DNA of 64,000 nt from Firmicutes bacterium HGW-Firmicutes-1 (lineage in GTDB: Bacteria > Bacillota > Clostridia > Lachnospirales > Vallitaleaceae): assembly GCA_002841625.1 (NCBI GenBank), contig PHAG01000009.1:62001-126000 (forward strand). Direction: 5' to 3'. Shown here in pieces: positions 1-64,000 of the stretch. Position 1 is the first letter of the stretch; each line of letters opens with the position of its first letter. Under the pieces are notes generated by a model that did not search any database, was not told the DNA's origin, and saw only the letters and a program-made list of their open reading frames with translations. The position numbers were made by a program, and so were the translations under genes.

Positions 1-1
1 A

Positions 2-322
2 GCGACCTTCTCAGCAGGGCAACGTCAACTATTATCCTTTGCAAGAACCTTGGCTTACAATCCTTCAGTACTGATTTTAGATGAAGCCACATCAAATATT
101 GATACCGAAACAGAAGGGCTTATTCAAGATGCTTTGATAAAGTTAATGGAAGGCAGAACCACCTTGGTAGTTGCACATAGATTGTCAACAATACAACATG
201 CTGATAAAATAATTGTGCTTCATAAGGGTAAGATTAAAGAGGTTGGTAATCATCAAGAATTATTGGCTAAGAAAGGAATTTACTATAGTTTGTATCAGTT
301 GCAATATCAAGAGATTAGTTAG
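2..322 (+). CDS. ABC exporter ATP-binding domain, C-terminal end (partial)
   Basis: This is the 3' end of a gene that begins before the window. The visible residues start just before the ABC signature ([13 protein letters not shown]), followed by Walker B (VLILDEATS), a D-loop (SNIDTETE) and the H-loop (VVAHRLST). This order and the short tail after the H-loop are typical of the nucleotide-binding domain of a fused MsbA/LmrA-type exporter, in which an N-terminal membrane domain would lie upstream. ATP hydrolysis would drive export of an unknown substrate. The reading frame is open to the first base, so the TTG at 50 is not a real start. The substrate cannot be told from this fragment. Confidence 0.9.
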
Positions 323-679
323 AGAAAATATTGGGGAAAAATTATGATGATATGCTAATTTATTGTGAAACGCTACGTTGTCGACAAAGGAACATTTGTA
401 TTTTATTAATATAAATCAGACTGTCGACAAAAGCATTTTTTCTGATAGGTGTACTCATCATTGGCAGTAAGTGTTCATTTTCTGGCCTTACCCTTCGGCC
501 GGTCAGGCGAAAAATGAACACTTACTGCCTTTTGTATTAATCTAGAAGAAAAAATGCTTTTATCTCTGTTTCGTTTTGTTTACGCAATTGAAGCATCAAA
601 TAGCTAACAAGGATTTTAACAACCCATGGATTCACTTGAATTGGGCATACTATTCTTATTATTCTAGAGGAGGCTTTAT
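323..679. other. 357-bp non-coding region with a long nested palindrome
   Basis: No credible gene is present. The region holds two direct copies of TGTCGACAAA (379-388 and 422-431), each containing the palindrome GTCGAC, and the large nested inverted repeat at 429-561 described separately. The second TGTCGACAAA runs into the first bases of the outer arm. The 3' part (562-665) carries the leader of the Rieske oxidoreductase gene; I saw no clear sigma-A promoter there. Confidence 0.6.
429..561 (+). repeat. Nested inverted-repeat element, copy 1
   Basis: Outer arms 429-443 and 547-561 are perfectly complementary over 15 bases. Inner arms 463-481 and 511-529 are perfectly complementary over 19 bases. 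They enclose a core at 482-509 that contains GGCCTTACCCTTCGGCC and can fold with GCCT pairing to AGGC. A second element at 47460-47620 has almost the same core, on the opposite strand, but completely different arms. The wobble pattern of the second copy suggests the RNA reads as the plus strand here. It could act as a terminator for the ABC gene, a structured RNA, or a small mobile repeat; the sequence does not decide. Confidence 0.75.
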
Positions 680-2206
680 ATGGAACAAATAGAACACATA
701 TCCTTTTGGGAGCAATCAATGAAAAGTACCGAGTATCCAAAGTTAGATCGTAGAATCAAAGTAAACACAGCAATCATAGGTGGAGGTATTTTTGGTTTAA
801 CCTCGGCATTACTTCTTATGAAAGAAGGTGTAGATGTAGCAGTATTTGAAGCAAACAAGTTAGGAAGCGGTGCAACTGGGAGCACAACAGCAAAGGTTAC
901 TTCGCAGCACAGGCTGATCTACCAAGATATTATATCAGAGCAGGGTGATGAGCATGCACTTCAATATGCTACGGCAAACCAAGGAGCAATAAAAAAAATA
1001 AAGGACATTATTCAGGAATTAAAAATAGATTGCGATTATAAAGAACAAAAAAGCTATGTTTTTGCTACTACTGAAAAAGGTCTGAAAAAGGTTCAAAAGG
1101 AATACGATGCTGCCATTAAACTTAATTTGCCAGCTTCTATTGTAACGGAAAGCTCTCTGCCTTTTGAATGTGAAGCTGCATTATGTTTCGACGGACAAGG
1201 AATGTTTCACCCCTTAAAATATTTGTTTGGCATTTCTGATATTCTAAGGGATAAGAAAATTCCTGTATATGAAAACACTCGTATTATTGAGGTAGATGGT
1301 AATGGACCGTTTGTATTGACAACGGATGATGGAGTTGAAGTAGAAGCTGAAAAAGTGATAATCGCAACGAAATATCCTATTCTGAACAAGAAAGGATTGT
1401 TAGTTGTTAAACTATATGTTATGCGTACTTATATAGTTGCAGGGTATTCATCAAAATTACATTTAGATGGAATGTATATCAATGCAGAAGATCCGGTTCG
1501 TTCTTTAAGATCGTATACGCAGGATGATAAAGAACTTATACTTGTTGTTGGCGCCAGCCATCAAACTGGTGAATGTAAAGATACGACAAAGCTATATGAA
1601 GAACTAATCGCCTATGCTAAAAAACTAGATCCTGACTTTGATGTTAAATACAAATGGTCTACACAAGATTGTCTATCCTTGGATAGTATCCCTTATATTG
1701 GAAGCCTGTCGGAGGACTTATCCCAAATATATGTTGGAACAGGTTTTTCGAAATGGGGAATGACAAATGGAACAGTAGCGGCAATGATCATTAGTGATTT
1801 TATACTTGGAAGGAACAATCCGTGGAAGGAGGTATTTGATCCGAAAAGAGGCTTTAGCTTAAAGACTTCAAAAGAATTGTTAGTGCAAGGGGTTGATCTA
1901 ACGGGTGATCTAATAAAAACGGTTTTGCCAGTAGATGCGGTAGAATTAATTGATATTAAGAAGGGTGAAGGAAAGGTGATAGAGTATAATAATGAAAAGG
2001 TTGGGGTATTTAGAGATGGTAACGGCAATGTATTTGGAATAGATCCAACCTGTAGACACTTGGGGTGCCAAGTAACGTTTAATAATGCGGAAAAAACGTG
2101 GGATTGTCCTTGTCATGGTTCAAGGTATCATTTTCAAGGAGGAGTTATTGAAGCTCCAGCTGTACATGCATTAGAGCAAAGGGAGATAGGCGAAAGTGGG
2201 GATTAA
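680..2206 (+). CDS. FAD-dependent oxidoreductase with C-terminal Rieske [2Fe-2S] domain
   Basis: The protein has 508 residues. Its N-terminal half is a DadA-type FAD oxidoreductase with the dinucleotide-binding motif GGGIFGLTSALLL near residues 34-46 and the follow-on GSGATGSTTAK. The last 80 residues form a Rieske domain: Cys458-x-His460 and Cys476-x-x-His479 are the expected iron-sulfur ligands. Length and architecture match the Bacillus YhfW family. The natural substrate of that family is not established; amine or amino-acid oxidation coupled to the Rieske centre is an inference. The start has a strong AGAGGAGG site at 666-673. It stands alone, with hairpins downstream. Confidence 0.9.
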   Translation: MEQIEHISFWEQSMKSTEYPKLDRRIKVNTAIIGGGIFGLTSALLLMKEGVDVAVFEANKLGSGATGSTTAKVTSQHRLIYQDIISEQGDEHALQYATANQGAIKKIKDIIQELKIDCDYKEQKSYVFATTEKGLKKVQKEYDAAIKLNLPASIVTESSLPFECEAALCFDGQGMFHPLKYLFGISDILRDKKIPVYENTRIIEVDGNGPFVLTTDDGVEVEAEKVIIATKYPILNKKGLLVVKLYVMRTYIVAGYSSKLHLDGMYINAEDPVRSLRSYTQDDKELILVVGASHQTGECKDTTKLYEELIAYAKKLDPDFDVKYKWSTQDCLSLDSIPYIGSLSEDLSQIYVGTGFSKWGMTNGTVAAMIISDFILGRNNPWKEVFDPKRGFSLKTSKELLVQGVDLTGDLIKTVLPVDAVELIDIKKGEGKVIEYNNEKVGVFRDGNGNVFGIDPTCRHLGCQVTFNNAEKTWDCPCHGSRYHFQGGVIEAPAVHALEQREIGESGD

Positions 2207-2216
2207 AACGAAATGG

Positions 2217-2253
2217 CTATCATTATTTACATGTATATAAATTGTAATGATAG
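2217..2253 (+). terminator. Hairpin after the Rieske oxidoreductase gene
   Basis: CTATCATTA and TAATGATAG form a perfect 9-bp stem directly after the stop codon, with an AT-rich loop. There is no strong T-run, so it may be a weak terminator or an mRNA 3' stabiliser. Confidence 0.4.
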
Positions 2254-2330
2254 TTGAAACGTGATAAAATGATATAAATTTTACTTAACTGAAAATGCCA
2301 TCAACTATTTTGATAAAGATAGCAACAAAT

Positions 2331-2367
2331 AGTAACCGTTTATATGCTTAAATCATATGCGGTTACT
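2331..2367 (+). terminator. Second hairpin between the Rieske gene and the next promoter
   Basis: AGTAACCG pairs with CGGTTACT, and the stem can continue inward through TATATG/CATATG. It lies just upstream of a promoter, which fits insulation of the next transcription unit. The T-run is poor. Confidence 0.45.
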
Positions 2368-2376
2368 AATTTCATG

Positions 2377-2406
2377 TTGCATAATCATAGTCCTTTAAGT
2401 TACAAT
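2377..2406 (+). promoter_or_regulatory. Sigma-A-type promoter for the NimA-like gene
   Basis: TTGCAT at 2377-2382 and TACAAT at 2401-2406 are separated by 18 bases and lie about 40 bases before the gene start. Confidence 0.45.
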
Positions 2407-2445
2407 AGCTTCAAATAATCAAAAATGAATGGTCTGGAGAAAATG

Positions 2446-2907
2446 ATGAGAAGAAAAGAAAAAGAAATAACAGACATAAATGAAATTGAGCAAATTTTAA
2501 AAAGAGCACAAGTATGTAGGCTGGCACTCTCTTTTAAAGATAATCCATACATAATTCCAATGAACTTCGGATATAGAGATAATCATTTGTATTTTCATTG
2601 TGCCAGAGAAGGCAAGAAGCTTGAGATCATAGAGGAAAATCCTAAAGTTTGTTTTGAAGTTGAAGTAGATAAAGAATTAATGAAAGGTGAAAAGGGATGT
2701 AATTGCTCCATGAAATATCAAAGCGTGATTGGCTTTGGTATAGCATCAATCATCGATGAACAATTAGAAAAAGTAGCAGCGCTAGATATTATAATGGAAC
2801 AATATTTCGAGAATAAAAATTTCAACTTTAGTCCGTCATCAGTAGATGCGGTAAAAATTATTAAAGTAGAAATTAATGAAATGAGGGGTAAGAAATCAGG
2901 ATTTTAA
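2446..2907 (+). CDS. Pyridoxamine 5'-phosphate oxidase-like flavoprotein (NimA/NimC family)
   Basis: The 153-residue product begins MRRKEKEITD, the typical opening of the small FMN-binding split-barrel proteins related to 5-nitroimidazole reductases. Further family features are the stretch PYIIPMNFGY near residues 33-42 and LYFHCAREGKKLEII, which forms the flavin phosphate region. I chose the ATG at 2446 because GGAGA lies 5 bases before it and the family starts there; an ATG at 2425 is in frame but has no ribosome site. Members reduce or bind small oxidants with FMN; the physiological substrate is unknown. The cysteine-rich stretch GEKGCNCSMKY is also common in this family. Confidence 0.8.
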   Translation: MRRKEKEITDINEIEQILKRAQVCRLALSFKDNPYIIPMNFGYRDNHLYFHCAREGKKLEIIEENPKVCFEVEVDKELMKGEKGCNCSMKYQSVIGFGIASIIDEQLEKVAALDIIMEQYFENKNFNFSPSSVDAVKIIKVEINEMRGKKSGF

Positions 2908-2930
2908 CCGAGCAGAGATTTTGTAGCACT
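2906..2930 (+). repeat. Dispersed motif copy A (upstream of gpsA-like gene)
   Basis: AACCGAGCAGAGATTTTGTA is a shortened version of a motif whose best form begins AACCGAATG and ends GGTTTTGTAACAT. It begins at the stop codon of the preceding gene and ends 24 bases before the next start. Confidence 0.4.
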
Positions 2931-2954
2931 GACTAAAAGTATATGGAGGAAAAT

Positions 2955-3914
2955 ATGAAAGTATCAATTATTGGATGTGGAAGATGGGGAGCTTTTCTTG
3001 GATGGTATGCAAATAAAATAGGTCACGAAGTATTAATTTGGGGAAGAGAATCTTCCAAAAATATGGCTATATTAAAAGAAACAAGAAAAAATGAATATCT
3101 ACAATTAAGCCAAAATGTTATTCTTTCAAATTCTCTTGAAGAGGCAATCAGCTTCTCAAATTATATAATCATCTCCATTAGCTCACAGCATCTTAGATCT
3201 ACGTGCCAGAAGTTGAATGAGTTTGACCTAGAAGGAAAAACCATCATTTTAGCGATGAAAGGAATTGAAGTAGATACTGGCTTTAGGTTGACACAAGTGC
3301 TTTTAAGTGAAATAAAGCAACATATCAACATTTCGATATGGGTTGGCCCGGGACATGCACAAGCATTTACAGAAGGAATACCTAACTGCATGTTAATCAG
3401 TTCTAGTACGATTGACGTATCAAAACAGGTGGTTACTGAATTTGGTAGCGAGCTCATTAGACTTTATATTGGGCAAGACATTATTGGAAATGAAATAGGA
3501 GCAGCAGCAAAGAACGTCATTGGTATAGCAGCAGGAATGCTAGATGGTTTAAATTACAGTAGCTTAAAGGGGGCGTTAATGGCTAGGGGATCAAGAGAAG
3601 TAGCGAGATTAGTAAGAGCTATGGGAGGAAATGAATTGACGGTATATGGGTTGAGCCATGTTGGTGATTATGAGGCCACTCTTTTTTCGAAATTTAGTCA
3701 CAATAGAAGATTTGGTGAAGATTTTGTAAAAGGTATAGAATTTAATAAATTAGCGGAAGGTGTATCAACAGTAAAGGCATTGCTATTACTTGCAGATAAG
3801 TGTTATGTAGATATGCCAATATGTAAAGCGATATATTCCATATTATACGATAATGAAGATCCTAAGCAAGTACTGAATGATTTGTTTTTGCGCCCAATAA
3901 CATTTGAATTTTAA
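2955..3914 (+). CDS. gpsA: NAD(P)-dependent glycerol-3-phosphate dehydrogenase family protein
   Basis: The 319-residue protein opens with a Rossmann motif (IIGCGRWGAFLGW, residues 4-16). It contains the family C-terminal block GAAAKNVIGIAAGMLDGLNY, with the conserved active-site lysine, and MARGSREVARLVRAMGG. GpsA makes sn-glycerol 3-phosphate from dihydroxyacetone phosphate for phospholipid synthesis. The ATG at 2955 is preferred over the in-frame one at 2943 because GGAGGA (2945-2950) sits 4 bases before it. The usual clostridial gpsA lies beside der and plsY; here it sits next to a WYL regulator, so it may be a second copy with a special role. The regulator gene starts 11 bases after its stop. 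Confidence 0.75.
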   Translation: MKVSIIGCGRWGAFLGWYANKIGHEVLIWGRESSKNMAILKETRKNEYLQLSQNVILSNSLEEAISFSNYIIISISSQHLRSTCQKLNEFDLEGKTIILAMKGIEVDTGFRLTQVLLSEIKQHINISIWVGPGHAQAFTEGIPNCMLISSSTIDVSKQVVTEFGSELIRLYIGQDIIGNEIGAAAKNVIGIAAGMLDGLNYSSLKGALMARGSREVARLVRAMGGNELTVYGLSHVGDYEATLFSKFSHNRRFGEDFVKGIEFNKLAEGVSTVKALLLLADKCYVDMPICKAIYSILYDNEDPKQVLNDLFLRPITFEF

Positions 3915-3925
3915 AGGTGATATCA

Positions 3926-4834
3926 ATGAAAATAAATCGGTTACTTGAAATAACAATATTATTGATGAATAAAGGAAGCATTACTGCTAAAGAATTGGCG
4001 AATAGATTCGAAGTATCTACTAGAACGATTTATAGAGATATAGATGTTTTATCTTTATCTGGGGTACCTGTTTATGCAAATAAAGGTAAGGGTGGAGGAA
4101 TATCCTTGCTTGATAGCTTTACACTGAATAAAACAGTGATATCGGAGCAAGAGAGCGATAGTATTTTACTTGCATTAAAAACATTAGAGGCTACAAGGTA
4201 TCCAGATGTTGAACTGATCCTTGATAAAATTAGTTCAGTCTTTAAAAAAACAAATGCTACCGATTGGGTACATATTGATTTTTCTCCATGGGGAAGTAGA
4301 CCAAATGAATATAATAAGTTTCAAGAAATAAAAAGAGCGATATTAGAACATAAAGTAGTTTCATGTGACTATGTTAATAGCGAAGGAGATAAAAGCCAGA
4401 GATTTATAGAGCCTATGAAGCTGTTATTTAAAGGGCAAGGATGGTATTTGTGGGGCTATTGTAAAAACAAATGCGACTTTAGAATGTTTAGAATTTCAAG
4501 AGTGAAGAATGTGATTGTAACTGAAGAGTTTTATGAAAGAAGGCAGGAACAAGCAATTGATTATCAAGAATTTACTGACCCTATGATGGTTCTAATACCG
4601 TTAATTTTAAGGTTTCAACCTCAGGCTTTATATAGAATTTATGATGATTTTGATGATGAGCTTATTACTAGAAATGCTGATGGTACTTGTGATGTTCATG
4701 TTGCATTTCCAGAAGATGATTGGATATATGGATATTTATTATCGTATGGTAGTATGCTGGAGGTATTAGAACCTGAAACAATACGACTTGAAGTGAAGTA
4801 TAGAATAGAAAATTCCTTAAAAAATTATCAATAG
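3926..4834 (+). CDS. HTH and WYL-domain transcriptional regulator (YafY family)
   Basis: This 302-residue protein starts with an HTH_11 winged helix (residues about 5-55; SITAKELANRFEVSTRTIYR) and has a central WYL domain containing GQGWYLWGYC and FRMFRISRV, then a C-terminal WCX region. WYL proteins sense nucleic-acid or small ligands and control nearby genes. The start is the ATG at 3926 with AAAGGTGA 5 bases before it; an upstream GTG at 3917 lies inside that site. It follows the gpsA-like gene closely, so the two are probably co-transcribed. The target and ligand are unknown. Confidence 0.85.
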   Translation: MKINRLLEITILLMNKGSITAKELANRFEVSTRTIYRDIDVLSLSGVPVYANKGKGGGISLLDSFTLNKTVISEQESDSILLALKTLEATRYPDVELILDKISSVFKKTNATDWVHIDFSPWGSRPNEYNKFQEIKRAILEHKVVSCDYVNSEGDKSQRFIEPMKLLFKGQGWYLWGYCKNKCDFRMFRISRVKNVIVTEEFYERRQEQAIDYQEFTDPMMVLIPLILRFQPQALYRIYDDFDDELITRNADGTCDVHVAFPEDDWIYGYLLSYGSMLEVLEPETIRLEVKYRIENSLKNYQ

Positions 4835-4900
4835 TGTATATAATATGACATACTGATGTCAAACATAGAGTGTAGAATATAATTATACTATTCATTATGA

Positions 4901-4932
4901 AACCTGAGCGAATGCAGAGGTTTTGAACATTG
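4901..4932 (+). repeat. Dispersed motif copy B (upstream of GyrI-like gene)
   Basis: Contains GCGAATGCAGAGGTTTTGAA followed by CATTG, close to the shared motif ending in GGTTTTGTAACAT. It ends 16 bases before the start codon at 4949 and just before the ribosome site TGGAGGA. Confidence 0.5.
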
Positions 4933-4948
4933 ATTTGGAGGAATAATT

Positions 4949-5407
4949 ATGAACTACGAAATTTTATTAAATGAGCAACAAGAACAAAAGGTATTATCAA
5001 TTAGAACAAGAACAAAGATTGAAGAATTGCCCTCAAAAATTGGTGAAGCATATGGAAAAATAATGCAACATCTTACTGGGCTTGGACAAACACCTATTGA
5101 TGCACCTTACACCGCATATTATAATTTGGATATGAATGACTTAGATGTTGAAATGGGTTTTCCTGTTGCAAGTCAATTGCAAGACAAGGACGATATGAAA
5201 GCAACAATCATACCGGCTGGAAAATATGCCTCCTGCATGCATAAAGGGCCTTATTCTCAAATGGAAAAGCCATATGAAGCCATGGCTAAATGGATTGAGG
5301 AGAATGGTTATGAGGCTATAGGAATATGTTACGAATACTATTACAACTCTCCAATGGAGGTTGAAGAAAGTGAACTATTAACCAAAATTGTTATGCCTTT
5401 GAAGTAA
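4949..5407 (+). CDS. GyrI-like / AraC effector-binding domain protein
   Basis: The 152-residue product is a stand-alone effector-binding domain of the SOUL/GyrI/AraC-E-bind superfamily. Supporting features are the two-fold pattern, the block IPAGKYASCMHKGPYSQME (the family signature around the turn before the central helix) and the end EESELLTKIVMPLK. Such domains bind or hydrolyse small hydrophobic molecules and sometimes protect against drugs. There is no DNA-binding domain. A good AGGA ribosome site precedes the ATG. The ligand is unknown. Confidence 0.8.
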   Translation: MNYEILLNEQQEQKVLSIRTRTKIEELPSKIGEAYGKIMQHLTGLGQTPIDAPYTAYYNLDMNDLDVEMGFPVASQLQDKDDMKATIIPAGKYASCMHKGPYSQMEKPYEAMAKWIEENGYEAIGICYEYYYNSPMEVEESELLTKIVMPLK

Positions 5408-5441
5408 AGGATAACACAGCAGAAGGATGTGAAAATTTATT

Positions 5442-6275
5442 ATGATGGAATTACCTGAAGCAAAAGTAATAGCCCAGCAAATCAACGAAACAATCAAAGG
5501 AAAGAAGATCATGAATGTGGTTGCAGCATGTTCACCCCACAAGTTTGCATGGTACCATAAGGATCCTCAGGCATATCATGACCTTTTATCAGAAAAAACG
5601 ATTGATGGTGCAGTGAATCAGGGTGGTATGTTGGAAATCAAGGTTCAAGATGCAGTTATGTTATTTTGTGAAGGTATAGGTATTAGATATCATCATGTAA
5701 ATGAAGAACGTCCTAAGAAGCATCAATTATTAGTCGAATTTGATGATTTCTCTGCAATTAGCATCTCGATACAAATGTATGGCGGTATAATGTGCTTTAA
5801 AGAGGGAGAGATTGATAACCCATACTATGAAACGGCAAAGCAAAAGCCTTCGCCATTTATAGATTTGTTCAGTTGGGATTATTTTAATCAGCTTATTTCA
5901 GCAGATGAAGTACAAAAATTAAGTGCAAAAGCTTTTTTAGCTACTGAACAAAGAATTCCAGGCCTAGGTAATGGTGTGTTACAGGATGTACTGTTTAATG
6001 CTAAAATTCATCCTAAGAAAAAGATTGCTACTTTTAGCGATTTAGAAAAAAATGAAACCTTTCATTCGATTAAAGTAACCTTGACTGAAATGATGTTTCA
6101 AGGTGGAAGAGATACTGAAAAGGATTTATTTGGCTGCGCTGGAGGGTATAAAACGAAACAAAGTAAAAACACAGTGAATGAACCATGTATTGTGTGTGGT
6201 AGCTTAAATAAAAAGGAAAGTTATATGGGTGGTAGTATATATTTCTGTGAAAACTGCCAAGTATATAAAAAATAA
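5442..6275 (+). CDS. Fpg/Nei-family DNA glycosylase-like protein lacking the catalytic N-terminal proline
   Basis: The 277-residue product has the Fpg/Nei architecture: an N-terminal ELPEA motif, the helix-two-turn-helix stretch with RIPGLGNGVLQDVLF near residues 172-186, and a C-terminal zinc finger with CIVC (near 250) and CENC (near 270). In canonical Fpg/MutM and Nei the mature protein begins Pro-Glu, and that proline forms the Schiff base. Here the start reads M-M-E-L-P-E, so the proline position is methionine whichever ATG (5442 or 5445) is used. A DNA-binding role in base-damage repair is likely; glycosylase/lyase activity by the usual mechanism is doubtful. A subfamily with this type of N-terminus is, to my recollection, common in clostridia. 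Confidence 0.8.
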   Translation: MMELPEAKVIAQQINETIKGKKIMNVVAACSPHKFAWYHKDPQAYHDLLSEKTIDGAVNQGGMLEIKVQDAVMLFCEGIGIRYHHVNEERPKKHQLLVEFDDFSAISISIQMYGGIMCFKEGEIDNPYYETAKQKPSPFIDLFSWDYFNQLISADEVQKLSAKAFLATEQRIPGLGNGVLQDVLFNAKIHPKKKIATFSDLEKNETFHSIKVTLTEMMFQGGRDTEKDLFGCAGGYKTKQSKNTVNEPCIVCGSLNKKESYMGGSIYFCENCQVYKK

Positions 6276-6368
6276 AAATACTTGCTATCGCTATGTTTTC
6301 TCCATCCGATTTATATTGTATTACATGCTACGCCAAGGGCTAAATACTATAGCTAATAGAATATTTTC

Positions 6369-6397
6369 TTGAAAAGCAATAGTAAATAGTGTAATAT
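6369..6397 (+). promoter_or_regulatory. Sigma-A-type promoter for the parvulin gene
   Basis: TTGAAA at 6369-6374 and TAATAT at 6392-6397 are 17 bases apart, 56 bases before the start codon. Confidence 0.5.
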
Positions 6398-6452
6398 TAA
6401 TAAATGAGTTTATTTACTCAATACAGGAGATAAGTCATAGGAGAAAAATACA

Positions 6453-7211
6453 ATGGAAAATAATGTAATAGCTAAAGTAGGCAATATTGAAATTACGAAA
6501 CAACAGATGATCAATATTATAAGAAGCTTACCTCAACAACAAGCAATGGAAGTGTCAACACAAGCAGGTGCAAAGAGATTATTAGACGAAATGATAGCAG
6601 GCGAATTATTATATTTAGATGCATTAGATAATAATCTCCAAGCTGATGAAGAATTTAAAAAAACCTTAGAAGAGGCTACACATGGCTTGCTACAGCGTTA
6701 TGCCATTCAAAAGCTCCTTCAAGATGTTACTGCTACAGATGAAGAAATTCGTGATTATTTTGAAAAAAATAAAAATAAATTTATTAGTCAGGATCAATTA
6801 AGAGCTAGACACATCTTAGTTGAACATGAAGCAGAAGCAAAAAAAATAAAAGGTGAAATTGAATCTGGTTTAGAATTTTCTGAGGCAGCACAAAAGTATT
6901 CCACTTGTCCTTCAAAGGAAAATGGTGGAGATTTAGGGGTTTTTGAAAAGGGAAGAATGGTTCCTGAATTTGAAGCAGCTGCATTTTCTCTTGAAGTTGG
7001 TGAACTTAGTGACCTGGTTAAAACATCCTTTGGTTATCACTTGATCATGGTTGATGAGAAGATAACATCAGGTGAAAAAAGTTTTGAAGAGGTTGCAAGT
7101 CAATTAAATCAAATGGTAGTTCAAGAAAAGCAAGGTGAAGTATACGACGCTACGCTTGCTAAATTAAAAGCAAAATATTCAGTGGAAGTAAATGAAGAAG
7201 CATTAAAATAA
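6453..7211 (+). CDS. Parvulin-type peptidyl-prolyl cis-trans isomerase, cytoplasmic
   Basis: The 252-residue protein has a SurA/PrsA-type N-terminal chaperone segment followed by a parvulin domain (about residues 115-210). The domain shows RARHILVEHEAEA, FSEAAQKYSTCPS, GGDLGVFEKGRMVPEFE and a late FGYHLIMVDEK, all expected positions of the PpiC fold. No signal peptide or lipobox is present, so it should act in the cytosol, unlike PrsA. It catalyses proline isomerisation and may help fold nascent proteins. It is a single-gene unit between a promoter at 6369 and a terminator at 7231. Confidence 0.9.
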   Translation: MENNVIAKVGNIEITKQQMINIIRSLPQQQAMEVSTQAGAKRLLDEMIAGELLYLDALDNNLQADEEFKKTLEEATHGLLQRYAIQKLLQDVTATDEEIRDYFEKNKNKFISQDQLRARHILVEHEAEAKKIKGEIESGLEFSEAAQKYSTCPSKENGGDLGVFEKGRMVPEFEAAAFSLEVGELSDLVKTSFGYHLIMVDEKITSGEKSFEEVASQLNQMVVQEKQGEVYDATLAKLKAKYSVEVNEEALK

Positions 7212-7230
7212 ATAAAGCAATAAAAAAACA

Positions 7231-7276
7231 AAGTATCATGAAGGCAACTAAAAAGCCTTTTTGATGCTTTTTTTTG
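7231..7276 (+). terminator. Rho-independent terminator after the parvulin gene
   Basis: GTATCATGAAGGC (7233-7245) pairs with GCCTTTTTGATGC (7255-7267), followed by an unbroken run of nine T. Confidence 0.85.
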
Positions 7277-7319
7277 GTGATAGATGTATAATATTCTGTC
7301 GTTGATTTTCTTTACTTAA

Positions 7320-7348
7320 TTGCTACAAATAGACTCTCGTGGTATAAT
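7320..7348 (+). promoter_or_regulatory. Sigma-A promoter of the murB-rapZ-yvcK-whiA-crh operon
   Basis: TTGCTA (7320-7325) and a perfect TATAAT (7343-7348) are spaced 17 bases apart. The leader contains a small hairpin, ACGGC with GCCGT, at about 7355-7372 before the murB start. Confidence 0.75.
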
Positions 7349-7462
7349 CTAATTACGGCAAGCATAAGCCGTAGAGAAGTGCTAGATATATTTGGAATCA
7401 TAAGTAGGATACATTAATAAGATAAGTTATAAATCTTTAGTTTATAGAAATGGAGTCGTAGC

Positions 7463-8374
7463 GTGAATAATAACGAAATATTTAATAAATTGAGAAGCAT
7501 ATTAGAGGACAATGAAATATTAAGAAATGAACCAATGAAACTGCATACCTCATTTAAAATTGGTGGACCAGCGGATTTTTTTATTGCTCCTAAAAATATT
7601 GAGAAGCTAGTAAGTACGATCAAGCTTTGTTCAAATGAGAAAATACCATATTATATAATGGGTAATGGTAGCAATTTATTGGTATCGGACAAGGGCTTTA
7701 GAGGAGTAATATTGCAAATATACAAAAACTTTAATGAAGTAAGAATAGTTGATGATAGAGTGTATGCTCAAGCTGGAGTATTATTATCAAGACTTTCAAA
7801 AGATATTTATGAAGCAAGTCTTGAGGGTTTTGAATTTGCATCGGGCATACCAGGGACATTAGGTGGTGCTGTTTTTATGAATGCAGGTGCTTATGGTGGA
7901 GAAATGAAGCATATTGTTGAAGAAGTTACGGTAGTAACTCATCAAGGAGATTTTATCAATCTGCCGAAAGAAGCCTTAGCATTAGATTATCGTAGCAGTA
8001 TTTTGCAAAAGGAAGACTATGTAGCAATTAGTGCAACCCTTAAGTTGAAAAAGGGAGAGAAGGAACTCATTAAGAGGACCTTAGATGAACTTAACCATAA
8101 GCGAAAAACCAAGCAACCACTTGAAATGCCAAGCGCAGGAAGTACCTTTAAACGTCCTGAGGGGTATTTTGCAGGCAAACTTATCATGGATGCAGGACTA
8201 AGAGGTCACTGTATAGGTGGTGCCCAAGTTTCTGAAAAACATTGTGGTTTTGTAGTAAATAAAGGAAGTGCTACTGCCGAGGATGTTATCTTATTAATGG
8301 AACATGTACGCGAGGTAGTTAAGGAAATGTTTGGAGTAGAATTAGAGCCTGAAGTAAAACTACTTGGTGAGTAA
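7463..8374 (+). CDS. murB: UDP-N-acetylenolpyruvoylglucosamine reductase MurB
   Basis: MurB uses FAD and NADPH to reduce UDP-GlcNAc-enolpyruvate to UDP-MurNAc in cytoplasmic peptidoglycan precursor synthesis. The 303-residue sequence shows the FAD-binding stretch MGNGSNLLVSDKGFRG, the block SGIPGTLGGAVFMNAGAYGGE, PSAGSTFKRPEG, and the active-site region GGAQVSEKHCGFVVN of the type II (Firmicutes) enzyme. The start is a GTG at 7463 with TGGAG 7 bases before it. It leads an operon with rapZ, yvcK and whiA, a common clostridial order that links wall synthesis to YvcK-type control. Confidence 0.96.
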   Translation: MNNNEIFNKLRSILEDNEILRNEPMKLHTSFKIGGPADFFIAPKNIEKLVSTIKLCSNEKIPYYIMGNGSNLLVSDKGFRGVILQIYKNFNEVRIVDDRVYAQAGVLLSRLSKDIYEASLEGFEFASGIPGTLGGAVFMNAGAYGGEMKHIVEEVTVVTHQGDFINLPKEALALDYRSSILQKEDYVAISATLKLKKGEKELIKRTLDELNHKRKTKQPLEMPSAGSTFKRPEGYFAGKLIMDAGLRGHCIGGAQVSEKHCGFVVNKGSATAEDVILLMEHVREVVKEMFGVELEPEVKLLGE

Positions 8375-8421
8375 AGTAGTTTACAATGCGCTATAAAAAG
8401 CCGTTGGAAAGGATGGACCAA

Positions 8422-9294
8422 ATGCAATTTACAGTAGTTACAGGAATGTCAGGTGCAGGTAAAAGTACAGTTTTAAGAATTCTTGAGGACATCGGATTTT
8501 TTTGTGTAGATAATCTGCCCCCTATTCTAATAAAAAAGTTTGCGGAAATTTGTTTTAGTCCAGATTCGGGTATCAATAAAGTTGCACTAGGCATTGATAT
8601 TAGAGGTGGGAATCTTTTTGCGGAGCTCTTTAAAGAAATTGGAGAAATCAATCAAAGTGGTTACAATGTTGATCTGATTTTTTTGGATGCAAATGATGAT
8701 ATTTTAATTAAGAGATATAAGGAAACTAGACGAAAGCACCCATTGGTAGTAAATGGTAGAATCCAAGATGGGATTAAGTTAGAAAGAGAAATGCTTGTTG
8801 AAGCTAAAGAACGAGCTAAGTATATCATTGATACTAGTAATTTATTGACTAGGGAATTAAAGGAAGAAATTATTAAGATTTTCACTGAAGGTAGAAAGTA
8901 TGAGAATTTGATCATTACTATCTTATCTTTTGGGTTTAAATATGGGATTCCTTCAGATTCAGATTTGGTATTCGATGTAAGATTTATCCCGAATCCGTTT
9001 TATATATCTGAACTAAAACACAAAACGGGTAATGATCAAGTCATTAAAGATTATGTTATGGGATGGGATGTTACCCAAAAATTTCTAGAAAAGTTAGAGG
9101 ATATGATTAGCTTTTTACTACCAAATTATATTAAAGAGGGCAAAAATCAATTGGTGATTAGCATAGGGTGTACAGGAGGAAAGCATCGTTCTGTAACAAT
9201 GGCAAATGCGCTATGTGAAAGCTTGAAGGGCAACGAATATAGTGTAAACATACATCATAGAGACATCGAAAAAGATGCTAAACGTGGCAAATAA
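8422..9294 (+). CDS. rapZ: RNase adapter / nucleotide-binding protein RapZ (YvcJ)
   Basis: The 290-residue product has Walker A GMSGAGKS at residues 8-15 and the C-terminal signature [16 protein letters not shown]. In Enterobacteria RapZ senses glucosamine-6-phosphate and presents small RNAs to RNase E; in Bacillus YvcJ binds and hydrolyses nucleotides and affects competence. I place the start at 8422, with AAGGA 8-9 bases upstream, because family members begin just before the P-loop; ATGs at 8386 and 8413 are in frame but would add an unusual extension. It sits between murB and yvcK. Confidence 0.94.
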
Positions 9295-9314
9295 TATAAG
9301 GGGTATGGAATTCT

Positions 9315-10274
9315 ATGAATATGAAAGAGGATCATCATATAGTGTGTATTGGTGGAGGAACAGGCCTATCAACTATGTTAAGAGGATTGAAGGCGTATAC
9401 TGATAATTTGACGGCAATTGTTACTGTGGCTGACAATGGTGGTGGCTCAGGAATCCTTAGAAGAGAAATGAATATTCTTCCACCTGGTGATATTAGAAAC
9501 TGTATTCTTGCCTTAGCAGAAACAGAATCATTAATGAATCAGGTATTGGGTTATCGTTTTACAGAGGGAAGCTTAGAGGGACAAAACCTTGGAAATTTAT
9601 TTATAGCAGCACTCAATAATATATTGGGAAGTTTTGAACTAGCAGTTGAAAAGTTTAATGAAGTATTGGCTGTAAAGGGAAGAGTGCTACCGGTTACAGT
9701 TGAAAATATTCAACTATGCGCGTTATTTGATGATGGAACAATTACTACAGGCGAAACAGAAATAGTAGATCAAAGTAAAATGAAAAGCAAAGCGATTCAA
9801 AAAATGTATCTAGAACCTGATTCTCCAAAGGCGTATGATAAGGCAGTTCAAGCGCTAAAAACTGCTGACACGATTGTCCTTGGACCTGGTAGTCTATATA
9901 CGAGTATTATACCCAATTTATTGGTTTGTGGAATCGGGGATGCCATAAAACAGTCAACAGCCAAGGTTGTATATGTTAGTAATATAATGACGCAACCAGG
10001 TGAGACGGATCATTATACTTTGAAAAAGCATATAGATGTTATTGAAGAATATCTTGGGAAAGGTATTGTTAATTATATAATTGTAAATGATAAGGAAATT
10101 GATGAAGAAGTACTTTTTCTTTATGAAGAAGATGGTGCACAACAAGTCGTTGTTGATTTAATATCAAATGAAAGTAGAACGGTTGTTAGGAGCTCACTGG
10201 CTAAAATCAATACTGAAGATTGCTACATAAGACATAATTCAGAAGAATTAGCAAAAGTTATTATTAATCTATAG
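9315..10274 (+). CDS. yvcK: YvcK-type gluconeogenesis factor (CofD-like fold)
   Basis: The 319-residue product shows the CofD-like signature IGGGTGLSTMLRGLK (residues 13-27), VADNGGGSGILRRE, PPGDIRNCILALA and LGPGSLYTSIIPNLLV. YvcK binds UDP-GlcNAc and in Bacillus is needed on gluconeogenic substrates and for normal cell shape. Position between rapZ and whiA is the conserved Firmicutes arrangement. An in-frame ATG at 9321 is an alternative start. AAGGGG lies about 11 bases upstream. Confidence 0.95.
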   Translation: MNMKEDHHIVCIGGGTGLSTMLRGLKAYTDNLTAIVTVADNGGGSGILRREMNILPPGDIRNCILALAETESLMNQVLGYRFTEGSLEGQNLGNLFIAALNNILGSFELAVEKFNEVLAVKGRVLPVTVENIQLCALFDDGTITTGETEIVDQSKMKSKAIQKMYLEPDSPKAYDKAVQALKTADTIVLGPGSLYTSIIPNLLVCGIGDAIKQSTAKVVYVSNIMTQPGETDHYTLKKHIDVIEEYLGKGIVNYIIVNDKEIDEEVLFLYEEDGAQQVVVDLISNESRTVVRSSLAKINTEDCYIRHNSEELAKVIINL

Positions 10275-10289
10275 AATGGAAGTGATGAT

Positions 10290-11237
10290 ATGTCTTTTTC
10301 AACTAGAGTAAAAGAAGAATTATCTAGGCACATAGGTGGTGGAAGACATTGTAAAATTGCCGAAATTGCTGCAATTATTAACATGTGTGGAAAGATTAAG
10401 GTGGATACCAATGGAGATGTTAGTATAAAGGTGCAAACTGAAAATGCTGCAGTTGCAAGAAAGTACTTTACAATCATCAAGAAAACCTTTAATATTAATG
10501 TTGAAGTACTTATTAGACGTAATAGTTATCTGAAAAAAAACCGTGTATATATCATGTATCTGACCAATAGTTTAGTAGCGCAGAAGGTATTAAAGGCTAC
10601 AAAATTAATTGATATTCATGATGATCAAATTGAAATCTTCCATAGAATTCATCCATTAGTTGTTCAAAGTGTATGCTGTAAAAGAGCTTACATTAGAGGG
10701 GCATTTTTAGCGAGTGGTTCAATGAGCGATCCGGAAAAAACCTATCATTTAGAGTTCGTAAATCTACATAAGAAACACAGTCAAGAACTGATGGAATTGA
10801 TTAACTCTTTTGAAATGGATGCTAAGATTGTTGAAAGAAAAAAATATTTTGTTGTGTATTTAAAAGAAGGCACTCAAATAGTTGATTTATTAAATATTAT
10901 GGAAGGTCATGTTGCATTAATGGAGCTTGAGAATTTAAGGATTCTTAAGGAAATGAGAAATAACGTAAATCGTATTGTGAATTGTGAAACTGCAAATCTG
11001 AACAAAACAGTATATGCCTCGGTGAGACAGATAGAGGATATTGAATATATTGATGCAACTGTTGGACTTAATAGTATACCAGAAACCTTAGAGGATATGG
11101 CAAGGCTTAGGATGATGTACAGAGATGCTACATTAAAAGAGCTAGGTACAATGTTAGATCCACCTGTTGGTAAATCAGGTGTCAATCATAGACTTAGAAA
11201 AATAGGCGAAATAGCTGAAAAACTTAGAGATAATTAA
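10290..11237 (+). CDS. whiA: WhiA, DUF199-family DNA-binding regulator
   Basis: WhiA joins a LAGLIDADG homing-endonuclease-like N-terminal fold to a C-terminal helix-turn-helix. The 315-residue product shows the family start SFSTRVKEELSRH, the LAGLIDADG-like segment RAYIRGAFLASGSMSDPEK and the HTH segment TLKELGTMLDPPVGKSGVNH (about 280-299). It controls sporulation in Streptomyces and cell division and chromosome segregation in Bacillus. GGAAGTGAT precedes the ATG. It lies directly before crh, as in Bacillus. Confidence 0.96.
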   Translation: MSFSTRVKEELSRHIGGGRHCKIAEIAAIINMCGKIKVDTNGDVSIKVQTENAAVARKYFTIIKKTFNINVEVLIRRNSYLKKNRVYIMYLTNSLVAQKVLKATKLIDIHDDQIEIFHRIHPLVVQSVCCKRAYIRGAFLASGSMSDPEKTYHLEFVNLHKKHSQELMELINSFEMDAKIVERKKYFVVYLKEGTQIVDLLNIMEGHVALMELENLRILKEMRNNVNRIVNCETANLNKTVYASVRQIEDIEYIDATVGLNSIPETLEDMARLRMMYRDATLKELGTMLDPPVGKSGVNHRLRKIGEIAEKLRDN

Positions 11238-11248
11238 AGGAGGACAAG

Positions 11249-11509
11249 ATGGTATCAAAAGAAATTACAGTAAAAATTGCGTCAGGCTTCGAATCCAGAC
11301 CAGTAGCTTTGTTTGTGCAGGTTGCTAGTCAATTTAAAAGCAATATCTATGTATCCCTTCAAGAAAAAAAGGTAAATGCCAAGAGCATTATGGGGATGAT
11401 GTCTTTAGGCGTATTAGAAGGTGAATCTTTAATCATCAGCGCAGATGGGGAAGATGAAGTGAAGGCGATTGAAGATTTAGAAAGTTACTTATCTGAAACA
11501 GAACAATAA
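11249..11509 (+). CDS. crh: Crh-like HPr paralogue without the PTS histidine
   Basis: The 86-residue protein has the HPr fold, but the active-site segment reads GFESRPVA, so the position of His15 is Glu15 and no PTS phosphotransfer is possible. Ser46 is kept in NAKSIMGMMSLG, the site phosphorylated by HPr kinase. This is the pattern of Crh, the CcpA cofactor of Bacillus, and the gene follows whiA as Bacillus crh follows yvcL. An AAGGAGG site lies upstream. It probably takes part in catabolite repression or regulation of central metabolism, not in sugar transport. A true HPr is encoded at 40784. Confidence 0.88.
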   Translation: MVSKEITVKIASGFESRPVALFVQVASQFKSNIYVSLQEKKVNAKSIMGMMSLGVLEGESLIISADGEDEVKAIEDLESYLSETEQ

Positions 11510-11521
11510 TTTACTTAATAT

Positions 11522-11590
11522 GGGGGCGTTTCTCCAACTCAAGCCGAGCAAAGCATTGCTGCTCAGTCTTGAATTGGAAAAGCGGCCCCT
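11522..11590 (+). terminator. Long imperfect hairpin after crh
   Basis: A stem of about 33 bp joins GGGGGCGTTTCTCCAACTC on the left with GAATTGGAAAAGCGGCCCCT on the right, around a loop near AAGCATTGC. Only three T follow. It ends the murB-crh operon; the stem is longer than a usual terminator. Confidence 0.6.
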
Positions 11591-11668
11591 TTAACATGTT
11601 CAAAAATACATTTCGAAGCAGTAGTTCAATATACGTAGAAGATGATAAAAACTTACAAAAAGACCCCG

Positions 11669-11697
11669 TTGTTAATAAAAGAACAATAAAGTAAAAT
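11669..11697 (+). promoter_or_regulatory. Candidate sigma-A promoter of the gerM-rph operon
   Basis: TTGTTA (11669-11674) and TAAAAT (11692-11697) are 17 bases apart, about 54 bases before gerM. Confidence 0.45.
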
Positions 11698-11750
11698 ATT
11701 AACATATAGATATGTGATTTAGTCACTATAAAAAAAGGGGCAGGATAAAT

Positions 11751-12296
11751 ATGTATAGTAAAATAGTTGGGTTTTTAATGGGATTATTTATTGCTTGTCA
11801 GTTTAATTTAGTGGATTCAGAGGGGATTGAGTTTGGACTGATTAGGCAGCTCGACACAGAGGTTATTGGAGTGGAAACAGTAAATGCAGCAGAGAAATTA
11901 CAATTAGAAAAATCTACAAATAGCATTGGTGAAGGGAAGAAAACAGTTAAGGAACCTTGCGAAATTGAAATGCAACAAAGTATAAATGCTGCATATCAAT
12001 TACTGATGTTGGGAAATAAACAAGAGGATTGTTTTATTCCAGAAGGTAGTAAACTAAATAAGGTAATTGTTTTGGACGGTGAATTACTCTTGGATTTTTC
12101 AGAGGAGTTGTTAAACTATGGAGGTAATATGTGGGAAGAGCAGCTAGTTGCGCTCATACTTGATACGGCATTTTCATTTGAAAAAATTCAGTATGTTACG
12201 GTTACAATAAATGGAGAAGTTAAAAATTTTGTTGAAGGAACTACCATAAATAGGTATACTAGAGAAAAATGGATTGAAAGGAAACAATCAAAATGA
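11751..12296 (+). CDS. gerM: GerMN-domain sporulation/germination lipoprotein-like protein
   Basis: The 181-residue product has one N-terminal hydrophobic segment (residues 4-17) and a single C-terminal GerMN domain ending in [18 protein letters not shown]. Bacillus GerM carries two such domains and is a lipoprotein needed for sporulation; this protein has no clear lipobox and only one domain, so it is shorter. The following genes rph, rdgB and a phosphodiesterase are in the same order as Bacillus gerM-rph-ysnA-ysnB, which supports the name. Its last bases overlap rph by 4. Confidence 0.75.
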
Positions 12297-13039
12297 ATGA
12301 TGATATGAAAAGAATAGATGGAAGAAATTTTGACTCCTTAAGAAATGTCAAGATAACTAAAGACTATATTCTATACCCTGAAGGGTCAGTATTGATTGAA
12401 ATGGGAAATACTAAGGTTATATGTAATGCAAGCGTAGAGGAGAGAATCCCATCTTTTAAAAAGGATTCTGGAGAAGGTTGGGTTACAGCAGAATATTCGA
12501 TGCTGCCTAGAGCAACAGGAGAAAGAACTACAAGAGATATAAGTAAATTAAGACAGAATAACAGAAGTGTAGAAATACAGAGGTTAATCGGTAGAGCTAT
12601 AAGAGCAGTTGTAGATTATAAAGCACTTGGAGAAAGAACAATTACATTAGACTGTGATGTAATTCAAGCGGATGGAGGTACTAGAACTGCATCTATTACT
12701 GGAGCATATGTAGCCCTTGCATTGGCATGTCATAAGTTACTTAAACAAGGTTTAATTACTAAAATGCCTCTAACTGGTATTGTAGCGGCAATTAGTGTAG
12801 GTGTTGTTGAAGAAGTAGCGCTTCTGGATTTATGCTATCAAGAAGACAGTCATGCTAAGGTGGATATGAATGTTATTATGACAGATCAAGGGGAATTTAT
12901 TGAGGTGCAAGGAACTGGAGAGCAAGCGCCATTTTCTAAAGCTACATTGAACAGCTTACTTGAATTAGCAGAAAAAGGTATTGCTGAGCTAATACTGATA
13001 CAAAAGGAAGTGTTAGGAGAAATTGCAGATGAGTTATAA
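12293..13039 (+). CDS. rph: Ribonuclease PH
   Basis: RNase PH trims tRNA 3' ends by phosphorolysis. The 248-residue sequence matches the family from end to end: [17 protein letters not shown] at the start, the phosphate-binding region with [27 protein letters not shown], and [20 protein letters not shown]. The ATG overlaps the gerM stop (ATGA type), and the 3' end overlaps rdgB by 11 bases, so translation is probably coupled. This fits nearby tRNA genes that lack an encoded CCA and need 3' processing. Confidence 0.97.
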
Positions 13040-13646
13040 GCCTATTATTTTCGCTACAAAAAACGAACATAAATTAAAAGAAATTAATGCAATCCTTGGT
13101 GCAGTTGGAATAGAAGTTATTTCCATGGAGGAGGCAGGGATTGATACTGATGTTGAAGAAGATGGTTTAACCTTTGAGGAAAATGCCATAAAAAAAGCGG
13201 AAGAAATAATGAAGGCAACAGGGGAAATTGTATTAGCTGATGACTCAGGATTAGAGGTTGATTATTTGGACAAGGAACCTGGAATTTATTCAGCAAGGTA
13301 TGGGGGTGTAGATACCCCGTATAAAATAAAAAACAAGCTGTTAATCGATAGATTAGAAGGGGTTAAGGAATCTAAGAGAACAGCACGTTTTGTATGTGTA
13401 ATAGCTGCAGCATTTCCAGAGGGGAATACAATGACTACTAGAGGTACTATAGAGGGTACCATTGCATTTGAAGCAAAGGGTGACAATGGATTTGGTTACG
13501 ATCCAATTCTTTACGTTCCAGAATATAAGCTGACAACGGGTGAAATGCCATCTGATTTGAAGAATTCTATCAGTCACAGAGGCAAGGCACTAAGAGCAAT
13601 GAGGGAAATTTTAGAAGAATATTTTACAGGAAATACCAATATATAA
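13029..13646 (+). CDS. rdgB: Non-canonical purine NTP pyrophosphatase (RdgB/HAM1)
   Basis: This 205-residue enzyme removes dITP, XTP and ITP from the nucleotide pool. Seen motifs are the N-terminal [13 protein letters not shown] (substrate phosphate contacts), [21 protein letters not shown] with the catalytic aspartates, [10 protein letters not shown] and a late [10 protein letters not shown]. The ATG at 13029 is chosen over a TTG at 13023 because AGGAGA lies 8 bases upstream and the family starts there. It corresponds to Bacillus ysnA. Confidence 0.95.
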
Positions 13647-13709
13647 GTGTAAAATAATTGCGCTATTGAGAGGGTAATAAAAGATAATCAAAATGAAAAA
13701 ATTTTCCAC

Positions 13710-13738
13710 TTGCCAATCATAAACGTGTATGTTATACT
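13710..13738 (+). promoter_or_regulatory. Sigma-A promoter for the phosphodiesterase gene
   Basis: TTGCCA (13710-13715) and TATACT (13733-13738), spacing 17, 55 bases before the start codon. Confidence 0.6.
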
Positions 13739-13792
13739 TTGACCTTGTGTGACACACATCGACAATGTGGAAGGTTTTCTTTAAGGAGTTTT

Positions 13793-14278
13793 ATGAAAAT
13801 ACTTGTTATTAGTGATACACATAGACATATCAGAAATGTAATAGACCTCGTAACAAAGATTACAGATGTGGATAGAATTATTCATTTAGGTGACTTGGTT
13901 GCAGATGCGCAGGATATTGAAAGCATTTATGGGAGGATACCTATTGATTATGTCTCTGGAAATTGCGATTTTTATGAAACAATTGCTCCAAAAGAAAAGA
14001 TCATTTCGTTGTTAGGCAAAAAGATTTTGATCACACATGGACATTACTATGGTGTAAAGAGTGGTTACAAAGAAATTGGTTCAGTTGCTTTACAAAAGCA
14101 AGTTGATGCTGTATTGTTTGGTCATACACATGTGCCATATATTGGATACGTCGAAGATGTTATTTTGATGAATCCAGGTAGCATTTCAGAGCCAAGGCGT
14201 AGCATGAAGCCGTCCTATGGAATTCTTGAAATTGATGATAAAGGCGTATTACATGCGACACTAAACACGATAAAATAA
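13793..14278 (+). CDS. MJ0936/YfcE-family metallophosphodiesterase
   Basis: The 161-residue calcineurin-like phosphoesterase has the metal-binding motifs ISDTHRH (residues 6-12), HLGDLVAD, SGNCDFYE, ITHGHYYG and FGHTHVPY. Family enzymes hydrolyse simple phosphodiesters with two metal ions; the cellular substrate is unknown. The start is the ATG at 13793 with AAGGAG 5 bases upstream; an upstream in-frame start at 13739 overlaps the promoter and is rejected. Its position after rdgB matches Bacillus ysnB. Confidence 0.92.
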   Translation: MKILVISDTHRHIRNVIDLVTKITDVDRIIHLGDLVADAQDIESIYGRIPIDYVSGNCDFYETIAPKEKIISLLGKKILITHGHYYGVKSGYKEIGSVALQKQVDAVLFGHTHVPYIGYVEDVILMNPGSISEPRRSMKPSYGILEIDDKGVLHATLNTIK

Positions 14279-14294
14279 CTTTTAAAAAAAAGCA

Positions 14295-14323
14295 TTGACA
14301 AAGAGTTAAATAGTAGGTATAAT
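14295..14323 (+). promoter_or_regulatory. Strong promoter of the tRNA cluster
   Basis: A consensus TTGACA (14295-14300) and TATAAT (14318-14323) with a 17-base spacer lie 41 bases before tRNA-Pro. Confidence 0.9.
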
Positions 14324-14364
14324 ATCACTTGCGCCGGAAATATTGCGCAAAGCAAAAAAGACTA

Positions 14365-14439
14365 CGGGGTGTGGCTCAGCTTGGCTAGAGCGCTTGATTT
14401 GGGATCAAGAGGCCGCAGGTTCGAATCCTGTCACCCCGA
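14365..14439 (+). tRNA. tRNA-Pro (anticodon TGG)
   Basis: Acceptor CGGGGTG pairs with CACCCCG; the anticodon loop TTTGGGA reads TGG; the T arm contains GGTTCGAATCC. No CCA is encoded after the discriminator A. Confidence 0.95.
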
Positions 14440-14445
14440 CTTTTG

Positions 14446-14516
14446 GCGGGTGTAGTTCAATGGTAGAACACCAGCCTTCCAAGCTGGTTACGCGGGTTCG
14501 ATTCCCACTACCCGCT
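14446..14516 (+). tRNA. tRNA-Gly (anticodon TCC)
   Basis: Acceptor GCGGGTG pairs with TACCCGC; the loop CTTCCAA reads TCC; T arm GGGTTCGATTCCC. No encoded CCA. Confidence 0.95.
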
Positions 14517-14521
14517 TAATT

Positions 14522-14544
14522 ATAAGCAAGCGATGCTTGCTTTT
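14522..14544 (+). terminator. Hairpin between tRNA-Gly and tRNA-Arg
   Basis: AGCAAGC and GCTTGCT form a short stem around GAT, followed by TTTT. It may partly terminate or mark processing inside the tRNA transcript. Confidence 0.4.
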
Positions 14545-14568
14545 GATAATTAGACTAATAATAAATTT

Positions 14569-14642
14569 GTGTCTGTAGCTCAGCTGGATAGAGCACCGCC
14601 CTTCTAAGGCGGGTGTCCAGGGTTCGAATCCCCGCAGGCACG
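14569..14642 (+). tRNA. tRNA-Arg (anticodon TCT)
   Basis: Acceptor GTGTCTG pairs with CAGGCAC; the loop CTTCTAA reads TCT. No encoded CCA. Confidence 0.95.
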
Positions 14643-14676
14643 CTTTACGATCATAGTAAATATGAAAGTAATATGT

Positions 14677-14751
14677 GGTGGGTATAGCTCAGTAGGTTAG
14701 AGCGCAAGATTGTGGCTCTTGAGGCCGTGGGTTCGAGACCCATTATCCACC
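14677..14751 (+). tRNA. tRNA-His (anticodon GTG)
   Basis: Acceptor GTGGGTA pairs with TATCCAC, with the extra G(-1) at 14677 facing C73, as expected for tRNA-His. The loop TTGTGGC reads GTG. No encoded CCA. Confidence 0.95.
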
Positions 14752-14762
14752 CTTAATAATAA

Positions 14763-14834
14763 TGGGTAGTCGCCAAGCGGTAAGGCACAGGACTTTGACT
14801 CCTGCATTCGAAGGTTCAAATCCTTCCTACCCAG
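14763..14834 (+). tRNA. tRNA-Gln (anticodon TTG)
   Basis: Acceptor TGGGTAG pairs with CTACCCA; the loop CTTTGAC reads TTG; T arm AAGGTTCAAATCCTT. No encoded CCA. Confidence 0.95.
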
Positions 14835-14839
14835 TTTAT

Positions 14840-14913
14840 GGGTTACTAGCTCAGCTGGCTAGAGCACTAGACTTTTAATCTAGGTGTCCCGGGTTCGAGT
14901 CCCGGGTGACTCA
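14840..14913 (+). tRNA. tRNA-Lys (anticodon TTT)
   Basis: Acceptor GGGTTAC pairs with GTGACTC through wobble pairs; the loop CTTTTAA reads TTT; T arm CCGGGTTCGAGTCCCGG. No encoded CCA. Confidence 0.94.
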
Positions 14914-14943
14914 CTTACCAGAAATGGTATGCCTTTATAATAT

Positions 14944-15023
14944 GCGGGTGTGGCGGAATTGGCAGACGCACTAGACTTAGGATCTAGCGGGCGACCGTGC
15001 AGGTTCAACTCCTGTCACCCGCA
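14944..15023 (+). tRNA. tRNA-Leu (anticodon TAG)
   Basis: Acceptor GCGGGTG pairs with CACCCGC; the loop CTTAGGA reads TAG; a class II variable arm follows. No encoded CCA. Confidence 0.95.
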
Positions 15024-15024
15024 T

Positions 15025-15072
15025 CACAACAAAAGAAGATTTCAGATAACTCTGAAATCTTCTTTTGTTGTG
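15025..15072. terminator. Terminator of the tRNA cluster, probably bidirectional
   Basis: Perfect 22-bp arms (15025-15046 and 15051-15072) around a TAAC loop, with A-rich and T-rich flanks inside the stem (CAACAAAAGAAG / CTTCTTTTGTTG). It lies between the tRNA cluster and the convergent CYTH gene and could serve both strands. Confidence 0.85.
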
Positions 15073-15135
15073 TAGGTAACATATATGAAATGCGTTTCAC
15101 CACCCAGAATAAAGAGGGTACATGAATATTTATAA

Positions 15136-15603
15136 TCATATGTCATACCCACTCAAGTCATCTAATTGACATAAATAATTGTTATGAAATCTAGTATCAT
15201 TAGTGGTTTCTTTTCCGAACCATGTAGGCGGTATAAAAGCATATGCAGCCTCAAGGGAAGGGAATTCTACCTCGGCAAGTATAAGTCCGTTTAAAACGCC
15301 TTTAAATATGTCTAATTCAATGGTTAAACTATCAGTAAGTGGAATATAGTATCTGATTTTAGTAATCAAGTTATAATCAACCTTCTTACTAAGTAATAAG
15401 AATTCATCGTCTGATATTTCAATTTCAAACTCATCTCGAGCCATTAAGCCCTTTGACTTACAGGTTAAATAAAAATTTGCTCCCTTTTGGCGGATACGTA
15501 TAACTGGGCTAGTGCAAATATAACCTTGTGATATTGCATCACATTTTAATTTATCTAAGTCAAATGGAATGTCTTTAACTAAGAATTTTTTTTCGATTTC
15601 CAT
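15136..15603 (-). CDS. CYTH-domain protein (triphosphate tunnel metalloenzyme)
   Basis: The 155-residue product starts MEIEKKFLV, the ExExK signature of the CYTH fold, and continues with the basic and acidic strands of the tunnel: VIRIRQKGANFYLTCKS, EFEIEISDDEF and TIELDIFKGVLNGLILAEVEF. Small bacterial members hydrolyse inorganic triphosphate or similar substrates with divalent metal; a few make cAMP. I infer a triphosphatase. AGGAGG precedes the start on the minus strand. It converges on the tRNA cluster and shares its terminator. Confidence 0.88.
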   Translation of the reverse strand: MEIEKKFLVKDIPFDLDKLKCDAISQGYICTSPVIRIRQKGANFYLTCKSKGLMARDEFEIEISDDEFLLLSKKVDYNLITKIRYYIPLTDSLTIELDIFKGVLNGLILAEVEFPSLEAAYAFIPPTWFGKETTNDTRFHNNYLCQLDDLSGYDI

Positions 15604-16099
15604 AGAGATATCCTCCTTGTATTTAGATTGATCAAACCGATTTATTATATGTATAACGCATTATCTAATTTATATAATGCAATATAAAATAATGAACTAA
15701 TTGTAAAATAATTATAGCATATCAATGTTACAAACTATATAGTAATTCCGTGGATCAACTAAATAAAACAAAGTTACAAAATGAATTAATAGTGAATAAA
15801 CCAATGAGGAGCTGTGAATGAAAAAAATTACAGTATATATTATAACATTAAAAAATAAACACGTGCTGAAGACAATTTAGCTTGATATTGAAGTGTAAGT
15901 ATGTTAGGTTATCAAATTATAATATACGCTATAAAAACACTGACTATAATTACATTCAAATAAGTGATTATAACTGCAGTATATGTGCATTTTTATGCAT
16001 TTTCAATTTCGAATTTAAAACGATATAACCAAAAATAAGTTGATAATTAGGCTATTTAATGGTAAAATGTTATGATAAATCTCAAAGGGAGGAAACAAA
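15604..16099. other. 496-bp AT-rich intergenic region upstream of oppA
   Basis: Divergent leader between the CYTH gene (minus) and oppA (plus). It contains the oppA promoter at 16040-16068. A 20-codon open frame (15818-15880, starting MKKITVYIITLKNKH) has GAGGAG 7 bases upstream and could be a leader peptide or chance. GCATTAT and ATAATGC form an inverted repeat near 15658-15680. Nothing else is recognisable. Confidence 0.5.
16040..16068 (+). promoter_or_regulatory. Sigma-A promoter of oppABCDF
   Basis: TTGATA (16040-16045) and TAAAAT (16063-16068), spacing 17, 31 bases before oppA. Confidence 0.6.
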
Positions 16100-17710
16100 A
16101 TGAGTAAGAAATTATCTGTACTATTAATTTTGATTCTTATTGCAGCTATTGCTATGACAGGTTGTGGCGCAGGGGGAAACAAGGAAGCAAAGATTTTAAG
16201 AACAAACAATTCAAGTGAACCAGGGTCATTGGATCCAGCACTTGCACAAGGAACGCATGAGTCATGGGTTCTTGACCATGTATTTGAAGGATTAATGAAA
16301 AGAACACCTGATGGGGAAATTGTAGGTGGAATGGCAAAAGAGGTTGCATTAGCCGAGGATGGAGTGACATATACTTTCACACTTCGTGATGATGTTAAAT
16401 GGTCTAATGGTGATCCAGTTACAGCTCAAGACTTTGAGTATGCTTGGAAACATTCTCTTGATCCAGTAACAGCAGCATACTATTCCTATCAATTTTTCTA
16501 CATAAAGAACGGGGAAGCTTATAATGCTGGTAAAGCTTCTGTTGAGGACGTAGGTATTAAAGTAATTGATGATAAGACCTTAGAAGTAGTATTAGAACAA
16601 CCAGCACCTTTCTTCTTGGAGCTTACTGCGTTTTATGCATTGTTCCCAGTTAATAAAAAAGTTGCTGAAGGGAACCCAGAATGGTCGAAGGATCCTTCAA
16701 CATATGTATCCAATGGACCATTTAAGCTTACTGAATGGGTGCATAAGTCAAAAATTGTTTTATCTAAAGATGATAATTATTACGATGCAAAAAATGTAAA
16801 ACTCGATGGTATTGAATTGGGAATTTTAGAAGATGAAAATACAGCATGGCAAAAATATGAAGGTGGAGAGTATGACTTATTACTTCCTCTTCCACAAGCA
16901 GTAGTTGCGCAACTTAATGCAGATGGCAACAAAGAGTTAGTCATTGGAGCAGAATTAGCAACCTATTACTATAATTTTAACAACGATATTAAGCCTTTTA
17001 ACAATATTAAGGTAAGAAAGGCATTATCTTCAGCAATAGATCGTCAAACGATTGTTGATAAAGTATCTCAAGGTGGGCAATTACCAGCAGGTGGTGTTAC
17101 ACCATTTGGTATCCCAAATGAAAATAACGTTGATTTCCGTGAAGACGTTGGTAATTTAATTTCTTATGATCCAACGAATGCAAAAGCGCTATTAGAAGAA
17201 GGGCTTGCTGAAGAAGGCATGACATTGGCTGATATGAACCAGTTTAGTATTCTTTACAACACCCAAGAAGGACATAAGAAAATTGCTCAAGCAATTCAAG
17301 AAATGTGGAGAAACACTTTAGGTATTGAAGTTCAAATCGAAAATGTGGAATTCCAAGTTAAGCTTGACAGGGAAAAAGCAGGAGACTATTCAATATCTCG
17401 TGCAGGTTGGATTGGTGACTATGTAGATCCAATGACATTCCTTGATTTATTTGTTACAGATGGTCCTTATAATGATTCAGGCTTTAGTAATGCGGAATAT
17501 GATGCATTAATCAAAACGGCTAAATCTACTGCTGACCAAAAGGTGCGTTTTGATGCAATGCGTCAAGCAGAAGTATTGCTAATGGAACAACTTCCAGTAG
17601 CACCAATTTATCATTATACAAATCCATATGCTCAAAAACCTTATGTTACAGGAGTAACGAAGGTAGTAAATAGATACCCATCAATGATATATGCAGATAT
17701 TGTAAAATAA
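16100..17710 (+). CDS. oppA: Oligopeptide ABC transporter substrate-binding lipoprotein OppA
   Basis: The 536-residue protein begins with a lipoprotein signal peptide whose lipobox ends MTGC, giving a lipid-modified Cys22. The mature part is an SBP_bac_5 domain with the family opening SSEPGSLDPALAQGTHE, DVKWSNGDPVTAQDFEYAWKH, FNNIKVRKALSSAIDRQTI and the late QLPVAPIYHYTNPY. It binds peptides outside the cell and delivers them to OppBCDF encoded downstream. GGGAGG precedes the start. The gap to oppB carries two hairpins that could favour higher oppA expression. Confidence 0.95.
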   Translation: MSKKLSVLLILILIAAIAMTGCGAGGNKEAKILRTNNSSEPGSLDPALAQGTHESWVLDHVFEGLMKRTPDGEIVGGMAKEVALAEDGVTYTFTLRDDVKWSNGDPVTAQDFEYAWKHSLDPVTAAYYSYQFFYIKNGEAYNAGKASVEDVGIKVIDDKTLEVVLEQPAPFFLELTAFYALFPVNKKVAEGNPEWSKDPSTYVSNGPFKLTEWVHKSKIVLSKDDNYYDAKNVKLDGIELGILEDENTAWQKYEGGEYDLLLPLPQAVVAQLNADGNKELVIGAELATYYYNFNNDIKPFNNIKVRKALSSAIDRQTIVDKVSQGGQLPAGGVTPFGIPNENNVDFREDVGNLISYDPTNAKALLEEGLAEEGMTLADMNQFSILYNTQEGHKKIAQAIQEMWRNTLGIEVQIENVEFQVKLDREKAGDYSISRAGWIGDYVDPMTFLDLFVTDGPYNDSGFSNAEYDALIKTAKSTADQKVRFDAMRQAEVLLMEQLPVAPIYHYTNPYAQKPYVTGVTKVVNRYPSMIYADIVK

Positions 17711-17742
17711 GTATTATAAACAAGAAATAAAAGCAGTAATAG

Positions 17743-17818
17743 GGAATGCGTCCTAAAGGACGCCTTCCTTCTTTAGAGTAGCAATGCTTGCTAGCTGATT
17801 TAGCAAGCTTTACTGCTT
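17743..17818 (+). terminator. Two hairpins between oppA and oppB
   Basis: First, GGAATGCGTCC (17743-17753) pairs with GGACGCCTTCC (17758-17768) around TAAA, with CTT rich sequence after. Second, AGTAGCAATGCTTGCT pairs imperfectly with AGCAAGCTTTACTGCT. They probably cause partial termination or protect the oppA mRNA end, a frequent arrangement for binding-protein genes. Confidence 0.65.
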
Positions 17819-17895
17819 TATATGTATAATGCCAAATTGAGTTTATTCATGTAGAGCAGCAAAGCTTAAAAATATTAAAAAAGGAGATATAATAA

Positions 17896-18825
17896 ATGCT
17901 AAAATTTATTTTAAAGCGATTACTATTGGCGGTTATTACTGTATGGGCCGTTATTACTATTACTTTTGTTCTAATGCATTCAATACCGGGAAATCCTTTT
18001 AAATCTGAAAGTAAAATGCCTCCTCAAGTATATGAGAACCTGCTAAAAAAATATGGACTGGATAAGCCAAAATCTGAACAATACGTTATTTATCTAAAGC
18101 AAGTTATAAAAGGTGACTTGGGTGATTCCATGAAATCTAGAGTTGAGACTGTGAATGATATGATTAAAAGAGGATTTCCAGTATCGGCTTATCTTGGTCT
18201 TCAAGCACTGTTGATTGCGCTGATCTTTGGACCAGCTCTTGGTGCCTTGGCAGCGCTACATCAAAATAAGTGGCCAGATTATTTCTCGATGGTTATTGCA
18301 ATACTAGGGATTTCTGTTCCCAGCTTTATACTTGGAACTGTTTTTATTCAATTTATTGCAAGAAATGTTTCGTGGATACCGATTGGTGGATGGGGAACTT
18401 TTGCACATACTATTTTACCAAGTATTGCACTTTCTATGATGCCACTTGCTCAAACTGCAAGGCTGATGCGTTCTAGTATGCTTGAAGTACTTGGACAAGA
18501 CTATATAAAAACTGCTAAATCAAAAGGTATCTCAAAGCTAGCGGTTGTAGTAAAACATGCGGTTAGAAATTCTATTTTACCTATAGTATCTGTGCTTGGC
18601 ACAATTGTTAGTAATTTAATGGTAGGAAGCTTTGTTATTGAAAAAATATTTGGTATTCCAGGACTTGGAATGTTCTTTATTTCTTCAATTAGTAATAGAG
18701 ATTATACATTAATTATGGGAACGACAATTTTCTATGCTACCATTTTAATTGGGATGCTTTTGATCGTTGACATTGCTTATGTTCTAATCGACCCTAGAAT
18801 TAGGCTAACAAAGGAGGGACATTAA
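17896..18825 (+). CDS. oppB: Oligopeptide ABC transporter permease OppB
   Basis: The 309-residue membrane protein starts with the typical MLKFILKRLLLAVITVWAVI first helix and has six predicted transmembrane segments. The cytoplasmic EAA loop reads MLEVLGQDYIKTAKSKGISK, which contacts the ATPase subunits. It pairs with OppC to form the peptide channel. The stop overlaps the oppC start by one base (TAATG), suggesting coupled translation. Confidence 0.95.
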   Translation: MLKFILKRLLLAVITVWAVITITFVLMHSIPGNPFKSESKMPPQVYENLLKKYGLDKPKSEQYVIYLKQVIKGDLGDSMKSRVETVNDMIKRGFPVSAYLGLQALLIALIFGPALGALAALHQNKWPDYFSMVIAILGISVPSFILGTVFIQFIARNVSWIPIGGWGTFAHTILPSIALSMMPLAQTARLMRSSMLEVLGQDYIKTAKSKGISKLAVVVKHAVRNSILPIVSVLGTIVSNLMVGSFVIEKIFGIPGLGMFFISSISNRDYTLIMGTTIFYATILIGMLLIVDIAYVLIDPRIRLTKEGH

Positions 18826-19769
18826 TGAAGGCAGATTTCGAATTAACGAAGGAGTTATTTCAACCAGTCTCTCTGGAAAATAAAAATGCAGACACTATAA
18901 AACGCCCAAGCATAAAATACTGGCCAGATGTATGGCGTAGACTCAAGATGAATAAGTTGGCAATGGTAGGTTTGTATATCATTATTGGATTTATTGTTAT
19001 GGCAGCAATAGGAACAGAAATCAATGGATTTAAGTATTATGTACAAAACTTAGATTTTATTAATATTAAGCCTAACGGGGTTCATTGGTTTGGAACAGAT
19101 GAACTTGGAAGGGATTTGTTTTCTAGATTGTGGCTTGGGGCAAGATACTCACTATTTATTGGTGTAATGGCTGCTGCAATCGATTTTTTAATTGGTGTAC
19201 TATATGGTGGAGTTGCTGGAATATCAACTAGAAGAGTAGATAGTATTATGATGCGTATTGCAGAGGTAATTTATAGTATTCCTTACTTGCTCATTGTTAT
19301 TTTGCTTTCAGTTGTTTTCTCCTCGCAGGGTCAAGGTACCAGCTTATTTTCATTGATATTAGCAATGAGCCTAACTGGTTGGGTGCCAATGGGAATTTTG
19401 GTTAGAGGACAGGTGCTTCAGCTTAAAGAAAGTGAATATGCATTAGCGGCTGAATCTATTGGAGCAGATAAAAAATGGATATTAAGGAAACATATTATTC
19501 CTAACACCTTAGGACCTATTTTAGTAAATGTTACACTAACAGTGCCAAGAGCTATTTTTGCTGAGGCTACATTGAGTTTTCTAGGACTTGGGATTCAGTT
19601 ACCAAAATCCAGCTTGGGATCCTTGGCGAGTGATGGTTTAGCAGGTATGGCTGTTGGAAATGGTTATCAAATATTAATCCCAGCTATTTTTATTTCAATC
19701 ATTATGTTTGCTTTTAATGTACTAGGAGATGGACTCAGGGATGCACTAGATCCAAGACTACGTAAATAA
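18825..19769 (+). CDS. oppC: Oligopeptide ABC transporter permease OppC
   Basis: The 314-residue permease has the OppC N-terminal cytoplasmic region (about 45 residues, ending RRLKMNKLAMVGL), then six membrane helices. It carries HWFGTDELGRDLFSRLWLGAR, the conserved entry of the permease domain, and an EAA loop SEYALAAESIGADKKWILRKH. It works as a heterodimer with OppB. oppD starts 16 bases after its stop with its own AAAGGAGA site. Confidence 0.95.
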   Translation: MKADFELTKELFQPVSLENKNADTIKRPSIKYWPDVWRRLKMNKLAMVGLYIIIGFIVMAAIGTEINGFKYYVQNLDFINIKPNGVHWFGTDELGRDLFSRLWLGARYSLFIGVMAAAIDFLIGVLYGGVAGISTRRVDSIMMRIAEVIYSIPYLLIVILLSVVFSSQGQGTSLFSLILAMSLTGWVPMGILVRGQVLQLKESEYALAAESIGADKKWILRKHIIPNTLGPILVNVTLTVPRAIFAEATLSFLGLGIQLPKSSLGSLASDGLAGMAVGNGYQILIPAIFISIIMFAFNVLGDGLRDALDPRLRK

Positions 19770-19784
19770 GAGAAAGGAGAAAAA

Positions 19785-20780
19785 ATGGAAAAAATTCTTG
19801 AAGTCAAAGACTTACAAATATCATTTAAAACATTTTTTGGTGAAGTTGAAGCTGTTCGTGGTATTAGTTTTGATGTTGGAAGGAAAGAAACCGTTGCGAT
19901 TGTTGGTGAATCAGGATGTGGGAAAAGTGTTACAGCTAATTCCATTATGCAGCTGCTCCCAGTGCCTCCTGCTTTCTGTAAAGGTGGAGAAATCTTTTTC
20001 AATGGAGAAAACTTGCTAGAAAAAAGTGATAAAGAAATGAGAAGCATTAGAGGCAATCATATTAGTATGGTTTTTCAAGATCCGATGACTTCGTTAAATC
20101 CAACTATGAGGGTTGGAACACAAATTGTTGAAGGGCTATTAAAGCATCAAAAAATGACAAAGGCTGAAGCAGAAGCAAAGGCTATTGAAATGCTTGAGCT
20201 CGTATCGGTACCTCAACCTGAAAAAAGAGTAAAACAATATCCACATGAGTTTTCAGGGGGTATGAGACAAAGAGTGATGATCGCCCTTGCGATGGTTGCA
20301 AGCCCTCAATTATTAATAGCTGATGAGCCTACAACGGCATTAGATGTTACGGTACAAGCACAAATCATTGAGCTTATGAAGAGTTTGCAAGAAAAACAAG
20401 ATATGGCCATTATACTTATTACACATGACTTAGGTGTTGTTGCGGATATGAGTGATAGGGTTCTAGTAATGTATGCAGGGCAAATTGTAGAAGCAGGACT
20501 TGTAGATGAAATATTTAATCATGCCCAGCATCCTTATACGATTAGGCTGTTACAATCTGTTCCAAGATTAGACATGGATAAAAATGAAGCATTGAATGCT
20601 ATTGATGGGACACCCCCAGATTTATATATACCTCCTAAAGGTTGCGCATTTTATGCGCGTTGTGATAAGGCGATGAAAGTCTGTAAGGATTACATGCCAG
20701 AACTTTCCGAACACGGTGAAAGTCATTATAGTAGATGCTGGTTAAATCATGACTTTGCAAAAGAAGGGAGGATTTCTTAA
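19785..20780 (+). CDS. oppD: Oligopeptide ABC transporter ATP-binding protein OppD
   Basis: The 331-residue ATPase shows Walker A GESGCGKS (about 39-46), the signature FSGGMRQR, Walker B LLIADEPTTALD and the H-loop ITHDLG. The C-terminal oligo_HPY region includes HPYT and cysteines CAFYARC and KVC, which in this family hold an iron-sulfur or metal site. It powers import together with OppF. The stop overlaps the oppF start by one base. Confidence 0.95.
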   Translation: MEKILEVKDLQISFKTFFGEVEAVRGISFDVGRKETVAIVGESGCGKSVTANSIMQLLPVPPAFCKGGEIFFNGENLLEKSDKEMRSIRGNHISMVFQDPMTSLNPTMRVGTQIVEGLLKHQKMTKAEAEAKAIEMLELVSVPQPEKRVKQYPHEFSGGMRQRVMIALAMVASPQLLIADEPTTALDVTVQAQIIELMKSLQEKQDMAIILITHDLGVVADMSDRVLVMYAGQIVEAGLVDEIFNHAQHPYTIRLLQSVPRLDMDKNEALNAIDGTPPDLYIPPKGCAFYARCDKAMKVCKDYMPELSEHGESHYSRCWLNHDFAKEGRIS

Positions 20781-21742
20781 TGGAACCCTTAATTTCGGCT
20801 AAAAATATAAAAAAGTACTTTCAAGTTGGAAAAGGTATGTTAAAGGCAGTTGATGGGCTTAACTTCGACATATATCCTGGTGAAACCTTAGGTTTAGTTG
20901 GCGAATCAGGTTGCGGGAAATCAACTGCTGGTAGAACAATTATGAGGTTATATGAACCTACAGATGGTGAACTTATTTTTAATGGAAAAAACGTCTTCAC
21001 CCTTTCCAGGAAGGAAATGCAAGATGTTAGAAAGAATTTCCAAATGATTTTTCAAGATCCCTACGCATGTCTGAATCCAAGAATGACGGTTGAAGATATT
21101 ATTGCAGAACCATTAGATATTCATAAAACATATAAAACAAATGAAGAAAGACGCAGTAGAGTTATTGAGATGTTAGAATTGGTTGGTTTAGGTGAAGAAC
21201 ATGCTATGAGGTTTCCTCATGAATTTTCTGGTGGTCAAAGACAAAGAATTGGAATAGCTAGGGCATTAGCGCTAAACCCCAAATTTATTATTTGTGATGA
21301 ACCTATTTCTGCACTAGATGTATCTATACAAGCACAGGTTGTAAATCTATTAAAAGATTTACAAGAAAAGTTAGGATTAACCTATTTGTTTATTGCCCAT
21401 GATTTATCCATGGTTAGATATATTTCTGATCGGGTAGGCGTAATGTATTTAGGACATATGATGGAACTAGCAGACAGTGAGATGCTTTATAGTCATCCAA
21501 TCCACCCCTATACGAGAGCATTGCTGTCCGCTATCCCAATCCCTAATCCGGAGACTCAAAGAGGAAGGCAAAGAATTATACTTGAGGGTGATGTACCAAG
21601 CCCTATAGACCCACCAAATGGTTGTAGATTTGTCGAGCGCTGTAGTTATGCTATTGACAAGTGTCGACAAGAAACTCCAGTTTTTGAAGAAATTGAAGAA
21701 CAGCATTTTGTTGCTTGCCATCGCGCAAGAGAAATTATGTAA
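20780..21742 (+). CDS. oppF: Oligopeptide ABC transporter ATP-binding protein OppF
   Basis: The 320-residue second ATPase has Walker A GESGCGKS, signature FSGGQRQR, Walker B IICDEPISALD and the H-loop IAHDLSM. The C-terminal segment holds HPYTRALLSAIP and cysteines at CRFVERC and KC, matching the oligo_HPY domain. It completes the Opp importer; a strong terminator follows. Confidence 0.95.
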   Translation: MEPLISAKNIKKYFQVGKGMLKAVDGLNFDIYPGETLGLVGESGCGKSTAGRTIMRLYEPTDGELIFNGKNVFTLSRKEMQDVRKNFQMIFQDPYACLNPRMTVEDIIAEPLDIHKTYKTNEERRSRVIEMLELVGLGEEHAMRFPHEFSGGQRQRIGIARALALNPKFIICDEPISALDVSIQAQVVNLLKDLQEKLGLTYLFIAHDLSMVRYISDRVGVMYLGHMMELADSEMLYSHPIHPYTRALLSAIPIPNPETQRGRQRIILEGDVPSPIDPPNGCRFVERCSYAIDKCRQETPVFEEIEEQHFVACHRAREIM

Positions 21743-21747
21743 TAGAT

Positions 21748-21790
21748 GGTTGCCATGAAGGGTGTCTTACTTCTGGCAACCGTTTTTTTT
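21748..21790 (+). terminator. Terminator of the opp operon
   Basis: GGTTGCCA (21748-21755) pairs with TGGCAACC (21774-21781), followed by a run of eight T. Confidence 0.9.
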
Positions 21791-21834
21791 GAAGTGCTTT
21801 AAAGTAACTTTTTTTAATAAAATGACAATAAATA

Positions 21835-21863
21835 TTGTCTGCAACGTCATTGAATGATAAGAT
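21835..21863 (+). promoter_or_regulatory. Candidate promoter of the DJ-1 family gene
   Basis: TTGTCT (21835-21840) and TAAGAT (21858-21863), spacing 17. Confidence 0.35.
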
Positions 21864-21904
21864 CATTTCAATTAGATTATTGTAAATGTTTGGAGGATTA
21901 AAAT

Positions 21905-22450
21905 ATGAAAGTAGCTATTTTTTTAGCAGAGGGTTTTGAAGAAATAGAGGCAATAAGCATCATTGATGTCTTAAGAAGAGGGGAGGCTAACGTTGATACG
22001 ATATCGATATCTAATAGCCAATATGTTGAAGGTGGACATAGCATAACGATTAAAGCTGACAAGCTTTTTACTGAGACACAATTTGATGATTATGATATGC
22101 TTGTTTTACCGGGTGGGATGCCAGGAACAACGAATTTAGGTAAACATAAACAGCTGTGTGCTCTTTTAATAGAGTTTAATAAAAAAGGAAAAACACTCGG
22201 AGCAATTTGTGCTGCACCAAGTGTTTTAGGGGAACTGGGTATTTTGAACAACAAAGAATCAACCTGTTATCCTGGGTATGAAAGTCAACTAATAGGTTGT
22301 AAAGTAAAGAATATGGATATTGTTACAAGTAACAATGTGATCACAGGGAAAGGTGCTGGTGTAGCAATATCTTTTGCTCTAGAATTATTAAAAACGAGCA
22401 AAGATTCTAGTTATATTGAAGCACTTCGAAAGAAGATGATTATGTCGTGA
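21905..22450 (+). CDS. DJ-1/PfpI family protein
   Basis: The 181-residue protein has the family start KVAIFLAEGFEEIEAI with the conserved acidic residue, the central LVLPGGMPGTTNL and the nucleophile elbow GAICAAPSVLG with Cys102. It ends ITGKGAGVAISFALELL, as in YajL/ThiJ. Bacterial relatives act as protein/glyoxal deglycases or redox-sensing chaperones; which one applies cannot be told. A GGAGG site precedes the ATG. It is transcribed alone and converges with the unknown gene at 22464. Confidence 0.9.
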   Translation: MKVAIFLAEGFEEIEAISIIDVLRRGEANVDTISISNSQYVEGGHSITIKADKLFTETQFDDYDMLVLPGGMPGTTNLGKHKQLCALLIEFNKKGKTLGAICAAPSVLGELGILNNKESTCYPGYESQLIGCKVKNMDIVTSNNVITGKGAGVAISFALELLKTSKDSSYIEALRKKMIMS

Positions 22451-22463
22451 TCATCTAGGTAAA

Positions 22464-22871
22464 TTAACATACCAGAATGATATTAGAAAATAAAGTATGT
22501 ATATTTTGATTTGTTATAACTGAGATATCTGCCTTTTGAGCTGCTTCAACGATTTGATCGTATGGTATTTGGTAAATATAGGAGACATCTTGAAAGCTGT
22601 AGGACGTTGGTAGCTTTCTTTGAAGCTCTCTAGAGAAAAGTCTGCAGACAGGACTACTACCATATTGCATAATCGTAAAAAAGGATACTCTATCTAAGAT
22701 ATCTATCCCGATGCCTTTCATAAGAGATTTGATTTCATCAGCAGATAAATCAAGTAACTCTGAAACTACATCAATAGAAAAGGAAGATGCTGTTTTTGTT
22801 TTTAAGAATAAGTCTATTGCTTTTAGACTTGGTGCAAAATTTTCATTATAATAATCTAAATATGTACTCAT
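22464..22871 (-). CDS. Uncharacterised 135-residue protein
   Basis: I do not recognise this protein. The ATG at 22871 has AGGAGG 6 bases upstream, so it is very likely translated; an upstream in-frame ATG at 22901 has no site. The sequence is soluble, with a helical region near residues 30-60 (DVVSELLDLSADEIKSLMKG) that resembles a small helix-turn-helix or degenerate regulator, then a region with CRLFSRELQRKLP and SFQDVSYIYQIPYDQIVEAA. It shares a 13-base gap with the convergent DJ-1 gene. The function is unknown. Confidence 0.75.
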   Translation of the reverse strand: MSTYLDYYNENFAPSLKAIDLFLKTKTASSFSIDVVSELLDLSADEIKSLMKGIGIDILDRVSFFTIMQYGSSPVCRLFSRELQRKLPTSYSFQDVSYIYQIPYDQIVEAAQKADISVITNQNIHTLFSNIILVC

Positions 22872-23324
22872 AAGTTGCCTCCTAAATTTATGAATCATCA
22901 AACATACAATTGATAGAAGAATTATAACTTATTTTCGAGTTTGAAGCATTACAAAAAATATGGATAATTATATGGAAATATTTGCATGTCTTGAGGAAAC
23001 AACAATTATTCTGCGCGATTTTCAGGTTGGATAGGCAGAATAGAACAAGAGGTCAATATGCTTTGTATATTTGTTTTAGTGATAATCCAGAACGAAAGAT
23101 ATCCGATAATGCTCTTTTAAATAATTTGTTTAAAGGGGTTTTACCATAGTAAAATGTAATTAGTGATACAACAGAAAAAAGGGTAGCAATATTAAAAGGG
23201 GTATGATATAATAGAAAAACGGTTAATTATGGGTATTTATGCCCTATTACTAATAAGAAGTTAAATATCAAAGCATTAAACGTAAAGCGTTTATTATACA
23301 TCCACAAGGAGGAAACAAACAGAA
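22872..23324. other. 453-bp intergenic region with a possible gene remnant
   Basis: The frame 22928-23149 (plus) is open for 73 codons, lacks an ATG and ribosome site, and ends FKGVLP before a TAG. Its composition (YALYICFSDNPERKISDN) looks protein-like, so it may be a decayed gene, but I cannot match it. The 3' part holds the tig promoter at 23184-23212 and a leader with a small GGGTATTTATGCCC hairpin. Confidence 0.35.
23184..23212 (+). promoter_or_regulatory. Extended -10 promoter of the tig-clpP-clpX unit
   Basis: TATAAT at 23207-23212 is preceded by TGA (extended -10). The -35 (TAGCAA) is weak, spacing 17. It lies 113 bases before tig. Confidence 0.5.
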
Positions 23325-24611
23325 ATGAGTACAAAGGTTGAAGTATTAGAAAATAGTATGGTTAAACTGACTATTGAAGTTGATGCGGCCAGATTTGAAG
23401 AAGGCATGCAAAATGCATATAACAAAAACAAAGGTAAAATGACAGTCCAAGGATTTAGAAAAGGTAAAGCTCCAAGACAAATGATCGAAAAAATTTACGG
23501 ACCAGAAGTTTTATATGATGACGCGGCTAATTATGTGATTCCAGAAGCATATGATAACGCAGTTGAAGAGAACAATTTAGAGGTTGTTTCTAGACCTGAG
23601 ATTGATATTGAACAAATTGAAAAAGGCAATAACTTTATTTTTACTGCATTGGTTGCAGTTAAGCCTGAAATAGAGTTAGGTCAATATAAAGGTATTGAAG
23701 TTGCACCACGTCCCGTTGAAGTTACGGAAGAAGACATAAATGCCGAAATAGAAAAAGTGAGAGAACAAAATTCTAGAATAGTAGATGTAACAGATAGAAG
23801 AATCGTTGAACAAGATAAAGTAACGATTGATTTTGAAGGCTTTGTTCATGGGATTGCATTTGAAGGCGGTACCGCTGAAAATCATGAACTTACAATAGGG
23901 TCTCATTCCTTTATTGATACATTTGAAGAACAATTAATTGACAAAGCATTAGATGAAGAAGTCGATGTATTGGTTGTTTTTCCAGAAGAATATCATGTTG
24001 AAGCGCTTCAAGGCCAACCAGCTAACTTTAAAGTAAAGATCAAAGGCATCAAGGCAAAAGAATTGCCAGTAGTAGATGATGAGTTTGCAAGAGACGTTTC
24101 AGAATTTGAAACATTAGATGAATACAAAGCTAGCTTAAAGGAAACAATTAAAGAGCGCAAAGAAAAAAGTGCAGTAAAAGAAAAGCAAGAAGAGGTTTTA
24201 ACTAAATTAGTTGATGGTTCAAAGATTGATTTGCCAGAACCGATGGTAGATCTTGAAGCTGAAAACATGACACATGAATTTGCTCATAGATTACAATATC
24301 AAGGTTTGAATATAGAACAATACTTTAGCTATACTGGTCAAAACATGGCAACCTTAAAAGAAGCTATGAAAAAAGAAGCTGAAACTAAAATTAAAGTACG
24401 ATTGGTATTAGAAGGCGTTGCAAATGCTGAAGGATTTGTAATTTCTGATGAAGATTATATAGCTGAAATGAACAAAATGGCTGAGCTATATCAAATGGAA
24501 TTTGACAAACTATCAGAAAGCATTGGCGAAGATGAAAAAGCTTCAATTCAACAAGATATGATGAATCAAAGAGCATTAGATTTGATTACAGATACAGCGA
24601 TTGAAAAGTAG
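23325..24611 (+). CDS. tig: Trigger factor (ribosome-associated chaperone, PPIase)
   Basis: The 428-residue protein has the three trigger-factor parts: an N-terminal ribosome-binding domain with the signature GFRKGKAPRQMIEKIYG (about 43-59), a central FKBP-type PPIase domain (about 160-245; QDKVTIDFEGFVHG), and a helical C-terminal chaperone domain. It binds nascent chains at the ribosome exit. It leads the conserved tig-clpP-clpX order, with clpP starting 18 bases after its stop. Confidence 0.97.
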   Translation: MSTKVEVLENSMVKLTIEVDAARFEEGMQNAYNKNKGKMTVQGFRKGKAPRQMIEKIYGPEVLYDDAANYVIPEAYDNAVEENNLEVVSRPEIDIEQIEKGNNFIFTALVAVKPEIELGQYKGIEVAPRPVEVTEEDINAEIEKVREQNSRIVDVTDRRIVEQDKVTIDFEGFVHGIAFEGGTAENHELTIGSHSFIDTFEEQLIDKALDEEVDVLVVFPEEYHVEALQGQPANFKVKIKGIKAKELPVVDDEFARDVSEFETLDEYKASLKETIKERKEKSAVKEKQEEVLTKLVDGSKIDLPEPMVDLEAENMTHEFAHRLQYQGLNIEQYFSYTGQNMATLKEAMKKEAETKIKVRLVLEGVANAEGFVISDEDYIAEMNKMAELYQMEFDKLSESIGEDEKASIQQDMMNQRALDLITDTAIEK

Positions 24612-24629
24612 AGAGTGGAGGTAGAACAG

Positions 24630-25211
24630 ATGAGTTTAGTCCCTTATGTTATAGAGCAAACTAGTAGAGGCGAAAGATCCTATGATATTTTTTCTAGATT
24701 ATTAAAAGAAAGAATTATATTTTTAGGAGAAGAAGTAAACGATACAACAGCAAGCATAGTTGTTGCTCAGCTTTTGTTTTTAGAATCAGAAGATCCGGAT
24801 AAGGATATTCATTTGTACATCAATAGTCCAGGTGGTTCTATTACATCAGGTATGGCTATCTATGATACAATGCAATATATCAAACCAGATGTATCTACGA
24901 TGTGTGTTGGGATGGCAGCTAGCATGGGTGCTTTCTTGTTAGCAGGTGGTGCTAAAGGTAAGAGATTCGCGTTACCAAATGCAGAGATCATGATTCATCA
25001 ACCATCGGGTGGTGCAAGAGGTCAAGCAACGGATATTAAAATTCACGCAGATCGTATTATTGAAATGCGTAAGAAGTTAAATGAAATTTTAAGTGAAAAT
25101 ACGGGTCAAAGCTATGAAACAATTGCTGCTGCTACAGAAAGAGATAATTTTATGACAGCAGAAGCAGCTGCGGCTTATGGATTAATTGATAAAGTATTCT
25201 ATAAAAGATAA
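24630..25211 (+). CDS. clpP: ATP-dependent Clp protease proteolytic subunit
   Basis: The 193-residue serine peptidase has the catalytic triad Ser98 (GMAASMGA), His123 (MIHQPSGG) and Asp172 (ERDNFM). It forms tetradecamers that degrade proteins unfolded by ClpX, encoded next. The ATG at 24630 is used because GGAGG lies 9 bases before it and ClpP proteins start [10 protein letters not shown]; a GTG at 24615 is in frame but part of that ribosome site. No CtsR box was seen upstream. Confidence 0.97.
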
Positions 25212-25254
25212 TATTAATCCGCAACATTAATTTTGATTAAAAGAAGGTGTATAA

Positions 25255-26562
25255 ATGCCTAATAAATTTGATGATAAAAAACCATTGAGATGTTCCTTTT
25301 GCCATAAAACACAAGATCAAGTAAGAAAGTTGATTGCTGGTCCGAATGTCTATATATGTGATGAATGTATAGAATTATGTGCAGATATAATTGAAGAAGA
25401 ATTTCAAGAATTTAAGGATGAGATAACTTTAGATAATGTACCAAAGCCTAAAGAAATTTTCGACTTTTTAAATGAGTATGTTATTGGACAGGATAATGCA
25501 AAGAAGGCGTTATCAGTAGCTGTTTATAATCATTACAAGAGAATCAGAAGCGATTACAAGTCTGCAGATGTAGAGCTATCTAAGAGTAATATTCTTATGG
25601 TTGGCCCTACTGGTTCAGGAAAAACTTTACTTGCACAAACCTTAGCTAAAATGTTGAATGTTCCATTTGCAATTGCAGATGCAACCTCCTTGACGGAAGC
25701 AGGTTATGTAGGCGAAGATGTAGAAAACATTCTTTTAAGATTGATCCAAGCAGCTGATTTTGATATTGAAAAGGCTGAACAAGGAATTATTTATATTGAT
25801 GAAATTGATAAGATTGCACGTAAATCAGAGAACCCTTCAATTACGAGAGATGTTAGTGGAGAAGGCGTTCAACAGGCTTTGCTAAAAATATTAGAGGGTA
25901 CAGTTGCTTCTGTTCCACCACAAGGTGGTAGAAAGCATCCGCATCAAGAGTTTATTCAAATCGATACTACCAATATTTTATTTATTTGTGCGGGAGCTTT
26001 TGATGGTCTTGAGAAAATAATTGAAAAACGTGTTGGTAAGAAGGCAATGGGATTTGGTGCCAATATCGAAAGTCAAAAGGATATAGATGTAGGCGTAATA
26101 TTAAAAAACCTACTGCCACAAGATTTATTAAAATATGGATTGATTCCTGAATTTGTTGGAAGAGTACCGGTTAGTGTTACATTAGAGAGCTTAACAGAAA
26201 TCGTTTTAACTGAAATTTTAACAAAACCAAAAAATGCTTTAGTGAAACAATACAAAGCAATTTTTGAAATGGATGATGTGGAACTTGAATTTGAAGAGGA
26301 AGCATTAACTGCAATAGCTAAAAAATCGTTAGAACGTAAAACTGGAGCACGTGGACTTCGAGCAATTTTAGAGTCAGTCATGATGGAAGTAATGTTTGAA
26401 ATCCCATCTAATGAAAAAATTGAAAAATGTGTAATTACGAAAGATACAATAGAAAAAAATGAACAACCAGTCGTAATTATGAATGAGAACATAAAATCTA
26501 TAAAAAAGCCAGCAGGAACTAAAAAACGCTCAGGAAGAAATAATGAAAATGAAACAGCATGA
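25255..26562 (+). CDS. clpX: Clp protease ATP-binding unfoldase ClpX
   Basis: The 435-residue unfoldase carries an N-terminal zinc finger (Cys13, Cys16, Cys35, Cys38), Walker A GPTGSGKT (about 116-123), Walker [12 protein letters not shown], the pore loop GYVGEDVE and the ClpP-binding loop in the IGFGA-like position (MGFGANIES). The C-terminal tail is lysine-rich and poorly conserved. It feeds substrates to ClpP. Confidence 0.97.
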
Positions 26563-26604
26563 ATAGAGGAAAATTCTCTAAAGGATCATCATGATTAAAC
26601 ATAA

Positions 26605-26626
26605 TCCCCCTGCTTAAGCAGGGGGA
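26605..26626. terminator. GC-rich palindrome after clpX
   Basis: A perfect 22-base palindrome built from TCCCCCTGCTT and AAGCAGGGGGA, followed by ATTTATATTTT. It ends the tig-clpP-clpX unit; lon begins 33 bases later, so read-through is possible. Confidence 0.75.
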
Positions 26627-26658
26627 ATTTATATTTTCTTAAAAAGCGAGGGCATATA

Positions 26659-29019
26659 ATGAACCCAAAATCGTACATAGTAGATTTACCCGTATTAGCC
26701 TTAAGAGGCATAAATCTTTTTCCAGACATGGTAATGCATTTTGATGTGAAAAGAGAAAAGTCTATTGAAGCCTTAGAGTTTGCAATGCAAAAAAATCAAA
26801 TGGTTTTTCTGGTTGCACAAAAGGAAGCACATCTTGAAGAACCAAATCCAAAAGAAGATTTGTATGAGCAAGGAACAGTAGCAAGAATTAAACAGATGAT
26901 TAAGCTCCCTAAAAATATTGTTAGGTTGTTAGTTGTAGGAGAAAAAAGAGGAAGTATTTTGAGTATAACTCAAGAAGAACCATATATCGTTGCTGATATC
27001 CAGGTCAAGGACGAGGAAGAAGTAGAAATTATCGATGCTCAAAAGAGTGCCTTACTTAGTATGGCTAGAGAAATGATTGAAGAATTTTCAAAAATGAATC
27101 CTACATTTGCGAATGAAACAGTCGCAAAAATGTTAATGATAGAAGATATTGGAAAAATAGCGGATGCGATTGGCTACAATTTAATTGGATCACTCGATAA
27201 TAAACAAAGCCTATTAAGCAATGATGATCCAATTAGTAGACTTAAGCTAGCGATTACAATACTGAATGCAGAAATAGAAATTGTAAAAATTAAAAGAGAT
27301 ATTAATGATCAAGTCAAGGTTAAAATAGATAAAAACCAAAAGGACTATTTCTTAAGAGAACAAATTAAGGTAATTCAAAATGAATTAGGCGAGCAACAAA
27401 GCATAGAAGAAGAAATTGATGAATATGTACAAAAAACAAAAAATATCAAAGCCTCAGAAGAGGTGGTTCAAAGATTAGAAAAGGAAATCAATAGACTGAA
27501 AAAAATACCACTCGGTTCAGCGGAAGGTACTGTGAGCAGAAATTATATTGAGTGGCTGCTAGACATGCCATGGGATCATAGAACGATTGAAGCTACAGAT
27601 TTAGAAACAGCAGAGAACATATTAAATGAGGATCACTATGGTCTAGAAAAGGTGAAGGAACGTGTTTTAGAGCATTTAGCAGTACGCAAGCTTTCAGAAA
27701 AAACAGATAGCCCTATTATTTGCTTAGTGGGACCTCCGGGCACGGGTAAAACGTCCATAGCAAAATCTATTGCAAGAGCTCTAAACCGAAGTTATTCAAG
27801 GATATCCTTAGGCGGCGTAAGAGATGAAGCAGAAATTAGAGGACATAGAAAAACATATGTTGGAGCGATGCCAGGAAGAATCGTGAATGCTTTGAAATAT
27901 TCAAGGACAAGTAATCCATTGATATTACTTGACGAAATAGATAAGATGACGAGTGATATGAGAGGTGATCCATCATCAGCACTTTTAGAGGTACTTGATG
28001 GAGAACAAAACAGTAAGTTCAGAGATCATTATGTTGAAGTTTCAGTCGACTTATCAGATGTATTGTTTATTGCTACCGCGAATTCATTAAGGAATATTCC
28101 TAAAGCATTATTGGATCGATTGGAGTTAATAGAGGTATCAAGTTATACAGAAAATGAGAAGGTACATATAGCAAGTAGATTTTTAATTCCCAAACAGAAA
28201 GAAAAACACGGTATTCCTATAGAACAATTAATGATAAGTGAACAAGCAATCACTAGAATCATTAATGAATATACAAAAGAAGCTGGTGTGAGAAATCTCG
28301 AAAGAAAGATTGGAGAAATATGTCGTAAAGTTGCTAAGCTCATTGACGCGGATCAAAAAATGGCACATAAAATTACTGAAAAAAATATAAAAACATTTCT
28401 TGGAACACCATTATATCGTTTTGATATGGTATCAGAAAAGCCTCAAATAGGTATTGCAAGAGGCCTAGCGTGGACAGAGGTTGGTGGAGATACCTTATCT
28501 ATCGAAGTAAACGTTATGAATGGCACAGGTAAATTTGATTTAACGGGACAGCTGGGAGATGTAATGAAGGAATCTGCTAAGGCAGCCATTAGCTTTATAA
28601 GATCAATGAGCGAATTAATAGAAAATATGCCTGAAGACTTTTATGAGAAAAAAGATATTCACATTCATATTCCAGAAGGTGCTGTTCCTAAAGATGGACC
28701 CTCAGCTGGGATAACTATGGCAGTTGCTATGATTTCAGCATTAACTAACCATCCGGTAAGTCATGAGGTTGCTATGACAGGTGAAATAACATTAAGGGGA
28801 AGGGTGCTACCCATTGGCGGTTTAAAGGAAAAATTATTGGCTGCTAAAAGGGCGGGAATTAAAAAAGTTATCGTACCCGAGGATAATAAAAGAAATATTG
28901 CAGAGATTAATAAGGAAATACTAAAGGGCTTGAATATTGTATACGTAAGTAATATGAATCAAGTGTTAAAAGAAGCCTTAATTGATATCAATCAGGAGGA
29001 GCAAAATGCTTGTAAATAA
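26659..29019 (+). CDS. lon: ATP-dependent protease Lon
   Basis: The 786-residue LonA has an N-terminal substrate domain (residues 8-200), a coiled-coil, an AAA module with Walker A GPPGTGKT and Walker B LILLDEIDKM, and a C-terminal peptidase domain with the dyad Ser682 (DGPSAGIT) and Lys723 (GGLKEK). It degrades damaged and regulatory proteins in the cytosol. Its 3' end overlaps engB by 14 bases. lon-engB adjacency is conserved in Firmicutes (lonA-ysxC). Confidence 0.97.
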   Translation: MNPKSYIVDLPVLALRGINLFPDMVMHFDVKREKSIEALEFAMQKNQMVFLVAQKEAHLEEPNPKEDLYEQGTVARIKQMIKLPKNIVRLLVVGEKRGSILSITQEEPYIVADIQVKDEEEVEIIDAQKSALLSMAREMIEEFSKMNPTFANETVAKMLMIEDIGKIADAIGYNLIGSLDNKQSLLSNDDPISRLKLAITILNAEIEIVKIKRDINDQVKVKIDKNQKDYFLREQIKVIQNELGEQQSIEEEIDEYVQKTKNIKASEEVVQRLEKEINRLKKIPLGSAEGTVSRNYIEWLLDMPWDHRTIEATDLETAENILNEDHYGLEKVKERVLEHLAVRKLSEKTDSPIICLVGPPGTGKTSIAKSIARALNRSYSRISLGGVRDEAEIRGHRKTYVGAMPGRIVNALKYSRTSNPLILLDEIDKMTSDMRGDPSSALLEVLDGEQNSKFRDHYVEVSVDLSDVLFIATANSLRNIPKALLDRLELIEVSSYTENEKVHIASRFLIPKQKEKHGIPIEQLMISEQAITRIINEYTKEAGVRNLERKIGEICRKVAKLIDADQKMAHKITEKNIKTFLGTPLYRFDMVSEKPQIGIARGLAWTEVGGDTLSIEVNVMNGTGKFDLTGQLGDVMKESAKAAISFIRSMSELIENMPEDFYEKKDIHIHIPEGAVPKDGPSAGITMAVAMISALTNHPVSHEVAMTGEITLRGRVLPIGGLKEKLLAAKRAGIKKVIVPEDNKRNIAEINKEILKGLNIVYVSNMNQVLKEALIDINQEEQNACK

Positions 29020-29605
29020 TGTGTCATTAGAAGCTGTAGGAGTAAAAATGGAACAATTCCCAACAACAGGTCTACCTGAAATAGCTTTTGCTGGAAGGTC
29101 CAACGTAGGAAAATCCTCATTAATTAATGGCTTAATTAATAGAAAGGCACTTGCGAGAACATCAGGACAGCCAGGAAAAACAAGGACGATTAATTATTAT
29201 AATGTTGAGAACGTAGTATATTTTGTAGATCTACCAGGATATGGTTATGCCAAGTCTTCAAAAACCTCAAGAGAAGAATGGGGTAAAATGATTGAATATT
29301 ATCTAAAAAAAAGACAAGAATTAAAAATTGTCGTATTACTTGTAGATATCAGACATGAGCCTTCTGAAAATGATAAAATGATGGTAAATTGGATACGAGG
29401 AAACGGTTTTGAACCAGTTATAGTGGCTACAAAAGCAGATAAGATCAATAGAAGTCAAATACAAAAGCATATTTCAATGATTAGAAAAGCCTTGAAATTA
29501 AGTGATGCGAGTGCAATTATTCCTTTTTCATCCATGACGAAGCAAGGTAGAGATGCAATATGGGATGAGTTTGAAGACCAACTTGGATTTAAAGAAGAAG
29601 AATAG
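29006..29605 (+). CDS. engB: Ribosome biogenesis GTPase EngB (YsxC/YihA)
   Basis: The 199-residue TRAFAC GTPase shows G1 GRSNVGKSS (near residue 31), switch sequence GKTRTINYY, G3 DLPGYGYA and G4 TKAD. EngB assists late 50S assembly and is essential in Bacillus. The start is the ATG at 29006, with AGGAGG 7 bases upstream inside lon; a TTG at 28982 would precede that site and is rejected. The overlap with lon suggests coupling. Confidence 0.96.
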   Translation: MLVNNVSLEAVGVKMEQFPTTGLPEIAFAGRSNVGKSSLINGLINRKALARTSGQPGKTRTINYYNVENVVYFVDLPGYGYAKSSKTSREEWGKMIEYYLKKRQELKIVVLLVDIRHEPSENDKMMVNWIRGNGFEPVIVATKADKINRSQIQKHISMIRKALKLSDASAIIPFSSMTKQGRDAIWDEFEDQLGFKEEE

Positions 29606-29632
29606 AATTCACAAATAAATAGATTAAAAATA

Positions 29633-29679
29633 ATACCCTATCGAATGGACATGGAAAATATGTCTATGCAATAGGGTAT
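29633..29679. terminator. Terminator after engB
   Basis: ATACCCTATCGAATGGACAT pairs with ATGTCTATGCAATAGGGTAT with two to three mismatches; ATTATTT follows. It may serve both engB and the convergent DUF4364 gene. Confidence 0.75.
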
Positions 29680-29725
29680 ATTATTTGTTAGGAATGTATA
29701 GCGAAGCAATTTGGTAAAACATTCT

Positions 29726-30250
29726 TTATTTGGTTAAATCTGCTAATAGATTTTTATATATTTCATGATTGTTAGATTTCCAGTTTTCACATATTTTTAT
29801 TGCATAATCTTTTTCATAAACTGTAACCTTTAGCTCCATAATAATTTCTTTGTTTTCTTTTGCAACACAATGCACTAGGATATCCTCTTTTACACCAGGA
29901 TAATACTCAGCAGATATTTCTAGAGTTGATTTAATCTCAAACTTGTTATCATTAAGATACTTTACAATTTCTTCTTTTGTACTATCAGGAATACGGTTTT
30001 CGAAAAACTCTAAGGTGGTTTTGCCGCTTTCTGTAATGTAATACATAGTTGTATGAGAAATATTTGTAGTTTTTAATAAATCTGATTCTGTCATCTGATT
30101 CAAGTATTCTTGTAAAGAGAAGTAATTTGTATAGCCATTATTCAAAATGAATTCAGATATTTTTGAATTTGTTAATGGTGAGTTTAGTATATTTAACATA
30201 TAAAGTATAATTAATTTATTTAAGCTAAGTTCTTGATTCGTAGCATTCAT
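29726..30250 (-). CDS. DUF4364 family winged-helix protein
   Basis: The 174-residue product starts MNATNQELSLNKLIILYMLN, a winged-helix opening, and continues NSKISEFILNNGYTNYFSLQEYLNQ and TTMYYITESGKTTLEFFE, which fit the DUF4364 family found across clostridia. The C-terminal half resembles a small ligand or dimerisation domain. It is likely a DNA-binding regulator; its target is unknown. The ATG at 30250 is chosen because GAGGAGGAG lies directly upstream on the minus strand; a start at 30274 lies before that site. Confidence 0.8.
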   Translation of the reverse strand: MNATNQELSLNKLIILYMLNILNSPLTNSKISEFILNNGYTNYFSLQEYLNQMTESDLLKTTNISHTTMYYITESGKTTLEFFENRIPDSTKEEIVKYLNDNKFEIKSTLEISAEYYPGVKEDILVHCVAKENKEIIMELKVTVYEKDYAIKICENWKSNNHEIYKNLLADLTK

Positions 30251-30387
30251 ATTTCTCCTCCTCTTAAGTAACAATTGCTCTTTTTCTTATTTTATATCAT
30301 ATTGGGAAAATAAACAAGTTGATTTTAAAAAATACACAGCATATGGTATCTCTTTATAAAAAACATACTATATATTGTTGCGAGGAG

Positions 30388-31305
30388 TTACTGATAGTGT
30401 TTTCCTTGATAAGAAGATCTATCCTTAAAAAACGTTGTTATCGTATTTAGTACTAACTTTTTATTTGTACTCCACATAGGAGCCAACAATAGTTGTCTAG
30501 GTCCATCACCAGTTATACGATGAATGACAATATTCTTAGGAATTCTCTCAATACAATCTACTATTAAACCTGCATATTCCTCTAAAGATAAAGGTGTTAT
30601 ACAATGATCATAATATAACTGCGCTAAATCTGTTCCTTTTAATATATGTAATAGTTGAAGCTTTATCCCTTGAATTGGTTTTGAAACAACATATTGCACA
30701 GTTTCTAAAATATCTTCGCAAGATTCTTTTGGAAGGCCAATTATAAGATGTACTACTACATCAATAGAATAACGATTAAGTTGCTCAACAGCTTCTTCAA
30801 AGCATTCTAACAAATAGCCCCTTCTAATAAGTTCAGCAGTCCGAGGATGCATAGTCTGTAGTCCAAGTTCAACCCAAAGTTTTTTTTGTTTGCTGATATC
30901 ATGAAGTAGGTTAAGGATATCCCCATCAAGACAATCGGGTCTTGTTGCAATTGATATACCTACTATGTCGGGATGGTTGATGGCTTCCTCGTAGATTTTC
31001 CTTAAATAATCAAGATCGCCATAAGTATTTGTAAAGGCTTGAAAATATGCAATATATTTTGAACCCTTGTTTTTCTTTGCAATAAGTTCCTTACCTTGTT
31101 CGATTTGATGCGTAATACTCAGTGCTTTATCTGAGGCAAAATCACCAGAACCACCTTCACTACAAAAAAGACACCCTCTAGTGTCTATTTTGCCATCTCT
31201 ATTGGGACATGACAAATTAGCATTTAAAGCTAATTTGTAAACCTTTTCTCCGTATAACTCCCTATAATATTGATTGAGTGCATAATAAGGTTTATCATTC
31301 CACAT
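30388..31305 (-). CDS. YtqA-type radical SAM protein (TIGR01212 family)
   Basis: The 305-residue protein has the family's unusual cluster motif: a cysteine in LSCPNRDGK and then GCLFC, giving three cysteines for the [4Fe-4S] cluster. It continues with GSKYIAYFQAFTNTYGD and LWVELGLQTMHPRTAELIRRGY, then VHLIIGLPKES. This matches Bacillus YtqA / E. coli YhcC. The family has been linked to tRNA or RNA modification, but I treat the exact reaction as unknown. It follows the unknown gene at 31315-31746 with a 9-base gap, so the two form an operon. Confidence 0.9.
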   Translation of the reverse strand: MWNDKPYYALNQYYRELYGEKVYKLALNANLSCPNRDGKIDTRGCLFCSEGGSGDFASDKALSITHQIEQGKELIAKKNKGSKYIAYFQAFTNTYGDLDYLRKIYEEAINHPDIVGISIATRPDCLDGDILNLLHDISKQKKLWVELGLQTMHPRTAELIRRGYLLECFEEAVEQLNRYSIDVVVHLIIGLPKESCEDILETVQYVVSKPIQGIKLQLLHILKGTDLAQLYYDHCITPLSLEEYAGLIVDCIERIPKNIVIHRITGDGPRQLLLAPMWSTNKKLVLNTITTFFKDRSSYQGKHYQ

Positions 31306-31314
31306 ATTTATAGT

Positions 31315-31746
31315 TTACCTCACAGAAAATTCTTCCTTACATTTTTCTTGCCTTAAACGTTTACAAATGATTAATAATTTTTGCCATTCTTCTTCTGAGT
31401 CAATGCTCTTAACACGTTCAATAAAGTCAAGTTTAATGTTAAAGATCAAATGTTCCTTTAATAATGTAGTATTATAGTACTCTGTATTTAACAATTCTGA
31501 AAGAACATCTATCGTGTCACTTGAAATATTCGAAGGTAAATATGGAGATAATTTGTTTAATGCTATTTCGATTTCTTGATATTGTCTTTCAATTGGATTG
31601 TCTTCATGAGTGCTTAAATAATAATTCAAGGATTCCATATCAAAGAAAACAATATTTGATATTTCCGAGAAATCATAATTTGTTAAAACGAATCTAAAAT
31701 GGTTAAGTTCATCTATTAAAACTTCCTCGCTCATTATTTCTGACAT
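31315..31746 (-). CDS. Uncharacterised 143-residue helical protein
   Basis: I do not recognise this protein. It has AAGGAG 8 bases before the ATG and sits 9 bases upstream of the radical SAM gene, so it is likely real and co-transcribed. It is acidic, all-helical in look, with no membrane segment or cysteine cluster; the end reads WQKLLIICKRLRQEKCKEE. It might be a partner or regulator of the radical SAM protein; this is inference from position only. Confidence 0.7.
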   Translation of the reverse strand: MSEIMSEEVLIDELNHFRFVLTNYDFSEISNIVFFDMESLNYYLSTHEDNPIERQYQEIEIALNKLSPYLPSNISSDTIDVLSELLNTEYYNTTLLKEHLIFNIKLDFIERVKSIDSEEEWQKLLIICKRLRQEKCKEEFSVR

Positions 31747-31839
31747 ATGAATACTCCTTTAATGGACTATACTATAATATATGTCTGATCATAAAAAATA
31801 AACTGGTAAGATTGAGGAGTTCCTTCAAGTATCATTTTT

Positions 31840-32991
31840 TTAACGGATGCAGCTTATTACAGCTTTAGCAACAACCTCGGCAACACCTTTTTCAAAAGGC
31901 ATGGGTAATATGTTTTCATCTGTAATATCTGAAACATTTACCATATTTGCTAATGCTTCAGCTACAGCAAGCTTCATTTCTTCAGTGATTTGACTTGCGC
32001 GTCCTTCTAAAGCACCTTTGAAAATTCCAGGAAAAGCAAGGACATTATTTACTTGATTTGGGAAATCTGATCTTCCAGTGCCTACGACTCTTGCACCTGC
32101 TTTTTTTGCTAGGTCTGGCATGATTTCTGGAACAGGATTTGCCATTGCAAAGACAATTGAGTCTTTGTTCATTGAGGAAATCATTTCTTCAGTTACTATA
32201 CCAGGAGCTGAAACACCTACAAAAATATCAGCATTTTTTAATGCATCCGATAAGGAGCCATTCATATTATTTGTATTCGTTTTTTCTGAAATTTCCTTTT
32301 GTGCCCAATTTAACCAATTTGCTCCTCTATAGATTACGCCAGGTTTATCACACATAATGATATTTGCAAAATTCTTTTGAAGTAAAAGTTTGCATATTGC
32401 TGTTCCAGCAGAGCCTGCGCCGTTAATGACAACAGTACATTCAGATGGTTTTTTATTAACAAGTTTTAAGCTGTTAATAATACCAGCAAGAACTACAATT
32501 GCAGTACCGTGTTGATCATCATGAAACACAGGTATATTTAAAATTGCCTTTAAACGTTCTTCAATTTCAAAGCATCTTGGTGCAGCAATATCTTCTAAGT
32601 TAATGCCGCCAAAACCAGGAGCCAAATAGGTAATTGTTTTAACAATTTCATCTACATCTTTTGTATCTAGGCAAATTGGAATCGCATTTATACCGGCAAA
32701 TTCCTTGAATAAAACAGCTTTGCCTTCCATAACAGGAAGAGCAGCTTCAGGTCCAATATCACCTAAACCAAGTACAGCAGTACCATCAGTGATTACCGCT
32801 ACTGTATTTCCTTTCATCGTATATTTATAAACATCTTCTTTATTTTCATGTATTTTTTTACATGGCTCAGCTACGCCAGGAGTATAAGCAATGGATAAGT
32901 CTTCTTTATTATTAACCTTAGCTTTCGAAGTAATTTCTAGCTTACCTTGCCATTGTTCATGCATCGCAAGTGATTTTTCTTGTATTGTCAT
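31840..32991 (-). CDS. NAD(P)-dependent malic enzyme
   Basis: This enzyme converts malate to pyruvate and CO2 with reduction of NAD(P). The 383-residue short form has an N-terminal malic domain with [14 protein letters not shown] (catalytic Tyr), [19 protein letters not shown] with the catalytic Lys, and [24 protein letters not shown] with metal ligands. The NAD-binding domain shows [15 protein letters not shown]. Cofactor choice cannot be read reliably. The promoter lies at 33024-33053 on the minus strand. Confidence 0.95.
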
Positions 32992-33023
32992 GATGACACC
33001 ACCTATATTATTTATTTGGTCTT

Positions 33024-33053
33024 ATTTTAACAGAATATGACTTTATTGTGCAA
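33024..33053 (-). promoter_or_regulatory. Promoter of the malic enzyme gene
   Basis: On the minus strand TTGCAC (33053-33048) and TAAAAT (33029-33024) are 18 bases apart, 32 bases before the start codon. Confidence 0.5.
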
Positions 33054-33142
33054 GAACTTTTCGAATTACTTACGGGGAACTATCCTAAAAACCAAAGTAC
33101 CTTTAGATCAGCAAGCTAGAAAAAGGGTATATATAAATAAAA

Positions 33143-33163
33143 TAACCACAATAAATGTGGTTA
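33143..33163 (-). terminator. Terminator for the HD-GYP gene
   Basis: AACCACA and TGTGGTT form a 7-bp stem around ATAAA; on the minus strand the T-rich ATTTTATTT follows. It is about 160 bases past the HD-GYP stop. Confidence 0.55.
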
Positions 33164-33287
33164 TTTTGGGGAGTATAATATTTACAAGGGTTGTGAATAT
33201 TATTATCTATATTGTTTTTTGAAGGGGAAACAATATAGATTACTAATTATTATAATATAATTATAAAATAAATACAATATCAATTTT

Positions 33288-33313
33288 AACCGAAAGTGGA
33301 GGTTTTGTAACAT
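33288..33313 (+). repeat. Dispersed motif copy C
   Basis: A near-consensus copy: AACCGAAAGTGGAGG followed by TTTTGTAACAT. It lies 10 bases beyond the 3' end of the minus-strand HD-GYP gene, pointing into it. Confidence 0.55.
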
Positions 33314-33323
33314 ACTTCCGGAT

Positions 33324-34427
33324 TTACATAATTTCTTCGATATTTAAGGAAGTCTCAGTCATTAGGTCTACCATTCTTTCGCCAATTTCAATGATAGGCC
33401 TTGATGGAGCAGTATTGTGAATAAATACAATTTTACCAATATCACCATTTGAGAGCTTAACCTCTTTTCCAAGATAATTATGAGCAATGTTTTGTAAAAA
33501 AACAAACAAGAAAGCAGTATCTAATAATCCATAGGATTCTTGCTCAAAAACTTGTATTACTTTAAAAGGTGAGAACTTTTTGTGATAGGAACGATTTGAA
33601 GTCATGGCATCATAAATATCAACAATTGCAATAATCTTAGCAAATTCGTGAATATCTGCTTCGTGTAATCCTAAGGGATAACCAGAACCATCCATTTTTT
33701 CATGATGCATCAATACTCCGTATTTAATTGCATCTGAGATTGGCTGATCCTTAATAGCATCATAGCCTAATCTAGAATGTTTTTTTATTGCCCCAAACTC
33801 TTCAGAAGTAAGTTTTCCTGGTTTGTTTAATATATTTTCATCAACCTTCACTTTACCAATGTCATGAAGCAAGCCAGCGAGGGTAAGCTCTTCTATTTGA
33901 GCAGCGGGTAATTTTAACCAGGTTCCAAATATATTGCAAAGCAAAGAAACATTCAGAGAATGCGTATAGGTATAATCATCGTTTGCTTTTAAATGATATA
34001 GATAGTTGAATAGTTCACCTTTCGTAACCAAACCATCTAATAAAGATTGACTAATTGTACGCAAATCATCAATTTTTATTTGGTCTCCATTGCTAATTGC
34101 ATATAATTGTGATTTGATTTCATCTTCATTTTTTTGGTAAACATTACGAAACTCGTTAAAGTTTTGTTGATTTGAAACGTTGGGTGTATTGACTACTTCT
34201 TCGAATAGTGGCTGTATTACTTCTTCTTCCTCAATAGTAAGAGGAATACTTGTTTCTAGTTCTATTACAACACTTAAGATATCATAAAGTTTTAAACGAT
34301 AAATATGTTTTTGTTGTAATGCTGTTTTTCTAGGTATTAGTATTAATCCATTTGAATTCATTACATCATCGCCTAAAATCATTCCTACAACAATATTATC
34401 TATTGGTATTCTTTTGAATTTTATCAT
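33324..34427 (-). CDS. HD-GYP domain cyclic-di-GMP phosphodiesterase
   Basis: The 367-residue protein has an N-terminal region of about 130 residues without a recognised domain, then an HD-GYP domain: LLHDIGKVKVDENILNKPGK (HD pair), MHHEKMDGSGYPLG (HH and GYP motifs) and IVDIYDAMTSNRSY. Such proteins hydrolyse cyclic-di-GMP with two or three metals. A C-terminal tail of about 60 residues resembles the small domain often seen after clostridial HD-GYP modules. It has no membrane segment. GGTGA precedes the ATG. Confidence 0.92.
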   Translation of the reverse strand: MIKFKRIPIDNIVVGMILGDDVMNSNGLILIPRKTALQQKHIYRLKLYDILSVVIELETSIPLTIEEEEVIQPLFEEVVNTPNVSNQQNFNEFRNVYQKNEDEIKSQLYAISNGDQIKIDDLRTISQSLLDGLVTKGELFNYLYHLKANDDYTYTHSLNVSLLCNIFGTWLKLPAAQIEELTLAGLLHDIGKVKVDENILNKPGKLTSEEFGAIKKHSRLGYDAIKDQPISDAIKYGVLMHHEKMDGSGYPLGLHEADIHEFAKIIAIVDIYDAMTSNRSYHKKFSPFKVIQVFEQESYGLLDTAFLFVFLQNIAHNYLGKEVKLSNGDIGKIVFIHNTAPSRPIIEIGERMVDLMTETSLNIEEIM

Positions 34428-34606
34428 TGTTCACCTGCTTATTAAGTATTTCTTCTAACAAATTCATTATACCAAATTTTATTACAGAACAAAACAAAAA
34501 GTAAATAAAACCATTCATTTTTTTTTGAATAAATCATTAATTGAGAAGAGATAATATGTATGTACGAGAAATACAATACTGTATTTAATAAAAGGAGGAA
34601 CCACAA

Positions 34607-34747
34607 ATGGCTAAAGGTAAAAACAACGATAAAAGAAATGAAAATCAAATGAGCAATTTAAAAGATAACCGCGACATGAATAAAAATGACAAAAACAGAA
34701 ATGATAACAATAATAATAACAATAATGAGACAAACTGCAAGAACTAA
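34607..34747 (+). CDS. Asn/Lys/Asp-rich 46-residue microprotein
   Basis: An ATG at 34607 is preceded by AAAGGAGGA with a 6-7 base gap, and the frame runs 46 codons to TAA at 34745-34747. The product starts MAKGKNNDKRNENQ, contains seven consecutive asparagines and ends ETNCKN. It is fully hydrophilic and probably disordered. Two strong terminators follow at once, so this is a complete small gene. Such compositions are seen in small spore-associated or stress proteins of clostridia, but I cannot assign a family. Confidence 0.7.
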   Translation: MAKGKNNDKRNENQMSNLKDNRDMNKNDKNRNDNNNNNNNETNCKN

Positions 34748-34771
34748 TAGAATTTAAGCAGTTATTTTTGA

Positions 34772-34813
34772 GGGACTGTTGCACAACGCGAGTTGCGTAA
34801 TGGTTCCTTTTTT
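34772..34813 (+). terminator. Terminator 1 after the microprotein gene
   Basis: GGGACTGTTGCACAAC (34772-34787) pairs with GTTGCGTAATGGTTCC (34792-34807) through Watson-Crick and G-U pairs with a single mismatch, around a GCGA tetraloop, then six T. Confidence 0.9.
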
Positions 34814-34843
34814 GTGCCTGAGAAAGGGGACAGGCACTTTTTT
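34814..34843 (+). terminator. Terminator 2 after the microprotein gene
   Basis: GTGCCTG (34814-34820) pairs with CAGGCAC (34831-34837) and is followed by six T. It sits directly behind terminator 1. Confidence 0.85.
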
Positions 34844-35035
34844 CTTATGAGTATTTTTACTATTTTCTTTTTTACTTGGAAGGACTCGTTCTAGGATTGG
34901 TAACATTCCACTATGGCGTTAAAAAAACAGTCAAAGTATAATAGAAGCACGAGAAAGTGGCCATGCCATTTATAGTAGGCAGGGAAGTCTATACTCAATT
35001 AGGTGGCTTTCCTGTTTTATCAAAAGGGGGATAAT

Positions 35036-36778
35036 ATGAAAAAGAAAGTTATCATTTTTAGTGTGGTGCTATGTTTCATTGCAGTAATGGTTCTTATTAG
35101 CTTAAGATTTGTGGAAAAGAAGGATGTAGCCACAATGAATTATCCTATTTTTATAGAAGCAGTGGAGAACAATGAGGTTGCAAAAGTTATTATTAAAAAT
35201 GAAGAGCAATTAAATATTATTTTGAAAAATCAAGAAACCTTTAATGTTCCCAATCCATTGAGAACAGATTTAAAAGAGTTTTTATTGTTGAAAGGTATTG
35301 AAGTACAATATAAATCGGTAACAGATTTAACGCGGGTATTCTCATCACTTTTTGTAATGATACTTATTCTTGGTATTATACTGTATATGAAAAAGGGAAC
35401 AGGAGAGACGAAGCAGTTAATTAGAGATTTCAACAAGAAAGGTGTACATAGAGAAAATATTATTAAATTTGTAAATGTTGCTGGAAATTATGAGGCAAAA
35501 GATATGGTTAAAGATATCATAGACTTCATAAAACAACCAGAAAAATATAAAGAAATCGGAGCTAAAATGCCAAGAGGTATATTGCTCTATGGACTTCCAG
35601 GTACAGGGAAAACTCTTTTAGCTAAGGCAATTGCAGGAGAAGCCAACGTACCTTTTTTTGCCATGAGTGGATCAGATTTTGTGCAAATGTATGTAGGTGT
35701 TGGAGCAAATAGAGTAAGAGAATTATTTAAAAGTGCAAGAAAAAGCGAAAAAGCAGTTATTTTCATAGATGAAATTGATGCATTAGGTAAGAGTAGATCA
35801 GGTAATAAGGGTGCTGCAAATGATGAAAGAGAGCAAACTTTAAATGCCCTATTAACGGAGATGTCAGGCTTTAATAGTACAGAGGGCATCGTAGTGATAG
35901 GTGCTACAAATCGAGCGGATACCTTAGATCCAGCATTGCTAAGACCAGGTAGATTTGATAGACAAATAGAAGTTGCGTTACCTGATAAAGAAGCGAGAGA
36001 AGAGATTATAAAACTATATATGAAAGAAAAGCCTATATCAGAGGATGTAGACATTCATCAACTTTCAAAGCAAACAGTAATGTTTAGTGGAGCTATGTTA
36101 GAAAATCTTGTCAATGAAGGTGCAATCATTGCAGCGAATGAAGGTTGTACAATTATAACGAAAGATCATTTTGAGAATGCATTTTATACCGTAGTTGCGG
36201 GCATGTCAAAAAAGAACAGCAACAATACAGTAAGCGAGGATGAAAAGCTCATTACCGCATATCATGAGGCGGGACATGCATTGGTTACAAAGCTATTGCT
36301 TCCAGATATGGAAGTGGCAAAAGTAACAATTATCCCGACTACTAAGGGTGTTGCTGGTTATAATTACAATATTACAAAAGATAAAATGTATCGAAAGAAG
36401 GGTGAAATAATAGGAAGCATTAAAGTTCTTCTTGGTGGTAGAGCAGCAGAAGAATTGGCCTTTGGAGAGGACAATGTAACAACTGGAGCAATGAATGATA
36501 TTAAAGAGGCTTCAAAAGAGCTTTATCAGTTTTATAGTACATATGGTATGGATGAAGATAATAAGTTGTTCTATCTTGATACGGGAGTTGGCATTCCTGA
36601 AAGTACATATGAAAAGTGTAGTGAAAAAATGAAAGATTTATACTTAGAAACAAAGCAATTACTCACCTATAATGGTGATATATTAGATAAAATTACCGCG
36701 CTTTTAATGCAAAAAGAAACGATAGATGGTCAAGATATAGATGGTATTATGCAAATGGTAGCGGCAATAGATAAGTAA
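35036..36778 (+). CDS. FtsH-family membrane AAA metalloprotease
   Basis: The 580-residue protein has two N-terminal membrane helices (residues 4-22 and about 100-118) flanking a small external domain, an AAA module with Walker A GLPGTGKT (186-193) and Walker B VIFIDEIDALG, the SRH region with RPGRFDRQIEV, and an M41 peptidase domain with zinc ligands His410 and His414 in HEAGH. It degrades membrane and soluble proteins. The P-loop has Leu where FtsH usually has Pro, and the protein is shorter than a standard FtsH, so it is probably an accessory paralogue. The start is the ATG at 35036 with AAAGGGGG upstream. Confidence 0.88.
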   Translation: MKKKVIIFSVVLCFIAVMVLISLRFVEKKDVATMNYPIFIEAVENNEVAKVIIKNEEQLNIILKNQETFNVPNPLRTDLKEFLLLKGIEVQYKSVTDLTRVFSSLFVMILILGIILYMKKGTGETKQLIRDFNKKGVHRENIIKFVNVAGNYEAKDMVKDIIDFIKQPEKYKEIGAKMPRGILLYGLPGTGKTLLAKAIAGEANVPFFAMSGSDFVQMYVGVGANRVRELFKSARKSEKAVIFIDEIDALGKSRSGNKGAANDEREQTLNALLTEMSGFNSTEGIVVIGATNRADTLDPALLRPGRFDRQIEVALPDKEAREEIIKLYMKEKPISEDVDIHQLSKQTVMFSGAMLENLVNEGAIIAANEGCTIITKDHFENAFYTVVAGMSKKNSNNTVSEDEKLITAYHEAGHALVTKLLLPDMEVAKVTIIPTTKGVAGYNYNITKDKMYRKKGEIIGSIKVLLGGRAAEELAFGEDNVTTGAMNDIKEASKELYQFYSTYGMDEDNKLFYLDTGVGIPESTYEKCSEKMKDLYLETKQLLTYNGDILDKITALLMQKETIDGQDIDGIMQMVAAIDK

Positions 36779-36804
36779 TAAACCTTATAAGCAATATAGT
36801 CAAA

Positions 36805-36847
36805 GTGCTTCAAAAAGAATTTAATTCTATTTGGGGCATTTTTTTTA
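36805..36847 (+). terminator. Terminator after the FtsH-family gene
   Basis: GTGCTTCAAAAAGAA pairs with TTCTATTTGGGGCAT, using several G-U pairs, followed by a run of eight T. Confidence 0.8.
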
Positions 36848-36941
36848 TTATAAAATGAAATATAAATATATGTGAGAATGCACAAAAAAAAAGACTATTT
36901 ATGTGTAATATGTGGAAATGTATATTATGAAAATAAAACAC

Positions 36942-36970
36942 TTGATTTAATTTGATCGATATATTACAAT
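36942..36970 (+). promoter_or_regulatory. Promoter of the fructose PTS operon
   Basis: TTGATT (36942-36947) and TACAAT (36965-36970), spacing 17. The repeated operator-like sites at 37003-37034 lie downstream of it. Confidence 0.6.
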
Positions 36971-37002
36971 GAAATCAATCAAAAACGATTAAAAATAAAA
37001 TT

Positions 37003-37034
37003 AATGATTGAAAATGATTGTTAATGTATTGAAA
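37003..37034 (+). promoter_or_regulatory. Three tandem operator-like repeats, probable FruR site
   Basis: AATGATTGAA, AATGATTGTT and AATGTATTGAA follow each other with a 10-base period between the promoter and the EIIA start. DeoR-family repressors bind such direct repeats, and a DeoR-family gene is the second gene of this operon. Confidence 0.5.
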
Positions 37035-37058
37035 ACGCCCTAGTAAAGGAGTATGTAT

Positions 37059-37508
37059 ATGATTATTAATGAAGCATTGATTAACCTTCAGGTTAAACAT
37101 GAAACAAAAGAAGCAGTCATTCAAGAACTTGCACAAATGGCATATGATGAAGGACGTGTTGAAGATATCGCCGCTTATGTAAAAGCAGTGTTAAAGAGAG
37201 AATCAGAGTATAGTACGGCAGTTGGATTTGGAGTAGCTATTCCCCATGGTAAAACAAATGCTGTGAAAGAACCATTCCTAGTATTTGCAAAAGTACAACG
37301 TGTTGATTGGGATTCGCTAGACAATGAACCAGTTGATTTGGTTTTTATGATTGGTGTTCCAGAGGAAAGTGCGGGATCACTTCACTTAAAAATATTGGCT
37401 AGTATATCAAGAAAGCTTATGAAGGAAGAATTTAGAGAAGGTTTAAGACAAAGCAAATCACCTGAGGAAATTATGGAATTACTAAAAAATAGTGACTTAG
37501 GCTTATAG
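37059..37508 (+). CDS. Fructose-type PTS enzyme IIA
   Basis: The 149-residue PTS_EIIA_2 protein carries the phosphorylation site His63 in VAIPHGKT. It receives phosphate from HPr and passes it to the IIB domain of the fructose permease encoded at 39343, which lacks its own IIA. I prefer the ATG at 37059 because AAAGGA ends 8 bases before it; the ATG at 37053 is too close. It is the first gene of a six-gene operon. Confidence 0.93.
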   Translation: MIINEALINLQVKHETKEAVIQELAQMAYDEGRVEDIAAYVKAVLKRESEYSTAVGFGVAIPHGKTNAVKEPFLVFAKVQRVDWDSLDNEPVDLVFMIGVPEESAGSLHLKILASISRKLMKEEFREGLRQSKSPEEIMELLKNSDLGL

Positions 37509-37517
37509 GAGGGTACC

Positions 37518-38288
37518 ATGCTACAAGTTGAGAGACAGAAAAGAATCATGCAGTTGTTATTGAAAAATAGTAGTATATCTGTAAAAAGTCTATGCGATAT
37601 TTTAGAAGCATCTGAAGCAACCATTCGAAGAGATCTTACACTACTAGAGCAAGAAAATAAGCTAGAGAGAACACATGGTGGTGCAAGTATCAATGACAGC
37701 ATTAGACTTACTTTTGAAGAGTCTTTCAATCAAAAGGAACTGATTTATTCAGATGAGAAAAGACGTATTGCAAAAAAAGCATTTGAGGAACTTAAAGATT
37801 TTGATAGCATTGTCCTAGATTCGGGCACAACCATATCAGAGCTTGCAAGATTAATAGGTGAGTCTGAGCTAAAGTTAACGGTTATAACCAACGCTACTAG
37901 CATATCTAATTTGATATCGAATAATCCAAATGTAGAATTATACGCAATTGGAGGAAAGGTTAGATTGAATACACAGGCTACTGTTGGTGCAATCAGTGTT
38001 GAAATGATTAAAAGATTCAATGTTCAAAAGGCGTTTATTGGAGTAAATGGAATAACATTAGAAAATGGTGCTACAACACCTTATTTAGAAGAGGCAGAGA
38101 TCAAAAGAGCAATGTTAGCAATTGCTTCTGAAAGAATCATTATTACTGACCATACAAAATTTCAAAAAGTTGCATTATGTCAAATAGCACCTTTATCCAT
38201 GATAGACAAGATTATCACAGATAAGAATCTTTCGGATAACGAATACAATAATTACATTCAAAATGACATTTTAGTTGAAAGAGTATAA
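37518..38288 (+). CDS. fruR: DeoR-family repressor of the fructose operon
   Basis: The 256-residue regulator has an N-terminal DeoR winged helix (residues 5-55; KSLCDILEASEATIRRDLTL) and a C-terminal sugar-phosphate sensor domain with DSGTTISELARLI, GGKVRLNTQATVG and ITDHTKF. It probably senses fructose-1-phosphate and represses this operon by binding the repeats at 37003-37034. GGAGG precedes the start 9 bases after the EIIA stop. Confidence 0.88.
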   Translation: MLQVERQKRIMQLLLKNSSISVKSLCDILEASEATIRRDLTLLEQENKLERTHGGASINDSIRLTFEESFNQKELIYSDEKRRIAKKAFEELKDFDSIVLDSGTTISELARLIGESELKLTVITNATSISNLISNNPNVELYAIGGKVRLNTQATVGAISVEMIKRFNVQKAFIGVNGITLENGATTPYLEEAEIKRAMLAIASERIIITDHTKFQKVALCQIAPLSMIDKIITDKNLSDNEYNNYIQNDILVERV

Positions 38289-38341
38289 ACGAATCTGTGG
38301 TGAAGAGAATGTATGAAAATGGATAAGGAAGGAGGCGCTGT

Positions 38342-39271
38342 ATGATTACAACAATAACATTAAATCCAGCGATAGACAGAACAATTGTTGTTAATGACTT
38401 AGAAATGGGGCAAGTGAATAGAATTACCAGTGCTAGAGAAGATATTGGTGGAAAAGGAATAAATGTTGCAAAGGTATTGAAGCAGTTAAATGATTCAACA
38501 AAAGCCATTGGATTTATAGGGATCAATAATAAAAAGAAGGTTTATGAACTCTTAGATTTAGAAAATATGAACTATCAGTTTATTGAGGTTGAGGCATTTA
38601 CTAGAATAAATACGAAAATAGTGGATCATGGAAATCAACTTACTACAGATCTAAATGAACAAGGGTTTAGCATAAATACAGTCTTATATGAAGATTTTAA
38701 ATCAATGCTTAGAGAGCAAGCAATTATAAGTGACTACATGGTTTTTAGTGGTAGTATACCGGTGGGATTATCCAAGGAAACATATAAAGATTTAATTAAA
38801 CTTGTAAAAGAAAATACGTTGACTGTTTTAGATGCAGATGGAGAATTACTTGTTGAAGGTATCAAGGCAGGGCCATTTTTGATTAAACCTAATATACATG
38901 AATTAGAGGCAGCCTTTAAAACAAGTTTAAATGATGAAAAGGATATTATCAAGCTTAGCCTTGAAATAATAGAAAAGTATGATGTTAAAATGGTTCTAAT
39001 TTCTATGGGTGGTGACGGTAGTATTCTTGTCACCCAAAAAGAAGTACTAAAGGCAGAACCAATAAAGGTAGTGGTAAATAGCACTGTAGGGGCAGGAGAT
39101 TCTATGCTAGCAGGAATAGTTCATGGTATAGCCAATGGACTATCTCTTTCGGATTCTTTAGTCTTTGCAACCGCTTGTGGAACATTAGCTGTTACGCAAG
39201 AAGGTACACAATCTTTTTCAATGGAAGAAGTACTTGAAGTCATGAAACAAGTACATATTTCCTCTCTATAA
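38342..39271 (+). CDS. fruK: 1-phosphofructokinase
   Basis: The 309-residue PfkB-family kinase phosphorylates fructose-1-phosphate to fructose-1,6-bisphosphate with ATP. Seen are the N-terminal TLNPAIDRTIVV, the glycine-rich EDIGGKGINVAKVLKQL, LDADGELLVEGIKAGP, KPNIHELE and the C-terminal ATP/anion-hole motif VGAGDSMLAGIVHG with the catalytic Asp. It processes the product of the adjacent fructose permease. Confidence 0.96.
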   Translation: MITTITLNPAIDRTIVVNDLEMGQVNRITSAREDIGGKGINVAKVLKQLNDSTKAIGFIGINNKKKVYELLDLENMNYQFIEVEAFTRINTKIVDHGNQLTTDLNEQGFSINTVLYEDFKSMLREQAIISDYMVFSGSIPVGLSKETYKDLIKLVKENTLTVLDADGELLVEGIKAGPFLIKPNIHELEAAFKTSLNDEKDIIKLSLEIIEKYDVKMVLISMGGDGSILVTQKEVLKAEPIKVVVNSTVGAGDSMLAGIVHGIANGLSLSDSLVFATACGTLAVTQEGTQSFSMEEVLEVMKQVHISSL

Positions 39272-39342
39272 AATAAGGCTATTTGTAATGAGTTAATGTT
39301 ATGTTACAAAACAACTATACATCATTTTAAGGAGGATTTATT

Positions 39343-40713
39343 ATGAAAATTTTAGCTGTAACAGCTTGTCCAACTGGCATTGCGCATACTTATATGGCGG
39401 CGGAAGCCCTTGAAGCAGCAGCAAAGAAAAAAGGTTATGAAATCAAGGTTGAAACTAGAGGATCTGTTGGTGTGGAAAATGAGCTTTCAGAAAAAGACAT
39501 CAAAGAAGCAGATTGTATAATACTTGCTTGTGATACTGCTGTACCAATGGAAAGGTTTTATGGTAAAAAACTTGTTAATGTTTCGGTTAGTGAAGCATTA
39601 AAAGGTTCTGATCAATTAATAGAGAATGCATTGAAAGCGAATGTTTATAGTAAAAACAACCTAGTCGATGAGGCTTCTGACCTAAAGGAACAACGTTTTT
39701 CGGGTAGAAAAGGCTTTTATAAGCATCTAATGAATGGTGTATCTTTTATGATTCCATTTGTTGTTGCTGGTGGTATAGCAATTGCTCTAAGTTTCCTTAT
39801 TGGTGGTTATAATGGTTTTCAAGTTGAAGGTTCTATTGCTGCCTTTCTAATGGGTATTGGCGGTGGTGGTGGAGCATTTGGCTTAATGGTTCCAATTTTA
39901 GCAGGTTACATAGCTTATTCTATTGCAGATCGTCCAGGTTTAGCGCCAGGTATGATTGGTGGTGCAGTAGCAATGCAACTTAATTCTGGATTTTTAGGCG
40001 GCTTGGTTGCAGGTTTCTTGGCAGGTTATATCGTAATATTAATTAAAAAATATATTAAGTTACCAAAGTCTTTACAAGGTATTATGCCAGTTCTTATTAT
40101 TCCAGTATTAGGTTCTTTAGCAGTTGGGTTATTGTTCTTCTACATTATTGGTACACCTGTAAGTGCAATTAACACAGCAATGAATAATTATTTAACGAAT
40201 ATGTCAGGTTCAAATGCAATTGTTTTAGGTTTGGTACTTGGTTTGATGATGGCAGCTGATATGGGAGGTCCTATTAATAAAGCAGCATATGCCTTTGCTA
40301 CAGGAACCTTGGTTGTGGGTTCAGGAACTATGGTAATGGCAGCTGTAATGGGGGCTGGTATGGTGCCTCCACTAGGGATAGCTTTAGCTACAGTATTGTT
40401 TAAAAATAAGTTTGACCTTTATGAAAGAGAAGCTGGAAAAGCGGCATGGGTACTTGGAGCTAGCTTTATTACAGAAGGTGCAATTCCATTTGCAGCAGCA
40501 GATCCTCTAAGAGTAATTCCTTCTATCATGGTTGGATCAGCATTAACTGGTGCCTTATCAATGGCTTTTAAAGCTACCTTAGCAGTACCTCACGGTGGAT
40601 TGTTTGTATTCTTTGCAATTGAAAATTTAGTAGGGTATATCATTGCAATTCTCGCAGGTACAATTGTATCAGCTATCATGCTTGGTTTCTTGAAAAAAAA
40701 GGTTGAGGCATAA
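39343..40713 (+). CDS. Fructose PTS permease, enzyme IIBC
   Basis: The 456-residue permease begins with a IIB domain (residues 1-95) whose phosphorylated Cys9 lies in TACPTGIAHTYMAAE. After a linker comes the IIC domain (about 125-456) with eight or more membrane helices and the family sequences GGPINKAAYAFATG and ITEGAIPFAAADPLRV. It imports fructose as fructose-1-phosphate. It lacks the IIA domain found in many FruA proteins; that function is supplied by the separate gene at 37059. Confidence 0.95.
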   Translation: MKILAVTACPTGIAHTYMAAEALEAAAKKKGYEIKVETRGSVGVENELSEKDIKEADCIILACDTAVPMERFYGKKLVNVSVSEALKGSDQLIENALKANVYSKNNLVDEASDLKEQRFSGRKGFYKHLMNGVSFMIPFVVAGGIAIALSFLIGGYNGFQVEGSIAAFLMGIGGGGGAFGLMVPILAGYIAYSIADRPGLAPGMIGGAVAMQLNSGFLGGLVAGFLAGYIVILIKKYIKLPKSLQGIMPVLIIPVLGSLAVGLLFFYIIGTPVSAINTAMNNYLTNMSGSNAIVLGLVLGLMMAADMGGPINKAAYAFATGTLVVGSGTMVMAAVMGAGMVPPLGIALATVLFKNKFDLYEREAGKAAWVLGASFITEGAIPFAAADPLRVIPSIMVGSALTGALSMAFKATLAVPHGGLFVFFAIENLVGYIIAILAGTIVSAIMLGFLKKKVEA

Positions 40714-40783
40714 TAGGGATTTAAGGATAAAATATCAATGTATCTTTATCAAAAAACAATAAGTCTATAAAGGAGGCAAAGTC

Positions 40784-41053
40784 ATGAAAAAGATAGCAAT
40801 TAAATTACAAAATGAAGAAGGCCTTCATGCAAGACCTGCTAATATGTTTTCCAAAGCTGCAATGAAATTTAAATGTGATATACAGCTATTTAAAAATGGA
40901 GATACAACCAAGGTATTTAATCCTAAAAGTATTCTTTCGATTTTAAGTATGGGAGCTATGAAAGGTGATGAGTTAACGATTGTTGCGAATGGTGAAGATG
41001 AAGAAGCTGCCATAGCTAAAATTGCAGACTTGATAAAAAACGATTTTAACTAA
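40784..41053 (+). CDS. ptsH: Phosphocarrier protein HPr
   Basis: The 89-residue protein has the PTS active site GLHARPA with His15. The regulatory serine of Firmicutes HPr appears in NPKSILSILSMG, at position 49 instead of 46, because the loop before it (NGDTTKVFNPKS) is three residues longer than in Bacillus HPr. It carries phosphate from Enzyme I, encoded next, to IIA. An AAAGGAGG site precedes the start. Being inside the fructose operon, it may be a fructose-induced HPr, or the main one. Confidence 0.93.
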   Translation: MKKIAIKLQNEEGLHARPANMFSKAAMKFKCDIQLFKNGDTTKVFNPKSILSILSMGAMKGDELTIVANGEDEEAAIAKIADLIKNDFN

Positions 41054-41064
41054 GAGGTGTAATA

Positions 41065-42711
41065 ATGATAGAAATAAAAGGTATTCCGGCCTCTAGTGGT
41101 ATTGCAATAGGTTCGGTTATGATTAAGAAAGAGCTGATCAATCCTAGTTTGCAAAAAATAGCAGATATAGATCAAGAAAAAAAGAGATTTAAAGATGCAA
41201 GATCAAATGCAATGAAGCATTTGTATGCTCTTTATGAAAGTACAATGGTCAAGATCGGTGAAAAAGAAGCCAGTATTTTTGCAGCACATATTGCTTTGAT
41301 AGAAGATGAAGAACTCATAATTGGTGTTGAAACTTCAATTGAAACCAATAGTTGGAATGCAGAATGGGCATTGAAATTGACAACGGATTATTATATTTCG
41401 ATTTTCAATCAAATGGATGACCCATATCTAAAAGAGCGAGCATTAGATATAAAGGACATTTCAAACCGATTACAAAGACAGTTGAATGGTATGGGTGAAG
41501 AAGAAGAGATGATGAAAACAGATGAGCCTGTTATTATTGTAGCCCATGATTTAACGCCATCAGATACAGCTCAAATGGATACGTCTAAAGTGCTAGGCTT
41601 TATTACTGAAATTGGCGGTAAAACATCTCATACGGCAATTCTCGCTAGAACATTAGAAATACCTGCAATTGTTGGACTTCATGGAATTGTATCTAAAGTA
41701 AAGAATGACCAACATCTCGTCCTGGATGGACGAGATGGTATGGTATACATAGAAGCGGACCAAAGTATGATACAACATTTCCATGATGAAAAAACAAAAG
41801 AACAACAGTATAAGAAAAATCTGAGTCAATTAAAATATACCAAAGCAATCACTAAGGATGGTATAGAAATTGAGTTAGTAGCCAATATTGGTACACCTGA
41901 GGATGTAAAAAATATTTTAGATAAAAATGTTCACGGTATAGGATTATTTAGAACAGAATTTATCTATATGAGTAGAGACACGTTACCTACTGAAGAGGAA
42001 CAATTTGAGGCTTATAAAAAAGTCACTGAAGATATGAAAGGTCACCCTGTTGTCATTAGAACCTTAGATATTGGAGGAGATAAAGAGCTTAAATACTTGG
42101 AAATTGAAAAGGAAATGAATCCATTTCTCGGCTTTAGAGCAATCAGATTGTGCTTGGAGCGGGTAGAACTATGGAAAACGCAATTACGAGCGATACTAAG
42201 AGCAAGTGCAGAGGTTAAGAAAGAATTAACAGAAGAGAATATAGCTTTTAATCAAGAGCTTGAAGTGGGTATGATGATGGAAACCCCAGCGGCGGCTATA
42301 ATGGCAGATGTTTTTGCAAAGGAAGTAGACTTTTTTAGTATTGGAACAAATGATTTGATTCAATATACCATTGCTGTGGATCGAATGAATCCATTGGTTT
42401 CCCATCTATATTCTCCTTATGATCCTGCAGTTATACGGTTGATTAAGAAAATCATTGATGCAGGCCATCAAGAGGGTATATGGGTAGGTATGTGTGGTGA
42501 AGCAGCATCTGATCAAAAAGCAATCCCACTTTGGTTAGGAATGGGACTCGATGAATTTAGTATGAGTGCCTCTGCCATATTAGAATCAAAATGGTTGATT
42601 CAAAATATTAGTAAGAAAGATTCAGAAACATTGTGTGAACGTATTATGTTACTGAACACCGCAGCTGATATTGAGGAAGCATTGAGAAAAAATATAGACC
42701 CTATGAAGTAA
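41065..42711 (+). CDS. ptsI: PTS enzyme I (phosphoenolpyruvate-protein phosphotransferase)
   Basis: The 548-residue enzyme starts the PTS relay by taking phosphate from PEP. His189 lies in the signature GGKTSHTAILART. The PEP-binding barrel has GIGLFRTEFIYM, VIRTLDIGGDKELKYL, FSIGTNDLIQYTIAVDR and the catalytic cysteine region GMCGEAASD. It is slightly shorter than usual (about 570). It is translated 11 bases after the ptsH stop and closes the operon before a terminator. Confidence 0.96.
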   Translation: MIEIKGIPASSGIAIGSVMIKKELINPSLQKIADIDQEKKRFKDARSNAMKHLYALYESTMVKIGEKEASIFAAHIALIEDEELIIGVETSIETNSWNAEWALKLTTDYYISIFNQMDDPYLKERALDIKDISNRLQRQLNGMGEEEEMMKTDEPVIIVAHDLTPSDTAQMDTSKVLGFITEIGGKTSHTAILARTLEIPAIVGLHGIVSKVKNDQHLVLDGRDGMVYIEADQSMIQHFHDEKTKEQQYKKNLSQLKYTKAITKDGIEIELVANIGTPEDVKNILDKNVHGIGLFRTEFIYMSRDTLPTEEEQFEAYKKVTEDMKGHPVVIRTLDIGGDKELKYLEIEKEMNPFLGFRAIRLCLERVELWKTQLRAILRASAEVKKELTEENIAFNQELEVGMMMETPAAAIMADVFAKEVDFFSIGTNDLIQYTIAVDRMNPLVSHLYSPYDPAVIRLIKKIIDAGHQEGIWVGMCGEAASDQKAIPLWLGMGLDEFSMSASAILESKWLIQNISKKDSETLCERIMLLNTAADIEEALRKNIDPMK

Positions 42712-42739
42712 GTACCTACATTTTCGATAGACTCCCTTT

Positions 42740-42784
42740 ATATAATCCCTACGGAATCCTCCCCAGATTTTATAGGGATTATAT
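42740..42784 (+). terminator. Terminator of the fructose PTS operon
   Basis: ATATAATCCCTA (42740-42751) pairs perfectly with TAGGGATTATAT (42773-42784); ATTTTA follows. Confidence 0.75.
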
Positions 42785-42789
42785 ATTTT

Positions 42790-42815
42790 AACCGAATGTC
42801 GAGATTTTGCAACAT
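42790..42815 (+). repeat. Dispersed motif copy D (upstream of the chemoreceptor gene)
   Basis: AACCGAATGTCGAGA followed by TTTTGCAACAT, differing from the best copy at only a few positions. It ends 21 bases before the start at 42837. Confidence 0.55.
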
Positions 42816-42836
42816 AGATGAAAAAGGAGCAAAAAG

Positions 42837-43925
42837 ATGAATCTATTTAAATCAATTACCGAGAAAAAATATGCCAGTTTATTAGAAATGATCGAAAGTA
42901 CTTGGGATAAGGATGTAAAAGATATTAGGATAAGTATTTGGGAAAATCAAGCCAATACTTCTGGGTTAGGAAAAGTTGTAAGAAGTATGTTTTTAATGCT
43001 TTCTAATGTGAAATCATTTGTTCAAGAGAGTAGAGCTGATGGAAAAGAAATAGTAGAAATTATTAAAAACTTATCTTGTTCTCAAGAGGAAAACGGGTCT
43101 ATTCTTGATGAAGAAAGAAATGCACTTGATGAAATGTGTGCTGAAGTAGATAGCCAAGTTAACTACATGGTGGAGGCGAATCAATTGGTAAATGAAATGA
43201 CCATCACCCTTACTGAAACAGACACCTTCATACAAACAATGTCTAAAAGTGCTGAATTAGCATTTACTACTGCGGCAGAAGGTCAGGATGCAATACAAAA
43301 TTCTGTTACACAGATGCATTGTATTAAAGAAGGTGCCAATCGTTTAGAATCGGTCATTCAATCTCTGAAAAAACAATCCGTTGAAGTAGGAAACATGAAT
43401 GCGTTAATCACTCAAATATCTGAACAGACTAATTTACTTGCACTTAATGCAGCAATAGAGGCAGCTAGAGCTGGGGAACATGGTAGAGGCTTTGCAGTTG
43501 TTGCTGATGAAATTAGAAAGTTAGCATCTCAAACACAAGATTCTGCACACAATATTCAATATTTAACTCAAAACATTCAAAAAGAAATAACCGTAGCCAG
43601 TGAATTGATTAAGGATGAACATGAAAAAGTAGATGATGGTATCGTTTCCTTTGAAGAGTCAGAAAAGGCCTTCGACATGATAGGAGATTATATTAATGAA
43701 GTGGTAATGAATATATTAGAAGTAATGTCTTCAGTAAGTAAATCTCAAATGTCAAGCAAGAGTGTAGTTGAACAATTGGATAAGGTAGGAGAATCTATTC
43801 AAGTTGCAGTTAATCATACAGAAAGAATGGTACAAACCAACTATAATCGAGTAGAAATATCTAAAGATAGTAACAAATTTATAGATCAATTAAAAAATAG
43901 AAGTGTCTTATTTGAACAACGCTAG
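42837..43925 (+). CDS. Soluble methyl-accepting chemotaxis-type signalling protein
   Basis: The 362-residue protein has the canonical chemoreceptor hairpin tip: [20 protein letters not shown] then [17 protein letters not shown] (about residues 197-234), within long coiled coils. There is no membrane segment, no HAMP and no recognised sensor domain; the first 65 residues ([20 protein letters not shown] and following) are unassigned. It should dock CheW/CheA from the cytoplasm and sense an internal signal through the N-terminal part or a partner. It stands alone, after the motif copy at 42790. Confidence 0.88.
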
Positions 43926-43946
43926 TTGCGTTAACTTCTTTTATAC

Positions 43947-43975
43947 TTGAAAAAAACCATAAGTTGCTTTATAAT
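43947..43975 (+). promoter_or_regulatory. Sigma-A promoter of the 44019-47264 unit
   Basis: TTGAAA (43947-43952) and TATAAT (43970-43975), spacing 17, 43 bases before the start codon. Confidence 0.7.
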
Positions 43976-44018
43976 AGCTTTGACTATGTAGTGAAAATGG
44001 TTTCAGGAGAGGTATATA

Positions 44019-46280
44019 ATGGAGAAGTTTCTAAAATTGAGGCATTTGAAAACAGAAAAAATGTTTAATAAGAATTTACTACCAATTGCTGTTGGTGTTG
44101 TAGCTATCGTAATCACTCTTTTGACACTATTTAGCGGCGAAAATGTGGGCTTATCTGATAATGGAGATTACCCAAGGTTTGCACATAAAAACAACATATA
44201 TAGTTTAGAAGATTCAACATATCCTTTTTATTGGTTTTATGATCAATATGAGATGGACATAGAGGGAAATACAAAACTAGATAAGTTTACAAATTTTTTT
44301 AAACTTAGTACGGTCGGAAATCCGTATTACTCACCTCATTTTATCTTTCTTCAACTTTCAAAAATACCCAATACTATTTATAACAAAATTCATGACAATC
44401 CCAGTACATCCTATCACATTGGGGGATTGGCAATTATTTATATATTTTTATATGCATTAGCTCTATTTCTAATTATAAATTTCTTGAAGGACCAAAAGCC
44501 TTTCATGAAGTTTCTTGCGGCAGGTCTATTGTTAATTATATTTTGCGATCAAGGGTATACGTTGTATTTTAATTCATTTTACGGTGAGGCCGCTCAATTA
44601 GTAATATCGATGCTTACCATTGGAATTGCTCTTCAATTACTGAAGAATAAAGGTGGACGTATATTGATCATATGCTATTATATTTCGGTTGTCATACTTG
44701 CAGGCTCTAAATTTACAAACATACCAATAGGGGCTATGCTTGGTATCATTGGCTTGTTATTTATTATGATTAGTAAGGATAAATGGTTTAAGTATATTAC
44801 AGTGCTTTCTTTTATAGTAGCAGTTATTGGAATTGTGAGTTTAACGAAAAATATTCCAACATGGATGGATGATGTAACGAATTATCAGTCTGTTTTTTTT
44901 GGCGTTCTCAAGGATTCAGAAACACCAGAACAGGATTTAATGGACCTTGATCTAAATCCTAAATATGCGATATTGGCCAATACACATGCATATCTAGGTA
45001 ACAATTATCCTATGGATGTTTATTCTGAAGAATTTAAAAGTGAATTTTATGGAAAGGTTTCAAAGACGAACATTTTGAAATATTACCTTAGCCATCCAGA
45101 GCGGTTTATAGAAAAATTAAAAATTTCCGCAGTGAATAGTGGATATATAAAACCTGCATATTTAGGTAATTATGGACCAGCTAGGCCTAGGTTTGAATTT
45201 ACTCATCGATTTGAGCTGTGGAGTAAATTGCGATTAATGCTTCGTTTTGATAACTTTTATGTGATTATAGGGTTTTTCTTATTGGCCTTCATACTTTTTA
45301 TAAATGAAGGAAAGCAATTGCTTAAAACAGACGAAGACAAGCTTGAGAAGATAATACTTTTGGCAATATGGGTTGTAATCGTAGCGTCAACTGCTGTAAA
45401 TTTTGTGGTTCCAATTATTGGAAATGGTGAAGCTGATCTTGCTAAGCATATGTTTGGATTTATACATTATTTTGATTTGATGGCCTTAGTCCTTTTCATA
45501 TGGATCATCAGCATACTCCTAAAATCAAAAAAGACAATTTATCTTTCGATAGGACTTGTGATAATCGTTTTTGTAAGTAGTGGAATTATGAAACATAGAA
45601 CTCAAAAGTATAGTGAGTTAGAAGTGGGAGCTTATGTTCAATTTGGCCAATATGAGGATAAGGACGTTATTTGGCAAATCATCCAAAGGGATGATACTGC
45701 GGTTCTTTTGTTTTCTAGGGAAGTAATAGAGTTCATGCCTTTCGATCAGGGGGGAGGTTCAAAAGATGAACAGCGAAAAATCTATGGAAATAATTTTTGG
45801 AAAGATTCGTACATAAGAAACTGGCTAAATAAGGATTTCTTAAATGTGTTGACTAAGAATAAATCTCTTGTGTTGGAATCAGAGAATATCAGTTATTTAA
45901 CAGATGCAGATAAAAATTTAAAAGAAGGAGGAACCCATGCTTTTTACTGGACGTTCATTCCTGCTGCGGTTGACTGGGGGCATGAAGAAGCATATAATTA
46001 TAAAACAAATGATCAGGTCTTTCTTCTTGATGCACATGAGCTTAAGGAATATTTAGTGAATAATAATCTTGAACATACGAAGGAAGAACCATATTGGTTG
46101 AGAACGCCAATGGGAAGTAATCCAAGTATGGTAAGATATGTAGCAACAGATGGGTATATTTTCCATAAGGATGCAATTGAAGATACAATTGGTCTAGCAC
46201 CAGCATTAAGGTTAAGTAAGGATGTAAAGATAGTTGATGGAGAGGGAAGTGGTAAGCATCCATTTATTATACAAGAATAG
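44019..46280 (+). CDS. Multi-pass membrane protein (WsfD-like glycan transferase?) fused to a DUF6273-type domain
   Basis: The 753-residue protein has about ten membrane helices between residues 20 and 530, with a conserved-looking external loop GLSDNGDYPRF after the first helix. This resembles the WsfD-type hexose transferases/GT-C glycosyltransferases of clostridial cell-wall glycan clusters. The last 220 residues (from EVGAYVQFGQYEDKDVIWQI) form a soluble DUF6273-like domain, with YIRNWLNKDFLN, YWLRTPMGSNPS and GLAPALRLSKD, that should face outside. The fusion is unusual. A GtrB-type lipid-sugar donor enzyme follows 39 bases later, supporting a polyprenyl-phosphate-sugar-using transferase. 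Confidence 0.7.
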   Translation: MEKFLKLRHLKTEKMFNKNLLPIAVGVVAIVITLLTLFSGENVGLSDNGDYPRFAHKNNIYSLEDSTYPFYWFYDQYEMDIEGNTKLDKFTNFFKLSTVGNPYYSPHFIFLQLSKIPNTIYNKIHDNPSTSYHIGGLAIIYIFLYALALFLIINFLKDQKPFMKFLAAGLLLIIFCDQGYTLYFNSFYGEAAQLVISMLTIGIALQLLKNKGGRILIICYYISVVILAGSKFTNIPIGAMLGIIGLLFIMISKDKWFKYITVLSFIVAVIGIVSLTKNIPTWMDDVTNYQSVFFGVLKDSETPEQDLMDLDLNPKYAILANTHAYLGNNYPMDVYSEEFKSEFYGKVSKTNILKYYLSHPERFIEKLKISAVNSGYIKPAYLGNYGPARPRFEFTHRFELWSKLRLMLRFDNFYVIIGFFLLAFILFINEGKQLLKTDEDKLEKIILLAIWVVIVASTAVNFVVPIIGNGEADLAKHMFGFIHYFDLMALVLFIWIISILLKSKKTIYLSIGLVIIVFVSSGIMKHRTQKYSELEVGAYVQFGQYEDKDVIWQIIQRDDTAVLLFSREVIEFMPFDQGGGSKDEQRKIYGNNFWKDSYIRNWLNKDFLNVLTKNKSLVLESENISYLTDADKNLKEGGTHAFYWTFIPAAVDWGHEEAYNYKTNDQVFLLDAHELKEYLVNNNLEHTKEEPYWLRTPMGSNPSMVRYVATDGYIFHKDAIEDTIGLAPALRLSKDVKIVDGEGSGKHPFIIQE

Positions 46281-46319
46281 ATTAGTAACTAACCAATGAA
46301 TCCTAAGGAGTAAAATAAG

Positions 46320-47264
46320 ATGGGGAAAACACAATATTCAATTATAGTACCGCTCTTCAATGAAGAGCTTGTAATTGGAGAGTCCTATAGAAGAATAAAA
46401 GAAGTGATGGACCAAACAAATGAAAGTTATGAAATTGTTTTCATTAATGACGGGAGTAGAGATCAAACTGAAAATATAGCAAAAGAGATTTGTCAAAAAG
46501 ACAAAAACATAAAGTTAATCAGCTTTTCTAGAAACTTTGGACATCAACCTGCAATTACTGCTGGAATGAACGAGGCATGTGGAAATGCAATTATTATCAT
46601 TGATGCTGATTTACAAGATCCACCAGCCATAATGCATAATATGATTGAAAAGTGGAAAGAAGGTTATGACGTTGTGTATGGTAAAAGAAGCAAACGTGCT
46701 GGAGAAACCATTTTCAAAAGAATTTCTGCAAAGATTTATTATCGATTACTCAGTAGCATTACAGATGTGCAAATTCCAGTTGATGTGGGAGATTTCAGAT
46801 TAATTGATAGAAGCGTTTGTGATGCTTTAAATAGATTGCCAGAAAAAAATAGATACGTCAGGGGACTTGTAAGCTGGGTTGGTTTTAAACAAACCTTCGT
46901 AGAATTTGAAAGAGAAGAACGCCTACTAGGAGAAACAAAATATCCACTCAGAAAAATGATAAAATTAGCACTAGATGGAATAACTTCTTTTTCAAATAAA
47001 CCACTAAAACTTGCTTCCACCTTAGGGTACGCCGTATCTGCCTTAGGATTTATTTATCTTATTGTAATACTATTTCAAAGAATCTTCACAGACACAACCA
47101 TCACCGGATGGACAAGCATCATTGCCCTTTTACTCATATTAAATGGTGTTACCCTCATTATGCTAGGAGTATTAGGAGAATATATCGGCCGTATATACGA
47201 TGAAATGAAGGCAAGACCAGTTTACATTATTAAAGAAAAGATAGGCTTCGAAGATACCAAATAA
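46320..47264 (+). CDS. GtrB/DPM1-like family 2 glycosyltransferase with two membrane helices
   Basis: The 314-residue protein starts with a GT2 domain: SIIVPLFNEELVIGESY, EIVFINDGSRDQT, IIDADLQDPP with the metal-binding D-x-D, and VYGKRSKRAGE. Two C-terminal helices (about 235-258 and 270-292) place it in the YkcC/GtrB group, which makes polyprenyl-phosphate sugars on the inner membrane face. These are then flipped and used by membrane transferases such as the upstream protein. AAGGAG precedes the ATG. Confidence 0.9.
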   Translation: MGKTQYSIIVPLFNEELVIGESYRRIKEVMDQTNESYEIVFINDGSRDQTENIAKEICQKDKNIKLISFSRNFGHQPAITAGMNEACGNAIIIIDADLQDPPAIMHNMIEKWKEGYDVVYGKRSKRAGETIFKRISAKIYYRLLSSITDVQIPVDVGDFRLIDRSVCDALNRLPEKNRYVRGLVSWVGFKQTFVEFEREERLLGETKYPLRKMIKLALDGITSFSNKPLKLASTLGYAVSALGFIYLIVILFQRIFTDTTITGWTSIIALLLILNGVTLIMLGVLGEYIGRIYDEMKARPVYIIKEKIGFEDTK

Positions 47265-47459
47265 AGTATAAAGGCCTTTTTCAATCGTTGACAAAAGAAT
47301 TATACACATATTAGATTAGAACTATATTTGCATATTAGAGAAAAAAATGGTTATAAGACTATATTTCAAAAACACAAGAAAATAGGCTGTGCCGAATTAA
47401 AACTCTCGAGACCCATGCCGCTTTTCCAATTGCATATGCAAAACTTTCGCCAATAAAAA

Positions 47460-47620
47460 AGATGCACTGTTATGAACTGAAGAGACGATTGCTATAGATG
47501 GGGATGGGTATGTAATCATTTTTCGCCCGACCGGCCAAAGGGTAAGGCCAGAAAAATGATTACATACCCATCCCCATCAACACGTATCATATCATCTCTT
47601 CAGCTCATAACAGTGCATCT
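47460..47620 (-). repeat. Nested inverted-repeat element, copy 2
   Basis: Outer arms 47460-47489 and 47591-47620 are complementary over 30 bases with two mismatches. Inner arms 47497-47523 and 47552-47578 are perfectly complementary over 27 bases. The 28-base core (47524-47551) reads CGCCCGACCGGCCAAAGG and onward, and its reverse complement differs from the core of copy 1 (482-509) at only two bases. On the minus strand both outer-arm mismatches become G-U pairs, and one core difference keeps a stem pair as G-U. I therefore infer a minus-strand RNA. A poor promoter-like pair (TTGATA, 19 bases, TATAAC; 47655-47625) would start it near the outer arm. Confidence 0.8.
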
Positions 47621-47795
47621 TTACGTTATACCAAAATTACAACCACTCTTATCAACAGCCAACAACCTATCATCCATACTTTTTCATCATACAATAAAAA
47701 TCCACCATCAAAAATTTCATGGAGGTATTATTTAGCAAGGTATTATTTTGAAATATTTCATTTTTATAACAACTCATTAAATTTCCATGAAAAAA

Positions 47796-47824
47796 TTGAA
47801 GTCCACCTACTTTTTTGTTATACT
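47796..47824 (+). promoter_or_regulatory. Sigma-A promoter of the phosphodiester glycosidase gene
   Basis: TTGAAG (47796-47801) and TATACT (47819-47824), spacing 17. Confidence 0.6.
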
Positions 47825-47941
47825 AGGCTAGGCAACCAATTAATATTCATAGAATTTAAAGGTTAGGTGATGATTACATACATTTATCAATGCTTTAATG
47901 GTTTAAAATACAGAAAGAAAATGAGAAAAGAGGGTATCCAG

Positions 47942-50794
47942 ATGAAAAGAATTTTTAAGTTACTTATGATTATGACGCTGGTTGTTAGTACATTACAACA
48001 ACCCATTTCCACGATAGCTGCAACCAATGGATTGGTTTTTCTATATGAAACAAAAGAGACTAAAACTGTAACTTCAGGCCTAACCTATGAACGGAAATTG
48101 AAGCTTACAAATTCGGGTTGGGTAGATATTCATGTATTGAAAATGGACTTAACGAATAAAAATGTAGATCTAGATGTGATTCGTTCAGTTAAAGACTGGG
48201 GTAAAAAGACTACACTTACAAATATAATGTCTGAAAACAATTCCTTAGCAGCTGTAAATGCATCATTTTTTGATACTGCAAGTAATCCAAGTGATATTAT
48301 TGGAGTTGAGTTTGAGAATGGTAAATATTCATATATTCAAGAGAACTATAATAAAACAACACTTGGTGCAGCATCTATGATGATGACACCACTTGGTGAA
48401 ATCAATTTCAGTTATTTTAGTGGAAACATTACCGTGAAAAGTGGAGGATATAAAGGCATTTACATTACTTCCATTAATGGCATGAATGATTTTGTGAACT
48501 CTGTTATTATCAATAGGAATGCAATGGTAGATTCCACCCAGATTGAGAGTAAAGGAAGACTTTATAAAATTGTAGTAGATAATGGGGTAGTTACTGAGGT
48601 TGTAGAACCAAAAGTAGTTGCCATCATTCCGGAGAATGGATATATCATTACCGTAAATGAAACCCTTAAAGATAAAATTATACCATTTTATCAACCAGGT
48701 ACTACAGTTACAATGGAAATTAAAAACAATTTTGGTGATAAAATATACGATGCCATCCTTAGTGGTGGCGGTAAAATTCTAAAAGATGGTCAAATCGTTC
48801 AAGATGGTATGATCGTTCAACCTACTGTTAGACATCCAAGAACAGCAATTGGAACAACCAAGGATGGCCGTTACTTAATTGCTATGGTTGTGGATGGAAG
48901 AGGTATCAGTATTGGCGCTACGCATAAAGAATTGGCAAAATATTTACTTGAATATGATACTTATAATGCAATACATATGGATGGTGGAGGTTCAAGTACA
49001 ATTGCCGCTAGAGAAGGTACAACCAATTCAGTTGAAGTGAAAAATGATCCTTCAGATGGTAGCCAAAGGAAGGTTGTAAATGGCCTAGGATTTATTTCAA
49101 CAGCTCCTATTGGAACCCTTAAGACACTAGAAATAGTAGCTCCTTCAGCTAGGGTATTTAAAAATTCTCCAATCACATATAAGGTTGTAGGATATGATGA
49201 ATATGAAAATCCAGTAGCAATTGATGCGTCTAACCTAGTTTGGAGCAATCAAACAGTTGAGGGAAGTTGGGCAGGGTCGACTTTTACACCTACCAATGGT
49301 GGAGAAGGAACAATTACTTGCTTTTATAATGAAGTCTCTGCAAATGTAAAATTAACAAGTGTCGATTCGTATATTGACTTAGACATTGAACCAAAGGTTC
49401 TGTATGTAAATCAAGGAAAATCAGCTACCTTTAATGTAGTTGGGACAGATACGGAAGGATTTAAGGGTAATGTAAATTCTTCTGACATTACGTGGCAAAT
49501 AGATGATAAAGAGCTTGGAAGCTTTAACAACGGTGTATTTATTGCTGGTACAAAAAGCGGAATAGGTAAAGTAACGCTGAATGTAGCAGGCATTCAATTA
49601 AATGCGACAGTAGTAGTTGGTTCAACGACTGAAACAAAAACCTCTTTTGAGACAGGTGATGTGACAACCTTGAATTATCCTGAAACAGCAATAGGTACAG
49701 CACAAAAAAGTACGGAGATGGTCCTTGATGGAAGTCAGTCAGTAAAGATTTCTTATAATTTACCACAATCTGAGGTTACTCAGGCGGTTTATGCGGTATT
49801 TAATGACATCATAATAGCAGATAATTCCGAGAAATCCTTAGGATTAAATGTATATGGTAATAACAGTAATCTGCTTCTTAAAGGAAAGCTCGTTGACGCT
49901 AATAATAATGCTTTCAACATAGCCTTTTCCAACGGAATTGATTTTAGCGGTTGGAAGAAGCTTGAAGCTAGCTTGCCAGAAGGTATGGCATATCCTGTGA
50001 AGCTGGAACGTATTTATATTGCGTCATTGAAGAATACAGAGGCACTAAATGGAGCAGTATATGTAGATTTATTAACGGTGAATAAGGCTTTGAATACGAC
50101 TAGTATAAAAGCTGATATGGTAGACTTACCTATAAATGATCCGTTATATTTAAATACTGTAGGTAACTACACATTTAAAGCTTCTGTAGTTGGTGCAACA
50201 AGTGGAGCTAATAGATTATTAGATAAAGTGGTACAAAATGAGTTTATTGAAATGGTCAATAAATCCAATCTTGCTATTTTTGCAGGCAATACGAAAGTAA
50301 ATTCACAGTTTATTACTACAAAGAGTATACTTTGGAACAACAAGTATAGTAATAGCAGCTATGAAGATTTAAAGGTCTTTACCTTAGCTACGGGTTCAGG
50401 TGGTATCATTGATTCAGATTACACACAATGGACGAAGCTACAAAGTGACTTAAAAAACACCCCACAAAACAATATAATCATTGTGGCAAATGAGAATCCA
50501 ATTGAAAAGGGTGGCTTTGAGGATGAAAGAGAAGGCCAAGCACTACACACAATCTTAAAAGATTATCAAAAGCTTACAGGTAAAAACATTTATTATATTA
50601 ACGCAAGTGGATCTAAGTTTAAAGTGAATTACTATGAAGGAATCAGATATATGGATATCAACGGTTTGACATATAATAGCAGTGCTAACAAAGTTGACCT
50701 AAACAATTCCTTTTATTTATTAAACTTTTATATGGTAAGTGGAAAGCTATATTATAATTATGAAAATGTTTATCCATTGGTAAAAATTAAATAA
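47942..50794 (+). CDS. Secreted phosphodiester glycosidase (NAGPA-domain) family protein
   Basis: The 950-residue protein has a signal peptide (MKRIFKLLMIMTLVVSTLQQ, ending near IAATNG). The N-terminal catalytic region (about 60-395) is a NAGPA/DUF2233 domain with AAVNASFFDTASNPSDIIG, HPRTAIGTTKDGR, MVVDGRGIS and HMDGGGSSTIAAREG. Related proteins cleave GlcNAc-phosphodiesters or modify wall teichoic-acid-like polymers. Then come two Ig-like repeats (about 400-570), a galactose-binding-like beta domain (about 575-720) and a C-terminal region of about 220 residues of unclear fold. The ATG at 47942 is used because of AGAGGG upstream and the signal peptide. Confidence 0.85.
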   Translation: MKRIFKLLMIMTLVVSTLQQPISTIAATNGLVFLYETKETKTVTSGLTYERKLKLTNSGWVDIHVLKMDLTNKNVDLDVIRSVKDWGKKTTLTNIMSENNSLAAVNASFFDTASNPSDIIGVEFENGKYSYIQENYNKTTLGAASMMMTPLGEINFSYFSGNITVKSGGYKGIYITSINGMNDFVNSVIINRNAMVDSTQIESKGRLYKIVVDNGVVTEVVEPKVVAIIPENGYIITVNETLKDKIIPFYQPGTTVTMEIKNNFGDKIYDAILSGGGKILKDGQIVQDGMIVQPTVRHPRTAIGTTKDGRYLIAMVVDGRGISIGATHKELAKYLLEYDTYNAIHMDGGGSSTIAAREGTTNSVEVKNDPSDGSQRKVVNGLGFISTAPIGTLKTLEIVAPSARVFKNSPITYKVVGYDEYENPVAIDASNLVWSNQTVEGSWAGSTFTPTNGGEGTITCFYNEVSANVKLTSVDSYIDLDIEPKVLYVNQGKSATFNVVGTDTEGFKGNVNSSDITWQIDDKELGSFNNGVFIAGTKSGIGKVTLNVAGIQLNATVVVGSTTETKTSFETGDVTTLNYPETAIGTAQKSTEMVLDGSQSVKISYNLPQSEVTQAVYAVFNDIIIADNSEKSLGLNVYGNNSNLLLKGKLVDANNNAFNIAFSNGIDFSGWKKLEASLPEGMAYPVKLERIYIASLKNTEALNGAVYVDLLTVNKALNTTSIKADMVDLPINDPLYLNTVGNYTFKASVVGATSGANRLLDKVVQNEFIEMVNKSNLAIFAGNTKVNSQFITTKSILWNNKYSNSSYEDLKVFTLATGSGGIIDSDYTQWTKLQSDLKNTPQNNIIIVANENPIEKGGFEDEREGQALHTILKDYQKLTGKNIYYINASGSKFKVNYYEGIRYMDINGLTYNSSANKVDLNNSFYLLNFYMVSGKLYYNYENVYPLVKIK

Positions 50795-50799
50795 AAATG

Positions 50800-50826
50800 G
50801 ATCAGCCCTATTCTTTAGGGCTGATC
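50800..50826 (+). terminator. Terminator after the phosphodiester glycosidase gene
   Basis: GATCAGCCCTA pairs perfectly with TAGGGCTGATC around a short T-rich loop; TAATTTATT follows. Confidence 0.75.
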
Positions 50827-50836
50827 TAATTTATTG

Positions 50837-50865
50837 TTGATAATATGATAGGAAAAGCGTATAAT
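50837..50865 (+). promoter_or_regulatory. Sigma-A promoter of the csaB-ltaS-murJ-DUF5693 operon
   Basis: TTGATA (50837-50842) and TATAAT (50860-50865), spacing 17. Confidence 0.75.
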
Positions 50866-50891
50866 GCAAAATAGAGTATTTCTACGAAATG

Positions 50892-50915
50892 AAACAATGT
50901 TCGAGATTTTGGGAT
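50892..50915 (+). repeat. Dispersed motif copy E (upstream of csaB)
   Basis: AACAATGTTCGAGATTTTGG is a weaker copy of the shared motif, 17 bases before the csaB start and inside the transcribed leader. Confidence 0.35.
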
Positions 50916-50932
50916 AAAAGAGGATGCGCTAC

Positions 50933-52021
50933 ATGACAAATTTTTTAATAACGGGATATTATGGGTTTTTGAATTCCGGAGATGATGCTATTTTAACATC
51001 AATGTGTGAGGGCATTATACGTTTAGGAATACCAACTAAAACTACCATTCTATCCAATAATCCAATGGCAACTGAGGAAGAGTATGGCGTACATGCCACT
51101 TACCGATTTAATCTTTTAGCAGTCATAAAAGAAATTAAAAATACAGATATTTTGCTAATGGGTGGAGGCAGTCTTTTGCAAGATCGTACAAGCACACGCT
51201 CATTAATGTATTATTTGAGTATTTTATGGTTAGCTAAACTTTTCAAAAAAAAATGTATGATTTATGCGAATGGCATAGGTCCTATTAGACGAAAAATGAA
51301 TAGATTCTTTACTAAGCTGATGGTGAACAGGGTGGACATTATTACACTAAGGGAACACTTATCGGTAAAAGAGCTTGAAAAAATGGGTATAACGAAGCCT
51401 TTAATTAAAGTTACAGCGGACCCTGTATTTAGCCTTGACCTAAAAGCAGTATCAGTGAAAGAAATATTAGAGCAAGAAAATGTCGATGCATCAAAGCCGT
51501 TGGTTGGAGTTTTATTTAGAGATTGGAAAGACAAAGAAAATTACGTTATTAAGATGGCAAAGATATGTGATTATGTAGTTGAAGAGCTTAAAATGACTAT
51601 ATTATTTATACCTATGAAATATCCTACTGATATTGCGATATCTAATAAAATAGCAGAGAAAATGCATTGCGAAAGCTATACATTGAGAAAAAATTATGAT
51701 GTTAATACGATTATTGGCATTATTGGGGAAACAAAATTTGTGCTCAGTATGAGACTTCATGCACTTTTGTATGCAGCTTTAAAAAGCGTGCCAATGATTG
51801 GGTTTATATATGATCCAAAGGTCAAGTATTTTCTTAAGGAACTAAAAATGTATACGATTGAAGATATCGAGGATTTTACTTTTGAGAGCGTAAAATATCA
51901 TATCGATGAAATCATGAACCATTATCAAGAAATTCAAGAGAATATTCTAAAGGAAGTTACCATTCTCACTGCGAAGGCTAGTGAAAATGAAACATATTTG
52001 AAACAGTTAGTTCAACAGTAA
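50933..52021 (+). CDS. csaB: Polysaccharide pyruvyl transferase CsaB
   Basis: CsaB adds pyruvate ketal groups from PEP to the secondary cell-wall polymer, creating the ligand for SLH-domain proteins. The 362-residue sequence has the family opening FLITGYYGFLNSGDDAIL, LLMGGGSLLQDRTSTRSLMYY, NGIGPIRRK, VTADPVFSL and LSMRLHALLYAALKSVPMIG. The ATG at 50933 is preferred, with AGAGG 9 bases upstream; the one at 50924 overlaps that site. It starts an operon with ltaS-like, murJ and DUF5693 genes. Confidence 0.92.
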   Translation: MTNFLITGYYGFLNSGDDAILTSMCEGIIRLGIPTKTTILSNNPMATEEEYGVHATYRFNLLAVIKEIKNTDILLMGGGSLLQDRTSTRSLMYYLSILWLAKLFKKKCMIYANGIGPIRRKMNRFFTKLMVNRVDIITLREHLSVKELEKMGITKPLIKVTADPVFSLDLKAVSVKEILEQENVDASKPLVGVLFRDWKDKENYVIKMAKICDYVVEELKMTILFIPMKYPTDIAISNKIAEKMHCESYTLRKNYDVNTIIGIIGETKFVLSMRLHALLYAALKSVPMIGFIYDPKVKYFLKELKMYTIEDIEDFTFESVKYHIDEIMNHYQEIQENILKEVTILTAKASENETYLKQLVQQ

Positions 52022-52051
52022 AATGTTATCGTAAATGAAAGGAAGTTTATA

Positions 52052-53932
52052 ATGTCAGAAAAATTAAAAAAGATATTTGCAAATGAAAAATTTAAGAAAT
52101 TCTGTGTTGTAATATTTTTTCTTACGTGGGTTGGAAGTCTAACTCTTAAGGCATTATATGTACAATTTTCTATTAAGATAAACAAAGCTCCAGTGTTGAC
52201 TTTAGACAATATGACAATGGGACTTACACTTATGTTTACGATTGCCATTATTGGTGGAATTGTTATTATCATTTCAGGTAAGAGATTCAAAGCTTCCTTA
52301 ATTGCGTTGGATTTGATTTTAACACTTGTATTTTTAGCTGACATGCTATATGGACGTTATTATTACAATCCGATCACTGTACCAATATTAAAGCAAATTG
52401 CTTTTTTAGATGATGTAAAAGAAAGTACCTCATCTTTATTTCAAATGAGAGATTTATTAATGTTTGCTGATCTTATTGTATTGGTGCTAATAGGTATTTA
52501 TGTTAAAAAGCTTAAGAGAATAAAACCGTTTTATGTGCAAATGATAGTTGGAATTTCAATTATTTTAGTAAGTGTTATTGGCATTAAAATTAAATATGAT
52601 CATGTTGATACAACAAAGTTTGCTTATGAGCGTAAATATATTGGAAGAGATTTGGGATTGATTTATTATCATTTTTATGATGTGAAAACAGCAATTGCAA
52701 AATCAATAGATGCGGGTAAGGAATTAACAAAAGAGCAAGTAGAGCTTATTGAAAGCGTAAACGTGGCCGGACTCCGAACAGACAATCCATATACGAATAT
52801 TGGCGAAGGCAAGAACGTTATTGTTATACAACTTGAAGCCTTTCAGAATTTTCTGATTGATTTAGAAGTAGATGGACAAGAGGTAACTCCTTTTTTAAAC
52901 AGCTTAAAAGAGAAAAGTATTTATATGTCAAATTATTTCATTGAAACTGCGGGTGGAAATACTGTTGATGCGGAGTTGTTAACAAACACCTCTATGCTAC
53001 CAACCTATGGTGGTTCAGCCTATTATGAGTTTCCAAGTAATACATATATAACCTTGCCGAATAAGCTTAAGGAAAAAGGCTATTCAGTAAATTCTTATCA
53101 TGGCTATGAAGCAAGCTTTTGGAATAGAGAGGTAATGCACAAGACTTTGGGCTTTGATCGTTTTTATAGTTTAGATGACTTTGATATGACAGAAAAAGTT
53201 GGATGGGCAATAAGTGATCGAGTGTTTTTACAACAGTCCCTTGATTTTGCACTAGAGGCTAGTCAAGAAAAACCTTTTTATGCTTTTATGGCTACATTAT
53301 CTTCTCATCATCCTTATGATGCTTTTTATTCAGGGCCCTTTACACAAAAAGAAGGTGAATCCCAGGAAATGTTAAGAAGATATATGAACGCTGGTAATTA
53401 TGTAGATTCTGCCTTGAAAGAATTCTTTGAGTATCTAAAAGAAAAAGGCGTTTATGAGGATACTATAGTTGTAATTTATGGTGATCATGCTGGACTGTTT
53501 AATGATGAAGCAAAGATGACTTGTGAATATTTTGGACTTGAATATAATCCATATCAATGGCAAAAATACGAGGAGATTCCTCTATTTATACATATTCCAG
53601 GGCTTTTGGAGCCTTTAACCTCTGATAAGGCGTGTGGTCAATCTGATATTCTCCCAACCCTAGCAAATATTATGGGTTTTGACTTGGAGTATACGATGAG
53701 TCAAGATATATTGGATCCGAATTACATGGGAAGTGCGTTGAGACGTAACAGTAACGTTATAACGAACGAATATGTTTATATTGCACAGGAAGAAACGTTA
53801 TATGATTTTGAGACAGGGAAAGTACTTGATAAAAGTCAATATATGGATGAAATTAACAAGTATTATGATCAGCTATTAGCACAAGATTTGATTTATAAGA
53901 GTGATTATTTTGGAAAGTCAAAGAAGGAGTAA
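52052..53932 (+). CDS. LTA synthase family sulfatase-fold membrane protein
   Basis: The 626-residue protein has four to five N-terminal membrane helices (about 15-185) and an external sulfatase-fold domain. Motifs are VIVIQLEAFQ (metal-binding Glu), TAGGNTVDAELLTNTSMLPT with the nucleophile threonine in the GxT position, GYEASFWNR, and VIYGDHAGLF with metal-binding Asp-His. LtaS polymerises glycerol-phosphate from phosphatidylglycerol; relatives transfer other phospho-groups. With CsaB and MurJ around it, a phosphoglycerol modification of a wall polymer is plausible. Confidence 0.9.
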   Translation: MSEKLKKIFANEKFKKFCVVIFFLTWVGSLTLKALYVQFSIKINKAPVLTLDNMTMGLTLMFTIAIIGGIVIIISGKRFKASLIALDLILTLVFLADMLYGRYYYNPITVPILKQIAFLDDVKESTSSLFQMRDLLMFADLIVLVLIGIYVKKLKRIKPFYVQMIVGISIILVSVIGIKIKYDHVDTTKFAYERKYIGRDLGLIYYHFYDVKTAIAKSIDAGKELTKEQVELIESVNVAGLRTDNPYTNIGEGKNVIVIQLEAFQNFLIDLEVDGQEVTPFLNSLKEKSIYMSNYFIETAGGNTVDAELLTNTSMLPTYGGSAYYEFPSNTYITLPNKLKEKGYSVNSYHGYEASFWNREVMHKTLGFDRFYSLDDFDMTEKVGWAISDRVFLQQSLDFALEASQEKPFYAFMATLSSHHPYDAFYSGPFTQKEGESQEMLRRYMNAGNYVDSALKEFFEYLKEKGVYEDTIVVIYGDHAGLFNDEAKMTCEYFGLEYNPYQWQKYEEIPLFIHIPGLLEPLTSDKACGQSDILPTLANIMGFDLEYTMSQDILDPNYMGSALRRNSNVITNEYVYIAQEETLYDFETGKVLDKSQYMDEINKYYDQLLAQDLIYKSDYFGKSKKE

Positions 53933-53939
53933 CCAGTAA

Positions 53940-55514
53940 ATGAGTACTAAAAGAAAAGATCATGCAATTAATATCATAATGGTCATTATTGGTTTAACCT
54001 TGTTTTCAAAAGTAATTGGATTTGCTAGAGACGCTGTAATGGGGAGTATTTTTGGCACTGGCATGGAATCTGATGCATATTTAATAGGACTTGGTATCAC
54101 AACTATTATTTTTCTTAGTCTGGGAACGGGAATTGCAACATCGATAATACCTATATCTGTAAAACTAGAAAAAAGCAAAGATAAGAATAAGGTGCTTAGT
54201 GGAATTTTTAATTGTGTTCTTTTGATTTCAGGTATAATAACAGTGTTATGTTTTATCTTTACACCAGAAATATTACATGTTTTTGCAGGAGGTTTTGAGG
54301 GCGAGAAGCTTGCCTTAACGATCAAATTGACTCGTATTATGATTCCAACGGTGTTTTTTATAGCAGTAGCCTATTTGTATGTTGGATTATTACAGGCACA
54401 TGAACACTATCTTCTACCCGCAATCATCAGCTTTCCATATAATCTTATTGCGATTGGTTACTTAATTGTTGGTGTCAATGGATATGGAATTGTTGGCCTT
54501 GCAGTAGCTACTACGATTGGATGGTTTCTACAGATGGTTATTCAAATTCCAAAGGTGCATCAAGTTACGGGTTTTAAATATTCCTTGCAAATTGATTTTA
54601 AGAATTCATACGTAAAGGAATTTTTAGTTGGAATTGTATCAATCTCAATTATTGCGGCAACGCAACAGATCACATATTTATCTGATAATACGATGGCATC
54701 TCATTTTGGAGATGGAAAGGTTACGACTCTTTATTATTCTAATATGCTGTTTTTAGCTATTGTTACTACAGCTGTTTATGGAATTACATCTGTAATGTTC
54801 CCGAAGTTTAACAAGAAGTTTGCAGAACTGGATAAGAGCGCATTTTTTTCTGCAATTAATTCTGTATTAAAAGGCATTATTCTATTGTTAGCACCTGTTT
54901 CAGTCGGATTAGCATTGGTTAGTGAGAATGCGATTGGAATTATATTAATGAGAGGTGAATTCACCTTTGAAGATGTAAAAATGACATCACTATTGCTTAT
55001 TGGCTATGCAAGCTATATGATTGCCTTTGGTATTTGGGATGTTTTAAATAAAGCATTTTATACAATGGGAAACAAAAAGGTACCAATGATGATTAGTGTA
55101 ATAATCATTGGCTCTAATTATATACTAAATCTTCTGTGTGTAAAGAAATTTGGTATAGTTGGTATTCCTATTGCAACCTCTATCGCTTTTTACATCGGTG
55201 TTTGCATTAGTTGTTTGTTTTTCAAGAGAAGTGAAGGCGAGCTTGATGTTATTGGGATGATAATTGTAGGAATGAAAGCATTGATTTCTGTATTTGTAAT
55301 GGCCATTACTATCTTGGGGGTTAACAGTATTTGGAACCAAGCCTTTCAATCAACGCATATCTTGATGAAACTAGTAAATGTTATTTTAGATGTTGGTATT
55401 GGTATGGCGATTTATTTATTAGGACTATTGATTTTAAGGGAAAAAAACATACTAGATTTCATTCATGCTTTTAAAATGAAAAAAAAGAAGAAAGGTGATC
55501 ATGAATATGAATAA
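53940..55514 (+). CDS. murJ: MurJ/MviN-type lipid-linked precursor flippase
   Basis: The 524-residue protein has about 14 membrane helices and the MurJ start: TLFSKVIGFARDAVMGSIFG, GMESDAYLIGLGI, and later DNTMASHFGDGKVTTLYYSNMLF and GIWDVLNKAFYTMGNKKVPM. MurJ flips lipid II. Its place in an operon with CsaB and an LtaS-like enzyme suggests it might instead flip a lipid-linked wall-polymer unit. It starts 7 bases after the upstream stop and overlaps the next gene by 8 bases. Confidence 0.92.
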   Translation: MSTKRKDHAINIIMVIIGLTLFSKVIGFARDAVMGSIFGTGMESDAYLIGLGITTIIFLSLGTGIATSIIPISVKLEKSKDKNKVLSGIFNCVLLISGIITVLCFIFTPEILHVFAGGFEGEKLALTIKLTRIMIPTVFFIAVAYLYVGLLQAHEHYLLPAIISFPYNLIAIGYLIVGVNGYGIVGLAVATTIGWFLQMVIQIPKVHQVTGFKYSLQIDFKNSYVKEFLVGIVSISIIAATQQITYLSDNTMASHFGDGKVTTLYYSNMLFLAIVTTAVYGITSVMFPKFNKKFAELDKSAFFSAINSVLKGIILLLAPVSVGLALVSENAIGIILMRGEFTFEDVKMTSLLLIGYASYMIAFGIWDVLNKAFYTMGNKKVPMMISVIIIGSNYILNLLCVKKFGIVGIPIATSIAFYIGVCISCLFFKRSEGELDVIGMIIVGMKALISVFVMAITILGVNSIWNQAFQSTHILMKLVNVILDVGIGMAIYLLGLLILREKNILDFIHAFKMKKKKKGDHEYE

Positions 55515-57696
55515 AAAAATTACAAAAATAGCAGTGATATTGTTTATCGTTCTCTCTGTTATAACTGTAGGCATAATTGCCTTTTTGAGGATGAACGTTG
55601 AGCGTAAAAACAATTCGGTTGAAATGATTATTGAATACCAAGAGTTGAAAAAATTAGCGGCTCAATCTGACTTAAGTATTGAACAATGGATGATAGAGTA
55701 TAAAAGTATGGGTATGAATTCTGTTGCTATAATGGAAGAAACATTACTTCGGTATGCAAGTGATCGAGGGATTACTTATAATGTTGCGAAACAGCTTTTT
55801 AATGAAGGGGATTGGGAACAGCTATATCCAGAAGAAGTGATTACCCGATTACAACAAGGTAGTGAATATAACTTGATTATTGAAGCAGGTTCAGAGCAAG
55901 AATTTAATACTATGGTGCGCGGATTATCTCATTATGAAGGAATAAAGTTCTGGAGCAAATCAATTGACTCAGATTATTATATTATTGTTGAGCAAACTGA
56001 AAAAGATCTCTTGTATGCTGATTCCAATGATATTATTAGTTCTTCGGGTCGTATAATAGGAAAAAATAAATTTATTTATGGCTCACAGGTGCTTTATGCT
56101 CCGATAGGATTTGATGAAGAAAAGATTAGGTTAATTGAAGAGAGTGGCTTAAAACTAGTGCTCCGACCAGTTAATTATGATAAAGATCCAATGGGTGCAT
56201 GGAATCTATATAAATCAGAAATTGCAAAATATGGTACCGGTAGTGGATTGCTTCTATTTGATGGTGAAGGTGTTGTTGGGTTTGGTTCAGAAAACGATGT
56301 ATATCTATCTGCGATTCAAGATTTTGTGAATCAGTATGATGTAAATGTTGTAATTCTTGAAACGATAGAGCAACGTAAATATGTTGAAACGAAAGGGTTG
56401 CCACCAGTAGTTGCGAGCCTATCTAAAGACCATCTTGTTAGATTGTTTAATATTTGGGATTTCGTTGCAAAAAGATATCAATATAATGCGTATTATACGG
56501 GTGGAGAAGAGATAGGAAACTGTATTTATAGAGCAGTTACAGAGAGAAATATTAGAGCAATCTATTTTAGACCATTTATACAATTTAATGGTAATTATGT
56601 TACAAAAGTAGAAGATTATAAAAATATGTTTGAAGGCTTGGAGATACGCTTGGCCGAACATGGTTATCATTATGGCGATGCATCAACCATTGAAGAATTT
56701 ACGCTTCCTATGCTAGTAAAGATGTTGCTTACCTTTCAAATAGCATTGTTTGGTTTAATATTAATCAATATTGTTGTAGGTTATATGAAATCAAAATATA
56801 ATATTGTGTTCATTGCACTAGCCGCACTTGGAAGTGTAACAGCTCATTGTATTGCACCCAATATGGCGATATCTCTTACTGCATTGGCGGCTGCAATTGT
56901 ATTTTCAACATTAAGTGTAGTGTATTTTATGCATTGCTATTTGTTAAATCCAAAAGGAACAAAGATTCTTATAGCCATAAAGGGTTTGGTATTATCATCA
57001 ATGATTTCTCTATTTGGCGCCCTATACATTGGAAGTGTTATGGCTGATACAGAATTTTTTCTAGAACTCAAGCTTTTTACAGGAGTAAAAGCAAGTTTAT
57101 TGTTGCCAATTGTAACGATTATGCTTATAGTGGTAATTTACTACATTAAAGAAGTGGCACAAATTAAGGGAAAAAGCTTCATCAATGAATTTGTACAAAC
57201 AAGCCAATCCTTTTTAAACGGGAGTGTCAAAATAAAGTATGGTATTGTATTGTTTGCAATCGCAATTGTAGGTTATATTTATCTTGCTAGAACAGGGAAC
57301 GAATCAAGTTTAGAGCCGTCCACCTATGAAATAATGTTAAGGAATTTCTTAGAAGAAGTACTGTTGGCGAGACCAAGAACGAAAGAATTTATGCTAGCAT
57401 TTCCGTCGATGATCATTGGAGTCTGCTGTGCAGGGAATGCTTTTGTTAAAAAAGATATTTTTAATAAGTATTTATATATACTTGTATTTGCTGTTGTTGC
57501 AATTGTAGGTCAATCGTCTATTACCAATACCTTTTCACATATTAGGACACCTTTATATTTGTCATTGGTTAGAACTGGATATTCGGTTGTGTTTGGTATG
57601 TTGATTGGAATAATTCTTGTCGGTATCCTTAAAGTGTTAGAAATAATATTCAAAAGAATTATGAACTTAGAAGTTTTCAAAGATTTGAAAGGTTAG
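55507..57696 (+). CDS. DUF5693 family membrane protein
   Basis: The 729-residue protein has one N-terminal helix (about 8-28), an external domain of about 370 residues containing VAIMEETLLRYASDRGITY, ILETIEQRKYVETKGLPPVV and IRAIYFRPFI, and then eight or more membrane helices (about 405-720). This matches DUF5693, a family of unknown function seen beside csaB in Gram-positive genomes. The external half has a barrel-like pattern reminiscent of sugar- or polysaccharide-acting enzymes. I choose the ATG at 55507 because AAGGTGAT lies about 8 bases upstream; ATG 55501 is possible. It ends the csaB operon. Confidence 0.85.
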   Translation: MNKKITKIAVILFIVLSVITVGIIAFLRMNVERKNNSVEMIIEYQELKKLAAQSDLSIEQWMIEYKSMGMNSVAIMEETLLRYASDRGITYNVAKQLFNEGDWEQLYPEEVITRLQQGSEYNLIIEAGSEQEFNTMVRGLSHYEGIKFWSKSIDSDYYIIVEQTEKDLLYADSNDIISSSGRIIGKNKFIYGSQVLYAPIGFDEEKIRLIEESGLKLVLRPVNYDKDPMGAWNLYKSEIAKYGTGSGLLLFDGEGVVGFGSENDVYLSAIQDFVNQYDVNVVILETIEQRKYVETKGLPPVVASLSKDHLVRLFNIWDFVAKRYQYNAYYTGGEEIGNCIYRAVTERNIRAIYFRPFIQFNGNYVTKVEDYKNMFEGLEIRLAEHGYHYGDASTIEEFTLPMLVKMLLTFQIALFGLILINIVVGYMKSKYNIVFIALAALGSVTAHCIAPNMAISLTALAAAIVFSTLSVVYFMHCYLLNPKGTKILIAIKGLVLSSMISLFGALYIGSVMADTEFFLELKLFTGVKASLLLPIVTIMLIVVIYYIKEVAQIKGKSFINEFVQTSQSFLNGSVKIKYGIVLFAIAIVGYIYLARTGNESSLEPSTYEIMLRNFLEEVLLARPRTKEFMLAFPSMIIGVCCAGNAFVKKDIFNKYLYILVFAVVAIVGQSSITNTFSHIRTPLYLSLVRTGYSVVFGMLIGIILVGILKVLEIIFKRIMNLEVFKDLKG

Positions 57697-57733
57697 AACG
57701 TTGTTAATTTAATCACGAAGTAGTAAATAAAAT

Positions 57734-57790
57734 ACCCCCTTATAGAAATACATTTTTGTTTCATGTATTTATTATAAGGGGGTTTGTTTA
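57734..57790. terminator. Terminator of the csaB-DUF5693 operon
   Basis: ACCCCCTTATA pairs with TATAAGGGGGT, with an inner stem AAATACAT/ATGTATTT, followed by TTGTTTA. The gene on the other side is convergent, so it may work for both. Confidence 0.85.
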
Positions 57791-57795
57791 GCCAA

Positions 57796-57860
57796 GGTTA
57801 CAAAACCTCCGCATTCGCTACAGTTTCGTAACCGAATGCAAGCTTCGCTTCCATTCGGTT
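57796..57860 (-). repeat. Dispersed motif copy F joined to a hairpin
   Basis: On the minus strand the motif (57819-57796) reads AGCGAATGCGGAGG then TTTTGTAACC. Next to it (57860-57829) AACCGAATGG and CATTCGGTT form a perfect hairpin containing a second small stem AAGC/GCTT. It lies just beyond the 3' end of the DUF4870 gene and may terminate it. The hairpin repeats the first half of the motif, suggesting the short copies are parts of a larger unit. Confidence 0.6.
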
Positions 57861-57863
57861 TAA

Positions 57864-58184
57864 TTATTTAACGAATCTTATGATTAGAGGATATTGATAT
57901 ACTTCGCCACCAAAGGCTTTGATTGTTGCTATGATACTTACTACCAATGAGAAAATTCCAATTGCAACAAACAGTACAATACCAATGAGAATAATACATA
58001 ATATGCCTGCAACTGCCGAGTAAATAATAAGGCTAATAACAAAGTTTAAGTATTCTTTTCCTACTTCATCTACAAATACAGATTCATCTTTTTTTACTGC
58101 CCAAAGTATAATCGAAACAATTGAGAATCCAAAAATACCAAGTAATGGAATTAAACCGCCTATCGTTTTATCGTCCTGTGTCAA
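57864..58184 (-). CDS. DUF4870 domain small membrane protein
   Basis: The 106-residue product has three membrane helices and the family pattern: TIGGLIPLLGIFGFSIVSII, DEVGKEYLNFVISLIIYS and GEVYQYPLIIRFVK at the end. Function unknown. The start is a TTG at 58184: AAAGGAG lies 8 bases upstream and the promoter at 58216-58244 lies inside the longer open frame, so ATG 58352 would be outside the transcript. The length then fits the family. Confidence 0.85.
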   Translation of the reverse strand: MTQDDKTIGGLIPLLGIFGFSIVSIILWAVKKDESVFVDEVGKEYLNFVISLIIYSAVAGILCIILIGIVLFVAIGIFSLVVSIIATIKAFGGEVYQYPLIIRFVK

Positions 58185-58215
58185 TGTTAACACTCCTTTA
58201 ATAATTGTTTCTTTT

Positions 58216-58244
58216 AGTGTATAAGACATTGCATTTTTTGTCAA
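58216..58244 (-). promoter_or_regulatory. Promoter of the DUF4870 gene
   Basis: Minus strand TTGACA (58244-58239) and TACACT (58221-58216), spacing 17, 31 bases before the TTG start. Confidence 0.6.
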
Positions 58245-58389
58245 CTTATTTAATATTTTGGACAAACCCTTATTATAATCATTTATCAAGAGATTTATTA
58301 GGATAAGATTTAATAGAAAGATTATCTGTATAATGTTATAATATATCAACAAGAAATATCAAGTAAGAAATTGTGAAAGGAATTGGCAT

Positions 58390-59340
58390 ATGATTCATAC
58401 ATTGGCATTGACGAAGGATATGAAGTTGATAGAAGATCTTGAACTAAGCGAACTAGACAATGAAAATATAGAGTGGTATTGGGTGGATTTTGATTGCCCG
58501 AATAAAGATGAGGCCATGCTGTTAGATACTCATTTTCATTTTCATCCACTTGCCATTGAAGATTGTATGTATTTACTACAGAGGCCAAAGATTGATAGCT
58601 ATGATGATTATATTTTTTTCGTTTTTCAAGCACTAAAGGAAGATGATTTAGAACCGATTGAATTAGATTTGTTCCTTGGTAGTAATTACGCGGTCACATT
58701 TCATAATATTCACTTAAGTCATATTGATGTAATAGATTTAAAGATTAAATCAGATGATAGAATATGGTCAGAGGGTAGCTTGGCAATCTGTTATCATATT
58801 TTAAATAAGATAGTAGAGGATTACTTTCCAGTAGTTTATAGATTAGAGGATGTAATAGATGAGATTGAAGCCAATGTGGAAAAAGCTACAACAATTAAGC
58901 TCTTAGATAAGATATTTGATGTGCGTTCAGACCTTTTAATCGTTCTGAGAATTGTGAATCAAATGGAAGAGTTATTATATAGAATTCTGGCCTCTGAAAA
59001 TCTCAAGAAAAAACACCTGTATTTTTCCGATATTCACGATCATCTATTAAAGCTTAAGGAAATGATTGAATCTTCACAAGCGATATCCTCTGAAATAAGA
59101 GATAGTTATATTTCTTATAATTCGTATCGTATGAATAAGAATATGATGCTATTAACAGTTATTACTGCAATTTTTATCCCGTTAACATTTATTGTTGGTG
59201 TTTATGGAATGAATTTTAAGTATATGCCAGAGCTTGAAATGAAGTCTGGATATTTTATTGTATTGGGAGGAATGTTGGTTATTGTTGTTCTAATGATCAT
59301 TTGGTTTAAAATGAAAGGTTGGTTTGATATAGATAAGTAA
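58390..59340 (+). CDS. corA: CorA-family divalent cation transporter
   Basis: The 316-residue protein has a cytoplasmic alpha/beta domain, a long helix region and two C-terminal membrane helices (about 255-275 and 288-308) joined by the signature loop VYGMNFKYMPE (GMN). CorA pentamers admit Mg2+ and sometimes Co2+ or Ni2+. The early ALTKDMKLIEDLELSELD and WYWVDFDCP match the clostridial subfamily. AAAGGA precedes the ATG. Confidence 0.93.
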   Translation: MIHTLALTKDMKLIEDLELSELDNENIEWYWVDFDCPNKDEAMLLDTHFHFHPLAIEDCMYLLQRPKIDSYDDYIFFVFQALKEDDLEPIELDLFLGSNYAVTFHNIHLSHIDVIDLKIKSDDRIWSEGSLAICYHILNKIVEDYFPVVYRLEDVIDEIEANVEKATTIKLLDKIFDVRSDLLIVLRIVNQMEELLYRILASENLKKKHLYFSDIHDHLLKLKEMIESSQAISSEIRDSYISYNSYRMNKNMMLLTVITAIFIPLTFIVGVYGMNFKYMPELEMKSGYFIVLGGMLVIVVLMIIWFKMKGWFDIDK

Positions 59341-59442
59341 GTGAGAGTGATATGATTTTTTGTTAATGAAAAGGATTGTTATTTAATATATTATATTATA
59401 AAGACCATAAGTAGGGGGAAGACCTTTCATAGGTCGTAATGA

Positions 59443-60114
59443 ATGTATAATATATTTTATATGCTTTTTCTAACTCGATATATCGGAAACAAAAATGGAA
59501 AAGTGCAAAAGTCTAGTTATGATATCAGAACAAAGCAAGTTCAAGAAGAACACTTGAAAGAAGAAACAGAAAAATATAAATTGGATTTACATATACCAGT
59601 AATACTAGGTATAGAAAATAAACAACTAGAAAAACAAGTTATAGATGACATAGACAAAGATAAAAACAACTTTGTCAAAGAGCTCAAACAGGCAACCAAT
59701 GAGTATATGACACCAAATATTCCATATTTTTTGGAATCTAGTTATAACATTTATAATCACGATTTTAACATTCTTAGCTTTTGTATTTTGTATAGCAATT
59801 ATTACGGTGGAGCACATCCAATGAGTCATAAAATATGTTATAATTATGATATTAAATTAGGAAAAAGAATCATGCTTAAGGATTTGTTTAACAATGAATT
59901 GTATAAAAGCTTTATCAATAAGGAAATTGAAAAGCAAATCATAAACCGCAATGAGGTAGTAGGTTATGAAGTAATCAATGCTTTTAAAGGCATTCATGAT
60001 AACCAGAAATTTTACATTAAGAATCGTGAGTTGGTGATTTATTTCGATCTATATGATATTGCACCATATGTAGCAGGTATTATTGAATTTACAATGCCAA
60101 AGGAAATTTTTTAA
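59443..60114 (+). CDS. DUF4163/DUF3298 (RsiV-like) protein
   Basis: The 223-residue product has a DUF4163-like first half (YKLDLHIPVILGIENKQLEKQ) and a DUF3298 second half (SNYYGGAHPMSHKICYNYD, GKRIMLKDLF, YFDLYDIAPYVAGIIEFTMP). These domains occur in RsiV and PdaC-type extracellular proteins that bind lysozyme or wall material. The N-terminus (MYNIFYMLFLTRYIG) is only a weak membrane anchor and no good ribosome site was found, so the start is uncertain; 59461 is an alternative. It may be exported. Confidence 0.7.
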   Translation: MYNIFYMLFLTRYIGNKNGKVQKSSYDIRTKQVQEEHLKEETEKYKLDLHIPVILGIENKQLEKQVIDDIDKDKNNFVKELKQATNEYMTPNIPYFLESSYNIYNHDFNILSFCILYSNYYGGAHPMSHKICYNYDIKLGKRIMLKDLFNNELYKSFINKEIEKQIINRNEVVGYEVINAFKGIHDNQKFYIKNRELVIYFDLYDIAPYVAGIIEFTMPKEIF

Positions 60115-60148
60115 TAAGTCTATGCTAAATCATTCAGGAGGACTACTA

Positions 60149-61309
60149 ATGAACAATTTTTATGAAAACCTAGTTAAGGTTTATGAGCTTTTAAACAAAG
60201 GGGTAGATATCGAACATATACTAGACCTTATTTTTGATTCTTTCAAAGAATATCTGCCGTATAATCGAATTGGACTCGCGTTATTAGACCTAAATGGCTT
60301 GATTTATTCCTATGCTTTAAGTAGCGACAACAAGCCTTTATTGAATATAGGATATTCAAAAAATATCATTGAAAGCTCTTTGAACGATGTCGTTCTTAGC
60401 AAACAACCAAGAATTATTAATGACTACAATGATTACATAGTTGAAAACCCTAATTCCGGATCTACTAAGCTTATGATTAAGGAAGGTCTTTTATCGAGCA
60501 TTGCGTATCCTCTGATTACGAATGAAGAATGTATTGGTGTAATTATTTTTTCAAGCTCAATATCAAATGCTTTCAACGAAAGTCATTTGCATTATGTAAA
60601 AATATTATCTGAAAATATTTCGATTGGTCTTGAAAGGAAGCTATTTGCAGAAGATATCATCTTAGCATCAATAACAGGTTTTGCTAAGCTTGTAGAGGCA
60701 AAAGATTGCGAAATAGGAACGCATCTTGAAAGGATGCAGAGTTACTCAAAGTTAATTGCCAAGAGTCTCTCTACATCAAAAAAATATAAGGATATCATAA
60801 GTTTTAGATACTTAGATAATATTTATAAATTCAGCCCACTTCACGATATAGGGAAAGTTGGAATAGCAGATGGAATTCTATTAAAACCAGGGAAATTATC
60901 AAAAGAAGAATTCGAAGTCATGAAGATGCATACTACGATCGGCGCAGATATATTAAAGAAATCGAATTATAGTAAATTCGGGAAAGAAAGACACTTTTTT
61001 GACATGGGTATACAAATTGCATTATCTCATCATGAAAGATATAATGGAAAGGGTTATCCATATGGATTATCCGGTAAAAATATTCCGCTGGCAGCAAGGA
61101 TTGTAATTGTTGCGGATGTACTTGACGCATTAACTTCGAAACGTGTTTACAAGCACGCCTTTGATATTGATTCTTCTTTACAGTTTATTAAGGATGAAAG
61201 TGGTCAAATGTTTGATCCAGATATCGTAAGGTCGTTATTTGATATTCAACATGAAATATTAGAGGTTTACGAACAATATAAGGAAAAGATTGACTTAAGT
61301 AATATATAA
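60149..61309 (+). CDS. GAF and HD-GYP domain protein
   Basis: The 386-residue protein has an N-terminal GAF domain (about 10-160; EYLPYNRIGLALLDLNG, GVIIFSSSISNAF) and a C-terminal HD-GYP domain with FSPLHDIGKVGIADGILLKPGK, SHHERYNGKGYPYGLSG and VADVLDALTSKRVYK. It should hydrolyse cyclic-di-GMP in response to a small ligand or redox cue bound by GAF. The ATG at 60149 with AGGAGG 6 bases upstream replaces the earlier TTG at 60083, which overlaps the preceding gene. Confidence 0.92.
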   Translation: MNNFYENLVKVYELLNKGVDIEHILDLIFDSFKEYLPYNRIGLALLDLNGLIYSYALSSDNKPLLNIGYSKNIIESSLNDVVLSKQPRIINDYNDYIVENPNSGSTKLMIKEGLLSSIAYPLITNEECIGVIIFSSSISNAFNESHLHYVKILSENISIGLERKLFAEDIILASITGFAKLVEAKDCEIGTHLERMQSYSKLIAKSLSTSKKYKDIISFRYLDNIYKFSPLHDIGKVGIADGILLKPGKLSKEEFEVMKMHTTIGADILKKSNYSKFGKERHFFDMGIQIALSHHERYNGKGYPYGLSGKNIPLAARIVIVADVLDALTSKRVYKHAFDIDSSLQFIKDESGQMFDPDIVRSLFDIQHEILEVYEQYKEKIDLSNI

Positions 61310-61366
61310 AGAAGAATTACATATATGGAAGTAATGTTAAGAGAAACAGAGATAAAAATGAATTTT

Positions 61367-61400
61367 AAAGGGATATACTGTGTTTGGTATATCCCTTTTA
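61367..61400 (+). terminator. Terminator after the GAF-HD-GYP gene
   Basis: AAAGGGATATAC pairs perfectly with GTATATCCCTTT; TTATC follows. Confidence 0.7.
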
Positions 61401-61417
61401 TCATTTGAGAATTATAT

Positions 61418-61442
61418 AACCAATGCGGCGGTTTTGTAACAT
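61418..61442 (+). repeat. Dispersed motif copy G (upstream of thiD)
   Basis: AACCAATGCGGCGG followed by TTTTGTAACAT, almost the full motif, 51 bases before the thiD start. Confidence 0.55.
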
Positions 61443-61493
61443 TGAGTAAAAGATTATTCGAATTCATATTATAATTTAGGAGAATAGCAAATT

Positions 61494-62276
61494 ATGAAAA
61501 AAGTTCTGACAATAGCTGGATCTGATTGTAGTGGTGGCGCTGGTATTCAAGCAGATATTAAGACGATTACAGCTCATAAAATGTATGCAATGAGTGCGAT
61601 TACCGCATTAACAGCTCAAAATACCACAGGTATTTATGGAGTTATGGAAGTTACCACTGAATTAGTTGAAAAGCAATTAGACTGTATTTTCAATGATATA
61701 TATCCAGATGCAATAAAAATTGGCATGGTATCCTCAATTGAGATAATTGAAGTAATTGCTAAAAAACTTGTAGATTATAATGCCAAAAACATCGTAATTG
61801 ATCCAGTGATGTTTTCTACCAGTGGGCATGCATTAATGAGTAAAGATGCGATGTCAATTCTAATAACAAAGCTTTTACCCTTAGCAAATATCATTACTCC
61901 TAATATTGATGAGGCAAAATATCTATCTGGATTATTAACAATATCAACTACACAGGATATGTTACTGGCAGCAGAGATGATATCTAAAAATATAAAAGGG
62001 TGGGTATTGATTAAAGGAGGACATTTGGAGCATGCAGCAGATGACTTACTATTTAAAGATGGAGAAGCTATCTGGTTTGAGGGAGTAAAGATTGATAATG
62101 CCAACACGCATGGAACTGGATGTACGCTATCTTCTTCAATAGCATGTAATCTTGCTAATGGACATACTATTGAAAAAAGTATTGCGAAGGCTAAAGGATA
62201 TATTACAGGTGCGTTAAAAGCGCAACTTAACTTGGGAAGGGGAAATGGACCATTAAACCATTGCTATTTACTGTAA
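61494..62276 (+). CDS. thiD: Hydroxymethylpyrimidine (phosphate) kinase ThiD / pyridoxal kinase-like
   Basis: The 260-residue ribokinase-fold enzyme starts VLTIAGSDCSGGAGIQADIKT, the ThiD signature, with MYAMSAITALTAQNT, DPVMFSTSGHALM, ITPNIDEAKYLSG and the active-site NTHGTGCTLSSSIA. ThiD phosphorylates HMP and HMP-P for thiamin synthesis; some relatives also use pyridoxine. No TPP riboswitch or other thi gene is nearby, so salvage or pyridoxal kinase activity is possible. AGGAGA precedes the ATG. Confidence 0.92.
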   Translation: MKKVLTIAGSDCSGGAGIQADIKTITAHKMYAMSAITALTAQNTTGIYGVMEVTTELVEKQLDCIFNDIYPDAIKIGMVSSIEIIEVIAKKLVDYNAKNIVIDPVMFSTSGHALMSKDAMSILITKLLPLANIITPNIDEAKYLSGLLTISTTQDMLLAAEMISKNIKGWVLIKGGHLEHAADDLLFKDGEAIWFEGVKIDNANTHGTGCTLSSSIACNLANGHTIEKSIAKAKGYITGALKAQLNLGRGNGPLNHCYLL

Positions 62277-62415
62277 GTATCATTTTAGTTACATAAAACT
62301 TGTAACTGAAGAGTGACCATGCTAAAATGTGATTGTAGCAATGCATTAAGGTAACGGATTAAATGCATGATTTTCATGCTCTTTAAAGACAAATCCTAAA
62401 AGGAGTCATAAGCGT

Positions 62416-63648
62416 ATGAATATTAATTTTAGCAATCAAATGTCACCAATGACTCTTCGAATTAAAGACTCAGAAAAGGAAAGGTCATATCAATATAATT
62501 GTATCTCTAGTTCTCTTTTGTGGTTTAGATTAGCAATTATTTTAGGTGTTACTATATATTTAAGCTTTTGCATTGTTGATTATTATCTGTTTAATTCATT
62601 ATTACTAGCCTTTCTCAAAATTCGTTTATATATTGTTATACCCATTATCTTTATATCTTTTATTCTAACTTATTGGAGTAAGTATCCAAAGTATGCACAA
62701 TGGATTAATGTATTTACTATTTTTGTTTCAGGTGCAGGTATTATTGGAATGGCTATTGTCGGTCGTGATCACCCAGAAATATCTCGAAGCTATGCAGGAT
62801 TGGTTCCATATTTTTTGTATATATATGCTTTTTTAAGAATAAGATTCGTGTATGGAACCATTGTTGGAACAAGCTTATATATTTCTTATGTATTAGTTGA
62901 GTGGCATATTTTAAAAACACCCTTTCCTATATTTATTGCAAATTCGTTCTATATGGGAGCATCAAATTTTGCAGGTATATGTGTTTCCTATCTTTTAGAA
63001 TATCAAGGTAAGAAGGAATACCTTCTGCAAGATAGACTAGAAGAGATTACAATGACAGATGCAATGACGGGGCTACATAATAGATACTATTATAACAAGA
63101 TTTGCATTAAGGATATTCGAAAATTTCTTGGTCACATCTCAGGCGATTCATTTAGAGAAAAACGTGCTCAGGATATCACTATTTCAAATTATGGTATTAT
63201 ACTGATGGATATAGATCATTTTAAAGAAATAAATGATACATATGGACATGATGTTGGGGACTTGGTTTTAGTAGAAGTTGCGAAGCTACTTAAAGATTAT
63301 GTTAGGGAAAGTGATGATGTATTGCGTTGGGGTGGAGAAGAATTCTTAATCATTCTGAAATCAACACAATATAATTTTATAAGTGAGTTTGTTCAGAATG
63401 TTGGAAGCTGTATTGAAAAGCAGGGATTTCATTTATCAAATGGTATGACCATCCAAACAAGATGTTCAATTGGGTTCTTATCCATACCATTTGGAGATGT
63501 TGGTAACGTCGATACGCTGATAAAATATGCAGATTTAGCACTATATAAAGCAAAAAATTCAGGTAGAAACAAGGCCTATCAAGCAATATTTGTTAAAGAT
63601 GCGTATGAATTTGTTGAAGTTAGTTGGAATGAGCGTATTAATGAGTAG
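62416..63648 (+). CDS. Membrane-bound GGDEF diguanylate cyclase
   Basis: The 410-residue protein has six predicted membrane helices (about 35-200) and a C-terminal GGDEF domain. The active site is Gly306-Gly307-Glu308-Glu309-Phe310 and the inhibitory I-site RxxD is kept (Arg297 to Asp300), five residues before it. MTDAMTGLHNRYYYN and MDIDHFKEINDTYGHDVGD mark the substrate and metal sites. It makes cyclic-di-GMP, probably in answer to a membrane signal, and is product-inhibited. Two HD-GYP proteins nearby could counter it. Confidence 0.94.
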   Translation: MNINFSNQMSPMTLRIKDSEKERSYQYNCISSSLLWFRLAIILGVTIYLSFCIVDYYLFNSLLLAFLKIRLYIVIPIIFISFILTYWSKYPKYAQWINVFTIFVSGAGIIGMAIVGRDHPEISRSYAGLVPYFLYIYAFLRIRFVYGTIVGTSLYISYVLVEWHILKTPFPIFIANSFYMGASNFAGICVSYLLEYQGKKEYLLQDRLEEITMTDAMTGLHNRYYYNKICIKDIRKFLGHISGDSFREKRAQDITISNYGIILMDIDHFKEINDTYGHDVGDLVLVEVAKLLKDYVRESDDVLRWGGEEFLIILKSTQYNFISEFVQNVGSCIEKQGFHLSNGMTIQTRCSIGFLSIPFGDVGNVDTLIKYADLALYKAKNSGRNKAYQAIFVKDAYEFVEVSWNERINE

Positions 63649-63829
63649 TCACTGTAAATAATCAGATAGTTTATACCTGCTAACAAAGAAAACATAACAG
63701 TCATTTTAATAAATTTGACTTACCGATGGTAGATTCAAATTATATATTAAATTACATTGAATTAACTAAGATAGAGCTAGTTGAGGTTTTTATTAATTAC
63801 CTTGATTGGCTTTATTAAGTTATTGGGTA

Positions 63830-63886
63830 TTGACTTTGCGACTGGGTGGTCGTATAATTGAATTAGAGATGCGACCAGGTGGTCAT
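63830..63886 (+). promoter_or_regulatory. Promoter with two palindromic operators for the TetR gene
   Basis: TTGACT (63830-63835) and TATAAT (63853-63858) are 17 bases apart. GCGACTGGGTGGTCGT (63838-63853) fills the spacer and GCGACCAGGTGGTCAT (63871-63886) lies downstream; both follow GACC..GGTC dyads and their centres are 33 bases apart. This fits autorepression by the TetR protein. Confidence 0.75.
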
Positions 63887-63920
63887 AACTTGTATAAATA
63901 TTGACTAGGAGATGATACGA

Positions 63921-64000
63921 TTGCCGAAGAAATCTTTCGAAAAACTATCAGAAGAAAAGAAAAGTACTATTATAAATGCAGCTTTGGCTGAGTTTGGAAG
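63921..64000 (+). CDS. TetR-family regulator, N-terminal start (partial)
   Basis: The frame starts with TTG at 63921, AGGAG 9 bases upstream, and runs to the window end. The 26 visible residues MPKKSFEKLSEEK then KSTIINAALAEFG are the typical first helix of a TetR/AcrR DNA-binding domain. An ATG at 63912 is too close to the ribosome site. Two palindromes in its own promoter suggest autoregulation. The inducer and any partner gene lie outside the window. Confidence 0.85.
   Translation, partial: MPKKSFEKLSEEKKSTIINAALAEFG

Follow-up and report, generated by a model that had tools for sequence, protein, structure and literature searches.

Introduction

Group IIC introns are found in a fixed orientation beside terminators, and GTAG-type REP elements are linked to a RAYT tyrosine transposase. 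REP elements of the GTAG and CGTC super-families are described as small, dispersed palindromes with variable stems that lie after coding regions, between tandem or convergent genes (PMC3733652), and REPs have also been described as serving as targets for IS elements (PMC1525189). IS1272/TnSha1, of the IS1182 family, is described as inserting at terminator hairpins with no sequence preference (PMC4923244). Compensatory changes have in turn been described as arising through template switching during replication (PMC8794818).

Here we analyze a window of 64,000 nucleotides, corresponding to positions 62001-126000 of contig 9 of a draft genome of 3.95 Mb in 33 contigs (the host, G000). A first-pass annotation of this window had described a nested palindrome whose core recurs, inverted, elsewhere in the window, and had proposed that selection acts on an RNA fold of the minus strand. 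We found that the hairpins belong to a family that is not in Rfam and is far larger than two copies.

Results

A Nested Hairpin and Its Second Copy in the Window

The nested palindrome is real and spans 47458-47622, with measured outer arms of 32 bases and inner arms of 28 bases (Table 1). The outer arms carry two mismatches over their 32 bases, A/C and C/A on the plus strand, and the inner arms form 28 perfect pairs when the closing C-G is counted. As had been reported, the 28-base core is back at 482-509, inverted and with two changes, and a 17-base core pattern allowing up to three mismatches gave two matches in the window against 0.08 expected. RNA folding of 47465-47622 yielded z-scores of -14.4 on the minus strand and -14.8 on the plus strand, and that of 416-578 a z-score of -10.6.

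Table 1. Coordinates of the two hairpin copies and of the neighboring genes in the window.
Feature	Position in window	Strand	Remarks
Unit B left outer arm	47458-47489	+	32 bases; common to three further B copies (L098, L105, L108)
Unit B left inner arm	47497-47524	+	28 bases including closing C
Unit B conserved core GCCCGACCGGCCAAAGGGTAAGGCCA	47525-47550	+	its 21-base pattern has 34 exact genome copies
Unit B right inner arm	47551-47578	+	partner of 47497-47524
Unit B right outer arm	47591-47622	+	partner of 47458-47489
Unit A copy (second copy of the first-pass annotation)	417-575 (C9:62417-62575)	-	without the first 32 consensus bases
Unit A inner arm	463-482	-	lacks one T, on the left side, relative to 509-529
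Unit A conserved core	483-508	-	inverted relative to 47525-47550
Unit A other inner arm	509-529	-	partner of 463-482
Glycosyltransferase gene, PgfS-like	46320-47264	+	upstream of unit B; 310.8 bits (curated cut-off, 500)
Open reading frame, 975 aa	47867-50794	+	downstream of unit B; no NCBIfam match

The arms of the two copies had been described as unrelated and sharing nothing. They are not wholly unrelated, because the innermost nine bases (TCATTTTTC) are common to both copies, and an alignment of copies shows diverged homologues. It is correct that the two outer-arm mismatches become G-U pairs on the minus strand, these being two events in one copy. The G-U pairing proposed between the GCCT and AGGC stretches of the core is possible in most host copies (GCC is present in 39 of 53 places, and the fourth base is any of the four letters), but the corresponding stretch of relatives usually comprises three bases and often does not allow it.

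At the gathering score, Rfam 15 matched seven tRNAs only in the window and neither hairpin. A cluster of seven tRNA genes lies at 14365-15023.

Distribution of the Core

We counted 34 exact copies of the 21-base core GACCGGCCNAAGGGTAAGGCC in the host genome and none of the reversed control pattern. When a 24-base core pattern was searched with up to three mismatches, we obtained 53 matches in the host and six in G001, the sole second genome from this genus. For analysis we extracted 53 places, of which 52 are in the host and one is in G001. The suggested search for more core copies thus returned many, with complementary changes in their arms, so the contrary outcome, a core found only twice and arms lacking such changes, did not come about. 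The description of a core inside arms that vary while remaining complementary is upheld by these copies.

A first covariance model built on 13 rows was searched against 295 genomes of the order and matched 13, the host being one of them; these represent five genera and three families. A second model, built on nine hairpins, had 52 matches in G000, 5 in G001, 40 in G013, 21 in G021, 18 in G016, 19 in G017, 14 in G012, 27 in G055 and 23 in G253. Since only two of 391 genomes sampled from the class matched, one being the host and the other giving a weak match of 38 bits, the family is narrow as far as the second model reaches. Most of the hairpins that we read in relatives keep the pattern G-NN(N)-GACCG-(variable apical loop)-RGG-N-AAGGC-(N)A while nearly everything else differs; some copies in genus g8 and in G253 deviate from the core consensus (e.g., GATCG, ATCCG). 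A folding of the core by GGCC/GGCC pairing was considered and dropped, because what relatives retain is a G(A)CC/GGC pairing.

Searching the GTDB r220 contigs, a set from which near-host records may be absent, with one strict pattern gave four places, all in the MAG HGW-Firmicutes-7. Two core patterns had no match in viral contigs, a query with one unit A copy had no match in plasmids, and a word-based search of the open-access literature returned no description of such a core. In 20 loci compared with Rfam 15, the hairpins matched microRNA models only, far below the gathering score. The sole match above the gathering score in these loci was a 16S rRNA, and those below it were to microRNA models, apart from one to rimP and one to SNORD37. 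Two loci of G016, L142 and L155, have identical hairpin contexts, and the L142 hairpin is situated some 480 bases upstream of a 16S rRNA gene.

Units That Carry the Hairpin

The core occurs in three settings in the host, namely unit A, unit B and a free hairpin. Unit A, with 46 parsed host copies and a 47th in L139, is about 190 bases long. Its ends are CAGGTTGTTGAC and, inward from the opposite side, CAGACTGTCGACA, and from outside to inside it consists of outer arms (AAAAGCATTTTTTCT), inner arms (GGCAGTAAGTGTTCATTTTTC) and the core. Terminal inverted repeats are present (left, CAGGTTGTTGACAA; reverse complement of the right end, CAGACTGTCGACAA), and they are imperfect, some copies being truncated. 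Two copies, in L006 and L022 (G000), end right after the core and are followed by unrelated sequence, and the copy in L091 is without the left inner arm, by eye through a deletion between ATTTTT repeats.

Unit B has four copies (L020, L098, L105 and L108), 47458-47622 among them, with outer arms like AAAGATGCACTGTTATGAACTGAAGAG and with inner arms that vary from copy to copy yet are perfect complements. Free hairpins without either outer arm are found at L030 and, once, in L096. Two further units hold the same module outside the host genus. One, in genus g8, starts with CGAAACCGAATGAGG; four genomes contain 25, 32, 11 and 20 matches to it, totals that include partial matches and those on the opposite strand at one and the same place. 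The other, in G253, has terminal repeats AACTCAGAAAGTGCTCATTAAAGC. Because short similarities are visible by eye, the outer parts of the g8 unit and of unit A may not be independent. Hairpins also form tandem arrays in G021 and G013, with periods near 196 and 254 bases. A tandem core-hairpin array lies at about 1280-2320 of L228 (G013), and each repeat of it additionally contains TGTTTCACGTGAAAC-like palindromes that may be akin to ParB sites (parS).

At 1258-1403 of L288, ends like those of unit A (ACAGAGATAAA ... TTTGTCGACAAC) enclose a different palindrome, and unit A ends may therefore carry different hairpins. A second hairpin type with variable arms, whose constant tip is GCATGGATGC or ACATGGATGT, was seen there and in many G016/G012 loci (e.g., L201 and L278). 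Among distinct CATGGATG sites in the fetched loci, 15 of 52 were at a hairpin tip with a score of at least 9, compared with none of 80 shuffled 8-mer sites, which were counted in the window instead; the window itself has no CATGGATG.

Complementary Changes in the Arms

At the 53 extracted places, the inner arms are perfect over at least 20 bases in 41, contain one non-standard pair in eight and are short in four. The eight non-standard pairs (G-T three, T-G one, A-C two, C-A one, A-G one) show no strand bias in the host genus, at four to three, which gives no support to the proposed selection on a minus-strand RNA. The arms of A, B and the free hairpins can be aligned with one another. In alignment A1, whose 13 rows were selected by hand to cover the diversity of the copies then seen and are hence not random, double changes were present in 14 of 26 arm pairs and one-sided variation in none. 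Covariation was compared with that of shuffled alignments, and none of 500 shuffles attained the observed score. In the nine-hairpin set, 53 of 180 cells were double-changed, one was a G-U and one a mismatch. Alignment A4, of nine rows, is likewise not a random sample; A2 and A3, in which MAFFT misaligned the arms, were excluded from the counts.

In the largest set, of 98 distinct hairpins, 98.7% of 1960 cells were paired and 634 were double-changed, compared with at most 40% paired in slid controls; this set includes close copies, and its alignment leans towards structure because it was fitted to structure. Double changes occurred at all 20 pairs, including the three core pairs (G-C, C-G and C-G), in which G-C was replaced by A-U in three rows and each C-G by U-A in one. 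The near absence of G-U among the nine hairpins (one of 180 cells) fits template switching during replication. Intermediates do exist in the larger set, as 34 G-U and 26 unpaired cells were found among the 1960. DNA template switching yields the same covariation signal as structured RNA.

We parsed 107 of 109 model matches, omitting one unit A copy in L096 and L159, which is the same place as one L234 match. The 109 matches came from 82 loci chosen among those fetched (36 of 40 for G013, for instance), and the parsed hairpins are mostly free, together with one unit A copy, four B copies, and copies of the g8 and G253 units. Read on the plus strand, G-T/T-G mismatches exceeded A-C/C-A by 32 to 7 distinct events, copies within one genome not being independent, and by 29 to 7 (p 3e-4) when G012 and G016 were merged. 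The excess stems mainly from G055 and G016/G012. The strand on which these mismatches would be G-U is opposite both to the mRNA of the right-hand gene and to the RNA strand that had been proposed, so that family-wide the mismatches run against selection on a minus-strand fold. Symmetric template switching does not explain this strand effect, for which transcription from the left and strand-biased mutation are both candidates. The outer arms of unit A lean the way that had been proposed, with six A-C/C-A to one T-G in 43 copies, some of these coming from one rearranged copy.

Position Relative to Genes

Genes were called crudely, as longest frames of at least 100 aa. With the core read from GACCG to AAGGC, 87 of 106 hairpins have a right-hand gene that runs on the opposite strand (p 1.4e-11), and therefore its 3′ end faces the hairpin. 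The same orientation was found for unit A in 38 of 46 copies. When G013, G055 and G016 were taken together, 39 gene 3′ ends lay within 75 bases on the right vs. four on the left, and divergent placement was seen for 5 of 107 hairpins. The unit B copy of the window departs from this pattern, as both its neighbors are on the plus strand.

The stop codon of a minus-strand right-hand gene is at a median distance of 62 (-H-) or 97 (+H-) bases from the hairpin, and in G013 21 of 36 hairpins are within 75 bases of the end of such a gene, many of these genes being housekeeping ones as judged by their protein ends. A simple terminator finder had a hit in the interval from gene to hairpin for 12 of 107 hairpins, with one to four in the three other strand/side classes and 8 in 846 control strand-windows. 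Runs of at least five T in the eight bases past the hairpin were present on the minus strand in 26 of 107 and on the plus strand in none; for G013 the corresponding numbers were 13 and none of 36.

Orthologous Sites

A 19.2-kb stretch of contig 6 that contains four A copies has a syntenic counterpart in G001 with matches on both sides. The three G001 pieces between the syntenic matches contain no core and no A arm (all four copies absent), and the same scan recovers all four in the host; the pieces are not clean empty sites, because other sequence occupies them. A fifth A copy, beside the free hairpin of L096, is absent from G001 at L111. By eye, G001 has one terminator hairpin at this locus and the host has two, which flank unit A; the free hairpin of the locus is present in both species. 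Unit A is lineage-specific and therefore young.

The ends of unit A could be located in 38 of the 52 host places. A flank duplication above the 99th percentile of cross-locus controls was found in 5 of these 38 copies (e.g., a 25-base hairpin in L099), and left flanks were palindromic in 7 of the 38 vs. 5 of 150 control windows. The host draft genome had no match to PF13751, the one Pfam model searched, which we take to be the model for IS1182-type transposases. Among the unit-A-like ends that were followed, a subset, nine regions had such an end and no core, and the eight frames near them included no transposase.

Four pairs of hairpins have orthologous flanks (L030/L119, L096/L111, L148/L150 and L152/L240), and the flanks of L224 also match those of L240 and L152. 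The arms of L152 and L240 are identical. Those of L030/L119 and of L148/L150 differ widely, each hairpin being complementary but for at most one G-T. Between L096 and L111, whose flanks are 80-84% identical, the arms differ by two substitutions and a one-base deletion, the same on both sides. The joint deletion points to DNA template switching, which would give it with no RNA involved, and this too weakens the case for selection on a minus-strand RNA.

Discussion

We consider it about an even bet that the family is a non-autonomous mobile hairpin with a conserved tip, which spreads free or in larger units and is kept symmetric at the DNA level. Under this explanation, the two window features would be carriers of a single module, namely a long hairpin whose tip bears the conserved, asymmetric core. 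The module may spread as a small non-autonomous mobile DNA, either as a free hairpin, which is then probably mobile itself, or inside larger units with differing outer parts, these being A and B in the host and others in genus g8 and G253. Insertion would be mostly beside gene 3′ ends and in one orientation. Recognition, whether by the mobilizing machinery or by a protein of the host, is probably directed at the core, which may then be in the form of a single-stranded DNA hairpin, while the arms would need complementarity only, template switching in DNA replication copying changes, even indels, from arm to arm. We read the orientation as a targeting preference, because unit A is young and selection can hardly have sorted its copies yet. 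Several observations weigh against this explanation: the searches described above turned up no mobilizing gene, flank duplication is clear in only 5 of 38 copies, free hairpins persist at orthologous sites, a terminator separates gene from hairpin in only 12 of 107 cases, G-U and unpaired intermediates exist in the larger set, and the plus-strand excess of G-T/T-G is not accounted for.

More tentatively, this could be a mobile DNA hairpin that is read at its tip only, in which the machinery reads the core, the arms are left nearly free through template switching, insertion occurs in one orientation at gene 3′ ends, and several carriers are used. Such an element would be a new way of being a transposable element, and it would provide a natural case of very strong RNA-like covariation without RNA function.

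The main rival, which we regard as possible but rather improbable, is a functional RNA element of 3′ UTRs that acts on the transcript end, on stability or on protein binding, with a core that binds protein or RNA and with units A and B as later captures. The short distances from stop codons to the hairpins, the many G013 hairpins close to the ends of what look like housekeeping genes, the rarity of divergent placement, the one-sided T runs of G013 and the compensated core pairs are all in its favor, and the persistence of free hairpins at orthologous sites also suits a function. However, in the mRNA sense of the right-hand gene, A-C mismatches far exceed G-U, which is the reverse of what RNA selection would produce. 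Moreover, the young, lineage-specific unit A shows the same orientation, so targeting can explain the orientation, and a T run on the minus strand accompanies only about a quarter of the parsed hairpins (26 of 107).

It is improbable that these are ordinary intrinsic or bidirectional terminators that share a loop by chance. Their length and stability, their nearness to gene ends and, for some (e.g., L249, L255 and L261), a T run would fit, but the core is conserved across three families of the order, copies are lineage-specific, 81 of 107 hairpins have no T run by the measure used above, and some, by eye, lie beyond another terminator (e.g., L158 and L239). We find it still harder to believe that the arms are created afresh at each site by fold-back copying of the neighboring sequence, the literal form of the self-templating insertion that the first-pass annotation had offered. 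Near-perfect complements that differ among copies would be expected from it, and DNA fold-back copying does account well for the arms as such. The arms are nevertheless recognizable homologues within and between genomes, with GCAGTAAGTGTTCATTTTTC in g1 and, altered, in g8, and GGGTAAAGTGTTATAATCAC in several G013 copies, and they were therefore inherited with the core, not made from the target. Least probable of all is a structured small RNA whose loop is constant and whose template is set by the minus-strand fold proposed for 47460-47620: the G-U pairs of the window copy, the similar lean of the unit A outer arms and the fact that in most parsed hairpins an mRNA from the right-hand gene would carry that strand fit it, but the family-wide bias of the inner arms is on the other strand, no Rfam match is present and one orthologous pair has a joint indel in both arms. 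Taken as a whole, the earlier interpretation is partly supported.

No kind of sequence evidence for RNA structure is rated higher than covariation. The joint arm change at one orthologous site, with its indel, and 53 double changes vs. one G-U in nine hairpins are what DNA-level arm copying predicts, and the family thus offers a natural system in which to measure how misleading statistics of covariation can be. Should the core be a recognition structure, it would lead to a mobilizer or host factor that acts at gene 3′ ends in these Bacillota.

Among known systems, group IIC introns resemble these hairpins in their fixed orientation, an analogy that concerns targeting only. IS1272 is described as deleting part of the hairpin without target duplication (PMC4923244), whereas flank duplication is seen in a minority of unit A copies. 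REPs are like these hairpins in being small and dispersed, in their varying stems and in their placement at gene ends, but their stems are described as 5-13 bp (GTAG) or 8-9 bp (CGTC) with an unpaired end tag (PMC3733652, in the main text of which the words Firmicutes and Clostridi occur zero times), while the stems here are about 17-36 bp with a conserved tip. By eye, the arms, of about 17-36 bases, have no constant tag such as GTAG or CGTC at their ends; the CGTC seen in G055 is at the arm/core junction, not at an end. Unit A comes close to MITEs and bcr1-like repeats: it is short, non-autonomous and present in many copies at lineage-specific sites, it has imperfect terminal inverted repeats (CAGRYTGTYGACAA), and its presence is polymorphic (four of four copies and a fifth case relative to G001). 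What sets it apart from them is that the ends followed and the PF13751 search led to no parent transposase, and that its core hairpin is common to several units with different ends.
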